From NCBI RefSeq assembly GCF_000447755.1, contig NZ_AUNE01000029.1, positions 1 through 64,000 on the forward strand: 64,000 bases of DNA, read 5' to 3'. A program made the position numbers and the translations under genes. Shown here piece by piece: positions 1 to 64,000 of the stretch. The notes below the pieces were generated by a model that was not told the DNA's origin, did not search any database, and was given only the letters and a program-made list of their open reading frames with translations. Each line of letters begins with the position of its first letter. Position 1 is the first letter of the stretch. Source of the stretch: Bacteriovorax sp. BSW11_IV (lineage in GTDB: Bacteria; Bdellovibrionota; Bacteriovoracia; Bacteriovoracales; Bacteriovoracaceae).

Positions 1-2399
1 TCTGCTGACTTCTTATCAATTGAAAGAGTGCTTAGCTTTGCAAGGTCTTTGAAGCCTTGGGTTTCAGCATTGAAGTACTTTGATAAGTTTTCATCGTCTG
101 TGAAAAGGTTCACAGTCACTTCTTCTTTTGGTTTGATATTCATTGAAGCTCTTAGGTTTCTGATTCCTGTTACAACTTCAATGAATTTGTTCATATCATC
201 TTGGTCTTTTTCGAAAACAAGTTTTTCTGAAAATTCTGGGTAATCCACTTGGATAAGAAGGTCTTCTCCGTCGTTTTTCAGATATTGCCATAGCTCTTCA
301 GTGATAAATGGTGTGATTGGGTGTAGTAGAGCAACAATTTGTCTGAAACAGTATCTAAGTACTGTCGCACGATTTGCTTTTTTCGCTTCATCATCACCAT
401 TAAGAATATTTTTTGAAACTTCAATGAACCATGAACATAGTTTGTCGTAAACAAACGCATAGATTCCAGAACAAGCGTCATCGTAACGGAACTCTTCAAT
501 TGATTCGTTCATAACTTTTGTGACAGTATTTAGCTCTGATAGAATCCATCTTTCATGGTGGTCAAGATCTGTTGGAAGCTCAGCTTTTGCAAGATCAAGA
601 GATGGGTAAATAAAACGGAAAGCGTTCCAGATTTTATTAATGAAGTTTCTAAAACCAGCAATTCTGTCTGGGTCTAGGTTGATATTTCTGTTGTAACCTG
701 AACCGGCCGCAAGAGTGAATCTGAAAGCATCGGCACCGTATTGATTAACCATGTCGATTGGATCAATTCCATTACCAAGAGACTTGCTCATTTTGCGACC
801 AAGCTTATCGCGAACGATTGCGTGGATATAAACTTTATCGAATGGCTTTTGATCTACCATTTTGTAAGACATCATCATCATTCTCGCTACCCAGAAGAAG
901 ATAATATCAAAACCAGTTACAAGAACACTCGTTGGGAAGAAGCGGTCAAAACCTCTTTCTTTCATACGCTCTGGGTTTGGCCATCCAAGAGTGGACATTG
1001 GCCAAAGTCCTGAAGAGAACCATGTGTCTAGTACGTCTGGGTCTTGAGTGATCTTTGCTGCGTGACACTTCGGACATCCCGCTGGCTCAAGAGCTTCGTC
1101 GGCCCATTCGTGGTTACAGTTTGTACATGTGAAAACTGGAATTCTGTGCCCCCACCAAAGTTGGCGAGAGATACACCAGTTCTTTGGTTCACGTAACCAA
1201 GAGAAGTAAGTATTTTCCCAACCTTTAGGGTAGAAGCGAGTTTCATCATCTTCAACGGCCTTAACCGCAACGTTTGCCATATCTTGAACATTAACGAACC
1301 ACTGCTTAGATACCATTGGCTCGATAACTACTTTTGATCTTTCTCCATGCCCAACTTGGTGAACATGCTTTTCTTCTTTAACGAAAAGTTCGAGCTCTTT
1401 AAGTTTTTCAACAACCTTATTGCGGGCCTTCTTACAAGTTAGACCTTGGAACTCAAGTCCTTCGTGATTAAGAGTACCGTCTTTATTTAGGATATTGATG
1501 ATTGGAAGATTGTGTCTCTTTCCAATTTCAAAGTCATTGAAGTCGTGACCTGGAGTTACCTTTAGACAACCAGTTCCTTTTTCGATATCAACGTGTTCAT
1601 CACCAATAATTGGAACTTCTCTATTACAAATTGGAACGATAGCAGTTTTACCAATTAGGTGTTTGAAGCGATCGTCATTTGGGTTCACGGCAACGGCCGT
1701 ATCTCCAAGAAGAGTTTCAGGTCTTGTTGTCGCAACTTCTAGAACCTCGTCACTTCCTTTTACTTTGTAATGGATGTGATAGAAAGCTCCTTGAACTTCA
1801 ACGTGATCAACCTCGGCATCAGAAATAGCTGATTGAAGGGCCGGGTCCCAGTTAACGATATAGTCAGATTGATAAATCAATCCTTCGTTGTATAGATTTA
1901 CGAAACATTTCCTAACAGCTTCATTGGCCTCTGGGTCCATCGTGAACATAGAGTAATCCCAATCAGCTGAAGCACCCATAACTCTTTGTTGCTGAGCGAT
2001 TGAGCCACCGTATTTTTCTTTCCATTCCCAAATAAGTTTTAGGAAATCCTCTCTATTATAGTCGTGACGAGTTTTCTTTTCTGTCTCCCAAACAAGCTCT
2101 TCAACTTTTGATTGAGTTGCAATACCTGCGTGGTCCATTCCTGGAAGGAAAAGAGTTTCAAAACCCTTCATTCTCTTGAAGCGAATAAGAGCATCTTGAG
2201 TTGTAATATCTAGAGCGTGACCGGCGTGTAGAATACCAGTGACGTTTGGAGGAGGCATGATGATGCAAAAAGATTCACCAGTTTTACCTTTTTTAGGGGC
2301 AAAGTATTTTCCGTCTTCCCAAGTTTTGTACCATTTCGACTCAACATTTTCAGATGAATAAGTTGTCGAGAGCTCATTCATTTTTGATTCTACACTCAT
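1..2399 (-). CDS. valS: Valine--tRNA ligase, 3' end outside window
   Basis: Class I aminoacyl-tRNA synthetase that charges tRNA-Val in the cytoplasm. The N-terminal part contains the HIGH-type ATP signature in the form PPPNVTGILHAGHA, and the KMSKS loop is visible as MSKSLGNGIDP encoded at about 761-793. About 800 codons are present; the editing, anticodon-binding and C-terminal coiled-coil parts continue past the left edge. The start ATG is at 2397-2399 and yields a protein beginning MSVESKMNELSTTYSS. No frameshift is seen. The gene follows the 2482-8350 reverse genes but has its own promoter-like sequence in the 82-base gap. I am very sure of the identity; only the right-hand boundary can be seen. 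Confidence 0.96.
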   Translation of the reverse strand, partial: MSVESKMNELSTTYSSENVESKWYKTWEDGKYFAPKKGKTGESFCIIMPPPNVTGILHAGHALDITTQDALIRFKRMKGFETLFLPGMDHAGIATQSKVEELVWETEKKTRHDYNREDFLKLIWEWKEKYGGSIAQQQRVMGASADWDYSMFTMDPEANEAVRKCFVNLYNEGLIYQSDYIVNWDPALQSAISDAEVDHVEVQGAFYHIHYKVKGSDEVLEVATTRPETLLGDTAVAVNPNDDRFKHLIGKTAIVPICNREVPIIGDEHVDIEKGTGCLKVTPGHDFNDFEIGKRHNLPIINILNKDGTLNHEGLEFQGLTCKKARNKVVEKLKELELFVKEEKHVHQVGHGERSKVVIEPMVSKQWFVNVQDMANVAVKAVEDDETRFYPKGWENTYFSWLREPKNWCISRQLWWGHRIPVFTCTNCNHEWADEALEPAGCPKCHAAKITQDPDVLDTWFSSGLWPMSTLGWPNPERMKERGFDRFFPTSVLVTGFDIIFFWVARMMMMSYKMVDQKPFDKVYIHAIVRDKLGRKMSKSLGNGIDPIDMVNQYGADAFRFTLAAGSGYNRNINLDPDRIAGFRNFINKIWNAFRFIYPSLDLAKAELPTDLDHHERWILSELNTVTKVMNESIEEFRYDDACSGIYAFVYDKLCSWFIEVSKNILNGDDEAKKANRATVLRYCFRQIVALLHPITPFITEELWQYLKNDGEDLLIQVDYPEFSEKLVFEKDQDDMNKFIEVVTGIRNLRASMNIKPKEEVTVNLFTDDENLSKYFNAETQGFKDLAKLSTLSIDKKSA

Positions 2400-2432
2400 A
2401 AAAATTCCATTGATAAAAACTATAATTCTACG

Positions 2433-2461
2433 ATTATCGCGATGTGTTCTTTATACTACAA
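2433..2461 (-). promoter_or_regulatory. Candidate sigma70-type promoter of valS
   Basis: Read on the minus strand, a TTGTAG box (2456-2461) is followed after 17 bases by GATAAT (2433-2438), about 34 bases upstream of the valS ATG. The spacing is ideal and the boxes match consensus at 4/6 and 5/6. No T-box leader is visible. This is by eye only. Confidence 0.5.
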
Positions 2462-2481
2462 GGATAAGCATTTTGCCTATG

Positions 2482-3381
2482 CTAAGGGGATAAAATCCAC
2501 TCATCTGTTGGCTCGGGAAGTGTTTGTGGCGCTACATAATTTTCAACAGGGGCCGGAAACAAGTCCTCTTTAGTCATTGGTAGACCATCGAGGTCAAAAA
2601 TATCTCCGAGAGGGCGCCATGCGTCAGTTGGTTCTGGTAATTTTTCCGGTGCTTTGTAGTGTTTTGAAGCCGTTGGATAGAGTGGAAGTCCGTCAGGTAG
2701 AACTTTATCGTCCTCATTCGGTACTAATTTAACAGAAATATATTGGCCAATGCCTTTGGACTTTTTGTCTTCATATTTGGCAAGAAAGCTCGCACTTTTT
2801 ATAAGATCACGCAGAATTTGTTCTCTGATCTTGATTGAGAGAAGCTTCTTTTCAGGAGTAGGGGTCTTGTTGATATAGCTTATCCAAGGGAAGATTAGTC
2901 TTATCTTTTTTTCAATAACGCTGACTTCACGACTTTGAACGGCCAGGTCATTTCTCTTTGTTCTCATGAAGTCTCTGAAAAATGGGGTTTCATAAAGGTC
3001 GTTGAATTCTTTAATCATTCCATTTTCAAGTTCGGTGAAAAAGGGATCAACTTCTTCTCTTTTTTTAGCGTTGATTTCTTTTAGAGCATCAAGAACTTTT
3101 GAAATATCAATCTTCTTTGGTGAGTGAGCTGTGAGAATCGCCTTAGTCATTTCTATATCGATAATATTTTCAAAAATCTCAGCATTGATTGGAAGAGAAA
3201 TGATGTTATTAAACTCGAGCGCCAAGGCCACAAGGTCTTTGTCTTGTTCACTATCTGGATTAATAGACTGGAAGATCTTGTGAAGTTTTGGTGGTACTTT
3301 ATCAACATCGAAAGAGATTATCTCTTTAGAATAAACTGGTCCACTCAACCCTATGATAAGTGCAAAGAGAAAAGGTTTCAC
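2482..3381 (-). CDS. Exported protein of unknown function with C-terminal LPEPTD repeats
   Basis: The 299-residue product starts with a signal peptide (hydrophobic residues 4-17, likely cleavage after VYS) and is otherwise helical and lysine/glutamate rich. The C-terminal 65 residues hold two copies of a motif of the form YxAPxxLPEPTDxW, each preceded by DGLP, near residues 237-262 and 269-296. No known domain is recognised. Its start overlaps the stop of the preceding gene by 4 bases (ATGA), so the two are very probably translated together. It is the last gene of a run starting at 8350. A periplasmic or surface role is likely from the signal peptide, but nothing more specific can be said. 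Confidence 0.8.
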   Translation of the reverse strand: MKPFLFALIIGLSGPVYSKEIISFDVDKVPPKLHKIFQSINPDSEQDKDLVALALEFNNIISLPINAEIFENIIDIEMTKAILTAHSPKKIDISKVLDALKEINAKKREEVDPFFTELENGMIKEFNDLYETPFFRDFMRTKRNDLAVQSREVSVIEKKIRLIFPWISYINKTPTPEKKLLSIKIREQILRDLIKSASFLAKYEDKKSKGIGQYISVKLVPNEDDKVLPDGLPLYPTASKHYKAPEKLPEPTDAWRPLGDIFDLDGLPMTKEDLFPAPVENYVAPQTLPEPTDEWILSP

Positions 3382-4442
3382 AGAGTCTCCTCTTCAGCTG
3401 TTTCATCTTTTTTAGGGGCCTCAAGCGTATCAACTAATGGGATATTGTTATCACCCTTCACGAGGTATGTTTTCCCATAGTGAGGAATTAATAGGCGTTG
3501 ATCAATATTAATTGCGCTAGAAACATGGCCAAGATCACTAAGAATTTTGATATTCTTGGTCACAAGATCTATTTCTGCTAGTTCTGTTTTTCCAGCGCCA
3601 ATTTCTTTGATAAAGGCAATTTTACCACTTTCGTAATTACAAAGAATATTTCCAATATCGTTGGTCTTTGAAGTGTAGAGAATGTCTCTCTTTGCGATAT
3701 CAAACTTATTTTTTTCGATTTTTGAGATAATGACTTCACCTTCAACATTTTGATAAGGGAATTCACCCATGAAAATAGTGTCGTCACTTTCGCAAAGTTC
3801 AATTTTAAAAGTAGGGGCCTCCGTTTTGAAGAGAACCTTCGTTTTATTTTCTTTTCTATTTAATAGTAGAACGGCCTGATTCCCACTCGAATTAATGTCT
3901 GTATAAAGAATTTGTGAATTATCAATCATAACGACATTAGGCCTAAAGTAAGGATTAGACTTTATAGTCATTTTTATAGTTGAGATGACTCTTCTAAATT
4001 TTGTTTCTAAGAATGTAATCGTCTTATTATAAGGATCATAAAATGATGCGATCTCATCTTTTTGATGAAGTCTTGGTGATTGACCTTGACCAATATCTTC
4101 TGGGCGGCTCGATCCATATTCAATAAGGTGAAGTTTTTTAACTTTCTTCATTGAGTAAAAAGTATGAAAAGAATCATCTGCACTTACGATGACATACTTT
4201 CTAGTTGGTGAAGAGACGACTTCAAAATTTGTTCCAGGATTATAGGAAAGAGCTTTTGTTACGGCAAAATTTGTAGATAGAAGGAATTCACCATTAGATC
4301 TTTGATAGTAAGTGAATTTTCCATCCTTAGAAATAAAACGCAAATTTGTAACATCTTGCTTAGTCGCAAATTCAGGAAGTTTTGATGCAAAACTTGATAC
4401 CGAAAATATGAGAGCGATGAGAGCAAGTTTACTTAATTCCAT
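3378..4442 (-). CDS. Exported protein, possible beta-propeller, unknown function
   Basis: The 354-residue protein has a clear signal peptide (KLALIALIFSVSSFASK, cleavage near residue 19). The remainder is rich in short beta-strand stretches and recurring patterns such as FTYYQRSNGEF, VIVSADDSFHTFY and ILYTDINSSGNQAVLLL, which resemble TolB/WD40-like propeller blades. This is a fold guess rather than an identified family. The C-terminus is acidic (KKDETAEEETL). It overlaps the gene upstream by 14 bases and the one downstream by 4, so the three exported proteins at 2482-6357 form one translationally coupled unit. No catalytic motif was recognised. Confidence 0.8.
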   Translation of the reverse strand: MELSKLALIALIFSVSSFASKLPEFATKQDVTNLRFISKDGKFTYYQRSNGEFLLSTNFAVTKALSYNPGTNFEVVSSPTRKYVIVSADDSFHTFYSMKKVKKLHLIEYGSSRPEDIGQGQSPRLHQKDEIASFYDPYNKTITFLETKFRRVISTIKMTIKSNPYFRPNVVMIDNSQILYTDINSSGNQAVLLLNRKENKTKVLFKTEAPTFKIELCESDDTIFMGEFPYQNVEGEVIISKIEKNKFDIAKRDILYTSKTNDIGNILCNYESGKIAFIKEIGAGKTELAEIDLVTKNIKILSDLGHVSSAINIDQRLLIPHYGKTYLVKGDNNIPLVDTLEAPKKDETAEEETL

Positions 4443-6357
4443 AAAAAAACCATGTTCTAAGAGGGTGATGTTGTTGGTAATTTTTTACACTTGAAAAAAT
4501 ATTCCCCCAATTTGCCCTACGCGGAAAATGTATATCTTCTAAAGTGGATCTCAAAGAAAGCCATTTATCATTTCCTTTTTCAATGTAGCCATCAATGATA
4601 AACGGTAAGGGTGAACATTGGTTAAATGATAAACGTCCAAAATACTCAGGGTGAATATCCTCTGCGCAACCAATGCCGTGAATAATTCCTTTTTTGTTCT
4701 TATCAAAAAAGTATTTTACTTCTGTATAATTTTTAACACTTTTAGGCTCAATTTTTAGAACTTCATCCATCATTGTTGTGATAGCAAATTTGGAATTTGA
4801 AAACGATGAAGGGAAGTAATCAAAAGTTTGTATACCTCTGTATTCCAAATAACTGATTTCTTTTTTATTGTAATAAATTTTCTTTGGACAAAATAAGGGT
4901 GAACAACGATTAGAGTCGTAGACAATAAAACATCCTGAGGCATATTGGAGGCGATCGGGATTATAATGGTCCTTATCCACAAGGCTGCATTTTAGGTTGG
5001 AAAGTGCCGCTTCATTACGGTAGAGAATATTGGCCACAATATTTCCTTCCGATGCGGGATCGTTTGGATTATTCCCTGGAATGTACTTATTACATTCTTT
5101 TTCCTTTGTGACCTTATTGGGAAAGCAAATCTCAAGAGGCCAATCTCTCATGTTGTCATATCTTTTGTAGAGATTTGCAAAAATATCATTTGTTTCATTT
5201 ATACATGTTAGTCCGGTTGTTTCTCTTTTTAGGTTTTCCTTGTGGGAAACAATTCTGGCCACATTTATAATGCTAAGATTGTCAAAATTTCCAGGACAGT
5301 CTTTATAGTCGGTAAATAGTGTTCCTTTCGCTAAAAGATCTGAAACAATATTGCAATTCATATGCGGGAAAAGGCCGTTAAAGCCTTGGGCCTGATAAGT
5401 GGCGCAAGCATTCTTGTCATTTTTAAATTTATTGAGACATAAGTCTCTTTTGTTATCGCTTAGGACATTGGCCTTGCCACTTAGGCGGCATGTGTGATCG
5501 ATAAGGTAGCTTGGGTATTCTTTATTGGCGATACTTGTCCAAATATCATTCGAAAGATAAGGGACGCAGAATTTTTCATTGTTATTTAGATTATTACAAA
5601 AATTTGAAATGAAACTAAATACGGTTGGTGTGAATGAGTTCATTCTTTCCTTGGCCGCATTGAGCTGAGTCTTTTGTCTTTCTGATAGGGGTTTATTGGT
5701 TCTAATGGAGATACGCTCTCTTGTTAGAGCATATTCAACATTTTCATAAATACTACAGTACATTGGAAGATTTTGATTTTCTTTCCAGTTTTCAAAGAGG
5801 GTACGACAATCAGCTGTGGTCTTTGGAAGTGTTAAAGATATGGCCTGGGCCATATTCTTTAAATTTGAACCTTCAAATCTATTGTTGATTTCTTTTTTCT
5901 CAAAGCACTTCTTTTTATATAAAACTTCAAAAAAATTATCTTTAGACATAAAGCTTATCTGCTCTTTGTCCTTATATTTAATCACAGCGAGTAAATTGTC
6001 TGCATATCCCGCCGAAGGCTTGATAAGATCCTGCTCATACATATGTGTGAAAAAGCACTGATCTTTTGAGATGGCCTCATTAAAATACTTTTGCTCAGAA
6101 TGAAAGAGAAGTGACTCGTAAAATTTTGGATGAATTTTAATATCTTCAATATTTTGGATATTGTTGACTAATTCGGTAAAGTTTTGAGCGTAATTTTTTT
6201 TGAAATCTTCTATTTCAGATCTTTCTTTTTCTAGAAGTACTTCAAGCGATGAGACTGGTGTAAAGGGAGAATTTGAAAAAACAGTCTGGGGCACTAAGGC
6301 ACCCAGACTGATGACAGCGATATTAAAGAACTGTTTTTGCAAGAATTGAGGCAACAT
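4429..6357 (-). CDS. Large cysteine-rich exported protein, unknown function
   Basis: About 642 residues. The reading frame is open from a GTG at 6396, but I prefer the ATG at 6357, which gives a standard signal peptide (MLPQFLQKQFF, hydrophobic core, cleavage near VFS-NS); neither start has a good ribosome binding site. The mature part has well over 15 cysteines, many in pairs suited to periplasmic disulphides (for example RCSPLFCPKK and CFFTHMY). No known domain is recognised. The start lies inside the 3' end of the Fe-S oxidoreductase gene (35-base overlap) and the stop overlaps the next gene by 14 bases. A disulphide-stabilised periplasmic or surface protein is the most that can be inferred. 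Confidence 0.75.
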   Translation of the reverse strand: MLPQFLQKQFFNIAVISLGALVPQTVFSNSPFTPVSSLEVLLEKERSEIEDFKKNYAQNFTELVNNIQNIEDIKIHPKFYESLLFHSEQKYFNEAISKDQCFFTHMYEQDLIKPSAGYADNLLAVIKYKDKEQISFMSKDNFFEVLYKKKCFEKKEINNRFEGSNLKNMAQAISLTLPKTTADCRTLFENWKENQNLPMYCSIYENVEYALTRERISIRTNKPLSERQKTQLNAAKERMNSFTPTVFSFISNFCNNLNNNEKFCVPYLSNDIWTSIANKEYPSYLIDHTCRLSGKANVLSDNKRDLCLNKFKNDKNACATYQAQGFNGLFPHMNCNIVSDLLAKGTLFTDYKDCPGNFDNLSIINVARIVSHKENLKRETTGLTCINETNDIFANLYKRYDNMRDWPLEICFPNKVTKEKECNKYIPGNNPNDPASEGNIVANILYRNEAALSNLKCSLVDKDHYNPDRLQYASGCFIVYDSNRCSPLFCPKKIYYNKKEISYLEYRGIQTFDYFPSSFSNSKFAITTMMDEVLKIEPKSVKNYTEVKYFFDKNKKGIIHGIGCAEDIHPEYFGRLSFNQCSPLPFIIDGYIEKGNDKWLSLRSTLEDIHFPRRANWGNIFSSVKNYQQHHPLRTWFFYGIK

Positions 6358-8350
6358 CTTCAATTTCAAGATTCTCTGTATGTGTTTTTTCCCCACGAGA
6401 GGAGTTAAAGTTAATCATACAGAAAGAACAAGCTGTCGCCAACTTTTCTACCTTTTTCTCACCGACGTGCTCTAGGCGTTTTTCGGCCAAGTGTTCACCT
6501 TCGTGAATCTCGTACCACATATTTCCACCACCCATACCACAGCATAGGGCCTTGTCTTTATTCATTTCCATTTCTTTAATTTCAACACCTGCGGCCTTAA
6601 GGATTTCACGAGGAGCATTGTATTCTCCATGGTGACGTCCAAGGTAGCAAGGATCGTGGAAAGTAAGTTCTTGTTTTGCTTTCTTTTCTGGAACAATTTT
6701 TCCAGACTTAATAAGCTCTGCAAGAAGTTCAGTGTGGTGAACTGTTTCGAATTGACCGTCTTCAAATTTACCGTACTCTTTACCGATTGTGTGTAAACAG
6801 TGTGGACAGTGAGTTACAACTTTGTCGAAATCGTACTGTCTCATATTAGCAATATTCTCAATGGCAATTTCAGTAAATGAGTATTCATCACCAAATCTTC
6901 TGATTGGGTCACCATTACATTTTTCAGTTTTGCCCATTACCGCAAAACTAACACCTGCTTTCATAAGAAGAGCAACTGTATCTTTAACAACTTTTTGGTT
7001 AGCAGCATCGTAAGAACCTGCACAACCAACGTAGTAAAGGAAATCAACTTTCTTACCAGCTTCAATTACTGGAACGTCCATACCATCGGCCCATTTGAAA
7101 CGATCATCTTGAGTGATACCCCATGGGTTACCGTTAAGTTGAACTTTTTGAACAGCAGTTGCTGCGTCAGCAGGGATATCTCCAAGAGTAAGAGCTTTAT
7201 ATCTCTTAGCTTCCATGATGATATTAACGTGTTCAATATTTGCAGGACACTCTTCCATACAAGCACCACAAGTTGTACAAGAGTCAATTTCTGCTGATTC
7301 GTATAGTGGGTTTTCCCAAAGATCAGCATCTGTTTTATTTTCTTTAGCAGCTTCGAAAGTGAAATCTCTAAGCTTTGTAATGATTGTTTTAGGATTTAGT
7401 GGTTTTCCAGCGTTGTTAGCAGGACAAACTTGAGTACAACGACCACACTCAACACATGTAAGTAGATCTAGCTTATTTTTAGCTGTAAGTTCAGAAAGTC
7501 TAGCTAAACCAAAAGTCTCAGCATCTTCAGATGTGAAGTCCATTGGATTTAGAACAGCACCTCTTCTTTTCGGTGTAACAAGAGCACTGAAAGGAAGGAA
7601 GAAGATATGTGAGAATTTAGTGTGACCAATGGCCGCAACAAATACCATTGTATTTGCCATATGGTAAAACCACATTGACTTATATGTGATTGACCAGAAG
7701 CCTTGCGATAACCCCATACTCTGGAAAAGAGAAGCAAGCGCCCAACCAACTGGGGCCCAAGTCTTTTCACCAATTGGCATACCAGCGATATAGATACGAA
7801 CACCTTCAATCAAATATCCAATAACAACAAGTGAAACAAGAATGGCATACATGAACATTTCTTGTTTTGGTTTAGTTGCAGATAAGTACTCAGGTTTTTT
7901 AACGTATCTTCTGTAGTAGGCCATTGAGATACCTGCAAGAACCATAAGACCTGCAATATCGGCTGCAAATGAAACTACAATATAAAGTGGTCCGTGAAAA
8001 ATCTTTAGTGGAGTGTCATAGTGAATCGCAACAACATCAGTGGCAATCCAAAGAATCATGAAGCCCCAGAAAATAAGGCCGTGGAAAATAGCAACTTCTT
8101 TAAAACGTGGAACTTTACCAGTGAGAAATAGCGTCTTAAGAAAACTTCCCCAGTTAAGTTTTTCTGGAAGGAGTTTTTTTATTCCCTTAAATCCTTCTCC
8201 CGAAGTTATAAAGAGAAGTTTGTCGTAAAGACCTTTTACCATTACTCCTAAACTAGCAAAAAGTAGGACGTACATGGCCACCTTGAAACTTGGTGGAATG
8301 TTCATCATGATTTCACGACATGTGTCGCCAGGCATACACTCAAACGCCAT
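6323..8350 (-). CDS. Membrane-anchored Fe-S oxidoreductase (FadF/EMO-like ETF:quinone oxidoreductase)
   Basis: This 675-residue protein has an N-terminal membrane domain of about 250 residues resembling the nitrate reductase gamma subunit (several TM helices with histidines suited to haem b). Two [4Fe-4S] motifs follow (CVECGRCTQVCP near 299 and CTTCGACMEECP near 357), then two cysteine-rich CCG domains, the second ending in CCGMGGGNMWYE. The first CCG domain carries CNGDP rather than CCGDP. The architecture matches the FadF/EMO family of heterodisulphide-reductase-like proteins, which pass electrons from electron-transfer flavoprotein to menaquinone during fatty-acid oxidation. No etfAB or acyl-CoA dehydrogenase is adjacent, so the ETF link rests on family knowledge. 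It heads the 8350-to-2482 reverse run. Confidence 0.85.
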   Translation of the reverse strand: MAFECMPGDTCREIMMNIPPSFKVAMYVLLFASLGVMVKGLYDKLLFITSGEGFKGIKKLLPEKLNWGSFLKTLFLTGKVPRFKEVAIFHGLIFWGFMILWIATDVVAIHYDTPLKIFHGPLYIVVSFAADIAGLMVLAGISMAYYRRYVKKPEYLSATKPKQEMFMYAILVSLVVIGYLIEGVRIYIAGMPIGEKTWAPVGWALASLFQSMGLSQGFWSITYKSMWFYHMANTMVFVAAIGHTKFSHIFFLPFSALVTPKRRGAVLNPMDFTSEDAETFGLARLSELTAKNKLDLLTCVECGRCTQVCPANNAGKPLNPKTIITKLRDFTFEAAKENKTDADLWENPLYESAEIDSCTTCGACMEECPANIEHVNIIMEAKRYKALTLGDIPADAATAVQKVQLNGNPWGITQDDRFKWADGMDVPVIEAGKKVDFLYYVGCAGSYDAANQKVVKDTVALLMKAGVSFAVMGKTEKCNGDPIRRFGDEYSFTEIAIENIANMRQYDFDKVVTHCPHCLHTIGKEYGKFEDGQFETVHHTELLAELIKSGKIVPEKKAKQELTFHDPCYLGRHHGEYNAPREILKAAGVEIKEMEMNKDKALCCGMGGGNMWYEIHEGEHLAEKRLEHVGEKKVEKLATACSFCMINFNSSRGEKTHTENLEIEDVASILAKTVL

Positions 8351-8521
8351 AATTACCCCTATGAAATTGTGATTCAGTAAACTTGTCTATTTTTATCAAT
8401 TTGTTTATAGGATAGTTGATTTCGGCTAATAAATGAATGAGAAATTTATTACCTTTGCCTAATATTGGAGAATTTACTATTCGTAGGTATGATAGGCATT
8501 AAGGTTAAATTGAAGGTTGTA

Positions 8522-9538
8522 ATGAAATTGAAATTTCTATATGCGATGCTGGTGCCATCGCTTTTGTTGATCTCTTGTGCGCGAATTGAAACAATTGGTA
8601 TGAAGCGCCATCAATTCAATGCAAATCCGAGCAAAATTGTTTGGATTCAAGTTCCTGGTCTTGATGAAGAGCATTTGGCCATGGTGCGTTTTAATATTCC
8701 AGTCAATGCAGTAACTGCTTTTGATAAAATGAACTGTGTAGGAAAGAGTTGGAATTATAACTATACTGAGCTGCGCCCGAATTCTCTCAAGGGGACAATC
8801 TCACAACTTGTAGGCTCTAAAAATATCGCAGGCACTTGTGAAGACTATCAAAATCGACCAATCTGGAAATATTTAGAAGAAAAAGGATTTGTGACGGGAA
8901 TCCTCGAGCACGGCAATGATAAAGGAACTTCTTTTGATAGTGCTCTAAAGTGTAAGTCTGATTTTTTATCAAAGTCGACTCTATGGTCAATGAGCAAGGC
9001 CGACAGTGGCAAAGAACTATTTCATTTCCAAGAAAAACAAGAAGTGAAAGAAGGTGCCATTTATTATGATAAGTCATGCCAAAATGGACCTTGTTTTTCA
9101 AGCTTAGAGAAGAACTTCAGCAGTATCTGGGATAATTTGAAAAAAAGGCAGAATCAGGTCTTCTTATTGGTCAGAGATTTTTCATATGAAAAAGCACTGA
9201 AAGAAAAAGATGTTAAAAAGGCCAGACAGATTCTTCTTGATCTCGAAAAGCTTGTTGCGTCAATCATTGGTGAATCAAACCCACGTGAGTATTTGGTTGT
9301 GATCTCTTCTAGTGCTGCACAGAGATTGGAATTCCCAAATGATGGCAAAGATTGGTTTCAATATGAAAAATCTGGACAGAGAATATCTTATAAAAGACCT
9401 GCATTAATGTCGCCTGTTTTTTCATATGGGGCGTTGAGTGAGAATTTCTGTGGGATTTATGAGGAGTCCACAGTCCTTCAAAGGTTTTTATGGACTCCTA
9501 CAGAGACAAAACTTATTTTAGAATACCTAGGTCTTTAG
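8522..9538 (+). CDS. Lipoprotein of unknown function, possible alkaline-phosphatase-like fold
   Basis: About 338 residues from the ATG at 8522, chosen over upstream starts because it gives a clean lipoprotein signal (MKLKFLYAMLVPSLLLISC, lipobox LISC) and has AAGG upstream. The segment KIVWIQVPGLDEEHLAMVRF near the N-terminus and the later EYLVVISSSAAQR faintly resemble alkaline phosphatase/sulfatase-fold proteins, but I see no metal ligand set, so this is weak. It overlaps hslO by 4 bases tail to tail. Likely anchored to the outer or inner membrane through lipid; function unknown. Confidence 0.75.
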   Translation: MKLKFLYAMLVPSLLLISCARIETIGMKRHQFNANPSKIVWIQVPGLDEEHLAMVRFNIPVNAVTAFDKMNCVGKSWNYNYTELRPNSLKGTISQLVGSKNIAGTCEDYQNRPIWKYLEEKGFVTGILEHGNDKGTSFDSALKCKSDFLSKSTLWSMSKADSGKELFHFQEKQEVKEGAIYYDKSCQNGPCFSSLEKNFSSIWDNLKKRQNQVFLLVRDFSYEKALKEKDVKKARQILLDLEKLVASIIGESNPREYLVVISSSAAQRLEFPNDGKDWFQYEKSGQRISYKRPALMSPVFSYGALSENFCGIYEESTVLQRFLWTPTETKLILEYLGL

Positions 9539-10386
9539 TTTAATTTAGTTGCAGACTCCACTTCCTCTTTTGTAATGAGGTAGTGAGTTTTGCAATAATC
9601 ACATTTCGCTTCAAGATCATCTTTATTTTCAAAAATCTCTTCAACACTGTGGCTCATGCAAAGACTGGCAACACCTGCAACCATTCTTTCTCTAGAGCAC
9701 GAACATTTGAATTGAACATCTGTTGCTCCAAGAAATTCAAGTCCTAACGCCTCAAACTCTTTTTGAATAGTTTCATAATCGTTAAGGGCCTTGTCAAAAA
9801 TAGTATTGATCTTTGCTTGGATTTGCATCCAATACTCTTTCAAAGTTGGTCTTTCTTCTTTTTCTTCTTTATTTACGTTTCTATCTGGAAGTCTAAGAAG
9901 CAAAACGCTTTGATCAGAAGTATCACTTAAAAATGTCTCCGCGTTTACTTGGTAAGACTCGCGCATAATTTTGTTAGTAATATCTCCGAAATTAATATCA
10001 GCAAGTTCAATGATAGAAGTATAGGGTTGAGGATTGTTCGGAAAGGTTTTTGATAAACGCGCCTTTCCTGTAATTCTGTCTGGAAATTGTTCAAAGTTCT
10101 CCGGAAGAAGAAGTGTTCTCATCATCCCATGTGAGTTTGTCTCAATTTTTAAGCGAAAATAAGGGAATTCGGAGTCTACAAATAGCCCGAAGCCTTCACC
10201 TGTTTTTAAAAATGAAATCATGGGTTGTACACCAAGCACGCAATCACGGAAATATGAGAAACCTTGTCTTTTCAGATCATGAATAAGGGCAAGGTCGTGA
10301 ATGAGTTTTTGTCCCTCAAGAAATGAGAGAGTGAATCCATTTTTGGCATCAATAAATTTATAAAGTCTACTTTCAGTTAGCGACAT
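9535..10386 (-). CDS. hslO: Redox-regulated chaperone Hsp33
   Basis: The 283-residue protein has the length and organisation of Hsp33, a cytoplasmic holdase activated by oxidative unfolding. The C-terminal zinc centre is intact: CSC near residue 229, then 31 residues, then CDYC, matching the family pattern CxC-X(27-32)-CxxC. The N-terminal substrate-binding core contains the expected GxARL-type stretch (TGKARLSKTF). Start ATG at 10384-10386. It is transcribed away from addB and converges on the lipoprotein gene. Identity is firm. Confidence 0.93.
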   Translation of the reverse strand: MSLTESRLYKFIDAKNGFTLSFLEGQKLIHDLALIHDLKRQGFSYFRDCVLGVQPMISFLKTGEGFGLFVDSEFPYFRLKIETNSHGMMRTLLLPENFEQFPDRITGKARLSKTFPNNPQPYTSIIELADINFGDITNKIMRESYQVNAETFLSDTSDQSVLLLRLPDRNVNKEEKEERPTLKEYWMQIQAKINTIFDKALNDYETIQKEFEALGLEFLGATDVQFKCSCSRERMVAGVASLCMSHSVEEIFENKDDLEAKCDYCKTHYLITKEEVESATKLN

Positions 10387-10463
10387 GACTTAATCCTTTT
10401 TGGGGGATAAACTAAAGTACTCAGTAACATAATTGGACGTAAAGTGTCATTGGAAAATGGGTT

Positions 10464-12824
10464 ATGCTAAGCGTAAATTTATTCAAAGATATAGAAGAAG
10501 TCTTTGATCTTGAATTTGTTCAAAATAAAACATGTGAAACACTCATCATTTGTCCCAGTCCCAAAGAGGCCGATGGCATCAGATCTAAATTACATGACTC
10601 AATAAATGTTAATGTCATTACAATTTCTAAATTTGTTAATGATCTTAAAGAAGAACTAGGTGAGATGTGGAATGTAAAAAGAAAGTCTGACCTTATTTTT
10701 ACTTTATCTACGATTTGGAAAATGAAGATGGAGTCGCCTTCTCATGAAGTTTTCATGCAGGCCTTTAATTTATTTACTGAGTTTCGAAGCTATACATTAG
10801 ATATTTCTGTACTCGATGATATTTTTGAAAAATTAGATGAAGAGCTTGTCGTTATGATTAAGTTCTTTTGGTTCTATATGGAGCAAGAAGGAATTATTGA
10901 TGAACAGAAGTCTTATGAGCTTCTTGTCGCTAAGCTTCGTGATAAAAGTTTTGAAAATACTCAACGTAATATTATTTTTTGGAGTTTCTCACACTTAAAT
11001 GCTCTCCAGTTAGACCTTGTTCAATCTTTGGCCCTGGGGCAGGAAGTTTATATACCTTTTTCTGAAGAGGTTTTTGCAAAAACAAATCGACAGGACTGGA
11101 TTCGTTGGATTAAACCTGAAAAACTAGAGCGAGAAGGTGATAACGAAGCTATAGATTATAAAGTAACTTACTTTCCAAAGGGAAGACTCGCGGGCTACTT
11201 AGGACAAAAACTTGAAAAAGAAGTTGGCATTTCAAAGATAATAATCGGACAAAAAAATCCAGACCTAGAAATGTTGTGCGAGATTCCTATCAAGAATTTA
11301 GGCTATAGAGCGAGCGCGGATGTCTTTGCTACAGAGTTAGAAAAATGTTTTGATGAAATAAAATTAAAACTAAGAGAGACTGAAGTAACTTCAGAGCTTA
11401 TTCAATTTCTTAAAGAAAAAAATATTAGAGATATTAAGGAACAAAACTTTAAATCACTGACAGTGAATAAAATTCTCATTGATTTGTTAAAAGAATATTA
11501 CGAATTGAGTGAAATAAATGAAAGTTTTAAGTTATTTGATTTTAAAATTTTAAAAGAAGTTTCAGCGCTTGATTTGCCTAGAACATATTTTGTACCTATA
11601 TCTGATAGTGAAGAAAATGTCCACGTTTGTGGATTGGAAGAGTTGAGTGAGAACGATAAGAATATTGTTCTTGTGGTCAGTTCTGATCAAAATTCATTAA
11701 AAGCGAGTGGCCAGAAATTTAATGCTGAAATTACAAATGTTTTAGCGGGCCTGGGACCAGTAAGACGTAAAGAGCTAGAGTTTCTTGAAGTTAAAAGAAA
11801 AATTAATGAACTTGCAAGACGAAAAGAACTACATGTTTTTGTGGAAGAAGGACTTGTAAATCATGATCTCGCGTGGGCGGATATCTTTGATGGATTAAAA
11901 AATGTGGAAGAAATCAAATATGAAATCCCTGAAGGTGTAAGAACGAGTGATTATTTTTATGGGAAACTCATCTGTGAAGATAAACCAACGAAGTTCTCTG
12001 CAACTTCGTTACAAAGTTATTTAGATTGTCCTCGAAAATTTTATTTTGAATATGTCGAAAGATTAAGACAAGAAATAGATGCGAATAATGAAATTCTTCC
12101 TTTCGAGCTTGGTCAAATTGAGCACCAAGTGATTGGAGAGTACTTCGACCAAAATCAAGAAATTGATCAAAGTAAATTATATGATCTGTCAAAGAAGTGC
12201 TTAGAGGAATTTCTAGCAAAAGAAAAAAAATCCGTAAGAGTGAATGATTACGAAAAGGCCTTACTTGAAATTTCGAGTTATGCAAAAAATGGACTTGTTG
12301 AACTTTATAAAATCAGAAATGTCTTTCCAAAAATGTCTTGGAAGTTTGAAAAATCTCTTCGAGATTTTGGGGGATTTAGTGGAAGCATAGACTTTTATGC
12401 AGAAACTTCTCTTGGTGTTATCGTTTTAGATTTTAAAAGGAGTTCAAGTAGTATTCCTAGTGCCACTGATCTAAAGGAATTTAACAAAATACAACTCTGG
12501 TTTTATTTAAATGAAGTTCTAAAAGGAGATAATAAAAATCTTCTTTTCGGCGGATATTTAAATCTTAATAGCGTAGAAGAATCATTGTTTATGATTTCGG
12601 ATAAAAGTATTGTTGGAAAATTACTCGAAGAAGAATTTGGACAAGGAAGTCTTAAAGAGATGAGAGGCTTTGATTTCGCTGAATCATATGACGAATTTAA
12701 AGAATTTTTAAAAGATCTAATTGAAAGGGTGCAATTGGAGAATAAATATTTACCAAAACCACTGACTGAAAAAGTTTGTACATATTGCATCGTAAATAAA
12801 GTGTGTCCAAGGAGAGCACTATGA
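10464..12824 (+). CDS. addB: AddB-like helicase-nuclease subunit
   Basis: The 786-residue protein is shorter than typical AddB (about 1000-1170 residues). The N-terminal part looks like a degenerate superfamily I helicase without a Walker A GKT, as in AddB. The C-terminal third is a RecB-type PD-(D/E)XK nuclease: SLQSYLDCPRKFYFEY near 520, then SIDFYAETSLGVIVLDFKRSS with the D...DxK catalytic pattern. Fe-S staple cysteines are C522 and the terminal C772-x2-C775-x5-C781. AddAB resects double-strand breaks for recombination. The stop overlaps addA (ATGA at 12821-12824), and the addB-addA order is the usual one. Confidence 0.88.
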   Translation: MLSVNLFKDIEEVFDLEFVQNKTCETLIICPSPKEADGIRSKLHDSINVNVITISKFVNDLKEELGEMWNVKRKSDLIFTLSTIWKMKMESPSHEVFMQAFNLFTEFRSYTLDISVLDDIFEKLDEELVVMIKFFWFYMEQEGIIDEQKSYELLVAKLRDKSFENTQRNIIFWSFSHLNALQLDLVQSLALGQEVYIPFSEEVFAKTNRQDWIRWIKPEKLEREGDNEAIDYKVTYFPKGRLAGYLGQKLEKEVGISKIIIGQKNPDLEMLCEIPIKNLGYRASADVFATELEKCFDEIKLKLRETEVTSELIQFLKEKNIRDIKEQNFKSLTVNKILIDLLKEYYELSEINESFKLFDFKILKEVSALDLPRTYFVPISDSEENVHVCGLEELSENDKNIVLVVSSDQNSLKASGQKFNAEITNVLAGLGPVRRKELEFLEVKRKINELARRKELHVFVEEGLVNHDLAWADIFDGLKNVEEIKYEIPEGVRTSDYFYGKLICEDKPTKFSATSLQSYLDCPRKFYFEYVERLRQEIDANNEILPFELGQIEHQVIGEYFDQNQEIDQSKLYDLSKKCLEEFLAKEKKSVRVNDYEKALLEISSYAKNGLVELYKIRNVFPKMSWKFEKSLRDFGGFSGSIDFYAETSLGVIVLDFKRSSSSIPSATDLKEFNKIQLWFYLNEVLKGDNKNLLFGGYLNLNSVEESLFMISDKSIVGKLLEEEFGQGSLKEMRGFDFAESYDEFKEFLKDLIERVQLENKYLPKPLTEKVCTYCIVNKVCPRRAL

Positions 12825-15800
12825 GTAGAACTCCAAATCCTGAGCAAAAAAAGGCCATAGAACATAAGGGTGGCGTTCTCCTCTCTGCCGGTGCTGGTTC
12901 TGGTAAAACATTTGTTCTCGTCGAGCACGTTGTTTATCTTATTGACGAGTTTTTTAAAGAAAATATATTCAATGATAATGAAGACCGATTATTTAAATTA
13001 AGATCATATCTTAGTTCTATAGTACTGATGACATTCACCAATGAAGCTGCTGGAGAGTTATCTCTAAGAGTACAAAGAAGAATAGAAGAAGAGGCCAAAA
13101 GTAGAGGTGATGTTCATTGGAATGTTGCCGTTGAAGCTATTAGTGCTTTGACGATATCAACAATTCACGGATTTTGTTTCAAACTCTTGAGTGCTGGCTA
13201 TTTCACGGATTTTAACCCTAGTGAAGAAGTAATCTTTGATATTCAATCTAGTCAAAAAATAGCTGAACTTTTTGATGAGTGGATCATCAATGTGAAGAGT
13301 GAAGTATCAGAAGAAATTTATAATATAGTTCTGCTTAATGAGAAAAATATTAAATCATCAATGTCCTTTATCTTCAGTAATCCAGAATTAAGACTATTTT
13401 GGGAAGAGTGGGAAGTAAAAGGACAAGATGATTTTAATTTTGCTGAGCATATAAAAGAAGTTGCTTTCTTTGAAGGTGTCTCTTTAGATGAGGCATCACA
13501 TGGACTGGATCTTTCTGAATTTGAGGAAGAAAGAAAAAACAAATGGTTTCCTTATCTAGAAGAATTTGAAGGTTTACTAAGCTCTTATGGTTTTAGGGAC
13601 TATTCAACTTTAAAGGCGATTAGTGAACTGGATAAAAAATACGGAACTGTTCGTACTCCACCAAAAAAAGGTGAAATAACTGAGAGAATGAAATTTCTCA
13701 CAAACCTGAAGGGTTTCGTTCGCAAATATGGTGAAGATTATATTTCTTTCTATGAAAATAGAGATGGAATAGTTTTTGAGTGGGAGAAGCTATTTAAAAA
13801 CGCCTTTTTGTATATCAGCGATCGATATAAAAATTTTGGTGGGATCACCTTTTCTGATTTAGAGTATTATGTCCTAAAGGGGCTTGGTAATGAAGAAACA
13901 GCACAGCGTGTATCTGAAGATTTCAAATATCTTATTGTAGATGAGTTTCAAGATACTTCCTGGGTTCAGTTTGATATTATTAAAAAAGTTATCTCCAATG
14001 ACTTCTCACGACTTTTTTGCGTTGGAGATGAAAAACAGGCGATCTATGGATTTAGAGGGGGAGAACTGGGAGTATTTCTCGAGTGCTCTAAAAATATCAA
14101 TCAAAACCTCTCTCTTTTAAATAACTATCGCTCTGAAGAAAAAGTTATTAATTTTAACAATGTCTTCTTTGACGATGTCTTTAAGCTCGGTCCAGGTTTT
14201 GAAGGAGATGATCTTCATAGTGTTGAAGTAAAGTATCAGAAATTTCCCAGCGATGTAAAAACTGCAGGGCTCGGATGTGTTGAAGAAGCTAAAATAGAAA
14301 TATTATTAGATGAGGATCTTGTAAAGGCCCCTCGAATTTCCAATTCCGAAATTACAGAAATTGAATCAAATTATATTTTAGAGAAGGTAGAGAAAATTCT
14401 TCAAGATACTGAAGACAAAGTCTGTATACTTTATAAGAATTTGAAACCTTCTCTAAAGCTTATTTCTAAAATGATTGAGAAGAGGATTCCTTTTAGGGCC
14501 CAAGTAAAAATCACTCTTGAAGAAGATCCTGTCGTTGCTCTTTTTATTGCTCTCGTGGAAAGGGTATTGGATAGAAAGAAAGAAGATATTCGTCTATTTA
14601 AGTATCGTGTTGATGGCATTTGTACCATTTTAGGAATTGAACAAGCTCGCGATGTTGAGGCCCTTGTTCTTGGATTTGAGCAAGAGCAAAAAGTTTATGA
14701 TACTTATTATGCCTTCAGCAATTTTGTTCTTAAATTAGGGATAGCAAACTCTAACTACTCCAACAATTTAGAAGTTATAAGAATTATTTCTCTACTTGGA
14801 AGAGATGATTTTAATAAAATTTTAAAACTTATCGGAGAATCTGTTGATGGAAGCTATTCAGTTGATTTTAACTTTCTAAATTCTCCTCGTGTTAAAATAA
14901 TGACCGCTCACGCATCAAAAGGTTTAGAGTTCGATCACGTCATTTTGGGTGGTATTCATACAAATGGCTTTAATGTTGTTGATACAAGCTTTATTGGTAA
15001 ATTGCCAGGAAGCTTTAAGTGGAAACAACATACGACACAGAAAAAACCATATAAAGCGCCAATGTACATTTATGAGAATTTACTTTCTCGTCAAAAAGAT
15101 TTTTCAGAATCAAAGCGCCTTTTTTATGTAGCGGGAACACGAGCAGTAAAAGGTCTATATTTTGCAAATATTTTTCATCGCTTTGGAGAAGTTTCTTATT
15201 TGAAAAATTCATGGGTTGATGGTTTGCGAATTGGAAGATTAGAGGGGGCCGAAACCTTAACTAAGGAAGTAACTCATTGCGAATCTGGAGAAGAGGATAG
15301 CACAGAAGTGAGTACTCCTCTTTTTCATATTGATGATATTGGTCTTTCAAAAAGACTCTTGGGAGAATCACACTTTGGCCTTATTTCAGAGCTTTCTGTG
15401 ACGAAACTTTCAAGTCTAGCAGAATGCCCGAGAAAGTTTTTTCTACAAAATATTTGTAAAATTGATAAAGACTTCCTGGATGATATTGAAGGCGAAGTCG
15501 TTCGTGAGCGTATCGAAAATGACGATGAAATAAAAATATATTCTTCATCGCAGCGAGGAAGTGAAGTACACAAGCTTCTTGAAATGATTGCAAAAAAAAT
15601 GGATATGCCAAAAATTGAGAATGCTGGAATAGCTAAAGCGGTAAAATTTGCCGCTTCAGAAATGGAGTGCTATCGCGAAAATTTTAATTTTTTGGCCGAA
15701 CAAATGGTGAAGTTTCCTATTTTTGGACAAATGATCTCAGGTATTGCTGATTTAGTCCTTCTTGAAAAAGAAGGTAATAATGCCGAAGTCTGGGATTATA

Positions 15801-16096
15801 AAACAGGAAAACTTTCTGATGACAAACTTGTGGGCTATTGGTTTCAGCTTTATTGCTATGCCCATGCTTATTTTGGGTTTAATAAAAATCTAAAAACGAT
15901 AAAGCTCAAACTTTTCTTCGTTGATGAAGAAAAAATACTTGAGAAAACTATTTCACAAAATGAAGTGACTCAATATCTGAGAGATGAATGGCAAAAGTTA
16001 TCTAATCTTGCACAAGTAAATGAGTCACATTGTCAGGTATGTTCTTATAGGAAGATTTGTTATTACAATTGTGTCCCAGTTGCAGAGGAACTTTAA
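12821..16096 (+). CDS. addA: AddA-like UvrD/RecB helicase-nuclease subunit
   Basis: About 1091 residues from the ATG at 12821, preferred over the upstream in-frame GTG at 12803 because AAGGAG sits at 12809-12814 and the ATGA overlap couples it to addB. All SF1A helicase motifs are present: Walker A GAGSGKT, DEFQDT, GDEKQAIYGFRG, the motif V stretch TAHASKGLEFD and LFYVAGTRA. The C-terminus carries a RecB-type nuclease (ISGIADLVLL, EVWDYKTGK, QLYCYAHAY). Unusually, it also has a staple-like cysteine set, C869 in AECPRKFF plus C1071-x2-C1074-x5-C1080, matching the set in its AddB partner. Function: ATP-driven end resection with AddB. Confidence 0.92.
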   Translation: MSRTPNPEQKKAIEHKGGVLLSAGAGSGKTFVLVEHVVYLIDEFFKENIFNDNEDRLFKLRSYLSSIVLMTFTNEAAGELSLRVQRRIEEEAKSRGDVHWNVAVEAISALTISTIHGFCFKLLSAGYFTDFNPSEEVIFDIQSSQKIAELFDEWIINVKSEVSEEIYNIVLLNEKNIKSSMSFIFSNPELRLFWEEWEVKGQDDFNFAEHIKEVAFFEGVSLDEASHGLDLSEFEEERKNKWFPYLEEFEGLLSSYGFRDYSTLKAISELDKKYGTVRTPPKKGEITERMKFLTNLKGFVRKYGEDYISFYENRDGIVFEWEKLFKNAFLYISDRYKNFGGITFSDLEYYVLKGLGNEETAQRVSEDFKYLIVDEFQDTSWVQFDIIKKVISNDFSRLFCVGDEKQAIYGFRGGELGVFLECSKNINQNLSLLNNYRSEEKVINFNNVFFDDVFKLGPGFEGDDLHSVEVKYQKFPSDVKTAGLGCVEEAKIEILLDEDLVKAPRISNSEITEIESNYILEKVEKILQDTEDKVCILYKNLKPSLKLISKMIEKRIPFRAQVKITLEEDPVVALFIALVERVLDRKKEDIRLFKYRVDGICTILGIEQARDVEALVLGFEQEQKVYDTYYAFSNFVLKLGIANSNYSNNLEVIRIISLLGRDDFNKILKLIGESVDGSYSVDFNFLNSPRVKIMTAHASKGLEFDHVILGGIHTNGFNVVDTSFIGKLPGSFKWKQHTTQKKPYKAPMYIYENLLSRQKDFSESKRLFYVAGTRAVKGLYFANIFHRFGEVSYLKNSWVDGLRIGRLEGAETLTKEVTHCESGEEDSTEVSTPLFHIDDIGLSKRLLGESHFGLISELSVTKLSSLAECPRKFFLQNICKIDKDFLDDIEGEVVRERIENDDEIKIYSSSQRGSEVHKLLEMIAKKMDMPKIENAGIAKAVKFAASEMECYRENFNFLAEQMVKFPIFGQMISGIADLVLLEKEGNNAEVWDYKTGKLSDDKLVGYWFQLYCYAHAYFGFNKNLKTIKLKLFFVDEEKILEKTISQNEVTQYLRDEWQKLSNLAQVNESHCQVCSYRKICYYNCVPVAEEL

Positions 16097-16198
16097 AGTG
16101 TTAAAATAAATATATGAATTTATGCCAAATTCAGTTATTTGAGCATTGAAAATTGGGAAGGATTCCCTTTTGACAACTTAACGCAGGATGCGACGACT

Positions 16199-16900
16199 AT
16201 GAGAACATTTTTTCTTTTTGCTGCCTTAATTTTAGGTTCAATCACAATTCATGCTTCAGAGACAGACACCTACGACTTCTCTTGGCTCGATCCAGATAAA
16301 AAAGTTTACGTTTTACAAAATAGAAAGTTTAGAAAAGTGAATAAGTTCCACATAAATGCGGGTTACGGTTTTACAACTTCAGGAGCTTTCGTTGATGCTA
16401 CTTCATTACAAGGAAGAATCGGTTACTTTTTTAAAGAAGAAATCGGATTTGAATTTATTTATGCGATGAATAGTGGAAAAGAAAATGAAACGGCGTCTTC
16501 TGTTCGTAACTCTGGTGTGAGTAGTGGTTCAGTTCCTTTTAGAAGAATTGTAAACAATTACATGGGTGGAATGGTTCTTTGGTCTCCATTTTACAGTAAA
16601 ATTAATACATTCAATAAAATCATTTATATGGATTGGATCTTTGGTCTAGGTCTAGCAAAAATTGAAGAAGAAAATAACAGGAAAGAATTAGAGCTTTCTA
16701 GTGATAAGACTCTAACAACAGAAACACACACGGGTTTAATGTGGAATGCTGGGGCTAAATTTTACCTTGATGAGAGATGGAGCATTCGTCTTGATTTAAC
16801 AACAATTCACTATCAAGCGAAAGAGGCCAAGGCCAATAATCCAGCTGATATTTGGTATACAAATTATGACTTAGCTCTATCTTTAAGTGCTAGTTTTTAA
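16199..16900 (+). CDS. Outer-membrane beta-barrel protein (GltA/GltB-like position)
   Basis: The start at 16199 gives 233 residues with a signal peptide (MRTFFLFAALILGSITIHAS). The mature part alternates short amphipathic strands (KFHINAGYGFT, RIGYFFKEEIGFEFIYAMN, WSIRLDLTTIHYQA) and ends in an aromatic residue (LSLSASF), as expected of an outer-membrane barrel. It resembles the myxobacterial 'outer membrane beta-barrel domain' family, which includes the gliding proteins GltA and GltB. That match is inferred from size, topology and position at the head of a Glt-like cluster. It lies 10 bases upstream of the next gene. Confidence 0.75.
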   Translation: MRTFFLFAALILGSITIHASETDTYDFSWLDPDKKVYVLQNRKFRKVNKFHINAGYGFTTSGAFVDATSLQGRIGYFFKEEIGFEFIYAMNSGKENETASSVRNSGVSSGSVPFRRIVNNYMGGMVLWSPFYSKINTFNKIIYMDWIFGLGLAKIEEENNRKELELSSDKTLTTETHTGLMWNAGAKFYLDERWSIRLDLTTIHYQAKEAKANNPADIWYTNYDLALSLSASF

Positions 16901-16910
16901 GGAGTAGGCA

Positions 16911-18326
16911 ATGAGAAAATTATTTATAACACTCATCGCATTAGCTTCTTTTCAGGCCAGTGCAGATGCATATAAAGCGTGGGATATACTTGTAAAGAGT
17001 AAGGGGAATATCAAATATTACCCGCAAGTTGTAAATCACCTAGTTGAAGGGCAGCTATACTTCACTTCCGTACCTTATATTAAAGAATATATGTACCAAC
17101 ATGAAGGAAAGCTTGATAAGAAATTCGACTTAGTTATTGATGAAGTTATAACAAAAGTTGGTGTTAAACAATTTGAGATTCTTCCAAGCAAGGCCTTGGA
17201 ACAATCGAGTTCACCTGTTGTTAAATATATTCTTGCTAAGAAAAACTTTCGCTATGGAAAATATAAGGAAACATTAGCTTATTTGAATGGGACTATTCCT
17301 AAAGAACACCCAGTAAAACCATTTGCTTTATTTCTTGAAGCAGCAGTTTTTTCAATAAATAAAAAATATAAGTCATCAATTACTGCTTACGAAGAATGTA
17401 TAGATGTGAGTGAAAGACGTATCTCTAGCGAAAACGATTTCGAAAGGATTCGTCAGCTAAAAGTTAATAGAGACTACTGTATTGTTGGAAAAGCGAGAGC
17501 ACTATTTGCATGGGGTAAAAATACTGAAGCCAATCTTGCATATTTAGATTTGCCAAAAAGTTCTTATATATGGCCTGAGATCCTATTTGAAGAAGCATGG
17601 AACAGTTTTTATCTAAAAGACTATAATAGAACCCTTGGTAAACTTGTAACATACAAGGCCCCTGTTTTGAACTACATGTTCAATGCGGAAATCGAAGTCC
17701 TTAGGGGTCTTACTTATATGGAACTTTGTCTATGGAATGACGTTAAAAATGTCGTTGATGGATTTTATAGCAAATACGAATCAGACTCATTATCTCTGAA
17801 AAAACTAATTAGAGAAAAAGGGAAGGACTATAAGTATTTCTATCTTCTAGCAAAATCAAGTCGTGAGGGAAAAGTTAGAGGTAATGACTTACTTGCAACA
17901 CTGATGAACTATATCAATCGTGATCCCGCTTATATTGAATTATTTGAAGCATTCCAAAATGGTAATAGTGAAATTCAAAAAACAAGCTCAATGAATAGTA
18001 AAGGGATGAAAAGAGTTTTCTCTCAAAACTTAAGAGAGGCCCTTCTCACTCAGAGAAATCTTGTAGGTGCTTATGTGAGAAAGTCACTAATCAATGCACT
18101 TAAACAAATTGATAACTCATTCGAGAGTATGAGTTATATGAAACTTGAAGTTCTTGCTCAAAGAAAGAGAGAGCTTTATCTAGATGTTAGAAAAGATGAA
18201 AAAAGAGGGGACATCGCCTACCTTCAAAGAACGGATAAGCAATACTTCTGGTCTTTTAATGGGGAATTCTGGGCCGATGAACTCGGTGACTATGTATTTT
18301 CTCTAAAGTCGGAGTGTAGTGAATGA
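16911..18326 (+). CDS. Exported TPR-like repeat protein (GltC-like candidate)
   Basis: The 471-residue product has a signal peptide (MRKLFITLIALASFQASA, cleavage near 18) and is otherwise almost entirely helical, with repeating A/L/Y helix pairs typical of divergent tetratricopeptide repeats (for example KPFALFLEAAVFSINKKYKS and EILFEEAWNSFYLKDYNRTL). It overlaps the following TPR gene by 4 bases. A periplasmic scaffold role in a gliding-type envelope complex is inferred from context; GltC is the myxobacterial periplasmic TPR protein it most resembles in layout. Confidence 0.75.
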   Translation: MRKLFITLIALASFQASADAYKAWDILVKSKGNIKYYPQVVNHLVEGQLYFTSVPYIKEYMYQHEGKLDKKFDLVIDEVITKVGVKQFEILPSKALEQSSSPVVKYILAKKNFRYGKYKETLAYLNGTIPKEHPVKPFALFLEAAVFSINKKYKSSITAYEECIDVSERRISSENDFERIRQLKVNRDYCIVGKARALFAWGKNTEANLAYLDLPKSSYIWPEILFEEAWNSFYLKDYNRTLGKLVTYKAPVLNYMFNAEIEVLRGLTYMELCLWNDVKNVVDGFYSKYESDSLSLKKLIREKGKDYKYFYLLAKSSREGKVRGNDLLATLMNYINRDPAYIELFEAFQNGNSEIQKTSSMNSKGMKRVFSQNLREALLTQRNLVGAYVRKSLINALKQIDNSFESMSYMKLEVLAQRKRELYLDVRKDEKRGDIAYLQRTDKQYFWSFNGEFWADELGDYVFSLKSECSE

Positions 18327-21199
18327 AAAAACTTCTCCAAGTATTTTTAATTTCTTTTGTTCTAATAAACTCATTTTCTTATGCAGACGTTGGCAATAGA
18401 AGACAAGAGCTGCTTTCAATTATAGATGAAGAGTTAAGAGAAGTTGTACGTTTGGCGAATCAAAATAGTAAAAACCCTGCTTTGATGATTCGTATGGCAG
18501 AGCTTTGGCTAGAGAAAGCTAGAATTGTTCGTGAAGATGAAAATATGAAATATCTTCAAATTGAACCAGCGAGAAGAAAAAAAATAAATAGAAGAACTTT
18601 CTTTAAGCAGTCAAATAGCTACTTTATGCAAGCTCAGAAGATATGTAATAATATTCTGAAAAAATTTAGAAATTTCCCTGGAAAAGGGGATGTTTACTAT
18701 ATCCTTGCTTACAATGCGAAAGAGTTTCAACAAGACGATAAGGCCATGAAGTATTTCCAATTGGCCGTTCAAAACTCAAATTTAGATAGTATTACAAGTG
18801 TTAAGTCTTACCTTGCTCTTGCAGAGATCTATTACAATAAATCTAATTATGAAAGAGCACTTCCTTTATATGAGAAGGCCCTTGCTAAAAAGAATCTTAG
18901 AGATAAGTGGTGGACAAAAGACTCATTTAATCTTGCTTGGACATATTTTCGATTAGGTCAAAAGTCACGTGCGATTGAGACTATGGAAATGGTCGAAAAA
19001 GAGAGTAAGAACAGTAAGTACATCGATATGAGTTCTCAAGCTTCTCGAGATTTGGCCATTTTCTACGCAGAAAGTGGTAGCGTTAAAAATGCAGTTGCAT
19101 CATTTTCTAAAACGGGTGGAGATGTCGCCAAGAAGTTGTTGAGTTTAGGGAATTATCTAGAATCTCAGGCCAAGTATGATACGGCAGAAGATATTTATGA
19201 AGATGCATTATCAAAGAACCCTAGTACAGAAGTTCGCAATGAAGTTTATATTAAACTTTTAAGTATTTATGAAAGGTTTGGAAAGCAAGATAAGCATATT
19301 GCTGCAGTTGAAACTTTAAATGTTTCTTTTAAGAAGGGTGAACTTACGCCCGATCAAAAAGAGGCCCTTGATTACCATACGAAAAGAAATGCAGCAATTT
19401 TACAAAAACAAGTTGTAAGTAATCTCTACGCGACAAGACCTAAAGAAAGAACTCGTCGCGCTGAGCTTTCTGTTCGTTATTTTACTGTTTTTGGACAAAT
19501 GAATCCTGCAAAGGCCGCAGAAGCGAGTTTCTTATCTGCAGAAACTCTTTACGCCATTGGCGATTATGATGCTGCGATCAAACTTTATGAAGTTGCCAAA
19601 AATGATGCTGAAAAGACTAATAATAAGAAAATTGCAATAAAGGCGAGTCAAGGGATGTTAGCTTCACTCTCTAAAGAGGGTGTATCGAAGCAAACTAAGG
19701 ATAGCTACCTTGCTCCTGCACTTGAGGCCTATCTTGTAACTGATCCAGCAAGTAAAAAGTCGATGGATGCTTATGAGAAGCTTTTTGCGACTTATATGGA
19801 CACTAAGCAAGTAGATAAGGCCGAAGATGTCCTCATTAGATTTAGAAAGAACATTCCAGCTGCATCTGTAAAGCAAGAAGCGATGCTGGCAGAAGTTATG
19901 GATTACTATAAGAAAGCTGGAAATAGAGATGGAATTGGTAAATGGGTTGCACGAATTAAGGCTCGCCAATTTGCTGTTTCACCAAAATATGCCAAGCAAG
20001 TAAATTTACTTCTATTAACAATGCAATTTGAAGGTGTTAAGCAAGCAACTGATTCTGGAGATCAGGTCAAGGCCCTAAGAATTTATTTTGAAGTTTATAA
20101 GTCACCTGAAAGTAGTGAAGAGGCAAAGAAAAAGGCGGCATATAATATGGCCGTATATTTCAATAAGCTTAGTGATGCAGAAAGATCGTATAAGTGGATG
20201 GAAAGAGCTCTTTATCACATGAGCACCAAAGATGTTCAGCAATTTGAAGATAGTATTCTCGTTACATCGAGAGATCTATTTAACCAAAGAAGAGTTGAGC
20301 ATTCTGCAGATATTGCACAAAAAGCTTTTGATAAGCTTTGCTCTGTAAAAGCAAAAAATAAAAATCTTTTCTTCAAAAATAGCATTGTCATGAATCTTGC
20401 TGACAAGAAATTGAAAGAAGCTGAGGCCATGATTGATAAGGGGACTCGTTGTGGAGTGCCAAATGCAAACGTTGAAGAAATGAAGCTTGAATATCTTTCT
20501 TCTTTATATGAAGAAAAAAGATGGTCAAAGTATGAAGAGATTATCAACGAACTTGATCGTGTAGATTATCTGCAACCTAAAGTCTCAGGACATTTTGTTA
20601 AGCTTTACGATGTTTACAAAGATAATGGAAGAGTCGCTGAAGCGAATAGAGTTAAAAATTCTATTATCAGAACTTTTAATAATAGTCGCAGAAAAGCTCA
20701 GTTTCCTGTTGAAACGTTGGATATCATTGCTATCGATCAACTTGAAAGATTACAAGGAACATTTAACTCTTTTAAGAATATGAGATTAACTTTTCCTGAA
20801 GATGTTTATAACAATCTTTTGAAACGTAAATTTACAATGCTAAATGATTTAACTGAAAGAACATTGAAAATCTTTGAGCTTCGTTCTGGAAAGGGAATGG
20901 TTTCGGCCTATAAATTACTTGTAGAGGCCTATGAAGCATTTGGGAATGAAGTTCGTGACTTTACTCCTCCTGGGAAGAATGAAGAATACGTTAAGTCTTT
21001 TAAGGGGAGTATGGAGTCTATTGCTACTCCAATCCTACAAAAGGCCGCAAGCTTACGAAAGGAAGCGACATCGAAGATTATGAACTATACAGTACTTGCT
21101 TCAGACAATGGGTTCTTCCTAAATTCTGGAGTTGATAACGTAACAGAGTTTAAACCTCTAAAAGGTCCAGTAATAATGGATAGAGGGGGAAGAAAATGA
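18323..21199 (+). CDS. Large exported TPR protein (GltD/AgnA-like candidate)
   Basis: The 958-residue protein has a signal peptide (MKKLLQVFLISFVLINSFSYA) followed by many TPR units that are easy to see, such as AYNAKEFQQDDKAMKYFQLA, LAEIYYNKSNYERALPLYE and AETLYAIGDYDAAIKLYEVA. It overlaps both neighbours by 4 bases, so it is translationally coupled within the cluster. In Myxococcus xanthus a large TPR protein (GltD) precedes a TPR lipoprotein (GltE) in the gltDEFG gene order, and the same order is seen here. Probable role: periplasmic scaffold linking inner-membrane motor and outer membrane. Orthology needs a profile search. Confidence 0.8.
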   Translation: MKKLLQVFLISFVLINSFSYADVGNRRQELLSIIDEELREVVRLANQNSKNPALMIRMAELWLEKARIVREDENMKYLQIEPARRKKINRRTFFKQSNSYFMQAQKICNNILKKFRNFPGKGDVYYILAYNAKEFQQDDKAMKYFQLAVQNSNLDSITSVKSYLALAEIYYNKSNYERALPLYEKALAKKNLRDKWWTKDSFNLAWTYFRLGQKSRAIETMEMVEKESKNSKYIDMSSQASRDLAIFYAESGSVKNAVASFSKTGGDVAKKLLSLGNYLESQAKYDTAEDIYEDALSKNPSTEVRNEVYIKLLSIYERFGKQDKHIAAVETLNVSFKKGELTPDQKEALDYHTKRNAAILQKQVVSNLYATRPKERTRRAELSVRYFTVFGQMNPAKAAEASFLSAETLYAIGDYDAAIKLYEVAKNDAEKTNNKKIAIKASQGMLASLSKEGVSKQTKDSYLAPALEAYLVTDPASKKSMDAYEKLFATYMDTKQVDKAEDVLIRFRKNIPAASVKQEAMLAEVMDYYKKAGNRDGIGKWVARIKARQFAVSPKYAKQVNLLLLTMQFEGVKQATDSGDQVKALRIYFEVYKSPESSEEAKKKAAYNMAVYFNKLSDAERSYKWMERALYHMSTKDVQQFEDSILVTSRDLFNQRRVEHSADIAQKAFDKLCSVKAKNKNLFFKNSIVMNLADKKLKEAEAMIDKGTRCGVPNANVEEMKLEYLSSLYEEKRWSKYEEIINELDRVDYLQPKVSGHFVKLYDVYKDNGRVAEANRVKNSIIRTFNNSRRKAQFPVETLDIIAIDQLERLQGTFNSFKNMRLTFPEDVYNNLLKRKFTMLNDLTERTLKIFELRSGKGMVSAYKLLVEAYEAFGNEVRDFTPPGKNEEYVKSFKGSMESIATPILQKAASLRKEATSKIMNYTVLASDNGFFLNSGVDNVTEFKPLKGPVIMDRGGRK

Positions 21200-22113
21200 A
21201 ATATCTTCTAACATTAATCCTATTATCTACACTCGTTTCATGTGGATCTTCGTCAAAGTCTGAATCAAAGACACAAGTTGCGGAAGATATCCCATTTAAC
21301 TGGTTAAATAACGATGACTTTAAACCAGTTAAAGAAATTGAATATGATGAAGGTGATGACCACTACACAGGCAATATCGAAGACCAAGATGCTATTTCCG
21401 TAGAGACAATGGCCAAAATTCCTCCTGCAAAGTTGCAAGAACTTGTTGAGGAAGAAGATCCGATTTCAGGGCCAATTTCACTTTGTTATCAAAAGAACTT
21501 TGTCGCGGCCTTTAATAAATTTGATCGCGCCTATAAGCAATTGAAAAACAATGCTGCTTATTGGAATCAAGTAGGTACTTGTTACTATCTTCAAGGTGAA
21601 TCTCGTAAGGCCCTTCTTTATTATAATAAGGCCCGTGACCTTGTGAAGGACTATGCTCCAGCGATTAATAATATTGGTCTTATTCACTATAGAAATGGTG
21701 AAGTAGGTAAAGCTCTTAGTGCTTTTAAGACGGCGTATGAAGTAAGTAAGTTTTCAGTCACACCTTCGTTCAATTTAGCAATGATGTATTTACAATTTGG
21801 TTTTGTAGAAAAAGCAGAGCCATTGTTAGTTGCTCTTTATAAGAAAAATGCTGGCGATAATGATGTCTTAAATGCTCTTGCTCATATGTATATGATGAAA
21901 AATGATTACTCAAAAGCCGTCTCAGCATTTAGTCATTTAAGTGGTGATGTGATGAGAATCCCAGCTGTTTCTATTTCGTTAAGCTATGCTTTATATAAAA
22001 CAGGGCAAAAAGATAAGGCGATGACTGTTCTTGCACAAACTCAAGCGCAGTTAACCCCAAGTGATGTCTCTTATTTTTCTCAAGTCTCTTCTGTTGTGAA
22101 GGGGGGTAAATGA
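21196..22113 (+). CDS. TPR lipoprotein (GltE-like candidate)
   Basis: The 305-residue protein starts with a lipoprotein signal (MKYLLTLILLSTLVSC, lipobox LVSC) and an acidic linker, followed by at least four TPR units (AAYWNQVGTCYYLQGESRKA, APAINNIGLIHYRNGEVGKA, PSFNLAMMYLQFGFVEKAEP, DVLNALAHMYMMKNDYSKA). The absence of Asp at +2 (CGSS) fits outer-membrane sorting by Lol rules known from E. coli. It overlaps both neighbours by 4 bases. Position and architecture match the GltE lipoprotein of the myxobacterial gliding complex. Confidence 0.82.
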   Translation: MKYLLTLILLSTLVSCGSSSKSESKTQVAEDIPFNWLNNDDFKPVKEIEYDEGDDHYTGNIEDQDAISVETMAKIPPAKLQELVEEEDPISGPISLCYQKNFVAAFNKFDRAYKQLKNNAAYWNQVGTCYYLQGESRKALLYYNKARDLVKDYAPAINNIGLIHYRNGEVGKALSAFKTAYEVSKFSVTPSFNLAMMYLQFGFVEKAEPLLVALYKKNAGDNDVLNALAHMYMMKNDYSKAVSAFSHLSGDVMRIPAVSISLSYALYKTGQKDKAMTVLAQTQAQLTPSDVSYFSQVSSVVKGGK

Positions 22114-22361
22114 AATTTTTGATTTTAATTTCAATGTTGTTTTCAATGTCATCGATTGCACAGACAAAAGATGAAAAAGTTATTTATAAGTATAAGAAGT
22201 TTGAAAAGTTTGACTTCGAAGATATTGTTATTGAGGGGGAGACGGGTGCTCCAGAATCAATTTCAATTTCTCCAAGATTTATTAAGACATTCAAAAATAA
22301 ATTACCATATAGAAAGAACTTCAATGCCGAAATAAGAAAGGGCATTGAGAGAATTCGTTAG
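22110..22361 (+). CDS. Small exported protein in gliding cluster (GltF position)
   Basis: An 83-residue product with a signal peptide (MKFLILISMLFSMSSIAQ) and a basic, aromatic-rich mature part (KYKKFEKFDFEDIVIEGETG). It starts 4 bases inside the TPR lipoprotein gene and stops 8 bases before the FHA/TonB-like gene. No domain is recognised. Its slot between the GltE-like and GltG-like genes is where gltF lies in the myxobacterial gltDEFG order, but the sequence alone does not prove homology. Confidence 0.72.
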   Translation: MKFLILISMLFSMSSIAQTKDEKVIYKYKKFEKFDFEDIVIEGETGAPESISISPRFIKTFKNKLPYRKNFNAEIRKGIERIR

Positions 22362-22369
22362 GAGTAGCT

Positions 22370-24436
22370 GTGAACACGGACGTTCAAAGACCTTTGGATT
22401 TAGAATTATATTCAGGCCATGCGAAGAAGGGGATTCGCGTCAAAAAGAGACGCTTTATCATCGGTTCTTCACAGACATGTGACCTTGTAGTTAATAGTCA
22501 GGCCGTGAATGCCATCCACGCTGTTTTGGAAGTCAACACTGATGGAACTATTAATATTTACGATATGAATAGTCGTAGTGGAACTTTTGTAAATGGTAAC
22601 AAAGCGATTATGTCTCCACTTAATGTCGGAGATAAAATTTCATTAGGAAATATTGAATTCGAACTTCGTCAGTTTAATAAAATCGATATTCCTGCGGCTC
22701 CATTGCAAATGCTGGAAGATATTAAGCCTATTGATGAGCTTCAAAAAATGGAAATGCCTCAAAGGCCAGAAGCAGTAATCGCAAAAAATGTAAACGAGGC
22801 AGCGGTCGCTCCAACGCCTATTCTTCCGGGAACAAAAACTAAAGAATTACCAGTAAGGCCGACTGGCGTTTCTGAGAAAACTGGTATGGTTACTCCTGCG
22901 GTAAGTGTTGTTTATCCACTTGCTAAGGATCCTAGAGCTGAGTTCAGTGAATATATTTTCGAAGATGTCGAAACTCTTTATCCTATTTTTCATTATGATG
23001 TTTCTTATTCGGCCATTGAAGTATTAATTCTTTTTCAAGGGGAAATCCTCTCTGTTGATTATTTACCAATTAAAGATGGTATCTATCATTTAAAGGGATG
23101 GAATGCTCGAAACAATGAAATTGAATATCCATACCTAGGTAAAGAAGAAAAAATTCCATTTGTAGACATCAAAGGATCAGAGGTCCTTGTCAGTCCAATT
23201 CCTGGATATGACATGCTTTCCCTTACAGACTCTGGAAGAAGCTCAAATGTTTCAGGTACAGTTGTTTTAGGGGGAGATGATATCCTCAGATTTTCAAAAG
23301 GGGATTTACAAGTATTTGTTCGCTCAACAGATGCTCCTCCAAGAGTAGATGCTGCGCCAATACTTAGAAGAGATGGTTCTCTGAAGAAAATTCTACTCTT
23401 AGTACTTCTTTTTATATTCCTCTTTTTGGGTTCAATGCAGTTGTTTACTGTTGATAAAGAATTAGAAAAAGAAAAGGCTCCAGAGCGAATTGCAACAATT
23501 CTCTATAAACCTAAAAAACTAGTTGTTTCTAAAAATCCTGCTATCGATAAGACGGAGAAAGCGCCAAAAGTTAATCAGAAATCTCCTGTTCAAAAAAGAG
23601 AAGAGAAGCAGGAAGTTAAAAAAATTGAGACAGCAGAGAAAACTGAAAAGTCTGCTCAGCCTAAAGGAGATCAGACTGCTAAGACAACTGATCCAGTTAA
23701 AAAGGCCAGTCCAAACAAAGGCCCTACTAATAATAAGACAACTCGTGTAGCTCCGCAAAAGTCTAAAGCAGGCGGTGCTTCTAAGTCTGTTAGTACGGCG
23801 AATAGCCAAAAGGTTGATACAAAATCTCAAGGTGCCGTTGATACTTATAAGTCCATTGATTTCAAATCATCACTTAGTTCACTCATGGCAAAAGGTGGAA
23901 GCACAAAAAGCTTTGAGCCAAGTGTTAGAGGGGGAAGTGGAGACTCTTCAGCAAGTTCTACCTTCCAAGGTGGAGAGAGTATGACTGCAGAAACAGCTCA
24001 AGTTTCAAACGAAGTTGGGGACTTTAAAGGTGTAGCGACTGGAAAAGTTGATCGCTCTAAAGGGATCTCAGGGATCGTAGACAAAAAGAATATTGCAACT
24101 GCAGGTCTTCCTTATAGAACAGTTGTGCTTGGGTCAATGGACCCAGATATTATCAGAAGACTAATCGAGGCCCATGCGAGTGAGTTTAGATACTGCTATC
24201 AAAAAGAGCTTGAGAAATCACCAAAGTCATTTGATGGTTTGATTAGACTTGATTTTGTTATTGGGGCCTCTGGTCACGTCACTAAAGTTTCGGCCACAGC
24301 TGATGATGCAAAGATGCCATCTGAAGTTAGAAGTTGTGTGGCCAATGTTCTTAGGGGGATCAAATTCCCTGAGCCAAGAGGAGGCGGATCGGTATCAGTT
24401 AACCAGCCGATGAACTTCTATCCTAGAAATCTATAG
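22370..24436 (+). CDS. FHA domain / transmembrane / TonB-like C-terminal protein (GltG-like)
   Basis: The 688-residue protein starts at GTG 22370, set by AGGAG at 22360-22364. Order of parts: an FHA-like domain at about residues 18-90, an uncharacterised beta-rich region at about 195-330, one TM helix near 342-360 (LLLVLLFIFLFLGSM), a Lys/Pro/Ser/Thr-rich linker of over 200 residues, and a C-terminal AgmX/PglI-type TonB-like domain (HASEFRYCYQKEL, GLIRLDFVIGASGHVTKV, VLRGIKFPEPRGGGSV). This is the layout of M. xanthus GltG: a cytoplasmic FHA domain and a periplasmic TonB-like end driven by the AglRQS motor. The FHA phosphothreonine-binding residues are not conserved. A terminator follows. Confidence 0.85.
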   Translation: MNTDVQRPLDLELYSGHAKKGIRVKKRRFIIGSSQTCDLVVNSQAVNAIHAVLEVNTDGTINIYDMNSRSGTFVNGNKAIMSPLNVGDKISLGNIEFELRQFNKIDIPAAPLQMLEDIKPIDELQKMEMPQRPEAVIAKNVNEAAVAPTPILPGTKTKELPVRPTGVSEKTGMVTPAVSVVYPLAKDPRAEFSEYIFEDVETLYPIFHYDVSYSAIEVLILFQGEILSVDYLPIKDGIYHLKGWNARNNEIEYPYLGKEEKIPFVDIKGSEVLVSPIPGYDMLSLTDSGRSSNVSGTVVLGGDDILRFSKGDLQVFVRSTDAPPRVDAAPILRRDGSLKKILLLVLLFIFLFLGSMQLFTVDKELEKEKAPERIATILYKPKKLVVSKNPAIDKTEKAPKVNQKSPVQKREEKQEVKKIETAEKTEKSAQPKGDQTAKTTDPVKKASPNKGPTNNKTTRVAPQKSKAGGASKSVSTANSQKVDTKSQGAVDTYKSIDFKSSLSSLMAKGGSTKSFEPSVRGGSGDSSASSTFQGGESMTAETAQVSNEVGDFKGVATGKVDRSKGISGIVDKKNIATAGLPYRTVVLGSMDPDIIRRLIEAHASEFRYCYQKELEKSPKSFDGLIRLDFVIGASGHVTKVSATADDAKMPSEVRSCVANVLRGIKFPEPRGGGSVSVNQPMNFYPRNL

Positions 24437-24464
24437 TGATTGCCACGATTTATTGTCTATATTA

Positions 24465-24487
24465 GGGAGGCCATGCCTCCCTTTTTT
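24465..24487 (+). terminator. Rho-independent terminator after the forward gliding-type operon
   Basis: GGGAGGC, loop CAT, GCCTCCC, then six T residues, 28 bases after the stop of the FHA/TonB-like gene. It closes the six-gene forward unit that starts at 16199. Confidence 0.85.
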
Positions 24488-24565
24488 ATCATATTTTCAA
24501 TGGTTTATAGTTTATTGTGAAAACATCTTCATAGAGCAGTTATAATCCTATCAGGAAGGAAAGCT

Positions 24566-25003
24566 ATGAAGAGATATCTTAGTAAGACAACCATTTCAGT
24601 GACATTGCTCGTGCTCTTTAGCATCTTGTGTGTACTTGAGCTTCTTGATGGGTTGATGGATCCGACGGATATCCTAAGTTTCTTTCTTGTTGTGTTGGCC
24701 TATAACCATAAGATTAATACCAGTAAGAGGGATATTCCTGCTCTTGCCGTGAAACCACGCGATCGCTATTTTAGAATAATTGCCAATGCTGTTATTGGTG
24801 GTCTTTTTTTATTAGGGACATTATTTGATATCGTGCCGTTTGATCCATTTTCAATGGGAATCATTAGAGCGAGTGTAATTGTTTGGTCTCTTGCTTTACT
24901 TTTTTTCAGTATCAAAGAATACAAAGAAGGCAAGAAGTACTCAAAGCTAATTCAAGTAAATCTTGCCCTTGGCGTAATGTTAAGTTCTTTTTTCTTTTTC
25001 TAG
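24566..25003 (+). CDS. Small integral membrane protein, unknown function
   Basis: A 145-residue protein with about four hydrophobic helices (ISVTLLVLFSILCVLELL, DILSFFLVVLAY, ANAVIGGLFLLGTLFDIV, LALLFFSIKEY... VMLSSFFFF). The start ATG is preceded by AGGAAGGA. It lies alone between the terminator at 24487 and the convergent ExbD-like gene, with which its 3' end overlaps by 4 bases. No family is recognised and a role in gliding is not shown. Confidence 0.72.
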   Translation: MKRYLSKTTISVTLLVLFSILCVLELLDGLMDPTDILSFFLVVLAYNHKINTSKRDIPALAVKPRDRYFRIIANAVIGGLFLLGTLFDIVPFDPFSMGIIRASVIVWSLALLFFSIKEYKEGKKYSKLIQVNLALGVMLSSFFFF

Positions 25004-25515
25004 TTCTGCTCTTCACCAAGAACAACAAATTTGTAGCTCTTGAATCCTGCTTCTGCACAGGTAAGCATTAACTTTTTGATGAATGTATATTTAATTGATT
25101 TATCAATAATTAAATTAACATTCCCTGAGAATTTCTCCGCATTTGGAGTTGTCTTTTCAATAAGCTTAATCTCATTTTTCTTACGAACAAGTTCGTTAAA
25201 TAGGGGAATGAGCCTTCTATCTGTATTTGATAGCGCCCCACCATTTGACGAGTTGTCGATAATGAGTTTGTCATCAACCCAAATTTTATCAGGAGCAACT
25301 TGAACCATAACTCCTGTCGAATTGATATTTGCAGACTCAGACTTTGGAAGCTCAACACCCTTAGGTACATTAAGCACAATTCCTGAGCTGTTATAACTTC
25401 TTAGTAAGAATACTAGAAGAATAACGAGAATATCGAGTAGGGAAGTAATATCAAGATCAAAAACTTTTGACTTCTTTCTTTTCCCGCGATTTCGAATTGA
25501 ACGAGCATATCCCAT
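25000..25515 (-). CDS. ExbD/TolR-type biopolymer transport protein (AglS/AglQ-like)
   Basis: The 171-residue protein has the ExbD/TolR plan: a basic cytoplasmic N-terminus (GKRKKSK), one TM helix with the conserved proton-carrying Asp in the motif FDLDITSLLDILVILLVFLL, and a periplasmic domain ending VTC-like (TFIKKLMLTCAEAGF). It is the last of three reverse genes encoding a TolQ/MotA-type protein and two TolR-type proteins, the same set as AglR-AglQ-AglS of the myxobacterial gliding motor. The gap to the gene upstream is 9 bases. Converting proton-motive force into movement of the GltG-like protein is inferred. Confidence 0.85.
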   Translation of the reverse strand: MGYARSIRNRGKRKKSKVFDLDITSLLDILVILLVFLLRSYNSSGIVLNVPKGVELPKSESANINSTGVMVQVAPDKIWVDDKLIIDNSSNGGALSNTDRRLIPLFNELVRKKNEIKLIEKTTPNAEKFSGNVNLIIDKSIKYTFIKKLMLTCAEAGFKSYKFVVLGEEQN

Positions 25516-25524
25516 AGGTATTTC

Positions 25525-26055
25525 CTAGCTTTGAATATTTCCAAAAATAATTTTACCAAACAGAGTTTTGAGTTTTACATCCATGCCCTGTCTGTCTTTT
25601 ACATAAATGTCTGGATCAGTATTACGAAGCATTCTGATAGCATCCATGATTTTAATAATGTCTTCATACGATAGATCGACAACTGGTTCTAAGATAGCAG
25701 TATCTTCATCAAGATTGCTTTTCTTAAGCCCAATTAAATAACTCTTTAGACCTTCGAGATCATAATTCCCATCAGCAAGTTTCTGGAATGAACGAACGTT
25801 TCTTCCTGGAACACCTGTGTAGATCGAAATTGATGATTGGTAGATCTTTAAAGTTAGGGCCAGTGGCTTCTTATCTGTTTTTGGTGGTTCTCTATCAGAA
25901 ATAATAGGAACATCACTCGGGATTTCGAAAACTTTAATAAAGTTTGCCGACATCAAAAGAAAGAAGATGAAAATAAAAACCGCATCCAAAATCGGAATTA
26001 GATTTGGTTTTGTAACTTCTTTTCTTTGTGTTCTACGGCTTGGCGTTTGATACAT
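25525..26055 (-). CDS. ExbD/TolR-type biopolymer transport protein, second paralogue
   Basis: The 176-residue protein has the ExbD/TolR plan: a basic N-terminus (SRRTQRKE), the TM motif KPNLIPILDAVFIFIFFLLMSA containing the conserved Asp, and a periplasmic domain of about 130 residues (YEDIIKIMDAIRML near the C-terminus). It lies between the TolQ-type gene (31-base gap) and the other ExbD-like gene (9-base gap). Two TolR-type subunits with one TolQ-type subunit is typical of gliding motors rather than of a simple TonB/ExbBD set. Confidence 0.85.
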   Translation of the reverse strand: MYQTPSRRTQRKEVTKPNLIPILDAVFIFIFFLLMSANFIKVFEIPSDVPIISDREPPKTDKKPLALTLKIYQSSISIYTGVPGRNVRSFQKLADGNYDLEGLKSYLIGLKKSNLDEDTAILEPVVDLSYEDIIKIMDAIRMLRNTDPDIYVKDRQGMDVKLKTLFGKIIFGNIQS

Positions 26056-26086
26056 GAGATTTCCTTGGAAAAGAGGGGAAGGGAGA

Positions 26087-26746
26087 TTATTCTCCCTTCT
26101 CTTTCTTAGTTCCTAAAAGATCCATTAGCTTTACTGAAAATTCATCAATCTCATTAACGATTTTATCTGATTTACTCTGTAAGAATGTGTGAACCATCAT
26201 AATCGAGATTGCAGCAAGAAGACCTAAAAATGTCGTGTTCATTGCTTTTGAAATACCCGTTGCAAGTAGTTCTGCTTTTTGTGCAGGGTCTGCAGCAGCA
26301 ACTGCAGCAAATGACTCAATAAGACCTTGAATCGTTCCAAGGAGTCCAAATAGAGTCGCGATGTTTGCAACAAGTTGAAGATAATTCATTCTAAGTTCTA
26401 CTTTTGGAATGACTTCTAGAGCAGTTGCATCGATTGCATTTTGAATTTGCCCTGGGCTTGAAGTACTTCTTTTAAGTCCACTTTTAAGAACTCTAGGAAG
26501 TGCTGCCGCAGATCCTGAACAAACGCGAATCGCACCTTGAATGTCATTTGAAAGAATATAGCGTTGAAGTTCATTCATAAATGAAGCTCCATCTACATCA
26601 AATTTAAATGATAATTTAATAAATCTTTCGATAGCAATTGCAATCCCAAATCCCCAAACGATTAGGATTACCCACATGAATGCACCACCATTTTGAATAA
26701 ATGAGGCGATTGTATTGACTGAGCCCACTACAGTTGAACCTTCCAT
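26087..26746 (-). CDS. MotA/TolQ/ExbB-type proton channel protein (AglR-like)
   Basis: The 219-residue protein has three TM segments: near residues 22-40 (AFMWVILIVWGFGIAIAIE), near 120-145 (LQLVANIATLFGLLGTIQGLIE) and near 165-190 (MNTTFLGLLAAISIMMVHTFL). The GLLGTIQG and AMNTTFLGLLAAI motifs are diagnostic for the MotA/TolQ/ExbB family. The ribosome binding site is AGGAG a few bases ahead of the ATG. It heads the reverse three-gene motor unit facing the Glt-like forward unit. Predicted to form the inner-membrane proton channel with the two ExbD-type proteins. Confidence 0.9.
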   Translation of the reverse strand: MEGSTVVGSVNTIASFIQNGGAFMWVILIVWGFGIAIAIERFIKLSFKFDVDGASFMNELQRYILSNDIQGAIRVCSGSAAALPRVLKSGLKRSTSSPGQIQNAIDATALEVIPKVELRMNYLQLVANIATLFGLLGTIQGLIESFAAVAAADPAQKAELLATGISKAMNTTFLGLLAAISIMMVHTFLQSKSDKIVNEIDEFSVKLMDLLGTKKEKGE

Positions 26747-26845
26747 GGTTGAACTTCTCCTGTTAGTTATTACAAATACTTTTTTCTATTTTAATAGAAA
26801 ATACTGTAAGGGTTTGAATTTTATTAGTGAGGTAATTCTTTCCCT

Positions 26846-27772
26846 TTAGAGAGAGAAAATAATTCCGTCTATATAGGGCTGGAGAAGTTCGTGGTTTAAA
26901 AGAAGTTGGGTTTCATTTGTTTCTTGGCGTTGAATATAGCGTCTGAAGAGATTGTCTTCTCTTTTTTCGATAACAAAAAATGATTTTGTTTTGATCGTGA
27001 TATTTTCATTTATTAATTCAACGACAGTTTTAATTTTATTAGTTGAGTTTTCTTGTTGGAACTTTTTAAAAGAGTGTAGCTTTCCTGACAGCATTAGAAC
27101 TTTACTTGAATTATCTTCTTTAAAAATTTCAGTGAGCTTCTTTGCCCAAATAATATCTCTTTCAATTAAGTTTTGAGAAAGATCAGATTGAGTCACACTT
27201 TTTCTATTGTCGAGAGCAGTGATTTTAAGTCCAAGTTCATTGGCCCTAATGATAAGCTCCATATAAGGAGCACTATTGTAAGACCATTCAGATGAGAGTG
27301 TCGTTTCGAGTTCATCGGCAGTGATTTTTCCTTCCTGAAAATCATTTATTTTTTCTTGTGAAGCTTGATTAAACATTTCAAGCGCAAGATGTGTGAAAGA
27401 AGAGTCTTTTTCGATGATATCAATTGCGATTTTTTTAGGGGAGATATTTGGATGCATTTCTCCGATGATAACAAGATTCGAATCCTCAACTTGTAAGTTT
27501 TTATAATTCATTTTTGACGGTCGTGATTCATTTAATAAGGGTTCTATAAGGCCACAAATTCTTTGCTTAGTCGTAGAATTCTCACAGATATTTTTTTCGC
27601 GTTTGAGAGCATCAAAAGAATAATATGGATTTTCTATTCCACTGATATAGAGGACTTCTCTATTGCGGGGATAGAGGTAGTGGTTGTTATCAGTGGCGAC
27701 GCGATCATTTGGGATCGAGTAGCTTGAAAGAGAAAGAATGAGTGTTACAAGAAATATAAATCTCATGGCCAC
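26846..27772 (-). CDS. ChaN/Tiki-superfamily exported protein
   Basis: The 308-residue protein has a signal peptide (MAMRFIFLVTLILSLSSYS). The family-typical motif NLVIIGEMHPNISPKKI lies near residue 103, followed by THLALEMFNQASQEKI and later LGLKITALDNRK, matching ChaN-like/EreA (Tiki) proteins. Members are described as haem-binding lipoproteins, esterases or metalloproteases; here there is no lipobox, so the protein is probably periplasmic. The GExH motif looks intact. It stands alone between the motor genes and gmhA. The exact activity cannot be called. Confidence 0.72.
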   Translation of the reverse strand: MAMRFIFLVTLILSLSSYSIPNDRVATDNNHYLYPRNREVLYISGIENPYYSFDALKREKNICENSTTKQRICGLIEPLLNESRPSKMNYKNLQVEDSNLVIIGEMHPNISPKKIAIDIIEKDSSFTHLALEMFNQASQEKINDFQEGKITADELETTLSSEWSYNSAPYMELIIRANELGLKITALDNRKSVTQSDLSQNLIERDIIWAKKLTEIFKEDNSSKVLMLSGKLHSFKKFQQENSTNKIKTVVELINENITIKTKSFFVIEKREDNLFRRYIQRQETNETQLLLNHELLQPYIDGIIFSL

Positions 27773-27830
27773 TCAAGGTAGCATGGTAGAAGATTTCTCG
27801 TTAGGGTAAGTGAAGAATATTCAGCATTGT

Positions 27831-27859
27831 AAAAAAAATGGCCACTTCTGTGGCCATTT
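27831..27859 (-). terminator. Rho-independent terminator of gmhA
   Basis: The stem AATGGCCAC / GTGGCCATT with loop TTCT lies just after the gmhA stop. Read on the minus strand it is followed by eight T residues. Confidence 0.85.
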
Positions 27860-27871
27860 AACTATCTGATT

Positions 27872-28453
27872 TTAGTAGTTTTCAGGGAAGATTTGGCGTT
27901 CAACACCCTCAATGAATGTGTGAATGATTTTAATGTGCATCTCTTGGATTCTATCAGATACAGTAGCATCGATAACTAGTGGGAAGTCCACCATATCTTT
28001 CAATTTTCCACCGCCCTTACCAAGAAGACCGATCACTTTCATTCCACGTGCTTTAGCTGCTTCAACAGCATTTAAAACGTTAGGTGAATTTCCTGAAGTT
28101 GAAATGGCAAGAAGTGTATCACCATCTTTTCCCCAAGCTTCCACATACTTTGAGAAGATGTAATCAAAACCGTAATCATTAGCAACACAACTAATATGTG
28201 AAGAGTCAGAAATTGCTACGGCAGGAAGTGCTGGACGATCTTTTCTAAAGCGTCCTGTAAGCTCTTCAGCAAAGTGCATGGCATCGCACATTGAACCGCC
28301 ATTTCCACAGCTGATTACTTTTCCGCCATTTTTAAAACTAGAAACGAGCGAATTGATTGCACCTTCCATTGTTTTAATGTTTTGTGGATTTGCTAAAAAA
28401 GAATCTAGTGTTGTGCGGGCATTTTGCATGGCCTCTACAATAAAATCTGACAT
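27872..28453 (-). CDS. gmhA: Phosphoheptose isomerase (sedoheptulose 7-phosphate isomerase)
   Basis: The 193-residue protein is a SIS-domain sugar isomerase that converts sedoheptulose 7-phosphate to D-glycero-D-manno-heptose 7-phosphate, the first step of LPS-core heptose synthesis. Visible signatures: GNGGSMCDAMHFAEELTGRF, SCVANDYGFDYIFSKYVEAW, LLAISTSGNSPNVLNA and the C-terminal EMHIKIIHTFIEGVE with active-site Glu and His. Length is standard for GmhA. It supports a Gram-negative envelope with heptosylated LPS. No other heptose genes are adjacent. Confidence 0.93.
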   Translation of the reverse strand: MSDFIVEAMQNARTTLDSFLANPQNIKTMEGAINSLVSSFKNGGKVISCGNGGSMCDAMHFAEELTGRFRKDRPALPAVAISDSSHISCVANDYGFDYIFSKYVEAWGKDGDTLLAISTSGNSPNVLNAVEAAKARGMKVIGLLGKGGGKLKDMVDFPLVIDATVSDRIQEMHIKIIHTFIEGVERQIFPENY

Positions 28454-28491
28454 AATTTTTTCCTCATATTTTAATTATGAGACTATTATAC

Positions 28492-28526
28492 AAAAAAAAA
28501 GGGGCCTTTTCAGCCCCTTATTTTTT
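28492..28526 (-). terminator. Rho-independent terminator of trxA
   Basis: AAGGGGC, loop CTTTTCA, GCCCCTT. Read on the minus strand it is followed by nine T residues. Six T residues on the other side would also allow forward termination. Confidence 0.88.
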
Positions 28527-28527
28527 A

Positions 28528-28851
28528 CTATGCAAGTTCTTCAAGAGATTTTTTGATTTCTTCTTTTGGTTGAACACCAACAAGAGTTTTTGTTGCTTCT
28601 CCATTTTTGAAGAAGATCATTGTAGGAATACCACGGATTCCGTACTGTTGAGCTAGTTCACCGTTTTCATCTACGTTAACTTTAAGAATAGTAGCTTTAT
28701 CGCCAAGTTCTGCGGCCACTTCGTCTAGAATTGGGCCAAGTGTTCTACATGGTCCACACCATTCTGCCCAAAAGTCCACTAGAACAGGCTTATCAGACCC
28801 TAGAACGTCACTTTGAAAATTTGCTGAATCAGTTTTATTTACATTACTCAT
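28528..28851 (-). CDS. trxA: Thioredoxin
   Basis: A standard 107-residue cytoplasmic thioredoxin, the general protein disulphide reductant. The active site is FWAEWCGPCR with C32 and C35; the cis-Pro loop is GIRGIPTMIFF and the C-terminal helix KEEIKKSLEELA. AAGGAGA precedes the ATG. The gene is monocistronic, with its own terminator and an AT-rich inverted repeat in its upstream region. Confidence 0.96.
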   Translation of the reverse strand: MSNVNKTDSANFQSDVLGSDKPVLVDFWAEWCGPCRTLGPILDEVAAELGDKATILKVNVDENGELAQQYGIRGIPTMIFFKNGEATKTLVGVQPKEEIKKSLEELA

Positions 28852-28884
28852 ATATTCTCCTTAAGATTTGTAGCAAGCTTTTGA

Positions 28885-28905
28885 CTTATAATATTATATT
28901 ATAAG
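28885..28905. promoter_or_regulatory. AT-rich inverted repeat upstream of trxA
   Basis: CTTATAATAT, one central base, then ATATTATAAG: perfect 10-base arms, 34 bases ahead of the trxA ATG. It contains TATAAT-like hexamers on both strands, so it may be a promoter core, an operator, or both. Confidence 0.4.
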
Positions 28906-29004
28906 AGAGGTGTTGTGAAGCTGAGTTGGAAAAATTAAGTTATTGCATTATTGGCAATATATGCCTAATGTCATAAGTAAATTCAGCAAGATACAATAGG
29001 TGTT

Positions 29005-29502
29005 ATGGAAAGAAAATATTTACTACAAAAGAGCATCAAAGCGGCACGTCTGGCCCGACTTATTGCAAAGTCGATAGACATGTTTATTGTGCTTATTTTG
29101 TCGCTCTTTTTCTATCCCGTAGGTCTTATTTTATCCCTTATTTATTTAACTGTTGCTGACTCTCTACAAAATGGTCAGTCTGTTGGCAAACGCTTTATAG
29201 GCTTCGCTGTGATCTCTCTAGAAGATGGAAAGCCATGCTCTATGAAGCAATCATTCATTAGAAATTTACCATTATTAGTTCCGTTGTTTTTTGCAATCAT
29301 CCCTTTTTGGGGTTGGGTTATTTCGTTAATCATCGGAGTGCCTCTTATTATTCTAGAAATCTATCTTCTTTACAAACTTGACTCAGGACATCGTCTTGGC
29401 GACGTAATGGCCGATACCACTGTAATTGCAGGGGATGCGGACAAGGAAATGTCTACCAAAAAAATGAAAACGAGCTGGTTTGATGTCACAGAAAAAGCTT
29501 AA
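29005..29502 (+). CDS. RDD family membrane protein
   Basis: The 165-residue protein has the family hallmark early: ARLARLIAKSIDMFIVLIL carries the Arg-Asp pair, followed by SVGKRFIGFAVISLEDGKPCSMKQSFIRN between the second and third TM segments, and HRLGDVMADTTVI at the end. Three to four TM helices are visible. RDD proteins are small inner-membrane proteins, some implicated in ion transport; no substrate can be named. It lies 49 bases upstream of polA, which has its own strong ribosome binding site. Confidence 0.8.
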   Translation: MERKYLLQKSIKAARLARLIAKSIDMFIVLILSLFFYPVGLILSLIYLTVADSLQNGQSVGKRFIGFAVISLEDGKPCSMKQSFIRNLPLLVPLFFAIIPFWGWVISLIIGVPLIILEIYLLYKLDSGHRLGDVMADTTVIAGDADKEMSTKKMKTSWFDVTEKA

Positions 29503-29551
29503 TTAATGGTCTTTGATTTGCTAAATTGGACTCCTACTAAAGGAGCCCAAG

Positions 29552-32275
29552 ATGCCATCACCATCACGCCTGATTATTATCGACGTAAGTAATTTCATAT
29601 TTCGTGCTTTCTATGCCATTCGCCCATTACATGCACCCGATGGAACGCCTGTAAATGCGGTACATGGAATTCTAAGCATGTTTATGAAAATGTTTTCGGT
29701 ATACCGTCCAACACATATTTTGCTTGCTCGTGATACTAAGGGTGGGTCTTTTAGAAATCAAATCTATGATGCTTACAAGGCCAATAGATCAGAACCGCCT
29801 GAAGATTTAATTCCTCAATTTGATCTCATTGCAAAGCTCATAGAAAAAATGGAACTCAAATATGCTATGAATGAAGAGTATGAAGCCGACGATATTATTG
29901 GTTCAGCTTGTGTTCAGTGGAAAGATAAGTTTGACGAAATACTAATTGCTTCAGGTGATAAAGACTTAATGCAATTTGTAGAGGGAAATACAAAAGTTCT
30001 CGATACAATGAAAGACAAAATTTTTGGACCTGCAGACGTTTTCGAAAAAATGGGCGTGCGTCCAGATCAGATCGTTGATTATTTATCAATTGTTGGGGAT
30101 ACATCAGACAACGTACCAGGCATGAAAGGTATTGGCGCCAAAGGAGCAGCTAAGCTCTTAGAAGAATATGGTACTCTAGAAAATTGTATTGCCAATAAAG
30201 ATAATCTAAAAGGTAAAAAGCTTATAACTGCTTTTACAGATTATTTAGATCAGGGGCTACTTTCAAAAAAACTAGTACAAATCGTCACGGATGTAGATCT
30301 TCACCTTCAGCCGGAAGATACTGCTTATAAATTTTATCCAACAGATGACTTAATTTCTTATCTTGAATCTCTAGGCTTTAAGTCAATGCTAGTAAAACTA
30401 AAAGAAATTAAATATCAAGTTCATCAAGCAGAGAATCAAAAGACTGAATCAACACCTTCTTTTTCAGTTTCTGCTTCTTCATCAGAAGAAGTTGAAGCAG
30501 TGGTCTCTAAGTCAGAATTCATTACGATTTCATCAAAAGAAGAATTTTCAGATATTTTGAATAAAATCTCAAGTCATGAATCAGTGGCCCTGCATACTGA
30601 GTATGATAGTGAAGATAAATTGCAAAGAGAAATTCTTGCTGCAGCTATAACTCTTGATGAAGAAAAGACTTATTATGTTCCTTTCTATAATAATACATTT
30701 TCAAAAGACGATCTCATCGAACTGTTGACGACTGTTTTTTGTAATGAAAATTTAGAAGTTTTTTCTGAACATTCGAAGTTGGATTATATCTACTCTCTCG
30801 TTTCAAAAATTGAATTTAAAGCAAAGATGTTTGACATTGTTCAAGCGCATTTTATTTTGAATACGGGTGGTAATCACAGCATTGAAAATCTTGCAGGTGG
30901 TATGGGAATTCAACTTCCTTCATTCGATAAAAAGAATCAACACATCTCAGATATTGAAGCTGATCTCGCGAGAGATTTTACTTGTGCAAGAGCGGATGCC
31001 ACTTGGCATTTAGCGACTAAATACAAAGCAGAATTAGCTAAAGTAGAGTTGGAAAGTATCTACTATGATATTGATGCAAAGTTAATCTCTGTTCTTGCAG
31101 CTATGGAAACAGAAGGTGTGAGAATTAATGCCGAGTATTTTAAGAAATTTGAAAGCGAACTTTCTACAGAGCTAGAGAGTATTCAGAATAAAATTAACAG
31201 ACATAGTGAAAAAGAAGTAAATCTTAATTCTCCAAAACAAGTTGGAGAGTTTCTCTTTGAAGAACTTGCTCTTCCTGTTGTCAAAAAAACAAAAACAGGT
31301 TTTTCTACAGACTCTGAAGTTCTAGAGGATCTGGCCTCTCGTAATATTTCAGAAGTTCCAGCTCTTATTCTCCAATTTAGAGAGTTAGGAAAAATCTTAT
31401 CAACTTATGTTAAAGCTATCCCTCAACTTGCGAGTGAAGTAGATGGAAAGATTCATACAAGTTTTAATCAGCATGTTGCTCAAACTGGACGTTTGTCTTC
31501 AGTGAATCCGAACTTACAAAATATTCCAATTCGCTCAGAGATGGGAAGAAAGGTGAGAAAAGGATTTATAGCGACTCCTGGAAATCTTCTTCTTTCGGCC
31601 GACTATTCACAAGTTGAGCTTAGACTTCTTGCACATTTTTCTGAAGATCCTGTAATGTTAAAAGCATTCCAGGAAGGGGCCGATATTCACGCTCAAACCG
31701 CTTCTGAGGTTTTGGGTATCCCTCTTGATAAAGTTACAAGTAATGATAGAGCGAAGGCCAAGGCCGTAAACTTTGGACTAATGTATGGCCAGTCTTCTTT
31801 TGGTTTAGCTAAGGCATTAGGAATTTCTAGAAAAGATGCGAAAGATTTTATTGATGTTTATTTTGAAAGATTTAGCGCAGTAAAAGGATATTTGGATTCT
31901 CTGAAAGAAAAAGCAGAGGCCTATGGTTATACGATTACTTACCATGGAAGAAAAAGATTCTTGCCAGATATTCATTCTCAAAACAGAACAATTAAGGCCA
32001 ATGCTGAGAGAATGGCGATCAATTCACCAATTCAAGGAACGGCCGCTGATATTATTAAAATTGCGATGATCAATATTGATCAAAGTATGAAAGATGCAGG
32101 ACTAAAGTCTAAAATGCTTCTGCAGGTACACGATGAATTGATTTTTGAAGTAATAGAATCTGAATTAGAGCAAATGAAACAGATCGTTCGTACTGGAATG
32201 GAAACAGTGGTAGATCTAAAAGTTCCTCTAAGAGTAGATATGGGAATTGGAGTTAATTGGTACGATCTAAAATAG
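29552..32275 (+). CDS. polA: DNA polymerase I
   Basis: The 907-residue protein has the full three-domain length. The 5' nuclease domain (1-290) contains EEYEADDIIGS, SGDKDLMQFV and YLSIVGDTSDNVPGMKGIG. The 3'-5' exonuclease-like domain (about 325-510) has lost key residues, see findings. The polymerase domain has GRLSSVNPNLQNIPIRS, the motif A stretch LLSADYSQVELRLLAHFS, motif B with DRAKAKAVNFGLMYGQSSFG, and motif C LLQVHDEL. Role: Okazaki fragment maturation and repair synthesis. AAAGGAG precedes the ATG. The 3' end overlaps the convergent FecR-domain gene by 9 bases. Confidence 0.95.
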   Translation: MPSPSRLIIIDVSNFIFRAFYAIRPLHAPDGTPVNAVHGILSMFMKMFSVYRPTHILLARDTKGGSFRNQIYDAYKANRSEPPEDLIPQFDLIAKLIEKMELKYAMNEEYEADDIIGSACVQWKDKFDEILIASGDKDLMQFVEGNTKVLDTMKDKIFGPADVFEKMGVRPDQIVDYLSIVGDTSDNVPGMKGIGAKGAAKLLEEYGTLENCIANKDNLKGKKLITAFTDYLDQGLLSKKLVQIVTDVDLHLQPEDTAYKFYPTDDLISYLESLGFKSMLVKLKEIKYQVHQAENQKTESTPSFSVSASSSEEVEAVVSKSEFITISSKEEFSDILNKISSHESVALHTEYDSEDKLQREILAAAITLDEEKTYYVPFYNNTFSKDDLIELLTTVFCNENLEVFSEHSKLDYIYSLVSKIEFKAKMFDIVQAHFILNTGGNHSIENLAGGMGIQLPSFDKKNQHISDIEADLARDFTCARADATWHLATKYKAELAKVELESIYYDIDAKLISVLAAMETEGVRINAEYFKKFESELSTELESIQNKINRHSEKEVNLNSPKQVGEFLFEELALPVVKKTKTGFSTDSEVLEDLASRNISEVPALILQFRELGKILSTYVKAIPQLASEVDGKIHTSFNQHVAQTGRLSSVNPNLQNIPIRSEMGRKVRKGFIATPGNLLLSADYSQVELRLLAHFSEDPVMLKAFQEGADIHAQTASEVLGIPLDKVTSNDRAKAKAVNFGLMYGQSSFGLAKALGISRKDAKDFIDVYFERFSAVKGYLDSLKEKAEAYGYTITYHGRKRFLPDIHSQNRTIKANAERMAINSPIQGTAADIIKIAMINIDQSMKDAGLKSKMLLQVHDELIFEVIESELEQMKQIVRTGMETVVDLKVPLRVDMGIGVNWYDLK

Positions 32276-33991
32276 TCCTTTAACACCAATTGAAAAATTA
32301 ATGGGGTTCAGCGATTCATTCGTTTTAAGGGCCCCATACTCAACTTCTGTAAAATAGCGTAAAAACGGCCCTTTTCTTCTTTCTAATCGTATACCCAATA
32401 AATGTTGGTACAGTTTTGATTCGCGATCGTTTTGTTTGTGAAATGAGTATGTGCTTATAAAATCTGTCTTTCTAAATAGATCAAATTTTTTAAAGATTAA
32501 AGAATTTTCAAAGATTTCACTTTTATAGAAATGCTCTCTTCTCATAAGAGATAGTTTAAACCTTAAACTCGATGAATTATTTTTAAAGAAATCAATAAAG
32601 CTATGTATTCCAAGAATATGTCCGACATCTTCTTCAGACTCTTGGGTTTCAAAAAATCTAAGATCTATTTTAAGGCCTACTCTTTTTTGCCCATAATAAT
32701 TGATACTGTTTCCAAGTGAAGTGTATAGATGGCCAGCGTAATAGCTGATACTTCCTTTTGCTTTTAAATCTTTATAGATAAAGCCACCAGAGACTGTCGC
32801 TTTAGTTTGTGCCTTTTTACCAAATAAATCGTACATTGCCTTGAAGTCAAAGGCACCACCAAAATTTGCATTATCATAGTTACGCGCCATTTTGTTCTTT
32901 TGGTGATTGTTTAAATAAAGCTCTCCGTAAAGTCGTGGCGTCCATTCAAAGTATTCACTTTTGTAAGTTAGATGGTGGATATCTCCTTTTAATATAAATT
33001 GATGGAGATCAATTTTTTGTATATTTCTCCATTGCGAAAAATGATCTTCGATTCCTGTATTTGAATAGTGATAATAGCTCTCAATTTTTGAAACAAGAGA
33101 TGTCAGGTCTTTAATTCTGAAAATTTTATCTTCAATTTTCGTATTCAGTCGCTCTTGTAGTTCTTTTAATTTATCAATATTTTCTTTGAAGGCATGGACA
33201 AATCCTTCCAATGGATCAAGTCGTAGTCCTTCTGGTGGAATATAGCTACCATCTTTTTTATCAAATGTTCCAACGTTGTTATTCTCGTCATCATTTGTGA
33301 TAAAAAAATTTGTTTCTAAATCAACAAGCCCATCAGAATTTTTTTGATGATATGAAATTTCATTGTCACTTAACGCAGAAATTTGTTTTGGATCAGTGTT
33401 GTAAAGTTCGATAGGAGAGTCTCCAATAAACACTTGAGAGAAAATCCCTTGAGAGAGAGTAATACTATCGGACTGCTCAAACTCTGTGAGTACAATTTCG
33501 GGATGATAGTTTTCAATGGCCATTAATTCATCCTCAGGAACTTTTACGACAGCAGTTTCGCCTGTGAATCCGAGAACGCCTGTACTTAAATTAGTATCAT
33601 TATACGATGTAATGAAATCGGTACCTCTAACTCCAATGGCCACGCTTTTTGTTTTTATAATGGTTTTGATCTCTTTGCTTTCTCTTTGATTTATTTGGGC
33701 ACGAATTTGCCCTTTGAGTAAATTTACAAATGTAATCTCGCTATTTGAAATAGCTGAGATTTGAGTTTCTGAATTAGGTCTTAATGTAAATTGCCCATTT
33801 TTTACTTTTACGACGAGAAGACTTTTTTCGCCAGTTTTGAAAATAGTTCCATTTTCAAATTTATCTTTGGCCTTGATGTGAATTAGGGAATTCTCTTTTT
33901 GTATAAAAGCTTCGCCTCTCACTTTGATTACTTCTACGTTGGCGTAAGTCCATTGAGATATAAAAAATAGAAAGAGTAATGTGTATTTCAT
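32267..33991 (-). CDS. Exported FecR-domain protein
   Basis: The 574-residue protein has a signal peptide (MKYTLLFLFFISQWTYA) and a FecR domain at about residues 20-140, visible as KVRGEAFIQKEN, FKTGEKSLLVVKVKNGQFTLRPNSE and KSVAIGVRGTDFITSYND. The C-terminal half (about 320-574) has many amphipathic strand-like segments (TPRLYGELYLNNHQ, KATVSGGFIYKDLKAKGSISYYAG, FLRYFTEVEYGAL) ending in phenylalanine, as in outer-membrane barrels. A coiled-coil stretch lies between (KENIDKLKELQERLNTK). A periplasmic FecR domain linked to a possible barrel suggests an envelope protein rather than an anti-sigma regulator; no ECF sigma gene is nearby. Confidence 0.75.
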   Translation of the reverse strand: MKYTLLFLFFISQWTYANVEVIKVRGEAFIQKENSLIHIKAKDKFENGTIFKTGEKSLLVVKVKNGQFTLRPNSETQISAISNSEITFVNLLKGQIRAQINQRESKEIKTIIKTKSVAIGVRGTDFITSYNDTNLSTGVLGFTGETAVVKVPEDELMAIENYHPEIVLTEFEQSDSITLSQGIFSQVFIGDSPIELYNTDPKQISALSDNEISYHQKNSDGLVDLETNFFITNDDENNNVGTFDKKDGSYIPPEGLRLDPLEGFVHAFKENIDKLKELQERLNTKIEDKIFRIKDLTSLVSKIESYYHYSNTGIEDHFSQWRNIQKIDLHQFILKGDIHHLTYKSEYFEWTPRLYGELYLNNHQKNKMARNYDNANFGGAFDFKAMYDLFGKKAQTKATVSGGFIYKDLKAKGSISYYAGHLYTSLGNSINYYGQKRVGLKIDLRFFETQESEEDVGHILGIHSFIDFFKNNSSSLRFKLSLMRREHFYKSEIFENSLIFKKFDLFRKTDFISTYSFHKQNDRESKLYQHLLGIRLERRKGPFLRYFTEVEYGALKTNESLNPINFSIGVKGLF

Positions 33992-34039
33992 TACTAAATT
34001 TTATTTGTTTTTGGAGGTCTTTTATAGGAGGAAAGAGAT

Positions 34040-34063
34040 GCTAGGCCAAAGATATGACCTAGC
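34040..34063 (-). terminator. Possible terminator of the CLC antiporter gene
   Basis: A GCTAGG-type hairpin (arms about GCTAGGCCA and TGACCTAGC with one mismatch) lies just after the stop at 34074. Read on the minus strand the tail is only moderately T-rich. Confidence 0.35.
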
Positions 34064-34073
34064 AATTAAGTAT

Positions 34074-35894
34074 TTATTCAGTCGTTTGAGGGGCCTTTGC
34101 CTTTTCCATTTCTTGAAGACGAAGTTCATATTCTTTTTCATAGTCCTCAATTGAAATCTTCTTTTCGGCCTCATCTTCTTTAACGTGATAACCAAATTGG
34201 CATACGATATTTTCTGCAGTAATAATCCCAAGAAGGATCTTGTCATTAATTCTCGAAACTACAGGTAGGCGAGATACTTGAAACTTATTCAATCTATGAA
34301 GGGCCACCATCAGTGATTGGTCTGGGTGAATTTTGATTAGCTTCTTTTCAGATAGCTTTTCGATGATAGTATCACCATTACCTTTTGCATAATTTGTCCC
34401 AATTTCACTTTTTGAAATCATTCCAACCAGACGACCATTATTTAGTACGGGAAAACCTGAGATTCCTGTACCTTTAATTCCTTGCAGGGCCTCTGCTACT
34501 GTAAGTTTACTATTTAGAGTGACAACATCTTTAACCATCGCTTCTTCGACTGTCATGGTGTCGAGAATATCATTATCTTCTCTTGTCGGTAGGTGAATAC
34601 CATCTTGTTCAGAGATTTGTTCATAGATTGAACCATCAGTTAATCTTCCAGAAAGAACGTATGAAGTAATGTTGGCAATCATGATTGGAAGGATAATGTT
34701 GTAATCTCTTGTCATCTCAAAAGCGAGAAGAATTGATGTAAATGGGGCGCGAATAACTGCCGCCAAATAAGCACCCATTCCAACGAGTGCATAAGCACCA
34801 GTGTTTGAAGTAATCTCAGGAAATAATGTTCCTGCAAGGGCACCGACGAGTGAGCCTAAACTTGCACCGATTAGAAGTGTCGGGAAGAAAAGTCCGCCAC
34901 TGATACCAGATGCATAACAGATACTTGTTCCCAAGAATTTTAGAATGAAAATAGTTAGGACTACTTTCCAATCTAGAATTAGAGAAAGAAGTGTTTCTTC
35001 AAGTTTACCGTGACCACTACCAAGAGCAGCTGGGTGAATTTGAGATAGAAGACCAACGATGATGAAGGCCACGACAATTGGAGTTAGCTTGTGGTGTTTA
35101 AAAATCAGAAGACTCTTTTCACGTAGAAAAAGAACAGTCTTCATCCAAAGTGGACCAAAGCCTGCGGCAAATAGACCGATGAAAAGATAGAAGATCAATT
35201 CTCTTGGATCATTTAAACTATAGTGGAGTTGCGAAAAAAGAGATTCTTTACCCGTTAACATCATCGCAGTGATTGATGCCACAACAGATGAAATAACAAT
35301 TGAACCAAGGATTTTGGCGTTCAGATCTCCAACAACTTCTTCAAGGGTGAAAACTACAGCAGTAATAGGAGTTCCAAAGGCACCAGCAAGACCACCGGCC
35401 GCACCAACTGCAAGTAGGGCCTTTACTCTTTTTTTCGACATTTGAAAAAATGAACCAAGATATGATCCAACACCGGCCGTTACAGCAATTGTTGGACTTT
35501 CTCGTCCAAGCGATACACCTGAAGATAAACTAAGAATTGAAACGATAAGTTTCGCTATAGTATTTTTGAAGGGCATTTTACCGTGGTGTACGGCCAGCGC
35601 AATTCTAACTCCAGGTACACCTGAGCCGGAAGTCGAAGGAAATTTTCTTGTCGTTAACCAACCAGAGATAAAAAGAACAAGTCCACCAAGAGCGAATGAT
35701 TTGAGTGTGAAGGTTTCATTTGTTCCGAGTAAATGCGTCAACTTTTCTGTACTCACGTCAATGGCAACGGCCACTAGCGCAGAAATAACACCTGTCAGCA
35801 AAGTTAGGGCTAAATACGTCCTCTCTTCCGCTTGTTCGGTTTTAATAAATCTACCAATAAGGGAGTACTTTCTACTTTGAGATTCGTTGAGCAT
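34074..35894 (-). CDS. CLC-type chloride/proton antiporter with CBS domains
   Basis: The 606-residue protein is a CLC transporter (about residues 1-420) followed by two CBS domains (about 450-575: MTVEEAMVKDVVTLNSKLTV and SLMVALHRLNKFQVSRLPVV). Anion-filter motifs are GSGVPGVRIAL, with Ser as in chloride-selective members, and GRESPTIAV, with the external gating Glu. The internal proton Glu is present in VVFTLEEVVGDL, which favours H+/Cl- exchange over a channel. The last motif reads GMGAYLAAVIRAPFT. CBS domains often bind adenine nucleotides and gate transport. The gene is single, divergent from groES. Confidence 0.9.
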   Translation of the reverse strand: MLNESQSRKYSLIGRFIKTEQAEERTYLALTLLTGVISALVAVAIDVSTEKLTHLLGTNETFTLKSFALGGLVLFISGWLTTRKFPSTSGSGVPGVRIALAVHHGKMPFKNTIAKLIVSILSLSSGVSLGRESPTIAVTAGVGSYLGSFFQMSKKRVKALLAVGAAGGLAGAFGTPITAVVFTLEEVVGDLNAKILGSIVISSVVASITAMMLTGKESLFSQLHYSLNDPRELIFYLFIGLFAAGFGPLWMKTVLFLREKSLLIFKHHKLTPIVVAFIIVGLLSQIHPAALGSGHGKLEETLLSLILDWKVVLTIFILKFLGTSICYASGISGGLFFPTLLIGASLGSLVGALAGTLFPEITSNTGAYALVGMGAYLAAVIRAPFTSILLAFEMTRDYNIILPIMIANITSYVLSGRLTDGSIYEQISEQDGIHLPTREDNDILDTMTVEEAMVKDVVTLNSKLTVAEALQGIKGTGISGFPVLNNGRLVGMISKSEIGTNYAKGNGDTIIEKLSEKKLIKIHPDQSLMVALHRLNKFQVSRLPVVSRINDKILLGIITAENIVCQFGYHVKEDEAEKKISIEDYEKEYELRLQEMEKAKAPQTTE

Positions 35895-36029
35895 TGCGAA
35901 ATATCCAGTTTATTTATTTAGGGGGCGACACTTGTTCCCTAATACTGAAGCTACACCCATTTGGCCTTTGAGTTAAGGGGGAAAATCTTAAAAAAAGGGG
36001 ATTTTGAAAAAAATTTGGACTTATCACCC

Positions 36030-36058
36030 TTGACACTGATTAAATGCTTACCAACTTG
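36030..36058 (+). promoter_or_regulatory. Candidate groES promoter
   Basis: A perfect TTGACA (36030-36035) lies 78 bases ahead of the groES ATG, with AACTTG (36053-36058) after 17 bases, a poor -10 box. CCTTGACA could also be read as a heat-shock-type -35. No CIRCE repeat is present. Confidence 0.3.
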
Positions 36059-36113
36059 GCGACAAAAGAAATTAAACTCGATTTTTCCAATAAAAACTCA
36101 TTAAGGAGGACCT

Positions 36114-36401
36114 ATGCAAGTTAAGCCACTTCAGGATCGCGTTGTGATCAAGAGACTAGACGAAGAAACAAAGACAGCTGGTGGAATTATCATTCCAGAT
36201 AACCACGCTGAAAAGCCAGTTCAAGGTGAAGTCGTAGAAGTTGGTCCAGGTTACAGAAACCAGGATGGATCATTTGCGGCCCTTACTGTTAAAAAAGGTG
36301 ATAAAGTTATTTTCGGTAAATATGCTGGAACAGAAGTAAAGGTTGCTGGTCAAGAATACCTGATCATGAAAGAAGACGATATTTTCGGAATCCTTCAATA
36401 A
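36114..36401 (+). CDS. groES: Co-chaperonin GroES
   Basis: The 95-residue Hsp10 forms the heptameric lid of the GroEL cage. Diagnostic sequence: [33 protein letters not shown] with the mobile loop, then GEVVEVGPG and [34 protein letters not shown] very strong ribosome binding site (AAGGAGGA, 36103-36110) precedes the ATG. groEL follows after 40 bases, so this is the usual bicistronic operon. No CIRCE element is seen upstream, so HrcA control is not supported. Confidence 0.97.
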
Positions 36402-36405
36402 TTAA

Positions 36406-38084
<1,679 letters not shown>

Positions 38085-38085
<1 letters not shown>

Positions 38086-38154
38086 CGGCAAATTGCTTCG
38101 CAATTTGACGCTGCATAAGCCTTAGTGAGAAGCAGAAGCGTAAGCGCCTGCTTC
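38085..38154 (+). other. Two hairpins in the groEL 3' untranslated region
   Basis: Hairpin 1 (38085-38111) has arms GCGGCAAATTG and CAATTTGACGC around the loop CTTCG. Hairpin 2 (38129-38154) has GAAGCAG / CTGCTTC outer arms, GCG / CGC inner arms and a TAAG loop. Both are GC-richer than their surroundings and lie well before the terminator at 38225. Confidence 0.55.
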
Positions 38155-38224
38155 GCAATAAGGGGCGACCTTGTTTGAACATCGTTTGACGCGACGACAA
38201 CTAAATGAAGTATATTCTAAAAAA

Positions 38225-38248
38225 GAGGGAGCTACGCTCCCTCTTTCT
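38225..38248 (+). terminator. Rho-independent terminator of groES-groEL
   Basis: AGAGGGAGC, loop TAC, GCTCCCTCT and a short T-rich tail, 140 bases after the groEL stop. Confidence 0.8.
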
Positions 38249-38303
38249 ATTCCACCTTTTTTCCCCTAAAATATCTCCATTAATCTAATCTTAAGGACAA
38301 ACC

Positions 38304-39065
38304 ATGCTTTGGAATAAAAAAGAGGTGCCTGTGGCCGAGCCCACTTTAACGAAAAAAGAAAAGGTAATTAAAGAGATCAAATCTTATGCGATTATTATCG
38401 TTACTGTATTTGCTTTTAGGTCTTCTTTTCTAGAGCCAAATCACATTCCATCTGGATCATTACTTCCAACAAATGCCATCGGTGATTTCATCGTAGTTAA
38501 TAAAATGGCCTATGGATTTAAACTTCCATACTCAGATCTTTTTGGTGATCCCGTTTATTTGACTCAAAATGATGGTCCAGAAAGAGGGGATATCGTAGTT
38601 TTTGAATATCCAAGAGACAGAAGTATTCTTTTTGTTAAAAGAATTATCGGTCTTCCTGGAGATGAAATTGAAGTTCAAGACAATGTGGTTTACCTCAATG
38701 GAAAAGCAGTAGAGAAACAAAAACTTGAAAATACTGATGAGTATTTAGAGCTTTTTGATGAACCAAAGTTTGATCACAAGTTTCTTGATTTCTATGAAAA
38801 TAAACTTGATAACGGTAGAACATTTGTTACTGCCGAAAATACAGGTTTTCCAATGCACTTAAACATTCCAAGAACAAAAATTCCTGAGGGACATTTCTTC
38901 GCTCTTGGTGATAACCGCGACTATTCAAGTGACTCACGTGTATGGGGATTTGTTCCATTTTCTCATATGCACGGACGTGCTTTTATGGTGTGGTTTAGTA
39001 TGGTTTACCCATGGTCACAAGAAAAATTTCATTTCAGACCTTGGAGAATTGGAACACTACTTTAA
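38304..39065 (+). CDS. lepB: Signal peptidase I
   Basis: The 253-residue membrane serine protease removes signal peptides on the periplasmic side. One N-terminal TM helix (about 27-39) is followed by the catalytic-serine box IPSGSLLPT (S52), the catalytic-lysine box FVKRIIGLPGDEIE (K112) and the C-terminal box GDNRDYSSDSRVWGFV. Spacing is normal for LepB. It serves the many exported proteins encoded around it. Single gene between the groEL terminator and its own terminator. Confidence 0.95.
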   Translation: MLWNKKEVPVAEPTLTKKEKVIKEIKSYAIIIVTVFAFRSSFLEPNHIPSGSLLPTNAIGDFIVVNKMAYGFKLPYSDLFGDPVYLTQNDGPERGDIVVFEYPRDRSILFVKRIIGLPGDEIEVQDNVVYLNGKAVEKQKLENTDEYLELFDEPKFDHKFLDFYENKLDNGRTFVTAENTGFPMHLNIPRTKIPEGHFFALGDNRDYSSDSRVWGFVPFSHMHGRAFMVWFSMVYPWSQEKFHFRPWRIGTLL

Positions 39066-39071
39066 AAAAAC

Positions 39072-39097
39072 AAAAGGGAGCTTTCGCTCCCTTTTTT
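39072..39097 (+). terminator. Rho-independent terminator of lepB
   Basis: AAAAGGGAGC, loop TTTC, GCTCCCTTTT followed by further T residues, directly after the lepB stop. Confidence 0.9.
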
Positions 39098-39098
39098 A

Positions 39099-39617
39099 TT
39101 ATTCATTTTCGCAGTATGGAATTGAATATGGCTTAGTAAAGACTTCTTCATAAACGTCACGTCTATTATCTCTACTTCCTACAGTTCTCACAAATTTTGA
39201 AACTGTAATATCACGATCAAGATCTTGCTCAATAGTGTAAGGGATTTTCTTACAGTTCTTATCTTTACCGTTACACACTTCTCTGTAAGATGTATAAACA
39301 ATTGGATAAGAGTAGTATTCATGGCCAGTAATGATTCTCTCTGGCTCTTTATCTCCACCTTTTCTTGGACCAAATCCATAAACAGGCTCTTTGTTGATTG
39401 TTCTTAGATTATCCCCATCAACACATACGTTGAATACGTTAGAGATTTTACCAACAAATGCCCAAGTATTAGCAAGTTTGTAATCTGCTCTTTTTCTGAT
39501 TGATTCCCAACTCTTTGAAGAAGGCTTCGTTCCAGTAGAGCTTCCACCAGCGATTCCACCAGAACCACCTAGAGTATTTAAAGAAATCAACGCCGTAATT
39601 ATTAATAACTTTTTCAT
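39099..39617 (-). CDS. Exported protein, paralogue of the 40562-41041 product
   Basis: The 172-residue protein has an N-terminal hydrophobic segment (MKKLLIITALISLNTLGG) and a Gly/Ser-rich spacer. The remainder is closely related to the protein encoded at 40562-41041: both share NTWAFVGKI, NVFNVCVDG, LRT-NKE-VYG-GP, GGDK-P-R-ITG and DITVSKFVR-VGSRDN. Conserved cysteines (in VCVDG, EVCNGKDKNC and near the C-terminus) suggest disulphides. No known family is recognised. It starts 5 bases after the TIGR02147-type regulator gene, so the two are co-transcribed. Confidence 0.8.
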   Translation of the reverse strand: MKKLLIITALISLNTLGGSGGIAGGSSTGTKPSSKSWESIRKRADYKLANTWAFVGKISNVFNVCVDGDNLRTINKEPVYGFGPRKGGDKEPERIITGHEYYSYPIVYTSYREVCNGKDKNCKKIPYTIEQDLDRDITVSKFVRTVGSRDNRRDVYEEVFTKPYSIPYCENE

Positions 39618-39622
39618 TATTC

Positions 39623-40396
39623 CTACTTTGTATTAAGCGTGTCTGTAATGGCGAATGTAAAGGCACGCTTAGTTCCTTTTGCACCTGGTTTATTTGCGAG
39701 TTCGACTTTTTTATGAAATGCCTCTTCGTCAATTTTCAGCCATTCTTCGTATGCTTCATCGCTTAATCCTTCAGCATAAAAAGCAATAACATTTTCTCCA
39801 CCAGTTTCTGCATTTTCTGGTTTTGCAAATTTTTCTGCAATAGCAAGTCCAGCTCTTTTAAGAGTCTTTCCAGAGAAATTAGCTTGATTGTCCCCGAGCG
39901 TATAATTGCCATCGCGTGTTTGTTTAAGGGCACGAAGTTCAATCATCTTTTCGACTGTTTCAAGTCCAGAAAGCCCATAGCGGTATTGAATAAATTCTCT
40001 AGAGATCGGGTAACATGAGGCCATGAAATAAATCTCAGCAAAACAGCGATCGTAGAGAATTTCACTTTCTATGTCTGCAGAATAGATAATGCTTTTATCT
40101 TGTGTATTAGGATTATATTTTTCAATTTCGTCTTTAACTACCGGTGGGACTAACTCTAAAAGGAGTGAGTCATTAGTTGTAGAAAAGAGAACGCGATAAA
40201 GTTTGTAAAGAGTTTGGTATGTCGGCCTATTTTGTTCATTAAGTAGGCGATGAAGAGTTCTTTCACTTACGTCGACTTTTTCCGCAAGAAGACGCATCCC
40301 AATTTTGGGATCACGAAACTCAGATAGCTTCTTTTTCAAGTCGATTGCGACTTGTCTTTTTAAATCAATTTCTTGATTTGAAGTTTCTATCTCCAT
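39623..40396 (-). CDS. TIGR02147-type (DUF4423) transcriptional regulator
   Basis: The 257-residue protein has an N-terminal helix-turn-helix-like region (FRDPKIGMRLLAEKVDVSERTLHRLLNEQNRPTY, about 32-66) and a C-terminal domain with FIQYRYGLSGLETVEKMIELRALKQTRDGNYTLG. This layout is typical of the TIGR02147/DUF4423 family, expanded in Bdellovibrio and Fibrobacter. It lies between two paralogous genes for exported proteins and is co-transcribed with one of them, so regulation of that pair is a natural guess. The assignment rests on layout and remembered family features, not a search. Confidence 0.68.
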   Translation of the reverse strand: MEIETSNQEIDLKRQVAIDLKKKLSEFRDPKIGMRLLAEKVDVSERTLHRLLNEQNRPTYQTLYKLYRVLFSTTNDSLLLELVPPVVKDEIEKYNPNTQDKSIIYSADIESEILYDRCFAEIYFMASCYPISREFIQYRYGLSGLETVEKMIELRALKQTRDGNYTLGDNQANFSGKTLKRAGLAIAEKFAKPENAETGGENVIAFYAEGLSDEAYEEWLKIDEEAFHKKVELANKPGAKGTKRAFTFAITDTLNTK

Positions 40397-40489
40397 TTTT
40401 TCTCCATGATTCCAAATCTATATCATAGTTAAAAAAATTGTTGAGTCGCTGTGAAAGTTCTACAGACTGTTAAGTCGCTAATTTTATAT

Positions 40490-40518
40490 AAAAAAAGGGC
40501 CAGATTCTGGCCCTCTCT
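40490..40518 (-). terminator. Rho-independent terminator after the 40562-41041 gene
   Basis: AGGGCCAG, loop ATT, CTGGCCCT. Read on the minus strand the hairpin is followed by a T run, which separates this gene from the regulator operon. Confidence 0.85.
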
Positions 40519-40561
40519 TATCAAAACACACAACCAACAGAGAATTTCTCTAATGATCTAA

Positions 40562-41041
40562 TTATAGACAGCTTGGGATAGAGAAAGATTTCTTGAAAAG
40601 AGTCTTGTAAACAGGTCTCTTGTTATCTCTGCTTCCAACTTCTCTTACGAATTTAGAAACTGTGATTTCTCTATCTAGTTTTTGGTTAACTTCAGTAGTT
40701 ACCATTTTACATCTGTTGTCGTTCTTACCTGTACAAACTCTTGACTCGTAAGTGTAGTTGATTGGGTAAGTGTAGTACTTGTAACCAGTGATAACTCTTA
40801 CAGGATCCTTATCTCCACCTCTGTGTGGTCCGTATCCGTAAACAGCTTCTTTGTTAAGAGTTCTTAGGTTTTCACCGTCAACACATACGTTGAATACGTT
40901 AGTGATTTTACCTACGAATGCCCATGTGTTTTCAAGTTTAACACCTGAAGTAGCTTTGATTGTTTCCCAGCTATCAGTTTCAGAAATGGCCATTGTGTTC
41001 ATAGAAAGAGCGATTGCAGCTAAAGCGATAAGTTTTTTCAT
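40562..41041 (-). CDS. Exported protein, paralogue of the 39099-39617 product
   Basis: About 159 residues from the ATG at 41039-41041, preferred over one four codons earlier because GGAGG lies at 41047-41051 and the protein then begins with a standard signal peptide (MKKLIALAAIALSMNTMA). The mature part is homologous along its length to the 39099-39617 product (for example ENTWAFVGKITNVFNVCVDG). Conserved Cys, Tyr and Asp residues suggest a compact disulphide-bonded periplasmic or secreted protein. Transcribed alone with its own terminator. Function unknown. Confidence 0.82.
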   Translation of the reverse strand: MKKLIALAAIALSMNTMAISETDSWETIKATSGVKLENTWAFVGKITNVFNVCVDGENLRTLNKEAVYGYGPHRGGDKDPVRVITGYKYYTYPINYTYESRVCTGKNDNRCKMVTTEVNQKLDREITVSKFVREVGSRDNKRPVYKTLFKKSFSIPSCL

Positions 41042-41217
41042 AACATCCTCCAAAAGGTTTGTTTATCAGTCAGTGTGAACTGTTTTTGTTTTTGTGTTGG
41101 AGGGAAAGTAATTCGTGCTAATTTATTTGTCCAAATGACTTCACATTTTCTGTGAAAAAGCAGGACAGCGTCAAAAAGGGGCCTAAATTTTATGACAAGT
41201 AGGGCCCCGTGTCACGA

Positions 41218-41517
41218 CTAAGACTTGCGAGTTCGACGCTCAAGTTCTTGAATTAATTCAGTTGTTGGGACTTTCGTGAGGATTTCATGCTCGTTGTCGC
41301 TAAGCTCACTTAATGTGTTCAGGACACCGGCCTTGTATAACATAGCGGTATATTGTTTACGGCTTAATATGTATCCGTTGCTCTTTTGATGAAAATCTTC
41401 TTCTGAAAATTTGAGCAGCGCCATTAAATCATTTGGATCGAGTCCCGCCCTAGATGAGTAAGTAAAAAATGATGGTTTAGTTACTATGTAACATTGTTGT
41501 GTCGTTGTATTTTCCAT
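41218..41517 (-). CDS. Hypothetical protein
   Basis: 99 residues from the ATG at 41515-41517; a TTG at 41553 would add 12 residues, but neither start has a clear ribosome binding site. The product is charged and helical toward the C-terminus (SDNEHEILTKVPTTELIQELERRTRKS), without signal peptide or TM helix. No family is recognised. It lies between the exported-protein gene and the small RNA locus and is read away from the latter. A possible TTGACA is present about 45 bases upstream of the ATG. Confidence 0.5.
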   Translation of the reverse strand: MENTTTQQCYIVTKPSFFTYSSRAGLDPNDLMALLKFSEEDFHQKSNGYILSRKQYTAMLYKAGVLNTLSELSDNEHEILTKVPTTELIQELERRTRKS

Positions 41518-41632
41518 AGAGAGATTTTTACTTGAGAAGAAGATTTTCGACAAGCAAATGGTGTCAAAAAAATGAAATTATATACTTTAGATGGTGCCAC
41601 TAAGCCCATGAATAAAGGCCCTAGGGCCAGTT

Positions 41633-41662
41633 TGTCAAAAAACGTCAGTCACTGTTTTGACA
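41633..41662 (+). promoter_or_regulatory. Inverted repeat, candidate activator site for the small RNA promoter
   Basis: TGTCAAAA (41633-41640) and TTTTGACA (41655-41662) are perfect inverted 8-base arms 14 bases apart, centred about 80 bases before the predicted start of transcription. A third copy, TGTCAAAA, is at 41562-41569. Position and symmetry suit an enhancer-binding activator of a sigma54 promoter. Confidence 0.5.
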
Positions 41663-41700
41663 CCACTGTCGAAGATTTCATCACTTAGCTGTCTAAAAAG

Positions 41701-41717
41701 TTGGCATTGTATTCGCA
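41701..41717 (+). promoter_or_regulatory. Candidate sigma54 (-24/-12) promoter
   Basis: TTGGCATTGTATTCGCA contains GG and GC with exactly ten bases between them and keeps TGGCA and the terminal GCA of the sigma54 consensus. Mismatches are at the sixth and seventh consensus bases and one T of the -12 element. Predicted start of transcription is near 41728. Confidence 0.5.
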
Positions 41718-41727
41718 TTATATAAAA

Positions 41728-41936
41728 GTAGAAAGGCAAGAGAAGCCGCTTCAAGGATGAATAAGCAACTCTACTAAAATGCCTAATTAATTCACGGAAG
41801 AATTAGAAATACTACTGGTGAGAAAATGAGTTTTTCATTCCCTCTCTCCCCGAATTTTCTCCATTCGCTCCCAGTAGAAATGTAAATCGGGCCCTTTTTC
41901 CAAGTTTTGAGTCGGCAAGGAAAAAGGGCCCTTTTT
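41728..41936 (+). ncRNA. Predicted structured small RNA, about 209 nt
   Basis: This fills the longest gene-free stretch of the window (41518-41938). No plausible protein is encoded; the longest ATG frame is 19 codons. The transcript would contain a 6-base-pair hairpin with loop ACGGAA (41787-41806), a long two-part stem with CTACTGG / CCAGTAG (41812-41818 with 41871-41877) and GAGAAAAT / ATTTTCTC (41820-41827 with 41854-41861) enclosing a C/U-rich loop (41836-41851), and a 13-base-pair terminator. A -24/-12-type promoter and an inverted repeat lie upstream. No match to 6S, tmRNA, RNase P RNA or the GEMM riboswitch is evident. Its function is unknown. Confidence 0.55.
41889..41936 (+). terminator. 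Strong Rho-independent terminator of the small RNA
   Basis: GGGCCCTTTTTCC (41889-41901) pairs perfectly with GGAAAAAGGGCCC (41919-41931) and is followed by five T residues. The T run lies only on the forward side, so it is not simply the protease gene's terminator. Confidence 0.88.
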
Positions 41937-41938
41937 AT

Positions 41939-42769
41939 TTAGAAGAAATTATTTAAAAAGTTTCCAGCACCATAGCCTGATGATTTAGCATCAACACCCC
42001 AGCGATAACATTCACCATCTTTGACAGTATTCATTCCAGTTCCTCTTACGAGAACACCAATGATGTCGTTATTTTCTGTTGAAAAAATTGGTGAGCCAGA
42101 ATTTACACTAAATGTATCCAGGTGGTGGATAAAACTGTCACGAAAGATGTCATTCTTTTCGATGAAACCATTGTGAGTATACTTTTGAGAGATTCCCAGA
42201 GGAAATCCAATCATAAATATCTCTTCGCCAATTTCAGGTTTTTCTTTTCTAACATGCAGAGGTTTTCTATTTACAACATTGCGATCAAGCTCAATCACAA
42301 TAAGATCTCGTCCCATATAGTTTTTGTCTGCTAGGACTTTAACTACCTTTTTACAGAAATATGTATTTTCTTTTTTTGAAGTGAAATTCTTTTGTTGATC
42401 AGTATTTGAAACATAATCAAATGAGATAGCATACTGATCACAGGAGGCGCCATTGTCTTCATCAATACAATGAGCAGCTGTTAAGAAAGTATTTTCACTA
42501 ATAAGTGCACCGGAGCAATTGGCAATTATACTTTCATGAGCAAAGCGTTCGTCAGGACAAAAGTTCATTTTTTCAATGAGTGGCATTCCTTGAAGTGCAA
42601 AATCCCCACTTGGCAAATTCGTAAGATTTGATTTTCTAATAAGTGCACCAACAGATTGACCAATGTTTTGAATTTCAAGAGGAGCGTCTTTTATCTGTAG
42701 ACGATCATCTTGATCAAATATGTCAGCATTCGCATTTAAAATTGTGAGTAAGAGGATTAAATATTTCAT
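41939..42769 (-). CDS. Exported trypsin-like serine protease
   Basis: The 276-residue protein has a signal peptide (MKYLILLLTILNANA) and a chymotrypsin-fold protease domain. The catalytic triad is visible as H100 in FLTAAHCID, D155 in GRDLIVIELD and S224 in SVNSGSPIF. The oxyanion-side motif is NSGSP rather than GDSGGP, as in V8/S1B-type enzymes. Cysteines C71 and C85 precede the catalytic histidine. Probably secreted or periplasmic; a prey-digesting role would fit a predator but is only a guess. It converges on the small RNA, ending 3 bases from its T run. Confidence 0.85.
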   Translation of the reverse strand: MKYLILLLTILNANADIFDQDDRLQIKDAPLEIQNIGQSVGALIRKSNLTNLPSGDFALQGMPLIEKMNFCPDERFAHESIIANCSGALISENTFLTAAHCIDEDNGASCDQYAISFDYVSNTDQQKNFTSKKENTYFCKKVVKVLADKNYMGRDLIVIELDRNVVNRKPLHVRKEKPEIGEEIFMIGFPLGISQKYTHNGFIEKNDIFRDSFIHHLDTFSVNSGSPIFSTENNDIIGVLVRGTGMNTVKDGECYRWGVDAKSSGYGAGNFLNNFF

Positions 42770-42909
42770 AGGGGGAATCTAGCAAAATACTTGAAAATTG
42801 ATAGTGAAAGTGAACTTTTTATGGCCCTGTGTAGGCAAAAAATTCCTGTGTAAATTGAACAACTTAAAAGGCTCTTTCCCTTTTCCGAAGAGGAGAGTGG
42901 AGGATTGTT

Positions 42910-43341
42910 ATGCACCTTTTATATTTACAGACAGAACCTAAACTAGACAAAAAATTCTTCTACTTAAGTAGAGTTTTTCAACAGTATTCTATAACCCTCG
43001 TCCCAATCGGGGTTTCTGATCTTATAAATATGAAGTTAACTGGTCGTGACTATATTTTGTGTATCGAAAAAAACATTGAAACTAGAAATAACTTTTTGAA
43101 AGTGAAAAATAGATACCTAGATTTTGCAATGAAATCAGGTAAATTGGCCGTTTTTGACGTGAGTTCTTTTGCTCCCCATCCAATACACGCAAACATATAT
43201 CGCCAAAAATCTTATATCCATATAAAATTACCTATAGAGATGGATGATCTTGCACGAGAGATTGCTCTTATGATTTTTCAAGAGAAGTCAAAGCGTGCAG
43301 AGAATTGGCCTGGCGGTAGGAGGGCCAAACTCCCAATGTAA
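42910..43341 (+). CDS. Hypothetical cytoplasmic protein
   Basis: The 143-residue protein has no signal peptide or TM helix. It begins MHLLYLQTEPKLDKKFFYLSRVF, and its alternating beta/alpha pattern (ITLVPIGVSDLI, DYILCIEKNIE, KLAVFDVSSF, IALMIFQE) resembles a receiver- or TIR-like alpha/beta fold, without any motif I can confirm. The C-terminus is basic (RAENWPGGRRAKLPM). GGAGG precedes the ATG. First gene of a four-gene unit (42910-45424); the next starts after 11 bases. Confidence 0.72.
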   Translation: MHLLYLQTEPKLDKKFFYLSRVFQQYSITLVPIGVSDLINMKLTGRDYILCIEKNIETRNNFLKVKNRYLDFAMKSGKLAVFDVSSFAPHPIHANIYRQKSYIHIKLPIEMDDLAREIALMIFQEKSKRAENWPGGRRAKLPM

Positions 43342-43352
43342 GGAAGGATTAA

Positions 43353-44021
43353 ATGGAACGTGAAGAGATTTATACTCGTAGGATTTTAACAATTTTAAAA
43401 TTAGATGCCGAAAGACTCTATACGCGTTTAAAAGAAAGGGAAGTTGAGTACCTTCATATCTTTTCTCAAAAAAGAACTAGAGATCACTTCAAAGAAGTTT
43501 TTAAATCTCGTTATGATCTTATTTCTCCCTCTGATCTAAAGTTTTGTTCAGAAGATGTTATCATGGCACTTGAAGCTTATTATCGAAAGATAGATGACAT
43601 GAGATGGTATCTTTATCATACAGAAGATATGCCCGTTTCTGTTGATGATAATGTCAGAATGTTTCTCAGAGAATTAAAAGCACTTTATAATACGCTCTCT
43701 CTATTTATTAATGCAGAATTGCAAATTGGAGAGGAAGAGGAAAGTTCAGAACATGAATTTTCTCAAGAGTATAATTTTGAAACAACAGATGATGAAACAG
43801 TTGGAGACTTTACTTCCACAAGCTTTAATATTGAATTTCATACAGAAGAAGATAGCGGACTTGTTGATATCGAATCTTTGGAATTTGGAATTGAAGAAGA
43901 TGTAAAAGAAGAAATTGAGACAATGACTGAAGAGGACAAGCGATCTCCAACAAAGAATTTGAACGGTGAAGATACCTTGTTAGGACTTTTCAATAAAGAC
44001 GATTTGAAGGATCTTAAATGA
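43353..44021 (+). CDS. Hypothetical protein with acidic C-terminal half
   Basis: The 222-residue protein has a helical, basic N-terminal half (about 1-125: TRRILTILKLDAERLYTRLKE... MFLRELKALYNTLSLFINAEL) and a strongly acidic, probably disordered C-terminal half (EEEESSEHEF, TTDDETVGDF, EEDVKEEIETMTEEDK). No signal peptide, TM helix or known domain. The ribosome binding site is AAGGA. Its stop overlaps the start of the methyltransferase gene (ATGA), indicating translational coupling. The acidic tail suggests a protein partner or nucleic-acid mimic; this is speculation. Confidence 0.72.
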   Translation: MEREEIYTRRILTILKLDAERLYTRLKEREVEYLHIFSQKRTRDHFKEVFKSRYDLISPSDLKFCSEDVIMALEAYYRKIDDMRWYLYHTEDMPVSVDDNVRMFLRELKALYNTLSLFINAELQIGEEEESSEHEFSQEYNFETTDDETVGDFTSTSFNIEFHTEEDSGLVDIESLEFGIEEDVKEEIETMTEEDKRSPTKNLNGEDTLLGLFNKDDLKDLK

Positions 44022-44725
44022 TTTTAAAGCTCGTCTTACTTTCTCTGTTATTCTGTGCGAATACATTTGCAAAGCAACCTGTATCAGGAAATCGTTATGA
44101 ACTTTTGTCTGGGATCAGAAAAGATCGCAATACAAAAGCTTTTTGGGACACAAAATATAGTGAGAAACGCTATGTTTATGGCAAGGCCCCCTCATCTTTT
44201 CTAGCTCACAATTATACGTTTCTTCCATTTGGTGGCAAGATTCTCGACATTGGAATGGGTGAGGGGAGAAACGCTGTATTCTTGGCCTCTAAAGGTTATA
44301 AAGTAACAGGTGTTGAGATAAGTTCTGAAGCAATCAGAAAGGCCCGTATGCTTGCTCGTGAATTTGAGGTGAGGATCGATACTGCTCTAACACCACTTGA
44401 AGAATATAATATTCCTGATGAATCATTGGATGGGATCATTTGTTTTTATTTTGTCGAAAAGAATATGAATGAAAGATTTATGAAATGGTTGAAGCCTGGT
44501 GGGATTGTAATTTTTGAAGCATTCACTGAGCGCCAAAAATCAGTAAAAGGATTTGACCCATCAGATAATGGAGCTCTTTTAAAAGAGAGCGAGCTTTTAA
44601 AGTTGTTTCCAGGTTTTAGAATTTTAAAATATGAAGAACCAATTCACGAGCGTGATTATAGAGCGAGCATTATTTTGCAGAAGACCAAGGAATCTTCTTC
44701 TGCCTTTAAAAAAGTCAAAAAATAG
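44018..44725 (+). CDS. SAM-dependent methyltransferase with an apparent signal peptide
   Basis: The 235-residue class I methyltransferase resembles the TehB/methyltransferase-11 group: motif I is KILDIGMGEGRNAVFLASKGYKVTGVEIS, motif II-like LDGIICFYFVEKN, then MKWLKPGGIVIFEAFTE. Ahead of the domain the protein begins MILKLVLLSLLFCANTFAKQP, a textbook signal peptide with cleavage after TFA. The start is fixed by the ATGA overlap with the gene upstream. An exported SAM enzyme is unexpected because SAM is cytoplasmic. The substrate is unknown. Confidence 0.82.
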   Translation: MILKLVLLSLLFCANTFAKQPVSGNRYELLSGIRKDRNTKAFWDTKYSEKRYVYGKAPSSFLAHNYTFLPFGGKILDIGMGEGRNAVFLASKGYKVTGVEISSEAIRKARMLAREFEVRIDTALTPLEEYNIPDESLDGIICFYFVEKNMNERFMKWLKPGGIVIFEAFTERQKSVKGFDPSDNGALLKESELLKLFPGFRILKYEEPIHERDYRASIILQKTKESSSAFKKVKK

Positions 44726-44731
44726 TGTCAA

Positions 44732-45424
44732 ATGGAATTGATGCGAAACATTAGTATAAAATACCTGATCTTTTTTCTTTCATTTTCTGTCTTTGCTACT
44801 TACAAAGACGATGAAGGACATTTCGCGGGGCGCGTTTCTAAATTTAATTTAGAAGCTGGGCTTTTGCGTGTGAAGGTTGAGTTTCCGAATGTGAAATACA
44901 TCAATAAAAAAGATCGTGTAGAATTGTGGAATCAACAACGCATGGGCCGCAGATGCTTGGCCTACGTTACCGGCAGAACAAGCGATTATGTCTTGCTAAA
45001 AGTGCCAAATGCTGAGGACTGTAGCAAAACTGTCTCACTTGATCACGGTGTCTATCTGGAATTTTTCAGCCAGGATTTAGTTAATAATTTAAAGATGGGT
45101 CGCGAGGTCGTGGAGATCCTTCTTAAAAAACGTTTGGCCTTGCAAAGCAAAATGTCGCGAAGCCAAAAAGAAATTGACGCACATATTGAGAAGGTCAACG
45201 CTGTAAATTTGCGCTACGAAGTTTTGCGCGAGAAACTAATGGCCGAATGGCAAAAAGAACTCCAAAACCTCGAAGAAGATAAGATTAATGCGCTTCGTAA
45301 CTATAAAGGTCTTGAAATTAGGCTTGATGAAGTAAATCACAAGCTAGAAAAGTATCGTGTTGAAGACGAGAACCTTGCTCTCGACAGATGGTCACTTGAT
45401 CCTAATCTCTACTACCGCAAGTAG
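44732..45424 (+). CDS. Exported coiled-coil protein, unknown function
   Basis: The 230-residue product (or 227 from the ATG at 44741) has a signal peptide (ISIKYLIFFLSFSVFA). A small beta-rich domain at about 25-110 (FAGRVSKFNLEAGLLRVKVEF, CLAYVTGRTSDYVLLKV) is followed by a long coiled coil at about 120-215 (VVEILLKKRLALQSKMSRSQKEI and following). Arginine codons are mostly CGN (14 of 18), unlike the AGA-dominated neighbours. It starts 6 bases after the methyltransferase gene. No family is recognised; an envelope-associated structural role is plausible. Confidence 0.75.
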   Translation: MELMRNISIKYLIFFLSFSVFATYKDDEGHFAGRVSKFNLEAGLLRVKVEFPNVKYINKKDRVELWNQQRMGRRCLAYVTGRTSDYVLLKVPNAEDCSKTVSLDHGVYLEFFSQDLVNNLKMGREVVEILLKKRLALQSKMSRSQKEIDAHIEKVNAVNLRYEVLREKLMAEWQKELQNLEEDKINALRNYKGLEIRLDEVNHKLEKYRVEDENLALDRWSLDPNLYYRK

Positions 45425-45514
45425 CGGTGTCATTTTGCTACTGGTCAGATCGTGTAATATTAAGTAAATACAAATATCCAAAAATTAACTTTGTTCTTAG
45501 CAAAGGATGTGACT

Positions 45515-47155
45515 ATGACAATTTTTAGAAAGTCTCTTATTGCGACTATGCTTCTTGCAAGCGTTGGGGCACATGCAGCGCCTCTTGGAAATGCTAAAGC
45601 TGTTAAAGGTGGTTCTTATAAGTACAACCTTGAAACACAACCGACGACATTAAATCCATTGTCGTCAACTGATGCTTACGCTTCAGTTGTTCAAAGATAT
45701 ATTAATGAAACTCTAGTCAATCAAAACGAAGACAACCTAGAGTACATGCCATCTCTTGCACAGAGCTGGACAATTTCAAAAGATGGAAACACTTTTGAAT
45801 TTACTCTAAGAGACGGAGTTAAGTGGCACGATGGAAAACCATTAACTGCTGAAGACGTTAAATTCTCTTTTGATGCAATTATGCACCCAGAGAATAAATA
45901 CAAGACTGCAACTAAGAAACCATATTACGAAAATATTGGAAGCTGTGAGATCATCGCTCCAAATAAAGTAAGATTCAAAGTTAAGACTCCATACTTCAAT
46001 AACTTTGAAACTGTTGCTACAGGACTTTCAATTGTTCCTAAGCACATCTATGAAAACCCAACAGCTGAACAAGAAAAAGAGTTAAACAAATCTCTTGTTG
46101 GTACAGGACCATATATTCTTGATGAAGTAATTCGTGGGAAATATTTAAAACTTAAAAAGAATAAAGACTGGTGGGGGAACTCTGTTGCCGATTACGCTGG
46201 TGTTTACAACTATAATGAAATCCTTATGAGATTTGTTAAGGATGGAACTATTGCTCTTCAAAGACTTGAAAAGGGAGACATTGATTTCCTAGGTCTTCAA
46301 CCAGAAGAATATGTTAAAAAAGCAAAAGGTGCAGCTTGGGGTAAAAAAGTATTCAAAGTTCAAACAGCAAACAAAGGTCCTCAAGGATATGCATTTGTTG
46401 GTTGGAACATGGATAACCCACTTTTCAAATCTAAAAACGTAAGAAAGGCCCTTACTTATCTATTCAATAGAGAACTTATGATTGAGAAGTTTCAGTATGG
46501 TTTATCTGAACCAGCAACTGGTCCTCTTTATAAGACATCTATGTATGCTGATGAGTCAGTAAAGCCAATTCCTTTTGATCCAAAAAAGGCCCTTGAAATT
46601 TTGAGAGCTGAAGGTTGGAAAGATACTGATGGCGATATGATCCTTGATAAAGTGATCGATGGTAAAAAAGTTAATTTCTCATTTACAATTCTTGAGCCTC
46701 TTCAAGATTTCGTAAAATACCTAACAATCTTCAAAGAAGATGCAAAGCAAGCTGGTATTGATGTTAACGTTAAGTTCATCGAGTGGAACACTTTCATCAC
46801 TCTATTAAATGAAAAGAAATTCGAAGCCGTTAGACTTGCATGGTCTGGTGGTGGACTTGATTGGGATCCAAAGCAAATTTGGCACTCATCATCTGCTGAT
46901 GGTGGTGGTTCGAACTTTATTAGCTACAAAAACCCAAAAGTTGATAAGCTAATTGATCAAGCAAGAGTTGAGCTAAACAGAGACAAGAGAATTCCTCTTT
47001 TAAAAGATGTTTACAGAACAATTGCTGACGATGCTCCATACGTATTCTTATTTAACAAGAAATTTACTTTTTACGCTCACACAAAAAGAATGAAGAAAGT
47101 AAAAGATACGTTTACATATGGTCTTGGAACTGATTACTGGTGGATTGAAAAGTAG
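45515..47155 (+). CDS. Family 5 extracellular solute-binding protein (peptide ABC importer)
   Basis: About 546 residues from the ATG at 45515, chosen over an in-frame TTG at 45491 because AAAGGA precedes it and the product then begins with a signal peptide (MTIFRKSLIATMLLASVGAHAA). Family 5 (DppA/OppA/YejA) landmarks: TLNPLSSTDAYASVVQRYINETLV, PSLAQSWTISKDGNTFEFTLRDGVKWHDGKP, LTAEDVKFSFDAI, and FKSKNVRKALTYLFNRELMIE. Periplasmic binding of oligopeptides or similar ligands is expected. It is followed after 25 bases by the YejB/YejE-type permeases. Confidence 0.9.
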   Translation: MTIFRKSLIATMLLASVGAHAAPLGNAKAVKGGSYKYNLETQPTTLNPLSSTDAYASVVQRYINETLVNQNEDNLEYMPSLAQSWTISKDGNTFEFTLRDGVKWHDGKPLTAEDVKFSFDAIMHPENKYKTATKKPYYENIGSCEIIAPNKVRFKVKTPYFNNFETVATGLSIVPKHIYENPTAEQEKELNKSLVGTGPYILDEVIRGKYLKLKKNKDWWGNSVADYAGVYNYNEILMRFVKDGTIALQRLEKGDIDFLGLQPEEYVKKAKGAAWGKKVFKVQTANKGPQGYAFVGWNMDNPLFKSKNVRKALTYLFNRELMIEKFQYGLSEPATGPLYKTSMYADESVKPIPFDPKKALEILRAEGWKDTDGDMILDKVIDGKKVNFSFTILEPLQDFVKYLTIFKEDAKQAGIDVNVKFIEWNTFITLLNEKKFEAVRLAWSGGGLDWDPKQIWHSSSADGGGSNFISYKNPKVDKLIDQARVELNRDKRIPLLKDVYRTIADDAPYVFLFNKKFTFYAHTKRMKKVKDTFTYGLGTDYWWIEK

Positions 47156-47180
47156 TTAAGGTAAAGGTTCGGAGGACGAA

Positions 47181-48215
47181 TTGTTAAACTATATTTTAAG
47201 AAGATTATTACTGATGATCCCGACATTGTTCGGGGTCACTGTTATTGTATTTGCTGTAATTAACCTAGCTCCAGGTTCACCTGTTGAACAAAAGATTCAA
47301 CAGCTAAGATTTTCAGGTGCTGGTGATAAAGGCGGCGGGAACCTTGGTGGTAGCTCAAACAGCTCTGGTGTTTCAGAAGAAGTTATCGAAGCTCTAAATA
47401 AGCAATATGGTTTTGATAAGCCTATGCATATTCGTTACTTCATTTGGTTGAAGAACTTAGCGAAATTAGACTTTGGTGAGAGTTTTACTTACGAAGAGCC
47501 AGTCATTGACGTTATCGCTTCAAAGTTACCTGTGTCACTTCAGTTTGGGATTATCTCTTTATTCCTTTCCTATATTGTGTGTATTCCTCTCGGAGTGCTT
47601 AAAGCAGTTAAAAGTGGAACAGCATTCGACGTAGTTTCTAGTTTTCTACTGTCTGCAATGTACTCAATTCCTGGCTTTATGCTTGGTATTTTATTGATCG
47701 TATATTTTGCTGGTGGAAGATTTTTTGAGTGGTTCCCAATTGGCGAGCTTTACTCTGACAATTATGAAGAACTAACGACGCTAGGAAGATTTTGGGATCG
47801 TGTTCACCACTTTGTATTACCGTGTGTGTGTTACATGATTGGACAGTTCACTGTTCTAACTCTTCTAATGAAGAACTCAATGTTAGATGTTATCCAGAAT
47901 GACTATATCAGAACAGCTAAAGCTAAGGGTCTTGGAGATAAGGCCGTTTACCTAAAGCATGCTCTTAGAAATGCTCTAATTCCAGTTGTAACAGGTATTG
48001 GTGGTTTCCTTTCTGTTTTCTTTGCAGGCTCTTTCCTAATTGAAACTATTTTCAACTTGGATGGAATGGGGCTACTTGGTTATAGCTCGATCTTGGCAAG
48101 AGATTACAATGTTATTATGGGACTGATTTTTATTCAGTCAGTATTGATGTTAGTTGGAAACCTTCTTGGTGACATTATCTATACACTTGTTGACCCAAGG
48201 ATTGATTTCGCATGA
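47181..48215 (+). CDS. yejB: YejB-type ABC transporter permease
   Basis: The 344-residue inner-membrane permease starts at TTG 47181, fixed by GGAGG at 47171-47175. The N-terminus MLNYILRRLLLMIPTLFGVTVIVF is typical of DppB-class permeases. The glycine-rich insert before VIEALNKQYGFDKPMHIRYF and the ending IIYTLVDPRIDFA point to YejB rather than DppB. The coupling EAA-type loop is YIRTAKAKGLGDKAVYLKHALRNALIPVV. YejABEF imports peptides such as microcin C in E. coli. Overlaps the next gene by 4 bases. Confidence 0.87.
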   Translation: MLNYILRRLLLMIPTLFGVTVIVFAVINLAPGSPVEQKIQQLRFSGAGDKGGGNLGGSSNSSGVSEEVIEALNKQYGFDKPMHIRYFIWLKNLAKLDFGESFTYEEPVIDVIASKLPVSLQFGIISLFLSYIVCIPLGVLKAVKSGTAFDVVSSFLLSAMYSIPGFMLGILLIVYFAGGRFFEWFPIGELYSDNYEELTTLGRFWDRVHHFVLPCVCYMIGQFTVLTLLMKNSMLDVIQNDYIRTAKAKGLGDKAVYLKHALRNALIPVVTGIGGFLSVFFAGSFLIETIFNLDGMGLLGYSSILARDYNVIMGLIFIQSVLMLVGNLLGDIIYTLVDPRIDFA

Positions 48216-49240
48216 TAGAAAAAAGAATTAAAAACGAACTTACTTTAAAAAGATATAAGCGTTTTAAGGCAAGAAAATCTGCTGTTTTTGCAGTCGTGGT
48301 TCTTGTTGTTATGACAATCATGACATTTTCAGCGCCTCTTATCGCGAACAGCAAACCACTTTTCATGACTTATGAAGGAAAAGTGTTTTTTCCTGTTTTC
48401 AATGACTACCATCCAAAAGACTTCGGTATTACGGATTCCCTAGTTGTAGATTACAGAAAAATTGCTAAAGATAATCCGCAAATTACGACAGTGTGGCCAG
48501 CGATTCAATGGGATCCCTATGAATCAAATAATGATGTATATGAGTTTCCTGGTGAACCGACTAGTGCAAACCTACTTGGTACAGATGATCGTGGTCGTGA
48601 CGTTTTAACAAGATTGATTTATGGTTTTAAATATTCGATCAGTTATGCTGTACTTGTTTGGATTATTTCAACAGTTCTAGGAACGATATTTGGTGGGATC
48701 ATGGGATACTTCGGTGGTACTGTGGATATCGTAGGACAGAGAATTGTGGAAGTATTTAGTACTATTCCTGTTTTCTTTCTATTATTGATTCTCGTATCGA
48801 TTTTTCAACCAACGTTGATTCTTCTTGTTCTTATTACATCTATCTTTGGATGGATTAGTATTAGTTACTATGTTCGTGGAGAGTTCTTAAAAAATAGAAA
48901 GCTTGAATTTGTTGAGGCTGCAAGAAGTATGGGAGCATCAACGTCTTCTATTCTTTTTAAGCATATTCTTCCAAATTCAATGACTCCATTGATTACATTT
49001 GCACCATTTACTATTGCTGGTTTGATCGCAAGCTTGGCCTCTCTTGATTATCTAGGTTTTGGTCTTCAAGTTCCAACACCTTCATGGGGAGAGCTACTTT
49101 CTCAAGCTCAAAAAAATTATAGTATCGCATGGTGGTTAGCGGTTTATCCTTCAGCGGCCCTCTTTACGACATTATTTATGTTCGTACTTGTTGGTGACGG
49201 TGTAAGAGATGCCTTTGATCCAAAAGCTCAAGTAGATTAA
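48212..49240 (+). CDS. yejE: YejE-type ABC transporter permease
   Basis: The 342-residue permease begins with a cytoplasmic basic stretch and one TM helix (SAVFAVVVLVVMTIMTFSAPLIANSKPLFMTYEGKVFFPVF, matching YejE). A long periplasmic loop and five further TM helices follow. The ABC-coupling loop is FLKNRKLEFVEAARSMGASTSSILFKHILPNSM. It ends VGDGVRDAFDPKAQVD, as YejE does. The operon ends here with a terminator, and no ATP-binding gene is present in the window's operon, so the ATPase must be encoded elsewhere. Confidence 0.87.
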   Translation: MIEKRIKNELTLKRYKRFKARKSAVFAVVVLVVMTIMTFSAPLIANSKPLFMTYEGKVFFPVFNDYHPKDFGITDSLVVDYRKIAKDNPQITTVWPAIQWDPYESNNDVYEFPGEPTSANLLGTDDRGRDVLTRLIYGFKYSISYAVLVWIISTVLGTIFGGIMGYFGGTVDIVGQRIVEVFSTIPVFFLLLILVSIFQPTLILLVLITSIFGWISISYYVRGEFLKNRKLEFVEAARSMGASTSSILFKHILPNSMTPLITFAPFTIAGLIASLASLDYLGFGLQVPTPSWGELLSQAQKNYSIAWWLAVYPSAALFTTLFMFVLVGDGVRDAFDPKAQVD

Positions 49241-49247
49241 AAAATAC

Positions 49248-49278
49248 GGCCCGGCTAAATGCTGGGCCCTTTTATTTT
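49248..49278 (+). terminator. Rho-independent terminator of the YejBE-type operon
   Basis: GGCCCGGC, loop TAAAT, GCTGGGCC followed by CTTTTATTTT, directly after the stop. It insulates the importer operon from the riboswitch leader. Confidence 0.82.
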
Positions 49279-49376
49279 AGGTGAACCTGGTTTGATTCCA
49301 GGACTGTCCCGCAACGGTGATGACAACTGTCTAAGTCCGATCCCTAAGATGAAATGAATTCCCGAGGAGGACTTTC
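49279..49376 (+). promoter_or_regulatory. Cobalamin riboswitch (compact variant)
   Basis: The leader of btuB contains the conserved core: CCTGG / CCAGG stem, CTGTCCCGCAACGG, and AAGTCCGATCCC. It lacks a recognisable 5' GGTGCC-type segment, so it is shorter than the classical adenosylcobalamin aptamer. AAGTCC (49333-49338) is complementary to GGACTT (49369-49374), which overlaps the end of the Shine-Dalgarno GAGGAGG (49364-49370), suggesting control of translation initiation. Expected role: repress B12 uptake when cobalamin is plentiful. Confidence 0.85.
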
Positions 49377-51140
49377 ATGAAAAAAATTATACCGATCTCC
49401 CTTTCTATTCTCTCACTTTCAACTTCTGCCTTAGTTGAGGTTGATGTTGTCGCAGAGAAAATTTCTAAATCGAAAGATGATGTTACAAGCTCAGTAAGTT
49501 ATTTTTCTGAGTCAGATATTCAAAATAGTAACCAGATGAATTTACCCGATTTTTTACAGGCCAGGGCCGGAATTCAAATGGGGAGTACTGGTGGAATTGG
49601 TCAGACGACATCCACCTATATTCGTGGTGCTAAGAGCGAGTACCTACTTGTTATAGTTGATGGCATAGAAGTTAATGATCCAAGTTCAATAGGGGCCCAG
49701 TTTGAATTACAGCATCTTGATTTAAATTCAATTGAAAGTATCGAGATTCTTAAAGGCCCTCAAACAGTTCTATATGGGGCCGATGCTCTTTCTGGTGTAA
49801 TTAATATTACGACAAAGGCCGCAAATAAGAGTCGTTCATCATTTTATGGTAGCTATGGATCATACAATACTAAAAAAATTGGTGGTTCCATGAGTACAAG
49901 AAAGGACAATCTGTCTTTTCATTTGAATGCCAGTACACTGCAATCAGATTCATTTTCTTCTTCAAGTGTGGGTAATCTTTTGGAGAAAGATTCATATGCT
50001 CAGACAAATGTTACTGGGAAAATTACCTACCATGGTGAAAAATCAGAAACAACGATTGTCGTTAAAATGATAAATAGCGACGCTGAAATTGATAACAATA
50101 ATGCTGATGTTAGGGCCAAAGATAGTTCTACATTTAAGCAGTGGTCAAATTCAATTGCCCATCATTATAAATTCTCTGATTCATTACAAAGTAGTTTAAA
50201 AATAAGTGAATCATCGACAAAGAGAGTGTATGAGCTTTATTCATTAGAATATTTCGGACGAAAGCAAAAGGTTACAGTTGATTCTAGCTATAAGATCAAT
50301 AATTCTTGGAAGACTATGCTTGGTTTTGATTTTGAAAGAAATAAAGTAACGGCATCCGGTTCTTACAACAATCGTCATGATAATGAGAGAAGTGCATTTT
50401 GGTTAAATTTTATTAAATGGAAAAATGTATTTTCAGATCAAGGTGTACGTATAACTTCTGGAATTTCTGAAGCAGAAAAGGTGACTACAAAATTTGGAGT
50501 TGGTTATCACTTTCCGATGCAGATTACTCTAAAGGCCAATTATGCAACGGCCTTTAAGGCCCCGACACTTGATGAACTTTATTCTCCTTTTGGTGGTAAT
50601 TCAAATCTAAAACCAACAAAAAGTGAAAGTGTTGATGTTATTTTAACAAAAAAAATGGGACCGAGTTCTTTTGAGCTAACATACTTTAATACTAATTATA
50701 GAGATCAAATTGTTTATTCTTCAAAGTACGAGAATAGAGATAGGTCTAAATCTCAGGGCCTTGAAACTTCACTAGACTACTTTTTTGCAGGAGTTTTCAG
50801 AGTTGACGGTAGTTATACTTATTTGAGGGCCATTGAAAGTGGTAGTGGTAAATACCTAGCAAGAAGAGCGAGACATTTTTGGAATTTCGGATTGGAATAT
50901 CTAAAATTTGAAAATTATCTATTTGGACTGCGTACAAGATATGTTGGTAAAAGAAATGAAACAGATAATTATGTTTTAAAGAGCTACATTCTTTCAGACT
51001 TTTATACTCAAGCAAAAATCAATGAGACGCTTAATTTGAAGATTAGTATCAATAATATTTTTGATGAAAAATATGAACAAATAAAAAATTATTCTACAGC
51101 AGGTCGCAATTTCTTAGTTACTGGGGAGTTTAGCTTTTAA
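49377..51140 (+). CDS. btuB: TonB-dependent outer-membrane cobalamin receptor
   Basis: The 587-residue protein has a signal peptide (KKIIPISLSILSLSTSALV). A plug domain at about 35-145 contains LPDFLQARAGIQMGSTGGIGQTTSTYIRGAKSEYLLVIVDG and IESIEILKGPQTVLYGADALSGVINITTK. A 22-strand-type barrel follows and ends in GEFSF. The TonB box is probably in VEVDVVAEK near the mature N-terminus. Assignment to cobalamin rather than iron rests on the riboswitch directly upstream and the BtuFDC-type genes downstream. It overlaps tonB by one base. Confidence 0.9.
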   Translation: MKKIIPISLSILSLSTSALVEVDVVAEKISKSKDDVTSSVSYFSESDIQNSNQMNLPDFLQARAGIQMGSTGGIGQTTSTYIRGAKSEYLLVIVDGIEVNDPSSIGAQFELQHLDLNSIESIEILKGPQTVLYGADALSGVINITTKAANKSRSSFYGSYGSYNTKKIGGSMSTRKDNLSFHLNASTLQSDSFSSSSVGNLLEKDSYAQTNVTGKITYHGEKSETTIVVKMINSDAEIDNNNADVRAKDSSTFKQWSNSIAHHYKFSDSLQSSLKISESSTKRVYELYSLEYFGRKQKVTVDSSYKINNSWKTMLGFDFERNKVTASGSYNNRHDNERSAFWLNFIKWKNVFSDQGVRITSGISEAEKVTTKFGVGYHFPMQITLKANYATAFKAPTLDELYSPFGGNSNLKPTKSESVDVILTKKMGPSSFELTYFNTNYRDQIVYSSKYENRDRSKSQGLETSLDYFFAGVFRVDGSYTYLRAIESGSGKYLARRARHFWNFGLEYLKFENYLFGLRTRYVGKRNETDNYVLKSYILSDFYTQAKINETLNLKISINNIFDEKYEQIKNYSTAGRNFLVTGEFSF

Positions 51141-51649
51141 TGAAAAACACAGCACTTTTTTATTCTTTATTCATTTCATTAGGCCTGCATGGATTATTCT
51201 TTACAGCAGGTATGATTGAGAGAAAAACTCAGGGTGCAATGGTGTCATTTAAACAGGGACCTTCTTCAATTCAAGTTAAAATAAGTGGTCCTCGCGAAGT
51301 TCTTAAAGAAAAGAATGTGAGTGAAAAAAGAAAAACGATTCATCCAACACCAATAGAGTCTGTGAAAGAAAGTGGTGTTTTAAAAGGCGCCCTTGCAAAG
51401 GTAAATATAGCTCCAGAATACCCTGCAAGATCTGTTCTTTTTGAAGAAGAGGGCATAGTGACTGTTTTAGTTGAGATTGATAGTCAGGGTGTAGTCAAAT
51501 CTGCTGTAGTGGAAAATTCTAGTGGACATGTTAGACTTGATGAAGCGGCCCTAAAGGCCGCTAGAGAAACAAGCTTTACCCCAGCAACTTTAGACGGAGA
51601 AAATATCGAGAGTAGAGAAACTCTTGAATTTAATTTTAAACTAAAATGA
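51140..51649 (+). CDS. tonB: TonB-like energy transducer
   Basis: The 169-residue protein has an N-terminal TM helix (ALFYSLFISLGLHGLFFTAGM, with the His found in TonB) and a C-terminal TonB domain (APEYPARSVLFEEEGIVTVLVEIDSQGVVKSAVVENSSGH, LDEAALKAARETSFTPA). It is short and lacks a Pro-rich spacer, having only a 60-residue charged linker. Embedded between btuB and btuF with 1- and 4-base overlaps, it is evidently dedicated to the cobalamin receptor. No exbB/exbD is in this operon. Confidence 0.85.
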   Translation: MKNTALFYSLFISLGLHGLFFTAGMIERKTQGAMVSFKQGPSSIQVKISGPREVLKEKNVSEKRKTIHPTPIESVKESGVLKGALAKVNIAPEYPARSVLFEEEGIVTVLVEIDSQGVVKSAVVENSSGHVRLDEAALKAARETSFTPATLDGENIESRETLEFNFKLK

Positions 51650-52446
51650 AAATCTTATTAATTACTTTATCTCTTTTTACATCTCTTTCGGCCTATTCTG
51701 CACAAAGAGTTATATCTACAGCACCTAGTGTGACAAATATTATAAAGGCCCTTGGTAAAGAAGAACTCATTGTTGGAGTTTCTCCATATTGTGAAATTTC
51801 AGAAAAATTACCTGTTGTTGGTACGGGTCTTGCTTTTAATTATGAAAGAGCTCTTTCTTTAAAAACCGATCTTGTTATTATTCCGAAATTGGCCGTATCC
51901 GATCTCGATAAGAGGTTGAAAAAAATGAACATCCCAACTCTTGTTGTCGATCACGATAGTATTTCAGGAGTTATGGAGAGTGTATTAAAAATTTCTGAGG
52001 CCCTTGATGTTAAAGAAAAGGGACAGGTTATTTTTGATCGAATGATTACTGAATCTAAAAAAAGAAAACGTTCCAACTTGAAGGCCTTATTTGTTGTTAG
52101 TGCAGATGTTAGCAATGGAAAAATCAAAGATATGTATGTTGCGGGTAGAAGAGGGCTCTATGGAGAGATTGTAGTACTTGCTGGACATCTGAATGTTGCC
52201 TCTGAATTAGCAACAGGGTATCCGAAGATTAATCTTGAGAATTTGATAAAATTAAATCCTGATATCATATTCTATTTGTCATCAAAAGATATGCCTAAAG
52301 ATTTTTCGAATGCCATGAGATCAATAAAAGGTATTAATGCTGTCTCTAATAATAGAGTTATTGAGATTTCTGGGGCCGAGTTTGGAGTGCCCGATCATAA
52401 TATCTCAAAGTTAGTTGAAGTTATGGGAGCCTATCGAATTGATTAG
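51646..52446 (+). CDS. btuF: Periplasmic cobalamin-binding protein (BtuF-like)
   Basis: The 266-residue class III periplasmic binding protein has a signal peptide (MKILLITLSLFTSLSAYSA) followed by RVISTAPSVTNIIKALGKEELIVGVSPYCE, the usual start of the BtuF/FecB-type fold. Later segments are INLENLIKLNPDIIFYLSS and ISGAEFGVPDHNISKLVEVM. Size matches E. coli BtuF (266 residues). It delivers cobalamin to the BtuCD-type permease encoded next. Overlaps tonB by 4 bases. Confidence 0.87.
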   Translation: MKILLITLSLFTSLSAYSAQRVISTAPSVTNIIKALGKEELIVGVSPYCEISEKLPVVGTGLAFNYERALSLKTDLVIIPKLAVSDLDKRLKKMNIPTLVVDHDSISGVMESVLKISEALDVKEKGQVIFDRMITESKKRKRSNLKALFVVSADVSNGKIKDMYVAGRRGLYGEIVVLAGHLNVASELATGYPKINLENLIKLNPDIIFYLSSKDMPKDFSNAMRSIKGINAVSNNRVIEISGAEFGVPDHNISKLVEVMGAYRID

Positions 52447-53212
52447 TCTTAAAGATATCACCTATCAAATTGATAATAAGGAAATTCTTACAAATATCTC
52501 TTTGGATATTCAAAAGGGGAGTTTTACTTCAATTATTGGACCCAGTGGCGCAGGGAAAACGACTCTTGCACGTATGATATGTGGTCTTCAAAATCATTCG
52601 GGTGGAAATCTTTCAATAGATCAAAAGTTATTACAAAATTATGATGCAAAAGAACTTGCTCGAAAAGTTTCATATGTGTCACAAAACTCTGATGCTCTTT
52701 CAGATTTTTCAGTTTGGGATTTGATGGAATTATCAAAATACCCATTCTGGGATAGTTCAAAAAAACTTACAAGTGACGAAGTCGAACTCGCTAAGTTGTA
52801 TCTTCAAAAACTCGATATATTACCTCTTTTAAATCGTTCACTTAATTCTTTAAGTGGTGGAGAAAGACAAAGGGTTTATGTTGCGAGTGCGTTGTTTCAA
52901 GGCAGTGAGTATGTTGTCTTGGATGAGCCTACAAGCGCTCTCGATCCTGGTCATCAATTTGAGATCATGAAACTTTTAAGACAAGAGCAAAGTAGTGGTA
53001 AAACAATCATCATGATTTCTCACGATATCAATATGGCCCTTCAGATCTCAGAGCATTTAATAGCTCTTAAGAATGGAAGAGTTTTCTATTCTGGTGGTCC
53101 ATGTGAATTTGTTCGCGACTCTCAAATGAATGAGCTTTTTAATTTAAGATTTAAAATGTATTCAGATGAAGGAACACATATTCCATTTCTCGTCGGCTGG
53201 GAGGATGTGTGA
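52439..53212 (+). CDS. btuD: Cobalamin ABC transporter ATP-binding protein (BtuD-like)
   Basis: About 257 residues. The TTG at 52439 is the best start: GGGAG lies at 52425-52429 and the protein then begins MISLKDITYQIDNKEIL, as ABC ATPases do; a TTG at 52415 would add eight residues. ABC motifs: Walker A GPSGAGKTT, Q-loop VSYVSQNS, signature LNSLSGGERQRV, Walker B YVVLDEPTSALDPG, switch His in MISHDINMAL. The 5' end overlaps btuF by 8 bases. Powers import of cobalamin with BtuC. Confidence 0.9.
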   Translation: MISLKDITYQIDNKEILTNISLDIQKGSFTSIIGPSGAGKTTLARMICGLQNHSGGNLSIDQKLLQNYDAKELARKVSYVSQNSDALSDFSVWDLMELSKYPFWDSSKKLTSDEVELAKLYLQKLDILPLLNRSLNSLSGGERQRVYVASALFQGSEYVVLDEPTSALDPGHQFEIMKLLRQEQSSGKTIIMISHDINMALQISEHLIALKNGRVFYSGGPCEFVRDSQMNELFNLRFKMYSDEGTHIPFLVGWEDV

Positions 53213-54156
53213 AGTTTTGGTTGTCTGTTATTGCCTTAATTTTTTTCGTTCTAGTTTCACCTTTTTTTGGAGAAACCATTTTTGGCATTAGTGATGTAAA
53301 TAGTTATATTTTTCAAAATCTAAGGGTGCCAAGAACTCTACTTACTTTTATAGCCGGATCATCACTTGCTCTTGCCGGAATGAGCTTCCAGGCGTTGTTT
53401 CGCAATTCCTTAGCGACACCCTATACTTTAGGGGTTGCTTCAGGTGCATCGCTCGGGGTCGCTTTTTATATTGCACTGGGATTGAGCTTTTCATTAATCG
53501 GTTTTTCTGGTGCTGGAATTTTTGCCTTAATAGGGTCTTTTGCAACAGTTCTTTTGGTTTATTTGTTGGGAAGTCGTAAAAATAAACTTCATATGAATAC
53601 GGTTCTGTTGACGGGAATTGCACTTTCGATGACTTTTTCTAGTCTTATTTTGTTAATTCAAGTTCTTGTAAGAGAAATGGATGCAGTAAGAATTATCCGT
53701 TGGCTTATGGGATCAATTGAAGTTGTGGGAATGGAAACACCTTTAAATGTTCTTCCATTTTATGTCATCGCTCTCGTTTACTTATCAAGAAGGCCTTTGG
53801 AGTTGAATCTTTTATCTATGGGAGATGATATCGCTCAAACGAGGGGTATTAATATTCATAATCTTAAAATTCAAATTTTTCTTATGACTTCATTTCTTGT
53901 GGCCGGTGTTGTTTCAGAGTGTGGCCCAATTGGTTTTGTGGGAATGATTGTTCCTCACTTTGGAAGAATTATTGTAGGACATAATCACAAAAGACTTATT
54001 CCATTTGTTGCTGTGTTTGGTGGTGCCTTTTTGATTTTATGTGATTTGATTTCACGAGTTTTCTTTGCGGACTTTTTGTTACCTGTAGGAGTTATTACTT
54101 CTTTATTTGGCGGTCCATTTTTTATCTACTTTTTATTGCAAAAAAAGAGGGACTAG
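53209..54156 (+). CDS. btuC: Cobalamin ABC transporter permease (BtuC/FecCD family)
   Basis: The 315-residue permease starts at GTG 53209, with GGGAGG just upstream and a 4-base overlap with btuD. FecCD-family motifs: LRVPRTLLTFIAGSSLALAGMSFQALFRNSLATPYTLGVASGASLGVA, the long hydrophobic core, the ATPase-coupling loop region VSECGPIGFVGMIVPHFGRIIVGHNHKRLIP, and PVGVITSLFGGPFFIYFLL. About ten TM helices. The stop codon lies inside a terminator stem shared with the convergent nuclease gene. Confidence 0.9.
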   Translation: MKFWLSVIALIFFVLVSPFFGETIFGISDVNSYIFQNLRVPRTLLTFIAGSSLALAGMSFQALFRNSLATPYTLGVASGASLGVAFYIALGLSFSLIGFSGAGIFALIGSFATVLLVYLLGSRKNKLHMNTVLLTGIALSMTFSSLILLIQVLVREMDAVRIIRWLMGSIEVVGMETPLNVLPFYVIALVYLSRRPLELNLLSMGDDIAQTRGINIHNLKIQIFLMTSFLVAGVVSECGPIGFVGMIVPHFGRIIVGHNHKRLIPFVAVFGGAFLILCDLISRVFFADFLLPVGVITSLFGGPFFIYFLLQKKRD

Positions 54157-54167
54157 TTAGTCCCTCC
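54139..54167 (-). terminator. Terminator of the nuclease gene, overlapping both stop codons
   Basis: The palindrome GAGGGACTA / TAGTCCCTC (54147-54166) contains the stop codons of btuC and of the convergent nuclease gene. Only the minus-strand reading has a T run (from the A run at 54140-54146). Confidence 0.75.
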
Positions 54168-54822
54168 ACTTAAATCCTCTTTGAAATGCCATTTCTTCGT
54201 ACTTGAAAAATACTCTCGCATAAGGAGGTACTTTTTCAATATCTTCTGGAGAATAGAGCTTCTTCGTTTCGTAGTTTCCTACAATATTTGTTCCAATGAA
54301 CCCTTGTACTCTCATTCTAAATTGATAAGGAAGTTCGACTTCATTTTTTTCATATTGAAACATTCCTCTTTTTGCAAGGTAAGCTTCTTTTGCAACTTGT
54401 ACATATTCTGCCACGATATCTTTTTCATATGGGGCAATAAAATACATCGCTGCGAGACCCGATCTCAATAATTCTCTGTTGATATTAATACCATCATAAT
54501 AAATTGTACCAAGAAGCCTGTTGTTCTTATCAGTTAGTTGGTCACCAGTATCAACTTGGATTGTCGCCCCAATTGGTAGTAGTTGTTTTAGGTAGTCTCT
54601 GGCTTCAAAAGAAATATCTCCTTGAGAAAATCCTTTGAAATCAATTTCTGGCGTATCAATTCCCATGAATCGAACACGAACTTCTTTTGTCATACCAGGA
54701 ACAACCATTCTAAGAGTATCGCCGTCATGAATACTTGCAACAGTTCCTTCAACAACAATCGCGTTCGTGGTAAAAGAAAAGAGAAAACTAAGTACTAGGA
54801 TTAATTGAGAAAATTTAAACAT
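54157..54822 (-). CDS. Secreted thermonuclease-like (SNase domain) nuclease
   Basis: The 221-residue protein has a signal peptide (QLILVLSFLFSFTTNA). The staphylococcal-nuclease domain spans about 22-150: VEGTVASIHDGDTLRMVV carries the calcium-binding Asp pair, VRVRFMGIDTPEIDF the catalytic Arg and Glu, and DKNNRLLGTIYYDGININRELLRSGLA the second catalytic Arg. A C-terminal extension of about 60 residues has no recognised domain. Likely degrades DNA or RNA outside the cytoplasm. The gene converges on btuC. Confidence 0.88.
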   Translation of the reverse strand: MFKFSQLILVLSFLFSFTTNAIVVEGTVASIHDGDTLRMVVPGMTKEVRVRFMGIDTPEIDFKGFSQGDISFEARDYLKQLLPIGATIQVDTGDQLTDKNNRLLGTIYYDGININRELLRSGLAAMYFIAPYEKDIVAEYVQVAKEAYLAKRGMFQYEKNEVELPYQFRMRVQGFIGTNIVGNYETKKLYSPEDIEKVPPYARVFFKYEEMAFQRGFKWRD

Positions 54823-54921
54823 TCATTGTCCTTGGTGAGTTTGGCGCCAGTGTACTTTTTGAGACGCGTTAAGGCGATAATGTGGTAAAATTTACAAGAT
54901 TTTCAAGCGAAGGGGTCGAGT

Positions 54922-55257
54922 ATGAGCGATAAAGACTATGAAATTGTTTATTCATCTGATGGTTCAGGAAAGAATCTCATTGATAAAAATAAAAAGACTT
55001 TAACTGAAGTCGAAATTGTCCCGGCCAATGTAACTTTAAAATTAAGATTAGAAAAAAATGGTCGTGGCGGGAAAACTGTCACCGTAGTCTATGACCTTCC
55101 TCAAAATGGAACTTACTTTCAAAAACTAGCAAAAGATTTAAAGGCCGCTTGTGGAACGGGTGGAAGCTTTAAGGGCGAGACTATTGAAATTCAAGGTGAT
55201 AAGAAGAATCAAGTTAAAGAACTTCTTATTAAAAAAGGTTTCAAAGTTAAGGGATAA
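54922..55257 (+). CDS. yciH: SUI1/YciH-type translation factor
   Basis: The 111-residue protein has the SUI1 (eIF1-like) fold signature: LRLEKNGRGGKTVTVVYDL, then LAKDLKAACGTGGSFKGETIEIQGDKKNQVKELLIKKGFKVKG. Length and motifs match bacterial YciH, which affects start-site fidelity in translation. The ATG is preceded by AAGGGG. It is a single gene whose 3' end overlaps the convergent DJ-1-like gene by 11 bases. Confidence 0.9.
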   Translation: MSDKDYEIVYSSDGSGKNLIDKNKKTLTEVEIVPANVTLKLRLEKNGRGGKTVTVVYDLPQNGTYFQKLAKDLKAACGTGGSFKGETIEIQGDKKNQVKELLIKKGFKVKG

Positions 55258-55999
55258 GTTTATCAACGAGGGCCTGTGCAAAAGCATGGGCATCACCCGG
55301 CCATCTGGCAGAAATATAGTTCCCATCTTCAACAACAAATCCAGGTTTTAAATTTTCAGCACTATCACGAAGCAAAGGGACTGGTCCCAAAATAAATTGC
55401 TTCGGACTTTTTAAAAAAGATTTCACTTCATCTTCAACTGTCATTTTGTATGTTCGATAGTAGTTTTTCATCCAGGGGTAAGTGATAAACCAAGCAAGGA
55501 GTTCTTGGGTCTTAAGAAGTCCGGTTGTCTTTTTGTCCTTTAGAACACTATTACCTTGTTTGTCTTTACTTCTTGCTGCCAGCACAACGCCATGGCAAAT
55601 GGCCGCTACAGGTAAATCCTTTTCAAAAAAATCTGATACGACTACTTGTAATATTTTTGATTCTAAATATTCCTTCACACCTTGTGCATGACCCCCAGGG
55701 AGTAAGAGTGCATCAAATTTGAAATCTACAATTTGATCCCAAGAAATAGGGGTTTGAAAATTACGATCATTCATTAATTTTTCAAAGGCGTTTTTAGCAT
55801 CATTATTCGCGATCAGCGTAGAAGCAAATGGCCCAAGACCTCGGCCATTGAGCATAATAAGGTCACATTGTGCCAATTTTGCATTGGGTGTCGCAAAGAC
55901 CACTTCGATGCCGTTATTCTTTAAAATTTGCCAAGGAATGGCAACTTCTGTTGGGTCGAAATCAAAACTGGGAATTGGTACTAAAACTTTACGATTCAT
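55247..55999 (-). CDS. DJ-1/PfpI family protein
   Basis: The 250-residue cytoplasmic protein belongs to the class I glutamine amidotransferase-like superfamily. Its nucleophile elbow is PVAAICHGVVLAA (C135, with H136), with DALLLPGGHAQGVKE upstream supplying the oxyanion side and KVLVPIPSFDFDPTEVAIPW at the N-terminus. Family members include chaperone/deglycase and hydrolase types; sequence alone does not decide. At 250 residues it is larger than DJ-1 (about 190), nearer to the Hsp31-like subgroup. Confidence 0.8.
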   Translation of the reverse strand: MNRKVLVPIPSFDFDPTEVAIPWQILKNNGIEVVFATPNAKLAQCDLIMLNGRGLGPFASTLIANNDAKNAFEKLMNDRNFQTPISWDQIVDFKFDALLLPGGHAQGVKEYLESKILQVVVSDFFEKDLPVAAICHGVVLAARSKDKQGNSVLKDKKTTGLLKTQELLAWFITYPWMKNYYRTYKMTVEDEVKSFLKSPKQFILGPVPLLRDSAENLKPGFVVEDGNYISARWPGDAHAFAQALVDKLIP

Positions 56000-56140
56000 T
56001 CTTTGATTTTAAATTAAAAGCTTTGTTTTTCAAGGTTAAGTTTTCTTGATTCTGAATAAAATAAAAAAGTTATATGACATATCTCATTTTAATTTTCCTC
56101 TTGCTCATAATAGAATAGGGGGCAAAGAGAGAGAAATTTT

Positions 56141-56599
56141 ATGAGAATGTTTGGTATATTTTTTTCAACAACGATGTTGATATGGCTCGTTGTAATTTCT
56201 GTGCCAACAGGGTTCGCTGTGGCGACGTTTACATACAGTAAAGGGTATTCCTATTTACTGGATGATCCAAAGGCCTGTGTAAATTGTCATATTATGGACG
56301 AAGAATATCACGCTTGGGGAAAATCAACTCACCGTCACGTTGCTTCTTGCAATGATTGTCATACACCAGATAACTTTGCTCTCAAATATTTAAGCAAGGC
56401 CGTCAATGGTTGGAATCATGGATATGCCTTCACTACTGGTGATTTTAAATACCCAATTCAAATTAAAGATTTCAATAAAGACATCACAAATAAGGCCTGT
56501 TTGAAATGTCACAACAGTATGACGGACCATATGTTTATAGATAAATCAAAACCAATAAATTGTTTACATTGCCATTCAAAAGTAGGTCATGACTTATGA
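56141..56599 (+). CDS. nrfH: Cytochrome c nitrite reductase small subunit
   Basis: The 152-residue membrane-anchored NapC/NrfH-family cytochrome has an N-terminal TM anchor (LIWLVVISVPTGFAVATFTY) and four haem motifs: CVNCH followed by IM, CNDCH, CLKCH and CLHCH. NrfH takes electrons from menaquinol and passes them to NrfA. The Met after the first haem motif matches the axial Met ligand known in NrfH. The 3' end overlaps nrfA by 4 bases. Possible weak FNR-type half-site (TTGAT) at 56046-56050. Confidence 0.93.
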   Translation: MRMFGIFFSTTMLIWLVVISVPTGFAVATFTYSKGYSYLLDDPKACVNCHIMDEEYHAWGKSTHRHVASCNDCHTPDNFALKYLSKAVNGWNHGYAFTTGDFKYPIQIKDFNKDITNKACLKCHNSMTDHMFIDKSKPINCLHCHSKVGHDL

Positions 56600-57954
56600 A
56601 AAAAATTATCGTGTTCTTAAGTACAAAGTACTTCTTCCTCGGAATTATTGTTTCACTTCTTTCTGGAGGAATTTTCCTTCTCGCTTTGAATATCATGGAG
56701 AAAAAGAATGAAGCAAAACATTCTAACTTCATCATTAAGGAGATAGGAGATCTAGAGGATGATCCTAAAGTTTGGGGAGAAAGCTTTCCGCAACAGTATG
56801 AAGATTATTTAAAGACTGTTGACCAAGTCAGAACTAAGCATGGTGGTAGTGAGGCCCTTCCTCAAATGCCAACAAAAAATGATCCAAGAGTTCAGGTCTC
56901 TCAATCAAAACTTGAAGAAGATCACAGACTAGTCACGATGTGGCTCGGCTATGCATTCTCAAAAGATTTTAGAGAAGAAAGAGGCCACGCTTATATGCTT
57001 GAAGATCAAATTTATACAGGAAGACAAAGTGTTCCTCAGCCTGGGACCTGTCTAAACTGTCACGCCTCAACATATAAGGCGATGGTTGTTCTTGGTGATG
57101 GGAATTTAAATAAAGGTTTCGAGGCATTAAATAAGTTGCCTTATCATGAGGCCGTTAAAAACGTTAAACACCCCGTCTCATGTATTGACTGTCACAATCC
57201 GAAAGATATGTCTTTGCGTGTAACTAGACCTGGATTTATTGAAGGTATCGCTGAATATAAGAAGACAGTTGGTGTTCATAATTATGACGTTAATAAAATG
57301 GCTACAAGACAAGAAATGCGTACTTTTGTCTGTGCTCAATGTCACGTTGAGTACTATTTTAAAGGTGAAGATAAACGTCTAACGTTTCCTTGGCATAAAG
57401 GTCTTAAAGCAGACGAGATTTTATCTTATTACGAAGACGTAAAGTTCAAAGACTGGGTTCATAAAACAACAGGTGCTAATATGCTAAAGGCCCAGCACCC
57501 TGAATTTGAAATGTGGTCTCAGGGAACTCACGCAAAGGCCGGTGTAAGTTGTACTGATTGTCATATGCCATATAAGAGAGTTGGGGCGAAGAAGTATTCT
57601 GATCACCATGTTAGAAGCCCGATGCTTAATATCAATAGAGCTTGTCAAACATGTCACAATGTTTCTGAAAATGAGTTGATGGATAGAGTCGTAACGATTC
57701 AAGATCGTCACATTCAGATGAGAGATATGGCCCTAAATACACTAATGGAATTGATTAAGGCCATTGATGTCGCTCAAAAAAATGGAGTTGCAAAAGAGAA
57801 GCTTGATAAGGCCAGAGAGTTCCACAGAAAAGCTTCATTCTTAGTGGATTTCGTTGAAGCTGAAAACTCCACAGGCTTCCATGCTCCTCAAGAAGCGGCG
57901 AGAGTACTGATGATGTCATTGGATTATTCTCGTAAAGGAATTGAATCACTATAA
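56596..57954 (+). CDS. nrfA: Cytochrome c nitrite reductase catalytic subunit
   Basis: The 452-residue pentahaem enzyme reduces nitrite to ammonium in the periplasm. It has an N-terminal signal/anchor (LGIIVSLLSGGIFLLAL) and five haem motifs: CLNCH (C152-H156), CIDCH, CAQCH, CTDCH and CQTCH. The first, active-site motif is CxxCH instead of the usual CxxCK. Family landmarks include CAQCHVEYYF, FPWHKGLKADEI, AQHPEFEMWSQGTHAKAGVSCTDCHMPY and the histidine-rich DHHVRSP. Forms the NrfHA quinol:nitrite oxidoreductase with the gene upstream. A bidirectional terminator follows. Confidence 0.94.
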   Translation: MKKIIVFLSTKYFFLGIIVSLLSGGIFLLALNIMEKKNEAKHSNFIIKEIGDLEDDPKVWGESFPQQYEDYLKTVDQVRTKHGGSEALPQMPTKNDPRVQVSQSKLEEDHRLVTMWLGYAFSKDFREERGHAYMLEDQIYTGRQSVPQPGTCLNCHASTYKAMVVLGDGNLNKGFEALNKLPYHEAVKNVKHPVSCIDCHNPKDMSLRVTRPGFIEGIAEYKKTVGVHNYDVNKMATRQEMRTFVCAQCHVEYYFKGEDKRLTFPWHKGLKADEILSYYEDVKFKDWVHKTTGANMLKAQHPEFEMWSQGTHAKAGVSCTDCHMPYKRVGAKKYSDHHVRSPMLNINRACQTCHNVSENELMDRVVTIQDRHIQMRDMALNTLMELIKAIDVAQKNGVAKEKLDKAREFHRKASFLVDFVEAENSTGFHAPQEAARVLMMSLDYSRKGIESL

Positions 57955-57955
57955 T

Positions 57956-57983
57956 AAAAAAGGAGCCTATGGCTCCTTTTTTT
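57956..57983. terminator. Bidirectional Rho-independent terminator between nrfA and the HtrA gene
   Basis: AAAAAAGGAGCC, loop TAT, GGCTCCTTTTTTT. Long A and T runs on the two sides allow termination of both convergent genes. Confidence 0.9.
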
Positions 57984-59061
57984 AATCGATATCACCAGTT
58001 GTGGCCAATTTCATCTTTGTCTTCTTAACTTTATCATCTCTTATATATTCAATCTCAACTTCATCGCCGACTTTGTAATTTTCTAGTACATTGTAAATCT
58101 CATCAAAGTTATTAACTTCTTTTCCATCCACCTTTACTAAAATATCTCCAACATATGGTCGGCCATATTCATCACGTGTCATTCCTTTCATACCAGCTTT
58201 ACCGGCCGGACCATCTTCATCAACGTAAGTGATGACTATACCTTTTTTAATTCCAAAACGATCTCTATAAGGCTCAGGAAGAACACCTATGCGAAATCCT
58301 GGTCTAACAATTTTCCCGTGCTTAATAAGTTCAGGGACAATTCTTTTGACTGTATCAATAGGAACTGCAAAGCCTACACCTGCACTCGATCCAGATTGAC
58401 TATAGATCATTGTATTAACACCGATAACTCTGCCTGTTGAATCAAGAAGTGGTCCACCAGAGTTCCCTGGATTAATTGATGTGTCTGTTTGAATCATATT
58501 AGCAATTGATACCCCGCCAATTCCTTTAATACTTCTCCCTGTTGCAGAAATAATACCTGCAGTAATTGTGTGGTCTAATCCAAATGGATTTCCAAGTGCC
58601 ATGGCCTTTTGTCCAATCACTAAATCTTTTGAATTTCCTGTAATTATTGGTGCAAGAGAACCAGGTCTTTCTTCAAGTTTTAAAACAGCAAGATCTTTCA
58701 GAGGTTCAACTCCAACAAGTTTGGCCTTGTATTGTTTCTTATCATTATGAAAAGTTACTGTGAACTTGTCCCCATCTTCGACAACGTGATAATTAGTCAC
58801 AATGTGACCATCTTTATCCCAAACAAACCCAGAGCCGGCCCCCGCAGGAACTTCTGTGGACATATAATCAAAAATAAAACCGCGTTTTACCTTTCTGATA
58901 TTTGTAATGTTCACAACAGAGTTTACATTTTGTTGATAGACATTGATCGTGTTCTTTTCGTACTCAAGGAGATTTTTTGATTCATCTTGTCCAAACAGAG
59001 CGTAGGTGTTTATTGAGGTGACAAGAGTGAGCGGGATAACTACTTTGCTTAACAAATTCAC
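57982..59061 (-). CDS. HtrA/DegP-type periplasmic serine protease
   Basis: The 359-residue protein has a signal peptide (MNLLSKVVIPLTLVTSINTYA), a trypsin-like domain at about 72-245 and one PDZ domain at about 255-350. The catalytic triad is H92 (IVTNYHVVED), D123 (PLKDLAVLKL) and S201 (SINPGNSGGPLLD). A single PDZ domain makes it more like DegS or short HtrA than DegP, but it lacks an N-terminal TM anchor if the signal is cleaved. Expected role: envelope protein quality control. Confidence 0.92.
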   Translation of the reverse strand: MNLLSKVVIPLTLVTSINTYALFGQDESKNLLEYEKNTINVYQQNVNSVVNITNIRKVKRGFIFDYMSTEVPAGAGSGFVWDKDGHIVTNYHVVEDGDKFTVTFHNDKKQYKAKLVGVEPLKDLAVLKLEERPGSLAPIITGNSKDLVIGQKAMALGNPFGLDHTITAGIISATGRSIKGIGGVSIANMIQTDTSINPGNSGGPLLDSTGRVIGVNTMIYSQSGSSAGVGFAVPIDTVKRIVPELIKHGKIVRPGFRIGVLPEPYRDRFGIKKGIVITYVDEDGPAGKAGMKGMTRDEYGRPYVGDILVKVDGKEVNNFDEIYNVLENYKVGDEVEIEYIRDDKVKKTKMKLATTGDID

Positions 59062-59081
59062 AACTTTTCCTCCTGGATTGT

Positions 59082-59110
59082 TTGCTCCACCGTTACTATA
59101 TAGATATAAT
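59082..59110 (+). promoter_or_regulatory. Candidate psd promoter
   Basis: A perfect TATAAT (59105-59110) follows TTGCTC (59082-59087) after 17 bases, placing transcription start near 59117. Confidence 0.4.
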
Positions 59111-59171
59111 CGTGTGAAATTTTGCGCAAGAAAAGATGCGGCAAAAATTATGTCAAAATGGAGTTAAGTCC

Positions 59172-60068
59172 TTGGAAATAAAATACTTTAATAGAGAAAA
59201 TGGCAATTTTGAGATTGAAAAAGTGTATGGAGATAAGGCCGTGCGCTGGATGTACCAATCTGAAATGGGAAAAACTCTAACAAATTTACTGGTAAAAGCG
59301 CCGCTGAGTGTAATTTACGGTGCTATTCAATCAAGTGCTTGGTCCAAATCCAAAGTAGATCCCTTTATCAAAGATTTTAATATTGCTATCGATGATTATC
59401 TTCCCGAAGAAGGAAGAGAAGAAATTGATCCCTATTCATCTTTCAATGCTTTTTTTATTCGTCGCTTTAAAGAGGGAAAAAGACCTTTTACATCAACGAA
59501 ATCAGTAATGCCTGCATTTAGTGAAGCAAGATACTTTGGATATGAATCTATCAATGACAACGATACGATTCCTGTAAAAGGAAAATATCTTAATGCTAAG
59601 GAACTTCTTGGTAATGAGAAATGGACGAGTACATTTCAAGATGGTCCTCTTTTATTAGCAAGACTATGTCCTGTGGATTATCATCGCTTTCATTTTCCTG
59701 ATAATGGGAAAGTTGTGGACTATTACAAAGTGGGTGGAGAATACCACTCTGTAAACCCAATCGCTCTTAAAGAAAAGGCCGATATCTTTTCAACAAATAT
59801 TCGCGAAGTGACAATTCTTGAAACTGAAAACTTTGGTAAACTCGCTTATGTTGAAGTTGGGGCCATTTGCGTAGGAAAAATTGTACAATCGACAGATTTA
59901 ACAAACTTTAATCGTGGGGACGAAAAAGGATTTTTCTTATTTGGTGGCTCTACAGTTATTGTTATCGGGGAGAAAGGTAAGTGGAAGCCTTGTGAAGAGA
60001 TTTTACAATACACTCCACAAGGAATCGAGACATACGTTAAACTCGGAACACCTGTCGCAAACGCCTAG
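59172..60068 (+). CDS. psd: Phosphatidylserine decarboxylase proenzyme
   Basis: About 298 residues from a TTG at 59172, which has GGAG eight bases upstream; an ATG at 59136 with a weak site would add 12 residues. The enzyme converts phosphatidylserine to phosphatidylethanolamine in the inner membrane after self-cleavage at the LGST-type site, here FGGSTVIVIG. Other family motifs: FNAFFIRRFKEGKRP, CPVDYHRFHFPDNGKV with the catalytic His, and YVEVGAICVGKIVQS. In place of the usual PADG/PADS there is PAFSE, so the conserved Asp is missing (see findings). Confidence 0.88.
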   Translation: MEIKYFNRENGNFEIEKVYGDKAVRWMYQSEMGKTLTNLLVKAPLSVIYGAIQSSAWSKSKVDPFIKDFNIAIDDYLPEEGREEIDPYSSFNAFFIRRFKEGKRPFTSTKSVMPAFSEARYFGYESINDNDTIPVKGKYLNAKELLGNEKWTSTFQDGPLLLARLCPVDYHRFHFPDNGKVVDYYKVGGEYHSVNPIALKEKADIFSTNIREVTILETENFGKLAYVEVGAICVGKIVQSTDLTNFNRGDEKGFFLFGGSTVIVIGEKGKWKPCEEILQYTPQGIETYVKLGTPVANA

Positions 60069-60848
60069 TTATTCTTTTAAATTAAATGATCCAAAAACGG
60101 GGTAGTGATCCGAAGGGTAAACCCCGTTTTTGTTCTTCTTATACATTTCCATTTCTATTACCTGAAAGTCTGGTGAAGTGAGAATCCAATCGATTCTTGT
60201 TCCTTCTTTTCTGTGTCCAGAAAAGTCATGGTGTGATGGCTCTTCATCTTTTCTAAGCATAAACCAAGTATCTCTAAGCTCTGGCCAGTGATGATTTAAA
60301 CGATGACGAACGGCCTCAAAAGGTGATTCATTAAAGTCGCCCGTTAAAATCATGGGTAGTTTTTCATCATTAACTTTGTTGCACTCTTCAACAAGAACCT
60401 CAATCTGCCTTGATCTCGTTTCTGATAACACGTGATCAAGATGAGTATTAACATAGAAAAAGTCTTTACCTGATTGGTGATGATGAGCTTTCACCCACGT
60501 GCAAAGTCGAGGAAACGCACTCTCAAAAGACTTTGAACCCGGAGTTGATGGAGTTTCACTCAACCAGATATCTCCACTCTCATACACATTAATTTTTTCA
60601 GGATTAACATAAATACAGGGATACATTCTTTCATCAATCCAATCCCTGTGTTCATCAATTAATTTTAAATTCTTAAGTAGGCCTGCAAGATCTTTGATTT
60701 GATTCTCGCGTCCTTCTTGTGTCCCCAGAATGTCCGGTGAAAATTCATTAATACATTCCGCAAGAATTTCACGTCTGCCTTTCCAGTCGTGAATACCATC
60801 ATTCGGGTTATCAAATCGAATATTGCTCGTAGCAATTTTAAAATTCAT
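60069..60848 (-). CDS. Endonuclease/exonuclease/phosphatase (EEP) family protein
   Basis: The 259-residue protein has the EEP motif set: KIATSNIRFDNPNDGIHDWKGRR, DILGTQEGRENQI with the metal-binding Glu, YVNTHLDHVLSETR, MILTGDFNESPFEAVRH, and the catalytic SDHYPVFGSF at the C-terminus. No signal peptide is seen, so it is probably cytoplasmic. Family members act on DNA, RNA, phosphoinositides or other phosphodiesters; closest in feel to small stand-alone bacterial EEP hydrolases. The substrate is unknown. Its last codons contain the psd terminator. Confidence 0.85.
   Translation of the reverse strand: MNFKIATSNIRFDNPNDGIHDWKGRREILAECINEFSPDILGTQEGRENQIKDLAGLLKNLKLIDEHRDWIDERMYPCIYVNPEKINVYESGDIWLSETPSTPGSKSFESAFPRLCTWVKAHHHQSGKDFFYVNTHLDHVLSETRSRQIEVLVEECNKVNDEKLPMILTGDFNESPFEAVRHRLNHHWPELRDTWFMLRKDEEPSHHDFSGHRKEGTRIDWILTSPDFQVIEMEMYKKNKNGVYPSDHYPVFGSFNLKE
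60093..60131 (+). terminator. Terminator of psd located inside the EEP coding region
   Basis: AAAAACGGGGT (60093-60103) and ACCCCGTTTTT (60121-60131) pair perfectly over 11 bases. The forward side continues T-rich. The loop encodes part of the EEP SDHYP motif on the opposite strand. Confidence 0.75.
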
Positions 60849-60996
60849 GGGCTCTCCGTATCCATATGAGAACAGGTTGTACTTGTTTGAGAACGCTATT
60901 ATGCCCCCAAAATTGTCATTCCAATAGTTTACTCTGCAATGAGAATTGGCACAAATCGTGCTTCAAAAGTGAAAAAATTGCGAACGGGAGAGGGTT

Positions 60997-61320
60997 ATGA
61001 GTGAGCAGAAGAAAATACTTGATCAGTTTATGAGTTTATATAACAGACCAACATACGAAGAAATGTCTTCGGTAACAGGTATTCAAGTAACTCGTTGTTT
61101 TCGTCTTGTTAATGGGGCCGAAATGAAACTTAAAGAATACTTAATATTCAAAAAATTAATAAGCGACAAGGTTGCTAGTGAATCGCTTATTACACTAGCT
61201 GAAAGTTGTCTTGTATCACTTAATGAGACGGCCCTGAAGGAGATTGCTGATCTTTGTGAAAGAAAGCTGTTCTTTAAACATTTATCAACAGAGTCACATT
61301 TAATCGAAAAACAAGCATAA
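60997..61320 (+). CDS. Small HTH-like protein
   Basis: The 107-residue cytoplasmic protein has a possible helix-turn-helix near residues 17-40 (PTYEEMSSVTGIQVTRCFRLVNGAEM), reminiscent of LacI/XRE-type recognition segments, followed by helical, basic sequence. No family is recognised with certainty. AGAGGG precedes the ATG. It is 12 bases upstream of another small HTH-like gene and likely co-transcribed with it. Confidence 0.68.
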   Translation: MSEQKKILDQFMSLYNRPTYEEMSSVTGIQVTRCFRLVNGAEMKLKEYLIFKKLISDKVASESLITLAESCLVSLNETALKEIADLCERKLFFKHLSTESHLIEKQA

Positions 61321-61332
61321 TAAGGGGTCGGT

Positions 61333-61815
61333 ATGAACAAAGTAATGATGCTAGAGCGTGCAGTATTAGAGTCAATTGGAGCAGGTAACAAAACAGCTCA
61401 GAGGATATCTGATGATATCGGTCTGACTTTGACTTGGGTAAAGTCTATTTTATTTCAATTGCAGTCTAAGGGAGTCATCGGATTTGATGGATACTCGTAC
61501 TCATTTATGAATAAAGAAAAATTAAGTGAAATAAATTCAGAAGATAATGTGAAATACGAAATTAAGGAGATTACAAACTCTATGATCGAGTCTTATTTTG
61601 CAAAAAATCCAAAAGTAGGGATGAAGCTACAAAAAGTAAATATGACTGACAGCGAGGCCGAAATATTTAAAACAATGCTTCAAAATTTAGAAAACTTTAT
61701 TTCTGATTTGCGAACGCGCAAAAGGCAGAGCAAAACATCTAATCAACAAGTCATCTTTTGGGGTTCCACAACTTATCAATCTCTTCTTGGGGATTTTATA
61801 AGGAATAATTGTTAG
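61333..61815 (+). CDS. Small winged-helix-like protein
   Basis: The 160-residue protein starts with a probable winged-helix region: RAVLESIGAGNKTAQRISDDIGLTLTWVKSILFQLQSKGVIGFDGYSYSFM, resembling MarR/IclR-type DNA-binding domains. The rest is helical (EAEIFKTMLQNLENFISDLRTRKRQ), possibly for dimerisation. GGGGT precedes the ATG. It follows a small HTH-like gene and precedes a response regulator by 55 bases, so a small regulatory cluster is likely. Confidence 0.72.
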   Translation: MNKVMMLERAVLESIGAGNKTAQRISDDIGLTLTWVKSILFQLQSKGVIGFDGYSYSFMNKEKLSEINSEDNVKYEIKEITNSMIESYFAKNPKVGMKLQKVNMTDSEAEIFKTMLQNLENFISDLRTRKRQSKTSNQQVIFWGSTTYQSLLGDFIRNNC

Positions 61816-61870
61816 TATTGACGATTTTACCGTTGGCCAATAAAATCCTATTATTACAGAGGGAATAAAA

Positions 61871-62551
61871 ATGGATAAAATTTTATTGGTCGATGACCAT
61901 GCGCTTTTTCTCGAAGAAATGACAGGTGCTCTTTCTGAATTTTTTGAAGTTAAATCTACAAATAGTTCATTAGAGGCCGTAGATATTTTAGGTAAAGATG
62001 AATTCAAAGCGATTGTAATCGACTTACATATGCCGATGATTGATGGCTTTTCTCTAATTGAAAAAATTAGAGAACACGGTAGCTATAATGGTTGCCCAAT
62101 TTTACTTCTAAGTGGAAGTTTAAATAACGATAAGAAGATTCAGGCCCTGAGAATTGAATTTGATGAAGTTCTCTCTAAGAGTATGTCTGTAGATCAAATC
62201 GTTGTTCGTATCAAAAATAGAATTGCTCATTTCAAAAAACACTTCACTTCGGCCGTGTACACAATTGGTAATTTGAAAATCAATCGTGAAATCTATGAGG
62301 TTCAAGTTAATAGCGAAACAATTTCTCTTACAAAGAATGAAATTAAAATTCTAATTCATTTAGCTGAGAAGGTCGGAACTATCGTTCCTCGCGATGAAAT
62401 TGTTAGTAGTATTTGGCCAGGAAAAGAAATTGGTGAAGGGGCCCTAAATACTCATATTTCGAATTTGAGAAAAAAGATCAATGAGTTCAACGGTGTTATT
62501 CGTTGTATTCGTGAAAAAGGCGTTACTATCTTACCCCCAGAGGCCCTCTAG
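61871..62551 (+). CDS. OmpR-family response regulator
   Basis: The 226-residue protein has a receiver domain at about 1-120 (ILLVDDHALF acidic pair, phospho-acceptor D51 in AIVIDLHMPMIDGF, conserved Lys in VLSKSMS) and a C-terminal winged helix at about 135-223 (ISLTKNEIKILIHLAEKVGTIVPRDEIVSSIWPG, ALNTHISNLRKKI). Domain order and length are typical of OmpR/PhoB proteins. No histidine kinase is adjacent. AGAGGG precedes the ATG. The 3' end overlaps the convergent MetE-like gene by 4 bases. Confidence 0.9.
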   Translation: MDKILLVDDHALFLEEMTGALSEFFEVKSTNSSLEAVDILGKDEFKAIVIDLHMPMIDGFSLIEKIREHGSYNGCPILLLSGSLNNDKKIQALRIEFDEVLSKSMSVDQIVVRIKNRIAHFKKHFTSAVYTIGNLKINREIYEVQVNSETISLTKNEIKILIHLAEKVGTIVPRDEIVSSIWPGKEIGEGALNTHISNLRKKINEFNGVIRCIREKGVTILPPEAL

Positions 62552-63267
62552 TTACTAGAGAGTTTTTCTTTTATTTTATTTAAATTTTTTAGAACTAAAG
62601 ACGTATCAATATTTCTGTCTGCAAGTCCGCAAGTGGCAGACAGGTATATTGCTTTTGTTCTCTTTAAAATAATAGGAAAAATCTGTTGTTCGAGCATGCC
62701 TAAATCACAATCATTCATTGTTGGAACAATCCCTAGCACAGGTTCTATTTCATATTGAAGAACATCTTCTAATGTGAATTGATGATTTAAGTAAATATCG
62801 TAGGAAAGATAATCAAATCCTAAAGATATAGTATCATCCAAATTAAAAGTTCCACATGAATGAAGTCCAATTGGATGATCTTCTCTTATGATTTCAATAA
62901 TTTCTTTATGTGCTTTTGTAATCTTTGGAAAAAAAGGTTCATCAATAAATACAATTAAATCTTTGTGAACGAGATTTGATTTAAGATAATGATAATAATC
63001 AAGAATAACTTTTGTATCTAGATTTGAGGATAAGGGGCCAGGAATCTGAATCTTTAATGGACCCTTTATTAATCTTGCGTTCAATTCATTTAGACTCAAA
63101 CAAGTTTTTTCAATACATGCTTTTATCATATTCCCCTCTAAATGAGGGAGTTGCGGTAAAAAGGCAACGTCATGAGATAAAGCGTAGTCAATGGCTTCTT
63201 TAACCGTATTAAAAGGCAAGCTGCCTATTCCAAATGTTTGAAAGGTGTTATTTTCCGACATAGCCAT
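62548..63267 (-). CDS. Small MetE-like (UROD/methionine synthase II superfamily) protein
   Basis: The 239-residue protein resembles only the C-terminal catalytic barrel of cobalamin-independent methionine synthase. Landmarks: TFGIGSLPF at the N-terminus, LIVFIDEPFF (compare the IDEP motif of MetE), IGLHSCGTF with H136 and C138, and LSATCGLADR with C213. These are candidate zinc ligands; the MetE Glu ligand position may be D157. It is shorter than known MetE C-terminal halves (about 340 residues). It is the third of three overlapping reverse genes following metH. A methyltransferase acting on a thiol substrate is likely; homocysteine is a guess from context. Confidence 0.72.
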   Translation of the reverse strand: MAMSENNTFQTFGIGSLPFNTVKEAIDYALSHDVAFLPQLPHLEGNMIKACIEKTCLSLNELNARLIKGPLKIQIPGPLSSNLDTKVILDYYHYLKSNLVHKDLIVFIDEPFFPKITKAHKEIIEIIREDHPIGLHSCGTFNLDDTISLGFDYLSYDIYLNHQFTLEDVLQYEIEPVLGIVPTMNDCDLGMLEQQIFPIILKRTKAIYLSATCGLADRNIDTSLVLKNLNKIKEKLSSN

Positions 63268-63670
63268 AAGTTTTTAGCATGTCGCTTACAAGGTCTTTGA
63301 AATCATGCTTTACTTCACGATTGTCTGGAGCAAGATCAGAACATTGAAGATAGCCAATCATTTTTAGAAAGTCTGTTTGTCTTTTTTGTCCACAAAGCCA
63401 TTTATGAAATACTTCAATCGTTTCGATCCATTCAGCTAATGAATAACTCGAATTATCGACCATAGTGAAAAATTTTGTAATAACACTATGGCCATTGGGA
63501 TTAGATTTAAAGGCCTTGAAAAGATATTGGAAAATTATTGAAAATTGTTCAAGAGAAGCGCAAGAGCTCAGTATTTTTGTAAGCTCTTCATCCGAAATAT
63601 CTTTTAGAGAAACGCTTGCCCTCGCATTTTCGAAGGCGCGCTTTTTTTGATCATTATCTATCACTAGCAC
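63248..63670 (-). CDS. Hypothetical protein between metH and the MetE-like gene
   Basis: The 140-residue helical cytoplasmic protein starts at GTG 63668-63670, overlapping the metH stop by 7 bases; a second GTG lies two codons in. Its stop lies 20 bases inside the MetE-like gene, so all three are coupled. No motif is recognised; cysteines occur at CASLEQF, WLCGQK and LQCSDL. A role tied to methionine synthesis is suggested only by position. Confidence 0.68.
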
Positions 63671-64000
63671 TCCGGCTCATAATCAAGATTTGGAGATAAC
63701 CATCTCTCAATTTCTTTGACCAGCATACCTTTTCTTTTTGCATAATCTTCAATTTGATCGCGGCCAATATTTCCAACAGTGAAATACTTCGCATCTGGAT
63801 GATTAAAATAGAGTCCAGATACTGAAGATGGAGGATTCATAGCAAAGTTTTCTGTTAGTGTTGCTCCAATATTTTCATTGGCGTTCAAAACTTTCCATAG
63901 AATTTCTTTTTCAGTGTGATCAGGGCATGCAGGATAACCTGGTGCCGGCCTAATTCCTCTATATAGCTCTTTAATGAGATCTTCGTTTGAAAATTTCTCA
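63664..64000 (-). CDS. metH: B12-dependent methionine synthase, C-terminal end only
   Basis: About 112 C-terminal codons of MetH are in the window; the gene enters from the right edge. The visible part belongs to the S-adenosylmethionine-binding reactivation domain: [18 protein letters not shown], then [25 protein letters not shown] and [18 protein letters not shown], ending DYEPEC. MetH transfers a methyl group from methyltetrahydrofolate to homocysteine through cobalamin. Its presence gives a reason for the B12 uptake operon in this window. Confidence 0.93.

What the first reader, a model, noticed from the sequence alone, without database searches (positions are those of the whole stretch)
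41701..41936. Orphan structured small RNA apparently driven by a sigma54 promoter
The only long gene-free stretch holds, in order, a -24/-12 element with GG and GC exactly ten bases apart, a predicted start near 41728, about 209 nt without a credible reading frame, several hairpins, and a perfect 13-base-pair terminator whose T run faces forward only. The large stem encloses a C/U-rich loop (41836-41851) complementary in character to G-rich Shine-Dalgarno sequences. It is not recognisable as a housekeeping RNA. A sigma54-dependent regulatory RNA (a type known in Myxococcus, for example Pxr) would be a good candidate for life-cycle control.
Basis: partly seen in the sequence, partly recalled or inferred. 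Interest (0 to 1): 0.72.

Follow-up and report, generated by a model that had tools for sequence, protein, structure and literature searches.

The report
Sigma54-driven CsrA-binding small RNA
This stretch is very probably a real, conserved small RNA, switched on by the specialised sigma factor sigma54, whose hairpins look built to soak up the translation regulator CsrA, in bacteria that also carry the CsrA-blocking protein FliW; whether the two kinds of blocker ever work together is an open question in the field.

Summary
Window 41701-41936 holds a -24/-12 element, about 209 nt without a conserved reading frame, hairpins and a 13-bp terminator. A second species of the genus (G001) and five genomes of another genus (g3) carry a positional ortholog between the same neighbour genes. 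All have the sigma54 element, a shared UCCCUCUCU-type loop and terminators that differ between the genera; stems show compensatory changes. Rfam finds nothing.
The 5' half carries hairpins with GGA in the loop (UUCAAGGAUGAA; UAAUUCACGGAAGAAUUA), the RNA shape bound by CsrA: two here, four (six GGA) in g3. The genome encodes CsrA, FliW (adjacent to csrA) and RpoN. An Hfq search found nothing.
Best reading: a sigma54-induced CsrA-sequestering RNA, working like CsrB/RsmZ but unrelated in sequence. Its C/U loop, complementary to a ribosome-binding site including AUG, may add a base-pairing activity. Similar sigma54-plus-GGA-hairpin leaders precede secreted-protein and DksA-like genes in this family, two of them in this genome, suggesting a feed-forward circuit. 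Transcription, CsrA binding and function are untested. New variant of a known kind.

The parts
41600..41662 (+). candidate activator-binding (UAS) region: palindrome GGCCCTAGGGCC (41617-41628) and inverted repeat TGTCAAAA-N14-TTTTGACA (41633-41662)
   Evidence: read; in the other genus a perfect inverted repeat TGCCCCTA..TAGGGGCA lies at a similar distance, but the arms differ between genera; inference
41701..41717 (+). sigma54 -24/-12 element TTGGCATTGTATTCGCA
   Evidence: sequence; kept in G001 and five g3 genomes; RpoN in genome
41728..41936 (+). small RNA transcript, about 209 nt; ends inferred from promoter and terminator
41750..41761 (+). GGA hairpin 1, UUCAAGGAUGAA (CsrA-type site; AGGA in loop)
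   Evidence: identical in G001; structural counterpart with compensatory changes in g3; matches CARGGAUG of the CsrA SELEX consensus (PMC7652899)
41788..41805 (+). GGA hairpin 2, UAAUUC-ACGGAA-GAAUUA
   Evidence: G001 counterpart AUUCAAGGAUGAAU; two such hairpins in this RNA reached in 7 of 1000 shuffles
41812..41877 (+). large hairpin: outer stem CUACUGG (41812-41818) with CCAGUAG (41871-41877)
   Evidence: three pairs changed on both sides and still pairing in G001
41836..41850 (+). C/U-rich loop CAUUCCCUCUCUCCC, complementary to a complete SD-to-AUG region
   Evidence: 15 of 15 identical in G001; similar C/U core in g3; exact 15-mer only once in each of the two genomes
41889..41936 (+). intrinsic terminator, 13-bp stem and T5
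   Evidence: sequence; replaced in G001 by GGCCCCTATTAAC..GTTAATAGGGGCC-T6 and in g3 by GGTACCC..GGGTACC-TTT

Best explanation
A sigma54-dependent, stand-alone regulatory RNA that binds CsrA. When an unidentified enhancer-binding protein activates RNA polymerase-sigma54 at 41701-41717, a roughly 209-nt RNA is made. Its GGA-loop hairpins (two here, four in g3) bind CsrA dimers and take CsrA away from mRNAs it represses. Those mRNAs would include sigma54-transcribed messages with the same hairpins in their leaders (a subtilisin-like secreted protease and a DksA-like protein in this genome), so one signal would transcribe the messages and lift their translational block (coherent feed-forward). 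The 3' hairpin displays a C/U loop that could also pair with ribosome-binding sites, making it a dual-function RNA. Shown by sequence: the gene architecture, its conservation, the stems, the GGA loops, CsrA/FliW/RpoN in the genome, and the leaders. Inferred: transcription, CsrA binding, sequestration, targets, base-pairing, the activating signal.
For: Conserved promoter, GGA hairpins, C/U loop and terminator in a second species and, by position, in five genomes of genus g3 between lepB and the 42910 homolog. In g3 RNAalifold places GGA in the loops of four hairpins, with compensatory changes in two of them. GGA-hairpin number exceeds shuffles (window 7/1000, G091 0/1000, G094 1/1000, other g3 7-9/1000). 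The published CsrA SELEX site is RUACARGGAUGU with GGA in a hairpin loop (PMC7652899); hairpin 1 has CAAGGAUG. CsrA is a single copy next to fliW and RpoN is present. No Hfq found in 25 genomes of the phylum. Pattern sigma54 + CAAGGATG: 56 hits in 129 genomes, against 1 for the backward control. GGA leaders precede a subtilase and a DksA-like gene in the own genome.
Against: Only two GGA hairpins in the window copy, few for a sponge (E. coli CsrB has 22 GGA; PMC7652899). In G001 the hairpin count alone is weak against shuffles (73 of 1000 reach it). The 15-nt C/U loop is the longest unbroken conserved stretch between the two species, which titration alone does not explain. FliW is already there as a CsrA antagonist. 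No RNA-seq or binding data could be examined.
Confidence: 0.62

Rival explanations
1. A trans-acting base-pairing RNA whose C/U loop blocks ribosome-binding sites of target mRNAs; CsrA bound to the GGA hairpins acts as partner, chaperone or stabiliser (as reported for SR1 with ahrC in Bacillus subtilis) and is not the target.
For: The loop CAUUCCCUCUCUCCC is 15/15 conserved while the surroundings diverge, and complements SD plus AUG. Of 15 near matches in the two genomes, 8 put the AUG in register with an open frame. One orthologous pair, a lipoprotein gene with AGGAGAAAGGGAAUGAAAAA in both species, pairs at -27.4 and -21.9 kcal/mol. An Hfq search found nothing, so another partner would be needed.
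Against: Purine-rich SD+AUG sites match such a loop anyway. In g3 the CAU part of the loop is lost and the GGA hairpins double. No target set was tested.
Confidence: 0.25
2. A relic or remodelled 5' leader of a sigma54-dependent mRNA, cut off from its gene by a terminator, with little trans activity.
For: In other genera very similar sigma54 + GGA-hairpin leaders lead into secreted-protein or DksA-like genes.
Against: A terminator, stem compensation and loop conservation are maintained across two genera with no gene on the + strand directly downstream.
Confidence: 0.08
3. A sigma54-driven structured RNA unrelated to CsrA; the GGA hairpins are coincidence or bind another protein.
For: No binding data; only two hairpins in the window copy.
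Against: GGA loops kept through compensatory change, four hairpins in g3, and family-wide association of sigma54 sites with the same hairpin.
Confidence: 0.05

Closest known systems
CsrB/CsrC and RsmX/Y/Z RNAs (Gammaproteobacteria)
   Same: Stand-alone RNA with repeated GGA-loop hairpins and a terminator, in a genome with CsrA; expected to sequester CsrA.
   Different: No Rfam match; sigma54 promoter in place of one dependent on BarA-UvrY/GacA; two to six GGA instead of up to 22; extra C/U-rich hairpin; fliW present, which in the literature is anti-correlated with the BarA-UvrY type regulators of Csr RNAs and with CsrB/C (PMC7652899, PMC4894983).
McaS / GadY (E. coli dual-function RNAs)
   Same: At least two GGA motifs plus a base-pairing region (PMC7652899).
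   Different: No Hfq found here; different sequence and promoter.
SR1 (Bacillus subtilis), CsrA-assisted base-pairing RNA
   Same: CsrA may bind an RNA that also pairs with an mRNA (PMC7652899).
   Different: No sequence relation known; not compared here beyond the Rfam scan.
Pxr (Myxococcus xanthus)
   Same: A small RNA of three predicted stem-loops (PMC5684412) in a predatory bacterium; linked with sigma54 in the literature found.
   Different: No GGA-loop array described, to my knowledge; sequences not compared directly.

Membership tests
sigma54 (RpoN) promoters | GG-N10-GC -24/-12 element | tested here: met
   41703/41715; kept in seven genomes
sigma54 (RpoN) promoters | rpoN in genome | tested here: met
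   PF04552, E 6.9e-65
sigma54 (RpoN) promoters | upstream enhancer-binding site | tested here: inconclusive
   palindromes present upstream; strong inverted repeat in g3, but the arms are not shared between genera
CsrB/Rsm class of CsrA-sequestering RNAs (functional class) | independent non-coding transcript with own promoter and terminator | tested here: met
   (sequence only; transcript not measured)
CsrB/Rsm class of CsrA-sequestering RNAs (functional class) | multiple GGA motifs in hairpin loops | tested here: met
   two in window, four hairpins in g3; low end of the class
CsrB/Rsm class of CsrA-sequestering RNAs (functional class) | CsrA encoded in the genome | tested here: met
   PF02599
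CsrB/Rsm class of CsrA-sequestering RNAs (functional class) | binds and titrates CsrA | not testable with these tools
   needs gel shift / CLIP
CsrB/Rsm class of CsrA-sequestering RNAs (functional class) | controlled by BarA-UvrY / GacS-GacA | not tested
   a sigma54 element is found instead
Rfam families of known CsrA-binding RNAs (CsrB, CsrC, RsmX/Y/Z) | covariance-model match | tested here: not met
   no such hit; not filed as a member of those families
Pxr | sequence/structure homology (conserved SL1 and SL2) | not tested
   Pxr sequence not compared
Hfq-dependent base-pairing RNAs | Hfq in genome | tested here: not met
   PF17209: 0 of 25 genomes including the own one, while 5 of 14 controls ring

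The most novel reading that the evidence does not exclude
This family runs a joint sigma54-CsrA circuit: sigma54 transcribes both mRNAs with CsrA-blocked leaders (secreted proteases, DksA-like factors) and a dedicated CsrA sponge that also pairs with ribosome-binding sites, while FliW antagonises the same CsrA. It would be a case of RNA and FliW control of CsrA in one organism, outside the Gammaproteobacteria.
Probability: 0.4. Interest if true: 0.85.

Novelty: new variant of a known kind. Interest (0 to 1): 0.7.

Why it matters
[quoted passage not shown] A 2020 review states that whether FliW and sRNAs act together on CsrA in any species remains to be determined (PMC7652899). Genomes with fliW next to csrA and a conserved GGA-hairpin RNA make that directly testable.

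Tried and rejected
Rfam at gathering and relaxed thresholds: nothing credible. Small protein: frames not conserved; the short frame MSFSFPLSPNFLHSLPVEM in the window has no counterpart in G001. First covariance model R1 over 129 family genomes: only the two same-genus copies score high; the weak hits read were rejected as coding sequence, sigma54 promoters of protein genes, or a GGA hairpin beside an mRNA terminator. Model R2 from g3 finds its five members above 216 bits; most of the lower hits read (13 loci) are sigma54 + GGA mRNA leaders, but L170 (a transporter gene) looks like chance. No match in phage records. A G073 candidate near the syntenic protein turned out to be an mRNA leader. Searches failed on wrong coordinates.

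Full report
OBSERVATION. The region reads as described: TTGGCATTGTATTCGCA at 41701-41717 (GG-N10-GC), predicted start near 41728, a terminator of 13 perfect pairs (41889-41901/41919-41931) with T5. The flanking genes (41218-41553 and 41939-42769) are both on the minus strand, so the RNA would be a gene of its own. It folds with z = -3.8. No sigma70-like site is nearby. Rfam has no match.

CONSERVATION WITHIN THE GENUS. The only held same-genus genome, G001, has the counterpart at C2:61509. Around it are homologs of lepB, the 41221 protein, the trypsin-like protease and four further window genes in the same order. Promoter (TTGGCACCGTATTCGCA), UUCAAGGAUGAA hairpin, second GGA hairpin and the 15-nt CAUUCCCUCUCUCCC are kept. 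The outer stem of the large hairpin changed A-U to G-C, C-G to G-C and G-C to U-A and still pairs; with two sequences the shuffle control is not strong (56/500), but sliding the partners destroys the pairing. The terminator has a different sequence. No frame is conserved. Together this argues for selection on an RNA.

THE GGA HAIRPINS. UUCAAGGAUGAA contains CAAGGAUG; the CsrA SELEX consensus is RUACARGGAUGU, with GGA in a hairpin loop in 51 of 55 selected RNAs (PMC7652899). Hairpin 2 (UAAUUC-ACGGAA-GAAUUA) also has GGA in its loop. The genome has one csrA, in the order flgK-flgL-csrA-fliW (flgK and flgL by reading and a flagellin-domain match; FliW PF02623 E 3.8e-36). The protein is 78 aa, longer at the C-terminus than E. 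coli CsrA (own knowledge); FliW is reported to bind an extended C-terminus (PMC7652899). RpoN is present. Hfq was not found in any of 25 genomes.

ORTHOLOGS IN A SECOND GENUS. A search for the sigma54 element followed by CAAGGATG over 129 family genomes gave 56 hits in 46 genomes, against 1 for the backward control. In 13 of the 20 loci read, the stem around the GGA loop has at least three uninterrupted pairs. In genus g3 the RNA of G092, G093 and G094, and by synteny G003 and G091, is a stand-alone RNA: sigma54 element, four GGA hairpins (six GGA), a hairpin whose loop reads UUUCCCUCUCUCUAG (UUUUCCCUCUCU in G092), and a GGUACCC..GGGUACC terminator. RNAalifold puts GGA in the loops. Three pairs show change on both sides, and pairing is 98.5% against 31-47% when partners are slid. 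It lies between lepB plus the 41221 homolog and the 42910 homolog, as in the window (the 43353 homolog is also seen in four of the five). GGA hairpins exceed shuffles: 7/1000 for the window RNA, 0-9/1000 in g3; 73/1000 in G001 is weak.

A FAMILY-WIDE LINK BETWEEN SIGMA54 AND CSRA SITES. Model R2 and patterns recover sigma54 elements followed by GGA hairpins in 5' leaders of protein genes: small secreted proteins, in some cases followed by a matrixin-type protease, and DksA-like proteins. In the window's own genome there are two: a subtilisin-like secreted protease (C55:12955; Peptidase_S8 E 1e-56) whose start codon lies in a GGA repeat, with a G001 counterpart whose leader starts with AAAAGATCAGGAAGATCTTTT, and a DksA-family protein (C52:162925, hairpins CATCTCTAGGATGGAGATG and GATCAGGAAGATC). 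This suggests that CsrA holds sigma54 messages silent and the RNA relieves the block.

THE C/U LOOP. CAUUCCCUCUCUCCC is the exact complement of GGGAGAGAGGGAAUG, a ribosome-binding site with start codon. Within two mismatches the two genomes have 15 further matches, 8 with the AUG in register with an open frame. One is kept in both species: a lipoprotein gene starting AGGAGAAAGGGAAUGAAAAA (predicted -27.4 and -21.9 kcal/mol; no Pfam domain). Such sites are expected to resemble the loop, so this is a lead only.

MECHANISM. Most likely (0.62): sigma54-induced CsrA sequestration, possibly with a second base-pairing activity. Shown from sequence: gene architecture, conservation, stems, GGA loops, presence of CsrA, FliW and RpoN, GGA leaders. 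Inferred: transcription, binding, sequestration, targets, signal.

RELATION TO KNOWN SYSTEMS. It works like CsrB/RsmZ RNAs; it is not a member of their Rfam families (tested, not met). It differs in promoter class, GGA number, the C/U hairpin and the company of FliW. The literature reports fliW to be anti-correlated with the regulators of Csr RNAs and calls joint action undetermined (PMC7652899; PMC4894983). My literature searches gave no paper on CsrA RNAs in these bacteria; the library is open-access only and abstracts, not all full texts, were read.

LIMITS. The RNA was found with confidence in 2 of 48 genera; diverged copies may be missed. The genome-collection scan was wasted by a spacing error.

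Noticed in passing
L189 1501-1620 (G000:C3:5816+) and L208 (G001:C3:724494-): A second sigma54-driven RNA of about 95 nt with its own terminator, conserved in both species: a GGAG..CUCC hairpin with a GGA-containing tip, then a conserved single strand GUCGAAUGUCUCUC, then a CCCGCG/CGCGGG terminator.
   Followed up: partly
L163 1501-3050 (G000:C55:12955+); L202 (G001:C3:304968-): Secreted subtilisin-like protease behind a sigma54 element, with GGA repeats up to the start codon; the G001 counterpart has a perfect AAAAGAUC-AGGAA-GAUCUUUU hairpin in the leader.
   Followed up: partly
L213 and L215 (G000:C52:162925+ and 164179+); L192 (G001): DksA/TraR-like proteins behind sigma54-like sites and GGA-rich leaders; G018 and G073 (L165, L153) show long GGA-hairpin leaders before genes that read as DksA-like.
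   Followed up: partly
L162, L164, L166, L167, L168, L173, L174, L057, L004: A recurrent small secreted protein of about 110-135 aa, in some loci next to a matrixin-type protease, repeatedly carries the sigma54 + GGA-hairpin leader in several genera.
   Followed up: partly
window 39099-39617 and 40562-41053: Two paralogous small secreted proteins without a Pfam domain lie near the RNA in this genome; no homolog in the corresponding stretch of G001 or g3.
   Followed up: no
L141 (G000:C36) and L146 (G001:C3): Large lipoprotein gene (no Pfam domain) whose ribosome-binding site AGGAGAAAGGGAATGAAAAA is identical in both species and complementary to the C/U loop.
   Followed up: partly
L123-L125 (genus g8), 3' ends: sigma54 + GGA leader, small lipoprotein, then a 3' region with CTCTCTCCCTC next to the terminator, reminiscent of the C/U loop.
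   Followed up: no
G000:C43:2094-2294-: Another weak R2 hit (21 bits) in the own genome, not inspected.
   Followed up: no
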